Of a DNA stretch of 23,292 nucleotides, positions 1-23,292 are shown piece by piece. Positions within the stretch are counted from its first letter, which is position 1, and the number at the start of each line of letters is the position of its first letter. This stretch comes from a virus. A program made the translations under genes and the position numbers. The DNA lies in IMG/VR virus record IMGVR_UViG_3300047359_000577, positions 1 through 23,292 of that record; one strand, written 5' to 3'. A model generated the notes under the pieces. The model did no database searches, had not been told where the DNA came from, and saw only the letters and a list, made by a program, of their open reading frames with translations.

Positions 1-1
1 A

Positions 2-184
2 TATAGTTTAGCAATTAACAGTGTTACCAAATCTTATCAGAATCGTAGCTGGACTGAGGCAAGCAAAAATCTCACACAACTTAGAAAGTACAACCAAACA
101 CTGGCAGATTTGTATGAACACAGACTAACACAATCCAAGCCTGGACCAGATTGGGACGGCGTGGACAGAAAAACAAGTAAGTAA
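2..184 (+). CDS. C-terminal end of an unknown protein (partial, 5' end outside window)
   Basis: An open frame runs from the first bases to a TAA at 182-184 and encodes 60 residues. The peptide is polar and probably helical, with a segment reading LTQLRKYNQTLADLYEHR, and ends in a Pro/Gly/Asp tail (SKPGPDWDGVDRKTSK). I do not recognise the family. The next gene starts 4 nt after the stop, so the two are probably co-transcribed. The frame has no internal stop and uses codons like its neighbours. This supports a real gene end, but the fragment is too short for a functional call. Confidence 0.5.
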   Translation, partial: YSLAINSVTKSYQNRSWTEASKNLTQLRKYNQTLADLYEHRLTQSKPGPDWDGVDRKTSK

Positions 185-188
185 TACT

Positions 189-992
189 ATGACAGTAAAA
201 ATAGGTATCATAGGGCACGGCTTCGTGGGCAGTGCGGTAGCCAATGGTTTTAGCAAGGATGTTAAAAAGTTAATCGTAGATCCTGCTTTAACCAATGTAA
301 CTATCGACGCACTTATCAATAATTTTAAACCCGATATAGTTTTTGTATGTGTGCCCACCCCTGAAATAGCCTGGGGAGATGTGGATGTTAGCATAGTAAA
401 AGACATAATATTTGAATTAAATAAATTTAATTACACTGGAATTATAGTAATTAAAAGTACCATTACCCCGAACCATCTCACAAAAATCCAGGACAAATTT
501 AATGAGCTGCGCATTGTATATAATCCAGAGTTCCTGACAGAAGCAAATTCTAACCAAGATTTTTTAAATCCTAGTATGCAGATTCTGGGAGGCAATTGGC
601 CAGATTGTGAGGAGGTGGAGCGTATATATCTTAAACACAGCAATGTGCGTATTGTGCCTACATTTAAAACTGATATCACAACTGCTAGTCTACTAAAATA
701 TACTATTAATAGTTGGCTAGCAACCAAGGTAGTGTTTTTTAACGAACTCAAAGAATTGCATTCCGCAAGTAAATCTCAGGAATCCTGGGAAAATTTTGTA
801 GATATGCTTACCAGAGACCACAGAATAGGCAACAGCCATTTGCAAATACCCGGACCAGACAACCTACCAGGATTTGGAGGACATTGTTTCCCCAAAGACA
901 CCGCAGCACTGATTTACTATGCTAAAAAGTGTGGTGTAGATATGAGTGTGTTAAGTAGCGCCATCAAAAAGAATAAAAAACTCAGGCCCTAG
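189..992 (+). CDS. UDP-glucose/GDP-mannose dehydrogenase family protein, short form
   Basis: Predicted nucleotide-sugar 6-dehydrogenase, which oxidises an NDP-sugar to the uronic acid with NAD. The 267 residues show the N-terminal Rossmann motif GHGFVG (9-14), VCVPTP (53-58), the family motif NPEFLTEA (112-119), the Lys/Asn helix KYTIN (K170, N174) and the catalytic-Cys motif GFGGHCFPKD (228-237, Cys233). Family members are usually 400 residues or more; this one stops about 30 residues after the catalytic Cys and lacks the C-terminal nucleotide-sugar-binding domain. All catalytic motifs are intact, so it may be a compact phage form rather than debris. It is AT-rich compared with nearby structural genes. 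Its 3' end overlaps the convergent Nudix gene by 11 nt. No strong ribosome-binding site is visible. The sugar substrate cannot be told from sequence. Confidence 0.85.
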   Translation: MTVKIGIIGHGFVGSAVANGFSKDVKKLIVDPALTNVTIDALINNFKPDIVFVCVPTPEIAWGDVDVSIVKDIIFELNKFNYTGIIVIKSTITPNHLTKIQDKFNELRIVYNPEFLTEANSNQDFLNPSMQILGGNWPDCEEVERIYLKHSNVRIVPTFKTDITTASLLKYTINSWLATKVVFFNELKELHSASKSQESWENFVDMLTRDHRIGNSHLQIPGPDNLPGFGGHCFPKDTAALIYYAKKCGVDMSVLSSAIKKNKKLRP

Positions 993-1437
993 CAATTTGC
1001 AATATGCGTTCTAATTTATCTGCGCCACCATTTTTATTCAGTGTGACATATGTTCCCTGGTGTAATGGCTTGGGCCATACCCCGATGTCAACCCATGCAT
1101 ATCCAGCGCTTTCAGAATTTAGTTTAGGCATAAATTCTGTTTCAGTTACATATACAAAACTATAATAGTAGAAATGTTTGTTGCGACTCTGGAAGATATC
1201 TATGGGGTTAAGTTTTTGTAGATCAGGTACAAAACCTATCTCTTCTTTGAGTTCACGCTGAATACATTCAAAAGGGGTCTCGCCCTTTTCCATGGTGCCG
1301 CCCCAGAACCCCCAGGTGTGTTTAAAACGTTTGTCTGAATTGCGAAGTTGTAGCAAACATCTGCCAGTGTCGCGAGCTAGAAATAATACACCAGCAGCCA
1401 TTATGGTATTAAGGGTAGAGTCTCCACCAGCCTCCAT
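982..1437 (-). CDS. Nudix hydrolase
   Basis: Nudix family pyrophosphohydrolase, cleaving a nucleoside diphosphate linked to another moiety with a divalent metal. The Nudix box is complete: G, five residues, E, seven residues, REL, K, EE, I, G, F (core QRELKEEIGF), preceded by WGFWGGTMEKGE. I chose the ATG at 1437 because GAGGG lies about 9 nt upstream; this gives 151 residues. A GTG three codons upstream and an ATG at 1401 are alternatives, the latter without a ribosome-binding site. The gene overlaps the end of gp15 by 29 nt, so translation is probably coupled, and it is last in the leftward block. Its stop overlaps the convergent dehydrogenase gene. The substrate is unknown; NDP-sugars, mutagenic dNTPs or capped RNA are all possible for the family. 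Confidence 0.88.
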   Translation of the reverse strand: MEAGGDSTLNTIMAAGVLFLARDTGRCLLQLRNSDKRFKHTWGFWGGTMEKGETPFECIQRELKEEIGFVPDLQKLNPIDIFQSRNKHFYYYSFVYVTETEFMPKLNSESAGYAWVDIGVWPKPLHQGTYVTLNKNGGADKLERILQIARA

Positions 1438-2797
1438 TATAAACACCCTCTATTGCACTGTACCATTTTTCGCTATCCCATTTTAATTGCTTGTTAGTAT
1501 AGTTATTAGTTACTACTGCATTGTTGGGAGATTCAGAACTGTCGAATGCCACAAACCATTTGCCTTTAATATCTACTTCTATGATATCATTTGCACTGGC
1601 TATGACATTTGCATTACCCCAGTAGTTGTCACCAGCTGGAGCATCAGCAGTTATTAAGTAACGTTGGCCTGTTTGTATTTGTGGCAACCCATCGCCTGGT
1701 GCAGCATCGTTAGGATTTATAATTCTGTTTATGTTTGTGATAGTATTGGGCGGTAGCGTATCAGCAGCTATGTTCCATATAAGTTTACTGGGATCAAATG
1801 GATGCGCCTTGACATCTCCCACAATCATAGCAAGTTCGTCGTCAATATTATTACTAGTGTTTACTTTTAATAAACTACTGTCAGTTAATAAACCTCCCTG
1901 TATTTCCAACAAGTCAGACCATATGGCAGGGGTGTAGTCCATGTTCAATAACTGTGCTTCTGATGCTTCTATTTTTACACGATAATCATTGGGAGTAATA
2001 ATAAGTTGCTCTGGATCCTCAGGTACTGATCTAAAGAAGTCATAAAACTGACTATCGAATCCATAATCATCTATGTCAGTATCTGAGAATACATTGGTAA
2101 CAATGGTCTGAATAATCTGCTGACGCTTGACTTGTGCTGGTGGATTTATCCAGATAGGCACTTCAAATGACATGGTAGCAATGTCAATAATTTCGTCCAC
2201 CCCCTGTGGAATACTTCGATTACTCCAGTTTACATCTGTGAGTGTTACTTCAAAGATGCTACTCCAATCCAAGGGATTGTTGGTGTTTTGTATTTGTATG
2301 CTAGGGTTAAAGATAACCATGAGCTGTTCCATGATCTGTAACTTGGTGTCAGTGTTGGGCGACCAAATATCTACCTGTATAGTCAAATTGTATGGCACTG
2401 GCATATAACGATTAACGGTATATAGGTTGCCAGGCCCATCTTCATATACATTATTTTGTCTGTCAAACGCACGTTCTGCTACTTGTATGGTATCAACGTT
2501 GAAAGGTTCTTGGGTTCTGCTTTGCTCGTACTTGAGCGATTGTATACCAACACTGATAAAGGGACAAGAGTTTATGATGTTCTCTGAATTGTTTCTCATG
2601 ATGTGAGTAACCATTCTGCTGGCATCAGCATAACGACAGGGCACACGGTTATAGTTCACTCCTTTGTCAGTGTACTCTCTGACACGAAAGTGACTAAAGA
2701 TTCTGATCAGCTGAATTAAATAGCGGCGTATCTGTTGATCATACCACCAGTCTAGATTCTCTGATTTACCGTCTATGCTGTTATATTTTCCTGCCAT
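1409..2797 (-). CDS. gp15: Tail sheath stabiliser and completion protein, T4 gp15 homologue with long C-terminal extension
   Basis: T4 gp15 caps the tail sheath and tube and joins the tail to the neck. The N-terminal third matches the family pattern: WWYDQQIRRYLIQLIRIFSHF (18-38, split around the IRRY core), then RVPCRYADASRMV (51-63), a segment of extended strands with PFISVGIQSLKY (79-90), and YNLTIQVDIWSPNTD followed by QLMVIFNPSIQIQ. T4 gp15 is about 270 residues; this protein is 462. The extra C-terminal part contains GQRYLITADAP, ANDIIEVDIKGKW and a terminal WDSEKWY...GGWWRLYP module of the kind also seen in the gp18 insert. The start has AGGA upstream of ATG 2797. It lies after gp14, lysozyme and a small ORF on the minus strand, so gp14 and gp15 keep their T4 order but with two genes inserted. 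Confidence 0.8.
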   Translation of the reverse strand: MAGKYNSIDGKSENLDWWYDQQIRRYLIQLIRIFSHFRVREYTDKGVNYNRVPCRYADASRMVTHIMRNNSENIINSCPFISVGIQSLKYEQSRTQEPFNVDTIQVAERAFDRQNNVYEDGPGNLYTVNRYMPVPYNLTIQVDIWSPNTDTKLQIMEQLMVIFNPSIQIQNTNNPLDWSSIFEVTLTDVNWSNRSIPQGVDEIIDIATMSFEVPIWINPPAQVKRQQIIQTIVTNVFSDTDIDDYGFDSQFYDFFRSVPEDPEQLIITPNDYRVKIEASEAQLLNMDYTPAIWSDLLEIQGGLLTDSSLLKVNTSNNIDDELAMIVGDVKAHPFDPSKLIWNIAADTLPPNTITNINRIINPNDAAPGDGLPQIQTGQRYLITADAPAGDNYWGNANVIASANDIIEVDIKGKWFVAFDSSESPNNAVVTNNYTNKQLKWDSEKWYSAIEGVYNGGWWRLYP

Positions 2798-2810
2798 AAT
2801 TTTTCCTGTG

Positions 2811-2999
2811 CTACGTCATTGCTGATACTTTCTTAAAATGCTCTACTATACCTTCAGCATATTCACGCCTAGTGACATCTTCGGCAAACTGCCAATGCCC
2901 ATCTAAATATATTACTAATCTGCCTGAGTATTCGTCCAAGGTATATGAACGCTCTGTGGGCTTTTCAGGTACTTCCTTTACTCGAATCTTGTCCGACAT
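2811..2999 (-). CDS. Small protein of unknown function
   Basis: The 62-residue product is charged, with no transmembrane segment or signal peptide. Its middle reads DEYSGRLVIYLDGHWQF, which resembles the beta-strand/Trp element of the small modules found in other virion proteins of this window, and its C-terminal half is helical (RREYAEGIVEHFKKV). The start overlaps the 3' end of the lysozyme gene by 35 nt and GGAG lies about 11 nt upstream. The gene ends 13 nt before gp15. Its position inside a late structural operon suggests a late role, possibly linked to lysis or the virion, but nothing in the sequence assigns one. Confidence 0.6.
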   Translation of the reverse strand: MSDKIRVKEVPEKPTERSYTLDEYSGRLVIYLDGHWQFAEDVTRREYAEGIVEHFKKVSAMT

Positions 3000-3435
3000 T
3001 GCTTAATCGCTCCATTAGTCTGTCTGCTCTGTTTGTTACTTGTCTGTACCACAGGCTGTCCTTGCCTTCTATTCCTGCTTGTTTCCAATCCTGTGCCTCT
3101 AGTGCCTTGCGAAAGTTTTTAAACTTGCCTAAACGTGTTCTGCCCATGTTGAACATCATGTTAACTAGGATTTCTTGTACTTCTCCTGGCCATTCATTAA
3201 ACTGTTCTCCGTATAACGCAACACACTCACTAATTGAGGTGTCAAGGTCACGTTCAAAGCATTCTCTAACTCGGTCATCTGATACTGGTGTTCCCACCTC
3301 TGCTCCATGCTCTGTATCTGATTCCAGGACCAGGTGGCCAACTCCGAAAGTCGGGTAGCCCAGATGGTCTTTATAAATTTCATAAACAACTCCTTCGTCG
3401 ATTTTTAGTTGCTCGTATACTGATTGTCTGTCCAT
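2965..3435 (-). CDS. T4-type lysozyme (N-acetylmuramidase)
   Basis: Peptidoglycan-cleaving enzyme of the T4 lysozyme family (GH24). The catalytic triad is visible in the N-terminal lobe: Glu14 in KIDEGVVYEIYKD, Asp23, and Thr29 in GYPTFGVGHL, spaced as Glu11/Asp20/Thr26 are in T4. The C-terminal lobe keeps NMMFNMGRTRLGKFKNF and WYRQVTNRADRLMERL. At 156 residues it is close to the 164 of T4 lysozyme. No signal peptide, SAR segment or hub domain is fused to it. The ATG shares one base with the gp14 stop (TAATG), so translation is coupled to gp14. It could be the free endolysin, or a virion lysozyme acting at injection if this phage's gp5 hub lacks the domain. Its neck-gene neighbourhood favours neither strongly. 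Confidence 0.9.
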   Translation of the reverse strand: MDRQSVYEQLKIDEGVVYEIYKDHLGYPTFGVGHLVLESDTEHGAEVGTPVSDDRVRECFERDLDTSISECVALYGEQFNEWPGEVQEILVNMMFNMGRTRLGKFKNFRKALEAQDWKQAGIEGKDSLWYRQVTNRADRLMERLSNVGQDSSKGST

Positions 3436-4550
3436 TATGGTTTGTCCTTGGGTTCTGGGTTGTAGCCTAAGGGCCTGTTTCTGGGTTTAGTGTCGTTTCT
3501 GGGCATCACAACTTTGCTCATGTTAGTTTTTTCAGGCTCCATGGTCTCGTCACTGTTATGTCTTATGTTATCGTTATTGATAAAGTTTTTAAGCACTCTG
3601 TTGGCGCTGGTCCACTTCTGACGAGTCTCGTCCTCCATTCTAACCCAACGACTGCCTGACTTCTGAAACAATCTGTCTGGTATGAAGTCTGTGCGCAGAT
3701 AGTAGTCACCGTCTGCCACTCCTGTCTGAGGAAACTGATCGCCACTGCCCACAATGGTGCCTCCAAATAATATATCATCTCCACCGTCACCTTCCAAAGC
3801 AATGCTGGGTGGTGTAGGCAAGTTGGGATCCACAAACAAATGTCTGCGCTCACGGGTATGTGGCATGTGAGGTACATCTACTTCTGCCTGCTCCATGACA
3901 CGATCCTGCGCACGAAGCTCTGTTTGGTATGTGCTGATCAGATTACGCAGATCCTCTGCCTCTGTGCCATCACCAAGTATGTCACGGTACTCTTGCGAGT
4001 CTGTGATAGTGCCTAACTTAACTCTCCACAAGTGTGGCCACCAACGAGGATCGTAGCCCTCTGCTGGGCGTGTGCCTTCTTTGACTACCATAAATCTGTT
4101 TACTGCATCGTCCTTGCCCAGGAGAAGGTCATCACGCAAGTGAATGATTTCGATCACATCACCAGGCATCAACTTACGTCCCAAGGTGCTTACCATTGAC
4201 TCGATATGGAAGTTCATGAACATAGTATCGTTAGCCAAGAAGGCACCGAACTGAGTGAGGTCGAAACTGTCGTTATCTGCTAACGCATAGGCACCCCTCA
4301 TCTCATATATGTCCTTGGAGTATCTGCGATCTCTGTTCTCAAGGAATAATAAGTCTTGTATGAATACTTCAGTAGGATCTACAGCACTACTGGGATTGGA
4401 AGGATCACCTTCATAAGGTGTCTCATTCACACCCATGTACTTATGTATATAGACTATGGTGCCGCCAGCGAAGACATTCTCCGAGACTATTCTGTCTATG
4501 AAGTCATAATCATGTGATTTATGTTTCTGTCCTAACGATATACGTGGCAC
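3435..4550 (-). CDS. gp14: Neck protein, T4 gp14 homologue with C-terminal extension
   Basis: T4 gp14 sits with gp13 in the neck that closes the filled head and receives the tail. The order of elements fits gp14: an early GGTIVYIHKYMG strand, then DPTEVFIQDLLFLENRD, a central FGAFLANDTMFMNFHIE, then GRKLMPGDVIEIIHLRDDLL (aligned with the family's EGDLIYF element) and MVVKEGTRP...WWPHLWRVKL (aligned with the family's FEI-x-VE and YQL region). At 371 residues it is longer than T4 gp14 (about 256); the extra C-terminus holds DGDYYLRTDFIPDRLFQ and GSRWVRME, a module like those in the gp18 insert. Translation starts at GTG 4550 with AAGGAG 5 nt upstream; a late promoter lies just before. The alternative that it is a split gp5 hub is disfavoured because no OB-fold or repeat motif is visible. 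Confidence 0.72.
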   Translation of the reverse strand: MPRISLGQKHKSHDYDFIDRIVSENVFAGGTIVYIHKYMGVNETPYEGDPSNPSSAVDPTEVFIQDLLFLENRDRRYSKDIYEMRGAYALADNDSFDLTQFGAFLANDTMFMNFHIESMVSTLGRKLMPGDVIEIIHLRDDLLLGKDDAVNRFMVVKEGTRPAEGYDPRWWPHLWRVKLGTITDSQEYRDILGDGTEAEDLRNLISTYQTELRAQDRVMEQAEVDVPHMPHTRERRHLFVDPNLPTPPSIALEGDGGDDILFGGTIVGSGDQFPQTGVADGDYYLRTDFIPDRLFQKSGSRWVRMEDETRQKWTSANRVLKNFINNDNIRHNSDETMEPEKTNMSKVVMPRNDTKPRNRPLGYNPEPKDKP

Positions 4551-4570
4551 TTGATCTCCTTATATGCCAC

Positions 4571-4578
4571 TATTTATC
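4571..4578 (-). promoter_or_regulatory. Late promoter -10 element for the gp14 operon
   Basis: The minus strand reads GATAAATA, directly after the TAG stop of the endonuclease gene. With T4 late-promoter geometry the start site falls near 4565, giving a leader of about 14 nt that contains AAGGAG before the gp14 GTG. This supports a separate late transcript for gp14, lysozyme, the small ORF, gp15 and Nudix. Confidence 0.75.
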
Positions 4579-5232
4579 CTATCTGGGAGCCCTTCCCCTG
4601 GCCCATCCGGCTGGTATCTCATGAAGATTGTCAACGATAAGACGCTCCTCAACACCGTTATTGTACCACTTCTTGGGCCGCTTATTGCGCTCAGTGAGCA
4701 CCTGCTTTAGAGATGCCTGATGCTCAGGTGTGCGGTTGTTATGATATTTGGTAAGACTTGCTCTGCGCTTGGCACGTTCTGCGTCAGACTTGATATGCCC
4801 TCGTGAAGCATCACCTAACTTCTTGAGAGTCTCTGCGCTCTTTGGGCGCCCCGTTGCTTTCTCTCTGATCTTCTGTTTAGTCTCCTCACTGTGACTTCTG
4901 CCCCACATAGGATTATTCTCACCATCGTGAGCACCTGGCGGCAGTTTCTGTGAGTAGCCTCCCTCTCCACCTTCTCTGAGATTGTAGCATAGTTGATCGT
5001 CAACTACCGCTTCTGTAACGATAGTCTTCTCATAATCGTAGGATTCTTGTTCTGTTGGGAAGGTCGCTAATACTTTCCGCTCGAAGTTTTCTCTGCCATA
5101 CTTGGCTATTGCGGCCTTTAGCAGAGTGCCTGATCCCAGATATCCGTCATCCAGTGATTGACATTTATGCTTGCCTATGTAATACTTGCCGTTAGATAGA
5201 TTTGTTGTTTTGTAGACGAGGTAAATACTCAT
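4579..5232 (-). CDS. GIY-YIG homing endonuclease with NUMOD3 DNA-binding motifs
   Basis: Freestanding homing endonuclease of the T4 seg type, which cuts a related phage genome near its own locus and spreads by repair. The 217 residues begin with the nuclease fold: YLVYKTTNLSNGKYYIGKH (4-22; YIG at 18-20), a conserved Glu in YEKTIV (Glu68) and Asn in CYNLREGGEGG (Asn84). NUMOD3 repeats follow: NPMWGRSHSEETKQKIREK (108-126) and TGRPKSAETLKKLG (127-140), then a third weaker copy. The end carries WYNNGVEERLI and IPAGWARGR, a tail frequent in phage endonucleases. AAGGGAG precedes the ATG inside a possible hairpin. It sits next to gp14, in the gap where T4-like phages would have gp13 and gp14 adjacent. 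It is complete and probably active. Confidence 0.9.
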   Translation of the reverse strand: MSIYLVYKTTNLSNGKYYIGKHKCQSLDDGYLGSGTLLKAAIAKYGRENFERKVLATFPTEQESYDYEKTIVTEAVVDDQLCYNLREGGEGGYSQKLPPGAHDGENNPMWGRSHSEETKQKIREKATGRPKSAETLKKLGDASRGHIKSDAERAKRRASLTKYHNNRTPEHQASLKQVLTERNKRPKKWYNNGVEERLIVDNLHEIPAGWARGRAPR

Positions 5233-5234
5233 TG

Positions 5235-5257
5235 CTGATACTCCCTTATAGTATTAG
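5235..5257 (-). promoter_or_regulatory. Possible hairpin around the endonuclease ribosome-binding site
   Basis: On the minus strand ATACT pairs with AGTAT across a 7-nt loop (plus coordinates 5238-5254), and two more pairs form after one mismatch. The Shine-Dalgarno AAGGGAG lies in the loop and 3' arm, just before ATG 5232. T4 homing endonuclease genes are known to use such hairpins to limit translation of early read-through transcripts. The stem is short and AT-rich, so this is suggestive only. Confidence 0.35.
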
Positions 5258-5290
5258 AGTAGTTGGGGTTGCCGCCCGTGAACTACACCT

Positions 5291-5419
5291 TTATTTCTTT
5301 TCGCTCGGGTATTTATCCTTCTTGAACTTCTTACCACGATTCTTGCGATTCGACCGGAACTTCGGTCGTTCTGTAATTTTCTCCCTACTTAAACTCTCAT
5401 CTAACTCGATCATCTTCAT
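5291..5419 (-). CDS. Possible small basic protein (42 aa)
   Basis: The minus strand encodes MKMIELDESLSREKITERP followed by a strongly basic tail rich in Lys and Arg (KFRSNRKNRGKKFKKDKY). The frame also extends upstream to an ATG at 5458. I prefer 5419 because a GATAAATA late -10 element ends 8 nt before that ATG, so the message would have a 2-3 nt leader. No Shine-Dalgarno is present for either start. A basic peptide of this type could bind nucleic acid, but no family is recognised, and the stretch may instead be untranslated leader. It holds a 6-bp inverted repeat (CGACCG/CGGTCG, 5351-5368). Confidence 0.35.
   Translation of the reverse strand: MKMIELDESLSREKITERPKFRSNRKNRGKKFKKDKYPSEKK
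5310..5317 (-). promoter_or_regulatory. Late promoter -10 element for the endonuclease gene
   Basis: The minus strand reads GATAAATA. The predicted start near 5304 gives a leader of about 72 nt before the GIY-YIG ATG at 5232. The promoter lies inside the last codons of the small basic ORF. Late transcription from here would begin 5' of the possible hairpin at 5235-5257, unlike T4 cases where the late start lies inside the hairpin. Confidence 0.65.
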
Positions 5420-5427
5420 AGTAGATT

Positions 5428-5435
5428 TATTTATC
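5428..5435 (-). promoter_or_regulatory. Late promoter -10 element upstream of the small basic ORF
   Basis: The minus strand reads GATAAATA followed by AATCTACT and ATG. This is the same octamer as the gp13, gp18 and gp19 promoters in the window, which makes chance less likely. It is the first minus-strand promoter of the leftward block. Confidence 0.55.
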
Positions 5436-5488
5436 GCTTGACAGATCCTGATACCCATGTTATCGTATATAAACATTGGAGAACAAAC

Positions 5489-5674
5489 ATGGCATTCATA
5501 GTATTAACGCACACAGACGACGGTGAATCTCAGGTAGATATATATGAGAGACGACCAAGCTATGTGGTCATCGACAAATCAAGCGTGATGCTTGAGGTAA
5601 CGGTAGATAAATCCAGATACAAAAATGTATTCCAGGATATTCAACAAATAGCATCTGCGCTCAAGGAGCAGTAA
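5489..5674 (+). CDS. Small protein of unknown function (61 aa)
   Basis: The frame is open from 5438, but the ATG at 5489 has GGAG about 8 nt upstream (TTGGAGAACAAAC), so the product starts MAFIVLTHTDDGE. It has an alternating beta pattern (AFIVLTHT, SQVDIYER, SYVVIDKSSVMLEVTV) and a C-terminal amphipathic helix (VFQDIQQIASALKEQ). I do not recognise the family. The stop is 1 nt before the next ATG, so it is in one operon with the 381-aa gene. TATATAAAC about 15 nt upstream of the ribosome-binding site may be part of its promoter; it is not the GATAAATA type. Confidence 0.65.
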   Translation: MAFIVLTHTDDGESQVDIYERRPSYVVIDKSSVMLEVTVDKSRYKNVFQDIQQIASALKEQ

Positions 5675-5675
5675 T

Positions 5676-6821
5676 ATGGCAAAGGCAAAAGCAAACTTCT
5701 CAGCCACAGGCATTAAAGTACCTGACTATAAAATTATTAAGTCAGGCATGAAGCCTGTGAGTATCGGTGGCATTAAACGTGACTATGACCGACTCATGGA
5801 CGAAGCCCTGTGGTATGCTCACTATGAAGTGCCTAAAAAGACACTTAAAGCAGAGTTCTTGAAGTTTGCAGCTACCATTGATCGTGACAAGGCCAAGGAA
5901 CTCAAGCGAGTACCTGACTATGGATTTATGGTGTTTGGCAAGTATGCCTACATCAACAACAAAGGCGCCGAGCTATCAGACGAGCATACTGAGGCTATTA
6001 CACAGGGCATCGACAAGTTACTTGAGTTACATCCACATGTGGAAGAAGTTGTAGAGGAAGCCAAACCCGAAGGCAAAGTTGTTAGCATTCAGGATCGTAT
6101 GCGACAGCAGGTATCAGATCTGTGTGGACAATGGGAAGGCTATTTAGACGACTGGCGTGATGGAGAATTTGACCTTAAAAAGTTTGACCCTTACAAGGAT
6201 ATGATGAGTTATCAGCCTGCTATTAAACCTGCTCATGCTAAAATTATTCAGCAGATGTATGAAGCAATGTATCGTGAAGCACAGGAGTTAGTGGCCTGGG
6301 AAGATGAGGACATCAAGGAAGCATATAGTCAGTTCACTGGCAGGGCACAGGACCGTAAAAACTTACTAAAGTTTTATGAACTTATCATGACAGCTACAAA
6401 CACAGTAATCAATACTGGCAAAGCCACTCGCAAGACCCGTGCCAAGAAAGCACCCAGTCAGGATAAGCTAGTAGCTAAACTTAAATACAAAGAGTCTGAT
6501 CCTGCGATTGGATTAGCAAGTATCAGTCCCTTGGGCATACTTGGTGCTTCTGAATTATATGTGTATAACACCAAAAATCGAAAATTAATGCATATCATAT
6601 CAGACGATATGACAGGACCACTGAGTGTCAAAGGCACAACTATTACCGGATTTGACACAGTTAAAAGTACGCAACGCACAATTCGTAAGCCAGATATACT
6701 CAAGGGCGCTGACAAGTTAGCCCGTACTAAGTTTGCTAAACTTTACAAGGAACTTACCACAACTGATACTACTATAAACGGCAGAATCAATGAGCATTGT
6801 GTGATTATCAAGGCATTTTAA
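5676..6821 (+). CDS. Conserved T4-like marine phage protein of unknown function (381 aa)
   Basis: Soluble protein with no signal peptide or membrane segment. The C-terminal domain carries blocks I associate with a conserved hypothetical protein of T4-like cyanophages: LYVYNTKNRKLMHIIS, LSVKGTTITGFDTVKST, TIRKPDILKGADKLART and TTTDTTINGRINEHCVII. The N-terminal part is basic and helical, and a middle part (DRMRQQVSDLCGQWEGYLDDW) is probably helical. AAGGAG precedes the ATG. Two domains joined by a Lys/Arg-rich linker (around TRKTRAKKAPSQDK) suggest a nucleic-acid-binding or scaffold role, but this is a guess. The family link is from memory of sequence patterns, not a search. Confidence 0.65.
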   Translation: MAKAKANFSATGIKVPDYKIIKSGMKPVSIGGIKRDYDRLMDEALWYAHYEVPKKTLKAEFLKFAATIDRDKAKELKRVPDYGFMVFGKYAYINNKGAELSDEHTEAITQGIDKLLELHPHVEEVVEEAKPEGKVVSIQDRMRQQVSDLCGQWEGYLDDWRDGEFDLKKFDPYKDMMSYQPAIKPAHAKIIQQMYEAMYREAQELVAWEDEDIKEAYSQFTGRAQDRKNLLKFYELIMTATNTVINTGKATRKTRAKKAPSQDKLVAKLKYKESDPAIGLASISPLGILGASELYVYNTKNRKLMHIISDDMTGPLSVKGTTITGFDTVKSTQRTIRKPDILKGADKLARTKFAKLYKELTTTDTTINGRINEHCVIIKAF

Positions 6822-8066
6822 ATGTTAGCACCAATAAATCTTTTCTACCAATACCACGTACCATCCATTAACGCCATCCAATCTTTATTTAATCAGGTAG
6901 TCGAAGATCATCATGATGCTCTTTTACAGGCAGATCAAATTTGTGCATATGTTCTTGTTGAGCCTTTTCATGTGACAGCCAAGGATCATATCACATACAT
7001 TATAATGCCAGTGATCGAAAAACTTCAAGACACATATAAAAATTTAAGTAAAGAAAGTATATTTTTAACTAATACTGCTGTTAAACCTCTTGATCTGCCC
7101 CACATAACACACATAATCATAGATACATTTAGACTGTACTCTTATTTTCAAAATAATTATAATTTGGATTACGAGTATAAACCTCTGAATCATATCTCGA
7201 ATACTAAAAAGTTTTTATGTAAGTTTGGAAAGTTTAACAAAAGATCTAGTTATATTTTATTTTGTCTGCTCAAAGACTCTCAAATGTTCGACAGCAATCT
7301 GGGAAATTGGAGTCTTGCGCTTGAAGACAACGATAAGTACAAATTAAATTTTACCAATACATCCAGGCATCGTCATAACTGGAATGACACCCCACTGTAT
7401 AGTTTCAATGACATAGAACCATATTTAAACATTTTGCCTGATGTAAATTATACTGATATTTTGAACAATAACAATCCTGACAGAGTTTTTACGTTTCATT
7501 ACACTGGATATCCTTTCAGTATTACAGAATATCAAAATACTTTATTCAGTATTGTTCGTGAAACAACTGATCAAGATTATGCTGGTACATGGGTTACAGA
7601 AAAAACTTGGCGTCCAATTTCTATAAAACATCCCATAATGCTTTATGGCCAACCCAGGCTAGCACAACATTTGCTTGATTTAGGATATAGATCTCCAGAT
7701 TATTTTTCATTGTGTTCATTGGGTTTGGATGAACAAGACCAATGCAATATTTCAAACTATAAAAATGCGCAGATATTATTTAAAAACTGTTTTGACAAAT
7801 TTATCAATGCGTCCCAGCAGAACTTACAAGACATCGTGGATCATAACTACAATTTGTATTTAACTCATGTGAATGAAGATATTAACAAACTGTCTGGGTA
7901 TACCGCTGTGTGTAACTGGACAACCCATCCCAGATGTGTATCTAGCCAATCGTTATTAGAATTCGTCCTGAGAGAGCATTATTATAATTCTTCACTAGAA
8001 AAAAATTGTAAAAATTTCGATTTCGATACCATATCAGAAAAATTTGATATTCTCTTATCTCGATAA
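6822..8066 (+). CDS. Glycosyltransferase-like protein (tentative), AT-rich accessory gene
   Basis: The 414-residue soluble protein is AT-rich, with many Asn, Tyr, Phe and Ile codons, and looks foreign next to its neighbours. The clearest block is SIVRETTDQ followed by TWVTEKTWRPISIKHPIMLYG (residues about 247-276, TEKTWRP at 259-265) and then LAQHLLDLGYRSPDYF. A pattern of ET, TEKT-x-RPI, a hydrophobic G-turn, then LxxLGF/Y is found in uncharacterised proteins of phages and polysaccharide clusters, and resembles the donor-binding region of fucosyltransferase-like enzymes. No DxD motif stands out. The start codon touches the previous stop (TAAATG) with AAGG 8 nt upstream, so it has no promoter of its own. 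Its stop lies inside the late promoter of gp13. Sugar transfer to host or virion is an inference. Confidence 0.4.
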   Translation: MLAPINLFYQYHVPSINAIQSLFNQVVEDHHDALLQADQICAYVLVEPFHVTAKDHITYIIMPVIEKLQDTYKNLSKESIFLTNTAVKPLDLPHITHIIIDTFRLYSYFQNNYNLDYEYKPLNHISNTKKFLCKFGKFNKRSSYILFCLLKDSQMFDSNLGNWSLALEDNDKYKLNFTNTSRHRHNWNDTPLYSFNDIEPYLNILPDVNYTDILNNNNPDRVFTFHYTGYPFSITEYQNTLFSIVRETTDQDYAGTWVTEKTWRPISIKHPIMLYGQPRLAQHLLDLGYRSPDYFSLCSLGLDEQDQCNISNYKNAQILFKNCFDKFINASQQNLQDIVDHNYNLYLTHVNEDINKLSGYTAVCNWTTHPRCVSSQSLLEFVLREHYYNSSLEKNCKNFDFDTISEKFDILLSR

Positions 8067-8069
8067 ATA
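8062..8069 (+). promoter_or_regulatory. Late promoter -10 element for gp13
   Basis: GATAAATA overlaps the TAA stop (8064-8066) of the upstream gene. The predicted start near 8075 leaves a leader of about 13 nt that contains the AGGAG of gp13. It drives gp13, the small ORF and dNMP kinase. Confidence 0.78.
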
Positions 8070-8087
8070 GCTTTATCAGGAGATAAC

Positions 8088-8855
8088 ATGCCACAAAATC
8101 AAATAGGTTTTAATAACAGAGAAGAATTAATAAATTACACTCGCCTTAGGCTGGGTGATGGTATGGTGGACGTAGAACTGGATCGAGAACATTACGACAT
8201 GGCTATCGATAATGCTATGTCAATGTATCGTAGACTTAGTTCAGGTGCTGTACAAAAAAGTTATATTCATCTCCAGTGTAAGGACAATGTAGTAAAATAT
8301 ACCCTGCCTGACGAAGTAATGGTAGTCACCAGACTATGGCGCAGAACAGGCATAGGTGGTGGACTTTACGACAACGGTGGCATCATATTTGATCCTGTGT
8401 ATGGTGTATATCCACCAGGAGGTGGTGGCGGTGCTGGTGGTGGCATAATGAGTCAGATCAACGCCATAGCCATGTATCAGGAAACAGCAGAGTATGTGAT
8501 GTGTAGAGAATATGATTGGCTCTGGGACAGAGTATCAAAGCAACTTACTATATTACATAACATAGCCGCAGACGAAGAAGTCTTGGCCGCTGTGGAAAAC
8601 TTTATTCCCGAAGCCACACTGTTAAGAGATATATATAGTTCAGACTGGCTTGCTAACTGGACACTAGCCGCGGCTAAAGTTACCTTGGGTACAGCCAGAG
8701 CAAAATATACCACAGGATTGCCTGGACCAGGCGGTGCTATACAGTTAGACGGCGAAGCCTTAAAGCAAGAAGGCTATGATGAAATGGAAAAGCTCAAGCA
8801 AGGCATCTTCCTGTATGAAGAAGGCTCACGCCCCCTTGACTTTATTATCGGATAA
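8088..8855 (+). CDS. gp13: Neck protein, T4 gp13 homologue
   Basis: gp13 forms the neck with gp14 after DNA packaging. The N-terminus NREELINYTRLRLGDGMVDVELD (split around YTRLRLG) matches the family's opening ELKD-x-ILRRLG pattern, and the C-terminus LDGEALKQEGYDEMEKL then GIFLYEEGSRPLDFIIG matches T4 gp13's ending (IDGQRLIEEA ... PFGILVG). At 255 residues it is shorter than T4 gp13 (about 309). A glycine-rich loop (PPGGGGGAGGG, near residue 110-120) sits where T4 has a longer insertion. AGGAG lies 5 nt before the ATG. It is on the plus strand while gp14 and gp15 are on the minus strand, unlike T4, where the three genes run together. Confidence 0.85.
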   Translation: MPQNQIGFNNREELINYTRLRLGDGMVDVELDREHYDMAIDNAMSMYRRLSSGAVQKSYIHLQCKDNVVKYTLPDEVMVVTRLWRRTGIGGGLYDNGGIIFDPVYGVYPPGGGGGAGGGIMSQINAIAMYQETAEYVMCREYDWLWDRVSKQLTILHNIAADEEVLAAVENFIPEATLLRDIYSSDWLANWTLAAAKVTLGTARAKYTTGLPGPGGAIQLDGEALKQEGYDEMEKLKQGIFLYEEGSRPLDFIIG

Positions 8856-8859
8856 TTAT

Positions 8860-9036
8860 ATGAAAGCAAGCCAAATACATGAAACATTCGCAAGTGAGAT
8901 CAAAGGCATTGAGGGTCGTGAATGGGGCAATGGATATAAGAAGACTAAACCCGCAAAGAACAATGGAGCGGCGCCTGTAAATGTCGAATCGCCCAAGGGC
9001 AACACACAACAACTACACAAAGGCAATAATAAATGA
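8860..9036 (+). CDS. Small basic protein of unknown function (58 aa)
   Basis: The frame is open from 8776, but the upstream part lies inside gp13, so the ATG at 8860, 4 nt after the gp13 stop, is preferred. It starts MKASQIHETFASEIKGIEG and has a Lys/Asn/Pro-rich, probably disordered tail ending in HKGNNK. No strong Shine-Dalgarno is visible, so translation may depend on coupling to gp13. Its TGA overlaps the dNMP kinase ATG (ATGA). The N-terminus, a short amphipathic stretch containing FASEI, vaguely resembles capsid-targeting peptides but lacks the usual cleavage pattern. No family is recognised. Confidence 0.55.
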   Translation: MKASQIHETFASEIKGIEGREWGNGYKKTKPAKNNGAAPVNVESPKGNTQQLHKGNNK

Positions 9037-9689
9037 TCATAGGTATCGTGGGTCACATAGGCTCAGGCAAGGACACTGTAGGCAACATCATAACAAATCA
9101 AACACAGGGGAGGCGAGACAGTTTCGCCGCACCACTCAAAGACGTATGCGCCAGTATATTTGGCTGGGAGCGTAAACTTTTAGAAGGCGATACCATAGAG
9201 AGCAGAGAGTTTCGTGAAACGCCCGACATCTTTTGGACTCGCAACACTGGCATAGACAACTTTACTCCCAGACTAGCCCTACAACTCATGGGCACTGATG
9301 TACTCAGAAATCATTTCCACACTGACATCTGGATTAAAAGTCTGGAATATCGTATGCGCAAGGTAGTTAAGTCAGACACTGTGGTTATTACTGATGCTAG
9401 ATTTACCAACGAACTCGATCTTATTAAACATCTGTGTGGCTCTATTATTTGGGTCCAGAGAGGCGAGCTTCCAGATTGGTACGAGACAGCAGTGGAAGCC
9501 AACGGCGGCAATGTAGTAAGCAAGCGTATTATGCAATCCAGACATCGTGATGTTCATCAGTCTGAATGGGACTGGGCAGGATACCCAGTACAGTATATTA
9601 TTCGTAACACCGGCACCATGGCTCAATTAGAATCTAAAACACTCAGTATTCTAGAGCAAATCAAAGCTAAAGAGCTAAAAACTGCCTGA
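9033..9689 (+). CDS. gp1: Deoxynucleoside monophosphate kinase (T4 gp1 type)
   Basis: Phosphorylates dNMPs to dNDPs with ATP and so recycles nucleotides from degraded host DNA for phage replication. The N-terminus has the P-loop GHIGSGKDT (7-15) followed by SFAAPLKDVCASIFGW, the acceptor-site pattern of phage dNMP kinases. Further family blocks are ALQLMGTDVLRNHF, VVITDARFTNELDLI and, at the end, YPVQYIIRNTGTMAQLE. At 218 residues it is near T4 gp1 (241). It overlaps the previous gene by 4 nt. A metabolic gene inside a late neck-tail cluster is odd, since T4 gp1 lies elsewhere. Whether it also has a middle promoter is not visible. Confidence 0.85.
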   Translation: MIIGIVGHIGSGKDTVGNIITNQTQGRRDSFAAPLKDVCASIFGWERKLLEGDTIESREFRETPDIFWTRNTGIDNFTPRLALQLMGTDVLRNHFHTDIWIKSLEYRMRKVVKSDTVVITDARFTNELDLIKHLCGSIIWVQRGELPDWYETAVEANGGNVVSKRIMQSRHRDVHQSEWDWAGYPVQYIIRNTGTMAQLESKTLSILEQIKAKELKTA

Positions 9690-9692
9690 GCC

Positions 9693-9700
9693 TATTTATC
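9693..9700 (-). promoter_or_regulatory. Possible antisense late -10 element
   Basis: The minus strand reads GATAAATA just downstream of the dNMP kinase stop. No minus-strand gene follows within reach, so a transcript would be antisense to dNMP kinase and gp13. It may be a relic of a rearrangement or a chance octamer. Confidence 0.3.
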
Positions 9701-9758
9701 CTTTCTGAGTAATTCTTTCTGTTAGGTATTCTAATTAGGCATGTTCTGGGCAATATCG

Positions 9759-9766
9759 GATAAATA
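9759..9766 (+). promoter_or_regulatory. Late promoter -10 element for the tail sheath gene
   Basis: GATAAATA lies 27 nt before ATG 9794. The predicted start near 9772 gives a leader of about 22 nt with AAGGAG (9781-9786) well placed. The terminator at 12675-12698 would end this transcript, making gp18 a single-gene unit. The rest of the gap 9690-9793 holds no gene. Confidence 0.8.
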
Positions 9767-9793
9767 TTGCTAACTTATTCAAGGAGAGTTATT

Positions 9794-12655
9794 ATGGCAA
9801 CATTAGTATCCCCGGGTGTAAGTATTAGCGTAACTGACGAAAGTTTTTACGCCAGCGTAGGTGCAGGCACTATTCCGCTTATTATTGTAGCAACAGCGGC
9901 TAATAAGACCTCATCAGATGGCACAGGTATTGCAGAATACACTAAGCCTGAGAATGCTGGTAAAGTATATAATATCTCTAGTCAGCGCGAATTACTTATT
10001 AATTATGGAAACCCAACATTTTACACCACTGGCGGAACTCCGCTACATGGTTACGAGCTAAACGAGTATGGTCTGGAAGCAGCCAGAAGTTATTTAGGCT
10101 TTGCTAATCAGGCATATGTTCTTAGAGCTGACATTGATTTAGCTAAACTAGAGCCAAGTGCGACACCACCTACAGAAGCACCTGAAGATGGTCAATACTG
10201 GTTAGACACAGGAAAAACAACCTGGGGTGTTAAGCGCTATGTAAACGGTGCGTGGACATTCATTGAAACCACTGAGGTACCTGTGGCAGATATAACTGCA
10301 GATGGCGTACCCACAACAGCATATGGTGTAGATTTTGATATCGGTGTAATTTACTACAACACTGACGGAACAACACGAGATGTAATTAACATCTGTGAAA
10401 GACGATCAGGAGCCTGGTTTGTCATAGGCGAAGCTACTTGGAATACTGCAACAAGTAATCGATTAATGATTGGCACACACCTAAACATACCATCAGGCAA
10501 TAGACCCGATGGATCACCATTGCAAACCAATGATATATATTTGCAAACAAGTACACCCAATCAAGGCACCACAATTGATATTAAGGTGTACAGTTCCGCA
10601 ACTGGTGAGTGGTTGTCTGACGACATAATCGGGTCTCAGTACAGCAGCGCAGCTTGGGCATATTACAACCAACAGGGTGGCCCAGTTGACGGTGATTTAT
10701 GGGCTGATTATGATGAGACTCCTGAAGCACGTATCCAACTTCGCCGTTGGGATAGTGATTTGGGTACAAATGTAAACATTTTTTACAGTTCTGTAATTCC
10801 AACAACTGATCCTTTGTTTGATTTAACTAACCATATTAACAATGCTGGCACAGCAGCAATGTGGATTTCTATCAACGACAGTGGTGTGTTCGATCCCAAC
10901 GGATACATTCCTGTATACTTTACTTCAGATGCTAACAACGATGGTTTTGCTAGCCTTAGTGATGCGGTGTCTGACATCAATAATAGTATATCAGGAGCAA
11001 CTAACATCAACTTGCGTGACAAGCTCAGAGCTGAGATTGTAAACGGTAATCAGATCAAGTTTACTCAGGCTGATGGCTTTGCGGTTAAGTTCTTCCAGGG
11101 AAGTATTGCTGGATGGTCACCTGCGGTTTTAGGTTTGGAATTTGGTACATTTGGTCAACCTAATTCAACACCAGGCTACTCAGAATGGCAGCCACTTAGC
11201 TACGTTAGTGAACCTAATGCGCCATTGGGCGATATTGCTGACAAAACTTTGTGGTACGACAATGTAATTAGTACAACTAATTTAGATTTGTTGATTAACA
11301 CAGGAACAGCTTGGGCAACATTCTCAGGCGATAAGCAAATTGCAGTATTAGCTCCAACATCACGAACTGATGGCACTCCATTGTTAAACGGTGATGTTTG
11401 GATTAGCACTGATAATTTAGATTTGTACCCACAAGTTTATCGTTGGTTAAGTGGTGCTTGGGTATTGCTTGATAATGCTGATCAAGAAACATCCACCGGT
11501 ATAGTTTATGGTGATTTTAGAGCTACTGATGCATCTCCATTGTTTAGCGACGCTCCAAATCCCCTGTTATACCCAGCTTCAACTAGCCCATATGTGGGAA
11601 TTCTTGCTTGGAATATGATTGCCAGTGGCGGCACAATCCGTCAGTGGGATGAGAGTGAGGGACGTTGGAGAACAGTGAGCGGTCTTCAGGCAGATGGTTC
11701 ACCCAACATGTTACGTCACGCACAACGTTCAATGGTTGTCGAGGCTATGCAGGCAGCAGTAAATGCTAACGAAGATATCCGCAATGAAGGCTTGAGATTT
11801 AATCTAATCGGCTGTCCTAACTATACAGAAATGATGGACGAAATGGTTAGCTTAAACGTAGACCGCAAAGAGACTGCATTTGTAGTTGGTGATACACCAA
11901 TGCGTCTGGCAGCAGACAACACTAGCATCACAGAGTGGGCTACTAACGCAAACAATGCCGCAGCAAATGGCGAGGAAGGATTAACAGTAGCTAACCCATA
12001 CGCCGCTGTGTACTACCCAAGCGCGTTAACTTCAGGTCTAGACGGCACAGACATCATGGTGCCACCGAGCCACATGATTCTCAGAACCATGGCTTACAAC
12101 GACCAGGTGGCTTATCCTTGGTTTGCGCCAGCAGGCTATCAGCGTGGTTTGGTAAGCAACGCAACAAGCGTTGGTTATCTGGATGCTGAAACTTCAGAGT
12201 ACAAACCTGTAGCACTGAGCCAAGGCCAGCGTGACAATCTGTACATCAACAAGATCAATCCAATTGGCACATTTACTGGCCGAGGTATTGTAGTGTTTGG
12301 ACAAAAAACACTCAACCCAGTAGCCAGTGCTTTGGATCGTGTAAACGTTGCACGTTTGGTTAACTATATCCGTGACAGACTGGATGAGGCAATGCGCCCG
12401 TTCTTGTTTGAGCCAAACGATGATATCACACGTCAGAACGCTAAGACCACAGTTGACAGATTCCTGGGACAATTAGTGACGTCCAGAGGTTTGTTTGACT
12501 TCCTGACAGTATGTGATAGCTCCAACAACACACCAGATCGTATTGATCGTAACGAACTATGGGTTGACATTGCTATACAGCCTGTTAAGTCTATCGAGTT
12601 CATCTACGTTCCAATCAGAATCCAGAACACACTGGGCGAGACTGGTAGTAACTGA
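9794..12655 (+). CDS. gp18: Tail sheath protein, T4 gp18 homologue with large modular insert
   Basis: Subunit of the contractile sheath. The frame opens at a TTG at 9767, but ATG 9794 with AAGGAG 7 nt upstream is the start, giving 953 residues against 659 in T4. The N-terminus (VSPGVSISVTDESFYASV) and C-terminus (NYIRDRLDEAMRPFLFEPND, then VDRFLGQLVTSRGLFDF and IAIQPVKSIEFIYVPIRIQN) are typical of sheath proteins. Between about residues 120 and 635 lies an insert of degenerate modules of the form G-D-x-W/Y ... G-x-W. In T4 gp18 the variable outer domain is in the corresponding N-terminal part, so the insert probably sits on the outside of the tail. The gene has its own late promoter and terminator, fitting the high copy number of sheath. 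Confidence 0.93.
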   Translation: MATLVSPGVSISVTDESFYASVGAGTIPLIIVATAANKTSSDGTGIAEYTKPENAGKVYNISSQRELLINYGNPTFYTTGGTPLHGYELNEYGLEAARSYLGFANQAYVLRADIDLAKLEPSATPPTEAPEDGQYWLDTGKTTWGVKRYVNGAWTFIETTEVPVADITADGVPTTAYGVDFDIGVIYYNTDGTTRDVINICERRSGAWFVIGEATWNTATSNRLMIGTHLNIPSGNRPDGSPLQTNDIYLQTSTPNQGTTIDIKVYSSATGEWLSDDIIGSQYSSAAWAYYNQQGGPVDGDLWADYDETPEARIQLRRWDSDLGTNVNIFYSSVIPTTDPLFDLTNHINNAGTAAMWISINDSGVFDPNGYIPVYFTSDANNDGFASLSDAVSDINNSISGATNINLRDKLRAEIVNGNQIKFTQADGFAVKFFQGSIAGWSPAVLGLEFGTFGQPNSTPGYSEWQPLSYVSEPNAPLGDIADKTLWYDNVISTTNLDLLINTGTAWATFSGDKQIAVLAPTSRTDGTPLLNGDVWISTDNLDLYPQVYRWLSGAWVLLDNADQETSTGIVYGDFRATDASPLFSDAPNPLLYPASTSPYVGILAWNMIASGGTIRQWDESEGRWRTVSGLQADGSPNMLRHAQRSMVVEAMQAAVNANEDIRNEGLRFNLIGCPNYTEMMDEMVSLNVDRKETAFVVGDTPMRLAADNTSITEWATNANNAAANGEEGLTVANPYAAVYYPSALTSGLDGTDIMVPPSHMILRTMAYNDQVAYPWFAPAGYQRGLVSNATSVGYLDAETSEYKPVALSQGQRDNLYINKINPIGTFTGRGIVVFGQKTLNPVASALDRVNVARLVNYIRDRLDEAMRPFLFEPNDDITRQNAKTTVDRFLGQLVTSRGLFDFLTVCDSSNNTPDRIDRNELWVDIAIQPVKSIEFIYVPIRIQNTLGETGSN
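10165..11690 (+). repeat. Degenerate repeated modules inside the sheath insert
   Basis: About seven diverged copies of a 30-40-residue unit can be lined up by eye. Their starts read APEDGQYWLDTG, DIGVIYYNTDG, PLQTNDIYLQTST, PVDGDLWADYDE, DIADKTLWYDN, PLLNGDVWISTDN and VGILAWNM, and most end in an aromatic turn such as VNGAWTFI, RSGAWFVI, ATGEWLS, LSGAWVLL or SEGRWRTV. The pattern suggests small beta modules repeated in tandem with spacers. Boundaries are approximate and the nucleotide copies have diverged. Confidence 0.6.
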
Positions 12656-12674
12656 TATAGTAATATATCACACT

Positions 12675-12698
12675 GGGGGCTTTTTAGCCCCCTTTTTT
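12675..12698 (+). terminator. Rho-independent terminator after the tail sheath gene
   Basis: GGGGGCT pairs with AGCCCCC (7 bp, TTTT loop) and is followed by six T. It starts 19 nt after the gp18 stop and separates gp18 from gp19, which then has its own promoter. Confidence 0.93.
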
Positions 12699-12742
12699 AT
12701 GGCTGAAATAAACACAGCATATAATATTTTTATGCCCATTTA

Positions 12743-12750
12743 GATAAATA
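12743..12750 (+). promoter_or_regulatory. Late promoter -10 element for gp19
   Basis: GATAAATA lies downstream of the gp18 terminator. The predicted start near 12756 gives a leader of about 32 nt with AGGAG (12775-12779) before ATG 12788. Confidence 0.8.
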
Positions 12751-12787
12751 ACGACATAGAACGAATTATCCAGTAGGAGATAGAAAA

Positions 12788-13426
12788 ATGGCAAATATTA
12801 ATACAGTTGAAACCCGTGACAAGTTTGGTGTTCCACTTGCTGGTAACCAAGGTAACGGTATCCTTATGCCTAAGCTACAGTATCGCTTCCGCGTTACTAT
12901 GTTGGCAGGTTTCGGCGGAGAGCCTCAGTCAAGAACACTCACGCAAAACGTTCAGAGTGTAACCAGACCCTCAGTAGCGTTTCCAGAAGTAATTGTGGAT
13001 TCATACAACAGTAAGAGTTACATTCATGGCAAGCACGAGTGGTCCACAATTGATCTAGTAGTTCGTGATGACATCACAAACGCTACATCTAGATTGGTTG
13101 GCGCACAGTTGCAACGTCAGGTTAACTTCTTCCAGCAGACTACACCAGCCGCTGGTAATGATTACAAGTTTGATATGCAAGTGGAAACCATGGACGGCAC
13201 CAATGCTGGTCCAACTGAAGTATTTTATCTGGAAGGTTGCTTCCTTCAGAACGTAGCATATGGACAAAACGATTACAGTGTAAACGATCCAGTCCAGATT
13301 ACCATGACAGTACGTTTTGATAACTGTACACACTATCAGGGTGACAATGACATCAATGGTAGATTGACAGGCGGTAATCCATTCCCAGATCCATCAACAC
13401 TTAATGAACCTGGTATTCAGGCTTAA
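12788..13426 (+). CDS. gp19: Tail tube protein, T4 gp19 homologue
   Basis: Forms the inner tail tube through which DNA passes. The 212 residues show the tube pattern: KLQYRFRVTMLAGFG near the start, TRPSVAFPEVIVDSYNSKSY, then GKHEWSTIDLVVRDD, a central helix GAQLQRQVNFF and the C-terminal VFYLEGCFLQNVAYG then VNDPVQITMTVRFDNC. T4 gp19 is 163 residues; the additional length is mostly at the N-terminus and a Gly/Pro-rich tail. The gene directly follows gp18, as in T4. AGGAG lies 8 nt before the ATG. The neighbour downstream has a related fold. Confidence 0.88.
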   Translation: MANINTVETRDKFGVPLAGNQGNGILMPKLQYRFRVTMLAGFGGEPQSRTLTQNVQSVTRPSVAFPEVIVDSYNSKSYIHGKHEWSTIDLVVRDDITNATSRLVGAQLQRQVNFFQQTTPAAGNDYKFDMQVETMDGTNAGPTEVFYLEGCFLQNVAYGQNDYSVNDPVQITMTVRFDNCTHYQGDNDINGRLTGGNPFPDPSTLNEPGIQA

Positions 13427-13446
13427 TTAGACGGTAATGGTATGAC

Positions 13447-14652
13447 ATGGCGGATTCCCCCTTTAAAAACATTTGGAGTGTTTTAGGCGACAGAGAGTTT
13501 TATTGGCGGGACTTCCGCAATGCTTATCATTACAATCCCTCACAGGATCCTCCCAGACAGAATTTTGGTGGTTATGTCAGCTTTGTGCTTGACCGTGACT
13601 TGTTTGGCAATCCTTTCTTTGACGAAGTAAACAACGACGAACTCAGAGTTCGCATGAGCAGTTTAGTTCGAACGGCTGATATGCCGCAGATTGAGTTTAA
13701 GACTCAGACCATGAACGAGTATAACAAGAAGAAGATTGTTAACACTGGCGTGGAATATCAGCCAGTAACAATCAGAGTTGTTGATACAGCCAGTAACGCT
13801 TGGTTGCAAATTATCATGAAGTATTTTGCTTACCATTACATGAATCCTCGTAACAAAGGAGATCAAGGAAATCGTGATATTAATAGTATAAACACCAGCG
13901 ATGGCGGGGCAGATTTCATAGGGTCACAATATGGAGCTGGTGGTCCATTTGATAGTAATAATTACGGATATAATCCAAATTTAAACCCAAACTTTTTTGA
14001 GCGTATAGACTATGTGTTATACCATGCGCAAAAAGGAGTACAGTATAGTTTAATAAATCCGGTCATGACTGGTTTTACTCATACTCCCATAGATTATGCC
14101 AGTAATGACGTAATGGAGTTTACAATGACTTTTCAGTATGAATCCTTTACAACCTATGACCAGGTAAATTTTAATCTTACTGATGTAGATTTAGCTAGAT
14201 TTGAAGATGTTTCAGGCCTAAGTTCAACTGTTAACAATTTTAGAGATGACCAGTCAGGTAGTATTGCTGCAAGCACACTCAGAGATTACGAATTTTTGGG
14301 TAATAAAAATGATCCCAGAAACAGAACATTTCAACCTACCATAAGTTCAGGACCCGATGATTTCATGGGCCCTGGCTCTAAAGAGCTTTTTACTACCTAT
14401 GGCACCGAAACTCCACAATCTGGTGGTACAAGTTTTTCTAAAAATTTATTTGGAGAATTTTTAGGGGATGTGGCTGACAAAGCATTAAGCGCAGCAATAA
14501 ATGGAGCTGATATCAAGGATGCTGCACTAACTGCGGTGTTTGATGGTGCAGCTGGAATCATCAATCAAAACAATAGGCCTGACAGACGTCCTCCCATAGT
14601 GGAAGATCCTAATGTGCAAGTAGAAAATCTCCCTCAGGCTCCAGAGGAATAA
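13447..14652 (+). CDS. Tail-tube-like structural protein, candidate baseplate tube initiator (gp54-like)
   Basis: The 401-residue protein shows tube-fold elements: MPQIEFKTQTMNEYNKKKIV, VTIRVVDTASNAWLQIIMKY and a late MEFTMTFQYESFTTYDQV, comparable with the strand order of gp19 and T4 gp54. The N-terminus FGGYVSFVLDRDLFG also fits a tube-like first strand. About 150 C-terminal residues form an extension rich in Gly, Asp and Pro with a helix GDVADKALSAAINGADIKDAAL. Its place directly after gp19 supports a tube-related role. gp54 initiates the tube on the baseplate, but gp48 or another tube-like protein is possible. The ribosome-binding site is weak (GGTAATGGTATGAC before ATG 13447), and it is probably co-transcribed with gp19. 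Confidence 0.5.
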   Translation: MADSPFKNIWSVLGDREFYWRDFRNAYHYNPSQDPPRQNFGGYVSFVLDRDLFGNPFFDEVNNDELRVRMSSLVRTADMPQIEFKTQTMNEYNKKKIVNTGVEYQPVTIRVVDTASNAWLQIIMKYFAYHYMNPRNKGDQGNRDINSINTSDGGADFIGSQYGAGGPFDSNNYGYNPNLNPNFFERIDYVLYHAQKGVQYSLINPVMTGFTHTPIDYASNDVMEFTMTFQYESFTTYDQVNFNLTDVDLARFEDVSGLSSTVNNFRDDQSGSIAASTLRDYEFLGNKNDPRNRTFQPTISSGPDDFMGPGSKELFTTYGTETPQSGGTSFSKNLFGEFLGDVADKALSAAINGADIKDAALTAVFDGAAGIINQNNRPDRRPPIVEDPNVQVENLPQAPEE

Positions 14653-14653
14653 C

Positions 14654-15094
14654 ATGGCTAGAACAAGTGCAAATATATATGATACATTTGGTAATGAGAT
14701 TAAATACGGAGTTACGCAGGATAAGCTTTTAAACTTTCTTAAAAATTCTACTGTAAATTTTCCTTTGCCAGAGGCAAGTGCTTTTATACTACAAAGTTTT
14801 TTAATACCTGGCGAAACCGTGGATCCAGTAATGCTAGATCAAGTATACACAAAGCTTGTGAGCATAGGTTATGCAGAACCTGCAGCCAGAGCCATGGGCA
14901 GCGTGTTAATTAAGGTAGCTAAACAACAAGGCATAAATCCGCTACAATATTTTGATGATAATCAGGCACAACTCACACTTGCTGTAGACAGTTACCATGC
15001 CATGAATGCTCTGCGTCCTGCAGGAAATCGTGTGGGACTTACTGTACCAATCAATAATCAGCAGAGTCGTCAAGCACCATTTATTAAGCCATGA
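14654..15094 (+). CDS. Unknown protein in the tail/head-completion operon (146 aa)
   Basis: Starts 1 nt after the previous stop with GAGG upstream, and its TGA overlaps the gp4 ATG (ATGA). The protein is mainly helical: QDKLLNFLKNS, PEASAFILQSFLIPGE, VMLDQVYTKLVSIGYAEPAA, GSVLIKVAKQQG and AQLTLAVDSYHAMNALRP, with a disordered tail ending in APFIKP. No membrane segment or enzyme motif is seen. Position between tube-like and head-completion genes suggests a structural or assembly role. The family is not recognised. Confidence 0.6.
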   Translation: MARTSANIYDTFGNEIKYGVTQDKLLNFLKNSTVNFPLPEASAFILQSFLIPGETVDPVMLDQVYTKLVSIGYAEPAARAMGSVLIKVAKQQGINPLQYFDDNQAQLTLAVDSYHAMNALRPAGNRVGLTVPINNQQSRQAPFIKP

Positions 15095-15570
15095 GATTTC
15101 ACAAGGGCAAGTATCAGGTGCAGAACTCAGAAAAATATGTGGGTAACAAAGCACCCATATTCAGAAGCAGTTGGGAAAACACCTTTTGTAGAATGTGTGA
15201 TGAGAATGAAAACATCACACGCTGGGGCTCAGAGTGCGTGGAAATACCCTACCGCTCTCCACTGGACAATCGCTGGCACAAATACTACCCAGACTTCTTA
15301 ATACAGTACATTGACAACGACGGCAAAGAGCATGTTGAGCTCATAGAGATTAAACCCTCAGGTCAGAGCACATTTGAGAGTGCTCGTAGCACCAAAGAGA
15401 AACAACAGGTAGTCCTTAACAGTGCCAAGTGGGAAGCTGCACAGGAATGGTGTAAGCGCAAGGGTATATTCTTTAGAGTAGTTAACGAAGAGCATATCTT
15501 CATGGCTAAAAAGAAGAAGAAAGCACCTCGCAAAGCCAAGAAGCGCATAACTCCCAAGCGCCGTAAATAA
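15091..15570 (+). CDS. gp4: Head completion protein, T4 gp4 homologue
   Basis: T4 gp4 acts late in head maturation, before tail joining. The fold resembles a PD-(D/E)XK nuclease: FRSSWENTFCRMCDENENI, then EIPYRSPLDNRWHKYYPDF (Asp in the YYPDF strand), then VELIEIKPSGQS, where the E-x-K pair sits, and a helix KEKQQVVLNSAKWEAAQEWC. These correspond to the RSSWE, YPDF and EIKP blocks of the gp4 family. The C-terminus is a long basic tail (MAKKKKKAPRKAKKRITPKR), longer than needed for the fold and suited to DNA contact. It overlaps the previous gene by 4 nt. Confidence 0.85.
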   Translation: MRFHKGKYQVQNSEKYVGNKAPIFRSSWENTFCRMCDENENITRWGSECVEIPYRSPLDNRWHKYYPDFLIQYIDNDGKEHVELIEIKPSGQSTFESARSTKEKQQVVLNSAKWEAAQEWCKRKGIFFRVVNEEHIFMAKKKKKAPRKAKKRITPKRRK

Positions 15571-15573
15571 ATA
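15566..15573 (+). promoter_or_regulatory. Late -10 element (AATAAATA) ending 5 nt before an ATG
   Basis: AATAAATA overlaps the gp4 stop (15568-15570) and is followed by GTGTC and the ATG at 15579. With T4 late geometry the +1 base would be the A of the ATG, giving a leaderless message. The first base differs from the usual GATAAATA here. Confidence 0.55.
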
Positions 15574-15578
15574 GTGTC

Positions 15579-15806
15579 ATGGCCTCATTTAATATAACAC
15601 AATCTGATATACCTGGAGCTAAACCTTCTGAAGGCGACGACTGTATTCTCAAGAAGACCGATCCTATGTATAACTTCGCCTATAAAGGCAAACTTCGTCT
15701 CAAAGGACTGGAAGACATTGAGCCAGGCTCATACAAGATCCCAGTGATAGACGGAATATCCAGCAAGAAACCCAAGCCCCCGCCTCAGATACTCACAGAG
15801 GGATAA
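15579..15806 (+). CDS. Small protein of unknown function upstream of gp16 (75 aa)
   Basis: Product MASFNITQSDIPGAKPSEGD..., with a beta-like middle (YNFAYKGKLRLKG and PGSYKIPVIDG) and a proline-rich end (KPKPPPQILTEG). No family is recognised. There is no Shine-Dalgarno; the ATG is preceded by a late -10 element 5 nt away, so leaderless initiation is likely, or coupling to gp4, whose stop is 8 nt upstream. The gp16 ATG follows 1 nt after its stop. The position suggests a role near head completion or packaging. Confidence 0.6.
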   Translation: MASFNITQSDIPGAKPSEGDDCILKKTDPMYNFAYKGKLRLKGLEDIEPGSYKIPVIDGISSKKPKPPPQILTEG

Positions 15807-15807
15807 C

Positions 15808-16323
15808 ATGACAAAAAAATTGGAAGAATTATTTAACATCGGCCCAGTTGACGACGAGTCAGAGACTGAACTTGTGGAACCTGACTTTGATGATGACATG
15901 GTGGAAGTAAATGCTGAAACTGAGATCATGGAAATTACGGAAGCCATGGAGATATCAAATCGTATCAATAGTGCCTTAGCAGAAGTTCGTGGCATGGAAG
16001 AGCATGACGGCGAAATGGATGAGATAGCACAAAAAGCCCTGGACAACTTTGACCAACTCATGAGTTTGGGCATGAACCTCACTGACATGGCAGCAGGACC
16101 AGTGTTTGGCAGTGCTACTCAGATGCTTAAAGTAGCATTGGACGCCAGAGACTCAAAGGTTAACCGCAAATTAAAACAAGTAGACATGATGATCAAGAAA
16201 GCAAACCTAGATCATCGCAAAGACACTGCCAAAGGTGGCGATGCGCAAGAAATTCAGCCCAATGTATATGACAGAAACGAACTTCTTAAAATGCTAGGTG
16301 GCGATGAATTCCCAAAAGATTAA
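15808..16323 (+). CDS. gp16: Terminase small subunit, T4 gp16 homologue
   Basis: Small terminase regulates packaging by gp17 and recognises DNA for the first cut. The 171-residue protein has the gp16 layout: an acidic N-terminal part (ESETELVEPDFDDDMVEV), a central coiled-coil helix pair (QKALDNFDQLMSLGMNLTD, then FGSATQMLKVALDARDSKVNRKLKQVDMMIKKANLDHRK) and a short C-terminal tail with NELLKMLGGDEF. In T4 the central helices form the ring oligomer. AGAGGG precedes the ATG. In T4, gp16 and gp17 are adjacent; here four genes (16304-19385) separate them. Confidence 0.82.
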   Translation: MTKKLEELFNIGPVDDESETELVEPDFDDDMVEVNAETEIMEITEAMEISNRINSALAEVRGMEEHDGEMDEIAQKALDNFDQLMSLGMNLTDMAAGPVFGSATQMLKVALDARDSKVNRKLKQVDMMIKKANLDHRKDTAKGGDAQEIQPNVYDRNELLKMLGGDEFPKD

Positions 16324-17188
16324 AAAACATAGCAGACTAATCACATGTGGATCATCCTTTTGCAACACAATTCGTAATACGTGTTTTACATATGGTGAAT
16401 TGATAAGTCAAAATTTAGGTATACTTTTTGATGATATGTCTATGCCAGGTTGTAGTAATTTCGACATATTTTGTCAGGTAAAAAAATATTTGAAAAACAT
16501 AAAAATTTATGACGACAAATTTATGGTTCCTGGAAATGTTATAACAGCGGATCGGATACCCTTCAGAGAAGATACAGATGTTTTATTAATAACTTTCACT
16601 GACATTCATAAAATATCTGCTTACTATCATGAACCAGTGGGTATTCCTGGTGCAATTTCTAGAAATGCAATTATAGAATTATACAAACTATTAGAAGAAC
16701 ATAACGTTACTTATTTCTTTACTACATCACATGTAGATTATAGGTATATGGATTTGCCTCTGGAAATACAAGATAAGTTTCTGCTGAATAATTTTGATAG
16801 GTCTACATTAGTAGATATTTTATATTTTACCCAAAAGAGTAACTTATCTTTACCGTTGCCTTATGATCTGTCTAAGTACACCAAAGTCTCAGATTTTCAT
16901 GATAAGATGCCGCCTAGTAATACTAACAAATTTTTAAGCAACGATAACAAAAATGAACCGTCAGAGCAAGGACATAAATTTATAGCCGCCCAGATATCAC
17001 ATGGTATTGCTAGTAAATTAGACATGGATTTAGCAGAAAGTTATTACAATAACAATTATAACATCTATTATAATGATGACTTTTATTTAAATTCCAGTTC
17101 AGATTCTGATGCAAAATTTTCTCATCACCAAGAGCCCTTCAACATTAAAAAATATATTTTTAGATCAAATAAATACAAAGGAAGATAA
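16304..17188 (+). CDS. SGNH/GDSL-hydrolase-like protein 1, AT-rich accessory gene
   Basis: The 294-residue protein begins RLITCGSSFCNT (11-22), where Ser in CGSSF fits the block I nucleophile, then has MPGCSNFDIFCQV (GCSN at 49-52, the block II Gly/Asn region), a strand VLLITFTDIHK in the block III position, and late EPSEQGHKF (His224), fitting the block V His. The block III Asn is not clear and the usual Asp before His is Ser or Glu. SGNH enzymes are esterases or acyl-transferring enzymes on sugars and lipids; the substrate is unknown. The ATG lies inside gp16 (20-nt overlap, AGGTGG just upstream). The gene is strongly AT-rich and rich in Asn, Tyr and Phe. Its stop falls in the next late promoter. 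Confidence 0.55.
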   Translation: MNSQKIKKHSRLITCGSSFCNTIRNTCFTYGELISQNLGILFDDMSMPGCSNFDIFCQVKKYLKNIKIYDDKFMVPGNVITADRIPFREDTDVLLITFTDIHKISAYYHEPVGIPGAISRNAIIELYKLLEEHNVTYFFTTSHVDYRYMDLPLEIQDKFLLNNFDRSTLVDILYFTQKSNLSLPLPYDLSKYTKVSDFHDKMPPSNTNKFLSNDNKNEPSEQGHKFIAAQISHGIASKLDMDLAESYYNNNYNIYYNDDFYLNSSSDSDAKFSHHQEPFNIKKYIFRSNKYKGR

Positions 17189-17191
17189 ATA
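17184..17191 (+). promoter_or_regulatory. Late promoter -10 element upstream of the 244-aa gene
   Basis: GATAAATA overlaps the TAA (17186-17188) of the SGNH-like gene. The predicted start near 17197 gives a 20-nt leader with GGAG at 17207-17210. A second, weaker AATAAATA lies at 17168-17175. Confidence 0.78.
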
Positions 17192-17216
17192 GTCTTACAA
17201 ATGATTGGAGTTACCA

Positions 17217-17951
17217 ATGGAACTAAAAAGTTTTTTATCTGAGAGTTTTCTCAAAGAGTATTACTACCGTGTAAAGATAGCGCACGATTGTGGTGATGCT
17301 CAGATGGAGCAACTCGAAAGATGTTTAAGCAAGTACAATCCCGAAAGCATTGCTCCCTGGAATGTACGTCCTCTGGAAGAGAATCCCATAGAGTTTACTC
17401 GTTCCAAGCACGTAGAGTTTATTTCAGAAGTAAGTAGTACTGACATCGTATTAAAGTATCCTTGTCAGCCCAGAGTTTTAGAAGTATGGATTGCTACTAA
17501 CATGGGTTTACCTCATGAGCGTGTACTATGCTATGACATCAAAGAGCCTCGCAGATTGGAAGCAGATATTGCGGCTGACAGACATCAGAACGATGTTGAG
17601 CGTTATGCTGTGGCAGAAGACTCAGAAATGTCTACAGAAGATCAGGAACACTACAAAGTACAAAATGCTAGTTGGGTTGAAGGCCAGGATGTTAAGAATA
17701 CCTGGTATGGTGAGACATACAACAAGAAGTTCCTGGAGACACTCCAAGCAATTAAAGCAGAAAAAGGCGCAGATTATTTCCGCCACTATCCCAGCAAAGA
17801 TGAAATCATGGGAGACGCCCTCAAGCCAACTTGGGACGAGCTCAACATGGGTGTCAACATGGGTAAAGGTGTTGAGAATGGTAAGCAAGTGGATACAGTT
17901 AGTCAGAGCGCAAGCAGAGCTAGTTCCACAATGAAAGCAGGTAGCCCCTAA
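17217..17951 (+). CDS. Phage protein of unknown function with possible capsid-targeting N-terminus (244 aa)
   Basis: A TTG at 17205 opens the frame, but ATG 17217 with GGAG 6 nt upstream is the likely start. The product begins MELKSFLSESFLKEYYYRVK. The Lys-x-Phe-Leu-x-Glu pattern resembles the T4 capsid-targeting peptide MKTYQEFIAEA, with a possible gp21 cleavage site L7-S8-E9. The rest contains FTRSKHVEFISEV, CQPRVLEVWIATNMGLP and KKFLETLQAIKAEKGADYF, and a disordered Ser/Thr/Gly-rich end. It has its own late promoter and is followed 11 nt later by another gene with a similar N-terminus. I do not recognise the body of the protein; a head-internal or assembly role is inferred from the N-terminus only. 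Confidence 0.6.
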   Translation: MELKSFLSESFLKEYYYRVKIAHDCGDAQMEQLERCLSKYNPESIAPWNVRPLEENPIEFTRSKHVEFISEVSSTDIVLKYPCQPRVLEVWIATNMGLPHERVLCYDIKEPRRLEADIAADRHQNDVERYAVAEDSEMSTEDQEHYKVQNASWVEGQDVKNTWYGETYNKKFLETLQAIKAEKGADYFRHYPSKDEIMGDALKPTWDELNMGVNMGKGVENGKQVDTVSQSASRASSTMKAGSP

Positions 17952-17962
17952 GGAATAATATT

Positions 17963-18895
17963 ATGAACGATATCGAATTAAACAAAAAACTTATCAACCT
18001 CATGGAATCTGCCATGACAGAGAAGAAAAAACCAGACACAAATAAGAATGGTATTCCTGATTATGCAGAAGACGGCGAAGGTCCAAACGATCTTGCTAAA
18101 GGCAAGAAGGTAGACGAGGCCCATCCTGGTCCCAAATCAGAACCTTCCAAGCAAAGCGTTAAGTGTAAAGACGCAGATGGAAAAGAGTATACTAAAACTG
18201 TCACGGCTGTGAACCCCACTGCCGCCAGTAAGCAAGTTAAAGCCAAGCTACCCAAAGGCCATACAGTAATGGGATCTACTAAAGTTACTGAAGCTGATGA
18301 GAAAATGCCTAGCAAAGCTGAAGTCATGAAGTGCTGTAAAGACGGCATGAGTGTGTCAGAGATTTGCAAAAAGTATCCTGACTGTGATCAAGCCAAGCTC
18401 AAAGAGATGTGCAAGACCTGTAAGGAAGAGCACAAAGAAAAAGAAAAGACTGACGAGAGTTTTAATCAGTTGGCAGGTTCACTGCGCCAGAAGTTAGACG
18501 CCATGATGAACGAAAACCAAACTGCGTCAACTTCAAGTATGCCCCAGAAATCACCACCAGTGCTGGACAACGAAGGCGTAAACGGCTACGAAGATTACAT
18601 GGTAGGCGAAGAAGAAGAAACTGACGAGGCAGTCCTGGACGAAGCAGAGCTGGACGAGATGGCTGAGATGATGCGCATGGCTGGTCTGGTAAGCGAAGAA
18701 GATGACACTGAACGTGATGACCACGCTGAGAAGGCTGGACGCGAAGTAGCACATGACATGGAGTACGACGATGGACATGATGCTGAAGACGATGATCACG
18801 ACGAGAAAGAAGGACGTCATGTTGCCAAGGATATCGAGTTCGACGAGAAAGAACACGAAGCCATGAAGAGCATACTTCAGAAGTTAATGAAGTAA
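17963..18895 (+). CDS. Acidic protein with capsid-targeting-like N-terminus, Cys cluster and tandem repeat (310 aa)
   Basis: The N-terminus reads NKKLINLMESAMTEKKK, with a candidate gp21 site L13-M14-E15. Residues 25-37 (DTNKNGIPDYAED) look like a thrombospondin-3 or dockerin-type calcium loop. Residues 116-155 hold a helix-turn-helix-like stretch with six Cys (124, 125, 135, 141, 150, 153), possibly a metal site. The C-terminal third is very acidic and contains a 19-residue unit twice (252-270, DDHAEKAGREVAHDMEYDD; 277-295, DDHDEKEGRHVAKDIEFDE). AAGGA precedes the ATG. The final codons and 3' flank are duplicated at 19387-19437. It may be an internal head or core protein; the function is unknown. 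Confidence 0.65.
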   Translation: MNDIELNKKLINLMESAMTEKKKPDTNKNGIPDYAEDGEGPNDLAKGKKVDEAHPGPKSEPSKQSVKCKDADGKEYTKTVTAVNPTAASKQVKAKLPKGHTVMGSTKVTEADEKMPSKAEVMKCCKDGMSVSEICKKYPDCDQAKLKEMCKTCKEEHKEKEKTDESFNQLAGSLRQKLDAMMNENQTASTSSMPQKSPPVLDNEGVNGYEDYMVGEEEETDEAVLDEAELDEMAEMMRMAGLVSEEDDTERDDHAEKAGREVAHDMEYDDGHDAEDDDHDEKEGRHVAKDIEFDEKEHEAMKSILQKLMK

Positions 18896-18909
18896 ATTCA
18901 CAACATCCT
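18859..18909 (+). repeat. 51-bp direct repeat, copy 1
   Basis: Covers the last codons (A-MKSILQKLMK, stop) of the 310-aa gene and 14 nt beyond. It matches 19387-19437 at 50 of 51 positions; the only difference is T at 18898 against C at 19426. The copies are 528 bp apart and flank the 147-aa gene. Confidence 0.95.
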
Positions 18910-18941
18910 AGTATACAACAACAGACTAGAGGAAAGGAATA

Positions 18942-19385
18942 ATGGAAAATAACATGCGTAAACTGATTAATATCATGGAATCAGCTTTAGCAGAAGCTAA
19001 AAAATATCCTGAGCCCCACACGCCTGAGTATGAACAACTTCATGCGGCATTCAGGGAATTGGGATTTGCCAGAAAATATAGCGATGAGCATTATAGACAG
19101 CTTCATACATACAGCCAAGAAAACAAAGAAAAGTTTTTGCAACAATTGGCTGGTAAATTGGGTGCGCCAGTAAAAGTAATAGACGGTGTGCCATTGACCA
19201 AAGAACAAGATTCTTGGGAATATCGAATGGCTAACGAACCTTGGCATCCACTTGCTATGTACAATGAGCGATCTGGTCAACGCTCAGTAGAGGATATTCG
19301 GGCCATGATTGTGGCTATGGATAAATCTCTTGCTAATTTAATGCAGAAACATGGTGTGCATACACAACCATTTAATTTCAAATAG
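18942..19385 (+). CDS. Inserted gene with capsid-targeting-like N-terminus (147 aa)
   Basis: Starts MENNMRKLINIMESALAEAKK, sharing the KLIN-(L/I)-MESA core with the preceding 310-aa protein and offering a gp21-type site I11-M12-E13. The rest is a different, mainly helical protein: YEQLHAAFRELGFARKYSD, RQLHTYSQENKEKFLQQLAGKLG, a short VKVIDGVPL strand and DIRAMIVAMDKSLANLMQ. AAAGGA lies just before ATG 18942. The gene is bracketed by a 51-bp direct repeat, so it looks like an insertion between the 310-aa gene and that gene's original terminator. The body is not recognised. A packaged internal protein is possible if the N-terminus is a true targeting peptide. Confidence 0.65.
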   Translation: MENNMRKLINIMESALAEAKKYPEPHTPEYEQLHAAFRELGFARKYSDEHYRQLHTYSQENKEKFLQQLAGKLGAPVKVIDGVPLTKEQDSWEYRMANEPWHPLAMYNERSGQRSVEDIRAMIVAMDKSLANLMQKHGVHTQPFNFK

Positions 19386-19386
19386 T

Positions 19387-19437
19387 AGCCATGAAGAGCA
19401 TACTTCAGAAGTTAATGAAGTAAATCCACAACATCCT
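19387..19437 (+). repeat. 51-bp direct repeat, copy 2, with relic of the 310-aa gene's 3' end
   Basis: Starts 2 nt after the stop of the 147-aa gene and contains the last codons and TAA (19421-19423) of the 310-aa gene with no open frame leading into them, so it is a gene-end relic. The terminator at 19439-19462 follows directly and was probably the original terminator of the 310-aa gene. Confidence 0.93.
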
Positions 19438-19438
19438 G

Positions 19439-19462
19439 AATGCCCCTGCAGGGGCATTTTTT
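19439..19462 (+). terminator. Rho-independent terminator before gp17
   Basis: AATGCCCC pairs with GGGGCATT (8 bp, TGCA loop), with six T at 19457-19462. It ends the upstream late transcripts only 16 nt before the gp17 ATG. Confidence 0.92.
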
Positions 19463-19465
19463 ATC

Positions 19466-19473
19466 ACTAAATA
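19466..19473 (+). promoter_or_regulatory. Late -10 element (ACTAAATA) for gp17, 5 nt before the ATG
   Basis: ACTAAATA is followed by ATTAC and the ATG at 19479. It is the only promoter-like element between the terminator and gp17. With T4 late geometry the message starts at the A of the ATG. Confidence 0.6.
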
Positions 19474-19478
19474 ATTAC

Positions 19479-21047
19479 ATGGCAGCCAAAGGCACAGCAG
19501 ACACTAGTTTAGTAAAACAACCATTCTCGCAGTTTGAGTATGATAGCACAACTCTCAGAGAGTTTCAGAAGTGCTGTGATCCACTGGACGGTGCACTATA
19601 CTTCATGGAAAACTTTATGTGGATACAACACCCCATAAAAGGATCCATGCAGTTTAAGCCTTTTCCCTATCAGTTGGCACTCATAGAAAACTATAACAAA
19701 TACAGATATAGTATCAACATGCTGGGCAGACAGATGGGTAAGACTACTGTAGCCGCCGGATACTTGTTGTGGTACGCTATGTTCAAGCCTGACTCAACCA
19801 TACTAGTAGCATCAAACAAAGGCGCCAATGCGTCAGAGATTATGCAACGTGTGAGATATGCCTATGAGAACTGTCCTGATCATATCAGAGCAGGCGCCAC
19901 AGAATACAACAAAGGCAGTATAAGTTTTGACAATGGTAGCAGAATTGTAAGTAGCACAACCACAGAGACCACAGGACGAGGTATGTCCATAACACTTGTG
20001 TACCTGGATGAGTTTGCGTTTGTCAGAAATACCATTGCCAAAGAGTTTTGGACTTCACTGTCACCCACACTAGCAACTGGTGGTAAGGCTATTATTACAT
20101 CAACACCTAACTCAGACGATGATCAGTTTGCGTTAATTTGGAAAGCCGCCAACAAGATGCAGGACGAATACGGCAACCCCAAAGACGTGGGCGTCAACGG
20201 ATTCAGACCCTTGCTAGCAACCTGGGACGAGCACCCAGACAGAAATGCTGAATGGGCTGATACAGAACGTGCTAGCATTGGCGAAGAACGATTCAGACGA
20301 GAACACAACTGTGAGTTCCTGATCTTTGAAGAGACGCTCATAAACTCCATCAAACTCGCAGAGATGGAAGGCACAGAGCCTGTGCAGAAAACTGGACAAG
20401 TACGCTGGTATCGTAAGCCCAACCCCACTGCTATGTATAGCGTGAGTTTGGATCCCAGTGCTGGCACAGGTGGCGACTATGCGGCAATACAGGTCATGGA
20501 AGTAAACACACTTACTCAGATAGCAGAGTGGCAACACAACCAGACACCCATAGAGGGACAGGTTCGTACCATGCGAGACATCATGAACTACCTCAGAGAA
20601 GAAGGGGTATATCAGATCTACTGGAGCGTAGAGAACAACACCATAGGCGAAGCCGCACTGGTTACTATTCGTGACACGGGCGAGGAAAACTTTGCTGGAC
20701 AGTTTTTAACAGAGCCCAAACGCAGAGGCACAGCCAGACGTCGTGGCTTTACTACTACCCAACGCACCAAGAACGAATCTTGTGTGATGCTCAAGCGCAT
20801 GATAGAAGAGAAGATGATTGATGTACACAGCAAACAACTGATATCAGAGCTCAAAAACTTTATTGCCAAGGGCAACAGTTTTGCCGCAAAGATAGGCGAG
20901 CACGACGATCTAGTAATGAGTCTGCTACTAAACATTCGCATGATGGACTACATCGGTACGTTTGAGGAAGAAGTATACAATGTAATGCATAAAGGCATCA
21001 AGATGAACACAGATGTCGAAGATGAACCTTTACCGGTGATGTTCTAA
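19479..21047 (+). CDS. gp17: Terminase large subunit, T4 gp17 homologue
   Basis: ATP-driven packaging motor and headful nuclease. The frame is open from 19440, but that stretch is the terminator, so ATG 19479 is the start (522 residues; T4 has 610). The ATPase domain shows FPYQLALIENYNKYRY, Walker A GRQMGKTT (83-90), Walker B LVYLDEFAF (Asp177, Glu178) and the coupling motif IITSTPNS (206-213). The RNase H-like nuclease has SLDPSAGTGGDY (Asp325), WSVENNTIGEAA (Glu385) and GEHDDLVMSLLL (Asp476/477). All catalytic residues are present. No Shine-Dalgarno is visible, and the stop overlaps the next ATG (TAATG). Separation from gp16 by four genes is unlike T4. Confidence 0.96.
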   Translation: MAAKGTADTSLVKQPFSQFEYDSTTLREFQKCCDPLDGALYFMENFMWIQHPIKGSMQFKPFPYQLALIENYNKYRYSINMLGRQMGKTTVAAGYLLWYAMFKPDSTILVASNKGANASEIMQRVRYAYENCPDHIRAGATEYNKGSISFDNGSRIVSSTTTETTGRGMSITLVYLDEFAFVRNTIAKEFWTSLSPTLATGGKAIITSTPNSDDDQFALIWKAANKMQDEYGNPKDVGVNGFRPLLATWDEHPDRNAEWADTERASIGEERFRREHNCEFLIFEETLINSIKLAEMEGTEPVQKTGQVRWYRKPNPTAMYSVSLDPSAGTGGDYAAIQVMEVNTLTQIAEWQHNQTPIEGQVRTMRDIMNYLREEGVYQIYWSVENNTIGEAALVTIRDTGEENFAGQFLTEPKRRGTARRRGFTTTQRTKNESCVMLKRMIEEKMIDVHSKQLISELKNFIAKGNSFAAKIGEHDDLVMSLLLNIRMMDYIGTFEEEVYNVMHKGIKMNTDVEDEPLPVMF

Positions 21048-21847
21048 TGAAGAAAGATATACTTTTTGCAAATGGATGTAGTTTTACCTGGGGCGGTGCA
21101 TTAGAACCCTGGTTTATGTTTGTTGCTGGCATACCTTTGGGGGACATAATAGGCTATGATGCCAAAGATTTTATGACTGCTAACGGTTTTACAGGCAAGG
21201 AAAATTCAGCCGTGAGAGAACAATTACTATGGCCACATCATTTAGGTAATCTATTAGGATGTCATGATGTTGTAAACTTAGGCATGGGATGCGGATCAAA
21301 TCAGAGGATCATAAGAACTACTCTGGACTGGCTGTCAGCTCAGGACAGGCAAACCCTGGACCGAACCAGAGCAGTAATTCAATTAACTGAACCTGGCCGA
21401 TATGAATATTATGATCAGGAAAATGATTTTTGGACTAGATGTAAAGTTGATGTTTGTAAACAGAAAGGCGAAGATCAAGAAATTGCTCAAGAAAGAAACA
21501 TGTCAAGGCTTTCAACATTTACTAATCTTGAAGGAATATATAATTTTGTTAGTGATTGCATGGCTATAAATCAGATCATGACCTCCTTTGATGTAGAATA
21601 TCATATGTGGTGTCTGGTTAATCCTTTTGATAGAACTGACCCTGATTTTATGCATTTAAAAGATCTTATAAACAAATCGTGCTCATGGATAAATCAAACT
21701 ATGCTGGAAAGTTTATATGGTTCACTGGAAACTTTAAAAGCAGACAATGGACAAATTTCCACCGCCCCATCTTCTAACCATCCAGGAGTTGAAGGACACC
21801 AGGAGCTTGCAGAAATTTTGCATTTCTATATGTTAGCAAAGTCATGA
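21047..21847 (+). CDS. SGNH/GDSL-hydrolase-like protein 2, accessory gene
   Basis: The 266-residue protein starts MKKDILFANGCSFTWGG, with Ser12 in GCSF as candidate nucleophile, then VVNLGMGCGSNQRIIRTT (GCGSN 81-85, block II), a strand AVIQLTEPGRYEY (block III position, with Thr-Glu instead of the usual Asn motif) and SNHPGVEGHQELAEIL, where His245 or His251 fits block V. This GCSFT/GSN/HP-x-x-x-GH pattern occurs in uncharacterised SGNH-like proteins of marine phages. The substrate is not known; deacylation or acylation of a surface sugar is one option. It is translationally coupled to gp17 through TAATG, is AT-rich, and ends 3 nt before the next late promoter. It is only distantly similar to the SGNH-like protein at 16304-17188. 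Confidence 0.6.
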   Translation: MKKDILFANGCSFTWGGALEPWFMFVAGIPLGDIIGYDAKDFMTANGFTGKENSAVREQLLWPHHLGNLLGCHDVVNLGMGCGSNQRIIRTTLDWLSAQDRQTLDRTRAVIQLTEPGRYEYYDQENDFWTRCKVDVCKQKGEDQEIAQERNMSRLSTFTNLEGIYNFVSDCMAINQIMTSFDVEYHMWCLVNPFDRTDPDFMHLKDLINKSCSWINQTMLESLYGSLETLKADNGQISTAPSSNHPGVEGHQELAEILHFYMLAKS

Positions 21848-21850
21848 TCA

Positions 21851-21858
21851 GATAAATA
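21851..21858 (+). promoter_or_regulatory. Late -10 element (GATAAATA), 5 nt before an ATG
   Basis: GATAAATA is followed by CATAC and ATG 21864. The predicted +1 is the A of the ATG. No Shine-Dalgarno lies in the short gap after the upstream stop (21845-21847). Confidence 0.72.
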
Positions 21859-21863
21859 CATAC

Positions 21864-23120
21864 ATGATAGACGCAACGCTGGTGGGCGAAAAAATATTTA
21901 ACATTCTCAAGGGACAAGGCTTCATGGTCAAGAGTTATGATCGTGAGGGCAACCTTACCCTGGACGCTAGTGAAGCTACAAGATTTGCCGTGCCAGATCC
22001 CAATATACTGGTGCGTTATGACCAAGATACTCAGACTATTCAGCTTAAAACCTCATCAGACGTAGACGATGATGTCACCAGAACTATGCTGAAAAATCTG
22101 TCATCAGACAACCTCTTAAACTTTGATTATCGCAGATTTGAGAAGAAAGTTACGCCCAAGGGCGAACAAAACGACATAGCCGCTAGTAAGGAGCAAGAAG
22201 TGAATGACGTAATGGAAGGATTTGGAACCATGACTGGCACCTCCAAGTCAAGTTATCAGACTCTGGAGAATGTAAAATTAGTAGTTAGGCACTCCAAGCC
22301 AGTGAATGAAGAAAGTCGTGGTGCCCGTAGCAGAAATATTGAAAGCATTCATATCAGACGAGGTGGTGAATCATTTAAGATGAACGAAAACAATCTCAGA
22401 GCAGCCAGAGCCATGGCTAGACATATTCAGGAAGGCGGCGAGGTTTATGACTCTGTGGGCAATGCTATACAGCAGATGGCTACTGAGCATCGTGAACTCA
22501 GAGAGTTTGTGGGATATGTTCGTCGTAACAAATTAGTGTCAGAGTCCAATGTAAATTATGTTGACATGGCAGTTACTAACGTAAGCCAGATTCGTGAGAC
22601 ATTTGAGAGACTTGCCAGAGCAAAAACTTATGCGTCAGAGTCAGAGAACATTGTTAACCGTAGCCAGTCAGAAATGCTGGGAGAGGAAGAAGAGTTCCGT
22701 AGTGCCTTTACAGAAACTCACTATGATGACCGTGTAAGCGCCGCCATGGAAAGTATTCACAGAGCCATGGGTCGCCAAGCCGCTTATGAGAGTCACATTG
22801 AGTCAGCTATTGCTACTGAGTCATTCAGAAATTTGAAGAACATGGTGTCTGAAGATTTAATTGAATATGACACGCCACATGCACAACTAGGCTCATATGT
22901 AAACCAGTTATCACAGTGTTGTGAAGATAAGCAACTGAGTTCATTCCTTAAAACATGCGGATCAAAGATTTCAGAAGAAACTGAGCTTAGTGTGTTTGAA
23001 ATGAAAACAGTCAAAGGCTGTGTTAGCCAGGCACAGGACATCACTGAAAGTGTGAAAGCATACGATCACGGTCGAGCTTATGTGGATTTTATAGCAAACA
23101 TGGCTGTATTGCCAGCATAA
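21864..23120 (+). CDS. Conserved T4-like marine phage protein of unknown function (418 aa)
   Basis: The N-terminal domain (GEKIFNILKGQGFMVKSYDREG, split around the GQGF turn, then LDASEATRFAVPDPNILVRYD) matches a pattern I recall from conserved hypothetical proteins of T4-like cyanophages, so ATG 21864 is taken as the true start despite the absence of a Shine-Dalgarno. The next Met (residue 21) would remove part of this domain. The middle contains VKLVVRHSKPVNEESRGARSR and a helical stretch AARAMARHIQEGGEVYDSV. The C-terminal half is mostly helical, rich in Glu, Ser and Ala, with four Cys (CCEDKQ, LKTCGS, KGCVSQ). No enzyme motif is visible. Placement after gp17 suggests a late or virion role. 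Confidence 0.65.
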   Translation: MIDATLVGEKIFNILKGQGFMVKSYDREGNLTLDASEATRFAVPDPNILVRYDQDTQTIQLKTSSDVDDDVTRTMLKNLSSDNLLNFDYRRFEKKVTPKGEQNDIAASKEQEVNDVMEGFGTMTGTSKSSYQTLENVKLVVRHSKPVNEESRGARSRNIESIHIRRGGESFKMNENNLRAARAMARHIQEGGEVYDSVGNAIQQMATEHRELREFVGYVRRNKLVSESNVNYVDMAVTNVSQIRETFERLARAKTYASESENIVNRSQSEMLGEEEEFRSAFTETHYDDRVSAAMESIHRAMGRQAAYESHIESAIATESFRNLKNMVSEDLIEYDTPHAQLGSYVNQLSQCCEDKQLSSFLKTCGSKISEETELSVFEMKTVKGCVSQAQDITESVKAYDHGRAYVDFIANMAVLPA

Positions 23121-23138
23121 TATAAAAGGATAATAACT

Positions 23139-23292
23139 ATGAAAATTCAAGGCGTAAATATCACAGGTGGTGTCAGACTAGATCCACCTGTAGCACCCAC
23201 ACCCACAGGTCCCAGTAAGTTTGTGGCAGGGGCACGGAGTGGCAACAGCAACAAAGGTGCCGCATACATATACAGCACTGACGGCACTGGTG
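23139..23292 (+). CDS. N-terminus of an FG-GAP-repeat protein (partial, 3' end outside window)
   Basis: The start ATG 23139 has AAAAGGA about 8 nt upstream. The 51 visible residues begin MKIQGVNITGGVRLDPPVAP, continue with a Pro/Thr linker and enter SKFVAGARSGNSNKGAAYIY, which fits the beginning of an FG-GAP-type beta-propeller blade (F-V-A-G-A-x ... G-A-A-Y-I-Y) followed by STDGTG. Such repeats occur in large virion proteins and adhesins. A surface or tail-fibre role is inferred. The gene runs out of the window. Confidence 0.6.
   Translation, partial: MKIQGVNITGGVRLDPPVAPTPTGPSKFVAGARSGNSNKGAAYIYSTDGTG

Follow-up and report, generated by a model that had tools for sequence, protein, structure and literature searches.

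T4-type late promoters abutting start codons predict leaderless late mRNAs in a PA5oct-related phage lineage

Introduction

Late transcription in bacteriophage T4 is a textbook system, and translation of its late mRNAs is expected to be led by a Shine-Dalgarno (SD) sequence. Leaderless mRNAs, in which the start codon lies at the 5' end of the RNA and no SD is present, are known for lambda cI transcribed from PRM, in Mycobacterium and in archaea, and recognition of the 5'-AUG of such mRNAs by ribosomes was reportedly described by Brock et al. in 2008 (cited in PMC5312081). What we describe here differs from these cases in that a whole class of late genes is predicted to be leaderless beside SD-led genes that use the same promoter type.

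The promoters concerned resemble T4 late promoters (TATAAATA, gp55/gp33/gp45) in their core motif, in having no recognizable -35 requirement and in serving late structural genes (PMC1524935, PMC2988020). In T4 the octamer spans -13 to -6 (PMC1524935), and the word "leaderless" is absent from the T4 late-transcription review. In the jumbo phage phiKZ, the late-promoter core resembles the TATG that occurs at the start codon in the present sequences, but transcription starts at the G and is carried out by the phage's own non-canonical polymerase (PMC4666361), so that its mechanism differs from the one proposed here; a phiKZ-type promoter was rejected because its +1 is a G. Phage AR9 transcripts have 5' leaders of 26-491 nt (PMC5312081). 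We found no earlier description of the design reported below in the open-access papers searched.

Results

Three putative late promoters abut start codons in the window

The window, the whole 23,292-nt stretch of DNA of an uncultured virus that was analysed (IMG/VR record IMGVR_UViG_3300047359_000577), can be placed in a T4-like, PA5oct-related lineage by its T4-type terminase and by the gene order common to it and PA5oct (Ad2 - dNMP kinase - sheath - tube - tube - head closure - terminase - structural protein). The gp17 proteins of the two are 57% identical. The features around the three start codons are as follows.

15566..15573, + strand: late-promoter octamer AATAAATA, 5 nt upstream of ATG 15579
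15579..15806, + strand: 75-aa open frame, predicted first cistron of a leaderless transcript
15808..16323, + strand: small-terminase-like gene (phrog_16202, MTKKLEELFN...), second cistron, with its own SD-like GAGGG
19438..19465, + strand: terminator-like hairpin with U-run AATGCCCCTGCAGGGGCATTTTTTATC, dG -14.1 kcal/mol, directly 5' of the gp17 promoter
19466..19473, + strand: late-promoter octamer ACTAAATA, 5 nt upstream of the gp17 ATG
19479..21047, + strand: gp17, large terminase (Terminase_6N/6C, phrog_36964), predicted leaderless
21851..21858, + strand: late-promoter octamer GATAAATA, 5 nt upstream of ATG 21864
21864..23120, + strand: virion structural protein (phrog_13484), predicted leaderless

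The sequence-only reading had placed an octamer exactly 5 nt before three ATGs lacking an SD, and the coordinates bear this out: TAAATA lies at 15568-15573, 19468-19473 and 21853-21858, and is separated from the ATGs at 15579, 19479 (gp17) and 21864 by the spacers GTGTC, ATTAC and CATAC, with no SD at any of them. All three octamers fit the T4-type late promoter, being TATAAATA-like with a variable first base. On its own, TAAATA is hardly more frequent in the window than expected (29 observed vs 21.2 expected), but three frames of at least 60 codons open at the ATG of a TAAATA-N5-ATG, against a shift-null mean of 0.15 and a maximum of 2 in 2000 shifts. Beside the octamer AATAAATA there is a second, overlapping TAAATA at 15564-15569, and the TAA stop of the preceding gene (15568-15570) falls within the motif.

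Elsewhere in the window, the same motif lies farther upstream of genes whose leaders carry an SD.

8064..8069, + strand: leadered late promoter of a gp13-like gene, 18 nt before ATG 8088, AGGAG
9761..9766, + strand: leadered late promoter of the long ORF 9767-12655, 27 nt before ATG 9794, AAGGAG
12745..12750, + strand: leadered late promoter of the tail-tube gene, 37 nt before ATG 12788, AGGAG
17186..17191, + strand: leadered late promoter of gene 17217, 25 nt, GGAG
4571..4576, - strand: leadered late promoter of a virion structural gene, 20 nt before GTG 4550, AAGGAG

The long ORF is presumed to encode the tail sheath from its synteny with PA5oct. The claim that more distant octamers precede SD-bearing leaders thus held at the promoters that could be checked (18-37 nt), but for the "gp14" example no exact TAAATA was recovered.

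The 5-nt spacing forms a sharp peak in relatives

A peak at 5 nt in SD-poor genes of related genomes was the check proposed for this design, and its outcome is strongly positive. Across 81 sequences (the window and 80 IMG/VR relatives, 1.15 Mb), 146 distinct open frames have TAAATA 5 nt before the ATG versus about 7 at other spacings and typically 0-12 at neighbouring ones, a pooled count that is weighted to three gene families. For the octamer GATAAATA, the distribution is bimodal, with 74 cases at 5 nt, a total of 2 across 6-15 nt and a renewed climb from 16 nt. In three single large contigs, whose counts are not weighted in this way, 30, 20 and 13 genes lie at 5 nt, against shift-null means of 1.4, 1.4 and 0.4 and maxima of 6, 6 and 4. 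These are many unrelated genes, and the design is not peculiar to packaging genes, with which the sequence-only reading had linked it. Identity of spacing, which that reading had also claimed, holds in the window; in more distant relatives the gap has its mode at 5 nt and spreads over 4-8 nt, corresponding to predicted leaders of 0-3 nt.

The two spacings differ sharply in SD content. Where the same motif lies farther upstream, 85% of genes have an SD; in the 5-nt class the figure is 2%, although such rarity is partly expected because the promoter fills that space. Together with the bimodal spacing, this contrast supports the coexistence of two start modes. An initiator signature links them: in 183 farther promoters with an SD, positions 5 and 6 after TAAATA are T (66%) and A (66%), a pair that coincides in the 5-nt class with a T or C and the A of the ATG. 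A pyrimidine occupies -1 in 99% of 198 sites, compared with 47% of other genes, and in all 64 sites listed for the three large contigs. TAAATA itself is invariant through site selection, and the two bases 5' of it are A or G, then A (86%). Since the farther promoters carry T(-1)A(+1) 5 nt after TAAATA, transcription in the 5-nt class most likely starts at the A of the ATG; the placement of the T4 octamer predicts the same +1, in agreement with the start originally proposed. GCA and other NCN second codons are equally frequent in leadered late genes, and a special second codon was rejected as a feature of the class.

Genes behind the abutting promoters

A search for relatives of the 75-aa frame at 15579 gave none, which leaves it doubtful whether the frame is a gene. 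Whereas the sequence-only reading assigned the first promoter to this frame, in 52 relatives it is the small-terminase-like orthologue that is directly abutted by a promoter of 5-nt geometry. The geometry of the phrog_13484 gene at 21864 is common to 55 relatives. Conservation of the gp17 protein begins about the residue after Met or at residue 3-4 (MxxGTADTSLVK), and ATGs of this kind are the depositors' own starts in phages HTVC008M and Mosig, which argues for protein starts at these ATGs rather than downstream. In the window and in two relatives (L002 and L125), the gp17 promoter is immediately preceded by a terminator-like hairpin, which in L002 is retained with an altered loop sequence. 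The hairpin in the window was seen by folding; the terminator scan overlooked it.

Occurrence in other phages

The predicted design extends beyond the window lineage to two cultured pelagimyophages of Pelagibacter (SAR11), HTVC008M and Mosig, which show the same geometry at depositor-annotated starts: 13 of the 31 TAAATA-preceded genes of HTVC008M and 7 of the 32 of Mosig have a gap of 4-8 nt, exactly 5 nt in 9 and 6 genes, respectively (for example baseplate gp25 and the tail tube cap in HTVC008M). ATGs of HTVC008M (NC_020484) on whose A transcripts are predicted to begin include those at 18943, 19456, 31132, 49760, 75559 and 75830. Unlike the window phage, these belong to the Kyanoviridae, and their gp17, about 30% identical to that of the window, is not leaderless. 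T4, Syn9 and P-SSM2 also differ from the window, since none of their annotated genes examined has the motif 4-8 nt before the start (0/16, 0/9 and 0/16). Over whole records, TAAATA-N5-ATG is not clearly more frequent than the reversed pattern in Syn9, P-SSM2, GAP32, Phosso, PA5oct, 121Q, or the Vibrio 2.275 and AG-345 phages. In T4 it occurs 10 times versus 5 for the reversed pattern, at none of the annotated late-region starts checked, and in the Melnitz phage counts were too low for a call. A general T4-like trait was rejected on these grounds.

HTVC008M and P. ubique HTCC1062 are a cultured phage-host pair. For the window lineage, a scan of genomes gave only two MAG bins that carry a phage, with the labels Rickettsiales and Gammaproteobacteria; their identity of 56% is too low for a host to be named.

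Late-transcription and translation factors

Homologues of gp55 occur in two large relative contigs (E 4e-17 and 2e-17); the window, at only 23 kb, is not expected to contain this gene. T4-type profiles for the gp45 clamp and gp33 coactivator gave no match in relative contigs or PA5oct, and these proteins could be diverged; as no clamp was matched, the late-transcription apparatus may differ from that of T4. Phage-borne translation factors were rejected as a correlate: IF3 is absent from all eight records examined, and the S21-like protein, found in six of the eight, is distributed independently of the pattern, being present in PA5oct (without it) and absent from contig G001 (with it).

Discussion

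The explanation that we favour, with considerable confidence and on strong sequence evidence, is that these are T4-type late promoters of which one class starts the mRNA on the A of the ATG, or within about 3 nt of it, giving leaderless transcripts, while the other is SD-led. Host RNA polymerase, equipped with a gp55-like late sigma factor of the phage, would presumably recognize the octamers. In the first class, the promoter would be placed so that transcription begins on the A of the start codon, or within about 3 nt of it in more distant relatives, and ribosomes, lacking an SD to bind, would initiate at the 5'-terminal AUG; in the second, the same promoter at least about 16 nt upstream would yield a leader bearing an SD.

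That the pattern is an artefact of chance, of stop overlap (the TAA in TAAATA) or of one inherited sequence counted repeatedly is scarcely credible. At 15568 the motif indeed contains the upstream stop, and three gene families dominate the pooled relatives, but the shift-null and other spacings give far lower counts in single contigs of many unrelated genes, the 5-nt peak is absent for the control hexamers AAATAA, TAATAA, TAAAAT and TATAAT, and the same pattern is seen in a separate lineage that is in culture. Chance and base composition were rejected on the first two of these grounds, and the lack of a TATAAT peak led us to reject leaderless starts of sigma-70 type as well.

It is also improbable, if somewhat less so, that TAAATA-N5-ATG is an RNA translation-start signal, such as an AU-rich enhancer, on transcripts begun farther upstream. 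Many genes of the 5-nt class sit just 4-40 nt past an upstream stop, and such short gaps fit operon read-through; read-through transcripts may indeed also cover these genes. However, the same motif upstream of an SD carries T(-1)A(+1), which an enhancer would not need, and at gp17 the hairpins part the motif from upstream genes. A better contender, though still an unlikely one, is that the promoters are real and start 1-4 nt before the ATG, leaving very short leaders rather than none. The start sites of T4-type promoters can be imprecise, and relatives found with PA5oct as query have the same genes with gaps of 4, 6, 7 and 8 nt besides 5. Against this, in both the window lineage and HTVC008M a gap of exactly 5 nt is the commonest, with the initiator pair on it, and leaders of 1-4 nt would still need SD-independent translation, as would any mRNA starting at or within about 3 bases of its start codon.

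More speculatively, and with rather low probability, marine T4-like phages may use leaderless late mRNA as a deliberate second class of translation, one that is favoured either by a certain group of hosts (perhaps SAR11 or related Alphaproteobacteria) or by ribosomes that the phage alters late in infection, and by which one promoter type would give two differently regulated sets of virion proteins. Should a tenth of the genes be leaderless in some abundant aquatic T4-like phages, their starts will be misplaced by gene callers and promoter predictors that require a leader or an SD, and host ribosomes would have to initiate efficiently at 5'-terminal AUGs during infection.

Results

The window, 23.3 kb long, is part of the genome of a T4-like phage for which an IMG/VR record is the only source. 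The terminase shares 57% identity with that of the Pseudomonas jumbo phage PA5oct, with all other phages in the annotated collection below this value, and the gene order of the two matches. The sequence-only reading had proposed leaderless late mRNAs for three genes in which a T4-late-type promoter motif lies exactly 5 nt before the ATG and no Shine-Dalgarno (SD) is present. This geometry is found at all three sites, against 0.15 expected when motif positions are randomly shifted, and coexists with SD-led promoters (four on the plus strand, one on the minus strand) in which TAAATA lies 18-37 nt upstream of the start and the SD in between.

Promoter motifs 5 nt before a start codon in the window
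15568-15573: TAAATA, exactly 5 nt before ATG 15579; no SD
19468-19473: TAAATA, exactly 5 nt before ATG 19479 of the large terminase gene, gp17; no SD
21853-21858: TAAATA, exactly 5 nt before ATG 21864; no SD

The gp17 ATG is correct, because relatives are conserved from the residue following the initiator (MxxGTADTSLVK). Directly upstream of its promoter, the window and two related loci (L002 and L125) carry a terminator-like hairpin, which suggests that gp17 has an independent transcript. The case at 15579 is weaker than those of gp17 and 21864, since the 75-aa frame that starts there (15579-15806) has no known relative. This frame lies between the late promoter and a small-terminase-like gene, unlike in relatives, where the promoter adjoins that gene directly; it is possibly a small inserted gene that has captured the promoter. 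Elsewhere, the end of gene 17963-18895 (18869-18895) and the sequence that follows (GCCATGAAGAGCATACTTCAGAAGTTAATGAAGTAAAT.CACAACATCCT) are repeated nearly exactly at 19391-19441, after ORF 18942-19385, which suggests that this ORF was inserted through a duplication event.

When 80 IMG/VR relatives of gp17 were scanned, TAAATA-to-ATG distances gave the single sharp peak at 5 nt that the leaderless proposal predicted: the count there was 252, where the background is near 25; requiring an open frame of 60 codons gave 211 (background about 8), and 146 distinct sites were left once duplicates were removed. The longer motif GATAAATA is bimodal, with 74 occurrences at 5 nt, a total of 2 at 6-15 nt and a broad population at 16 nt or more, and control hexamers, including TATAAT, gave no 5-nt peak in the same scan. 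Because the pooled loci share genes, large contigs were scanned as well, two over 250.5 kb and 339.8 kb and a third over 100 kb of its 102 kb. Three gene families dominate the pooled counts; the results from the three contigs, like those for HTVC008M below, are independent of those families. The contigs hold 30, 20 and 13 genes of the 5-nt class (shift-null means of 1.4, 1.4 and 0.4), which is about 31/267, 20/406 and 13/127 of all genes by our own, mechanical ORF calls. These genes are many and unrelated, including a gp13-like neck protein, terminase, baseplate wedge, PAAR protein, glutaredoxin, cyclase and radical-SAM protein.

Discussion

In the 5-nt class, transcription probably starts at the A of the ATG, as predicted from promoter geometry. 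The T4 late octamer covers -13 to -6 (PMC1524935), so +1 falls 5 nt beyond it. The leadered late promoters in these phages give independent support for +1 on this A: base 5 after TAAATA is T in 66% and base 6 is A in 66% (n=183, SD-led). The base preceding the ATG is T or C at 99% of 198 sites of the 5-nt class versus 47% in other genes, and at 64/64 listed sites in the three contigs. The usual bacterial initiator has a pyrimidine at -1 and a purine at +1. SD frequency is 2% in the 5-nt class versus 85% in the leadered class, a contrast partly forced by the promoter occupying the space that an SD would take.

The spacing is less rigid than the three window sites, all at 5 nt, had implied. Relatives retrieved with PA5oct as query show, for the same genes, a 5-nt peak of 70 sites, a 7-nt peak of 39 and smaller peaks at 4, 6 and 8 nt, which would correspond to leaders of 0-3 nt. 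Among cultured Pelagibacter phages, with depositors' own starts, 13/31 TAAATA-preceded genes of HTVC008M have the motif at 4-8 nt (9 at exactly 5), as do 7/32 of Mosig (6 at exactly 5). For the HTVC008M baseplate-wedge (gp25) gene, 80 IMG/VR relatives were listed, and essentially all have the motif close upstream of the ATG and no SD. No such geometry was seen at the annotated starts examined in T4, Syn9 and P-SSM2 (0/16, 0/9 and 0/16 TAAATA-preceded genes), and in the whole records of GAP32, 121Q, Phosso, PA5oct and Vibrio 2.275 the pattern is not enriched relative to its reverse. As a side observation, distant T4-like phages each appear to encode a CHASE2 plus nucleotide-cyclase protein (L088:3349-5415, minus strand; a 690-aa gene of contig G002; HTVC008M gp019 at 11972), each with 5-nt promoter geometry; the domains were shown in contig G001, whereas HTVC008M relies on depositor annotation and the G002 gene on length and N-terminus match only.

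Two contigs encode gp55-family proteins. A gp45-type clamp was found neither in them nor in PA5oct, so the late-transcription machinery may be unlike that of T4. IF3 was not found in the eight phage records searched, and S21-like ribosomal proteins, encoded by G002, G003, G014, G015, PA5oct and HTVC008M, do not track with the leaderless pattern.

In open-access full texts, leaderless late transcripts were not found described for T4-like phages, and the word "leaderless" is absent from a review of T4 late transcription; novelty is provisional, since the search covered open-access papers only. Known systems differ: in phiKZ, +1 is the G of TATG (PMC4666361), and AR9 leaders are 26-491 nt (PMC5312081).

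On the gp17 tree, the motif lies 4-7 nt before the start in 102/175 sequences, with about 14 changes. In one subclade (L006, L007, L008, L013, L014, L020, L026 and L032), gp17 is preceded by TAAATA-CTAGC-ATGGAGCAATTAC-ATG; the ATG at 5 nt is retained but out of frame with gp17, and heads a 13-nt leader with GGAG followed by the gp17 ATG. This arrangement may represent a switch from a leaderless to an SD-led start on one promoter.
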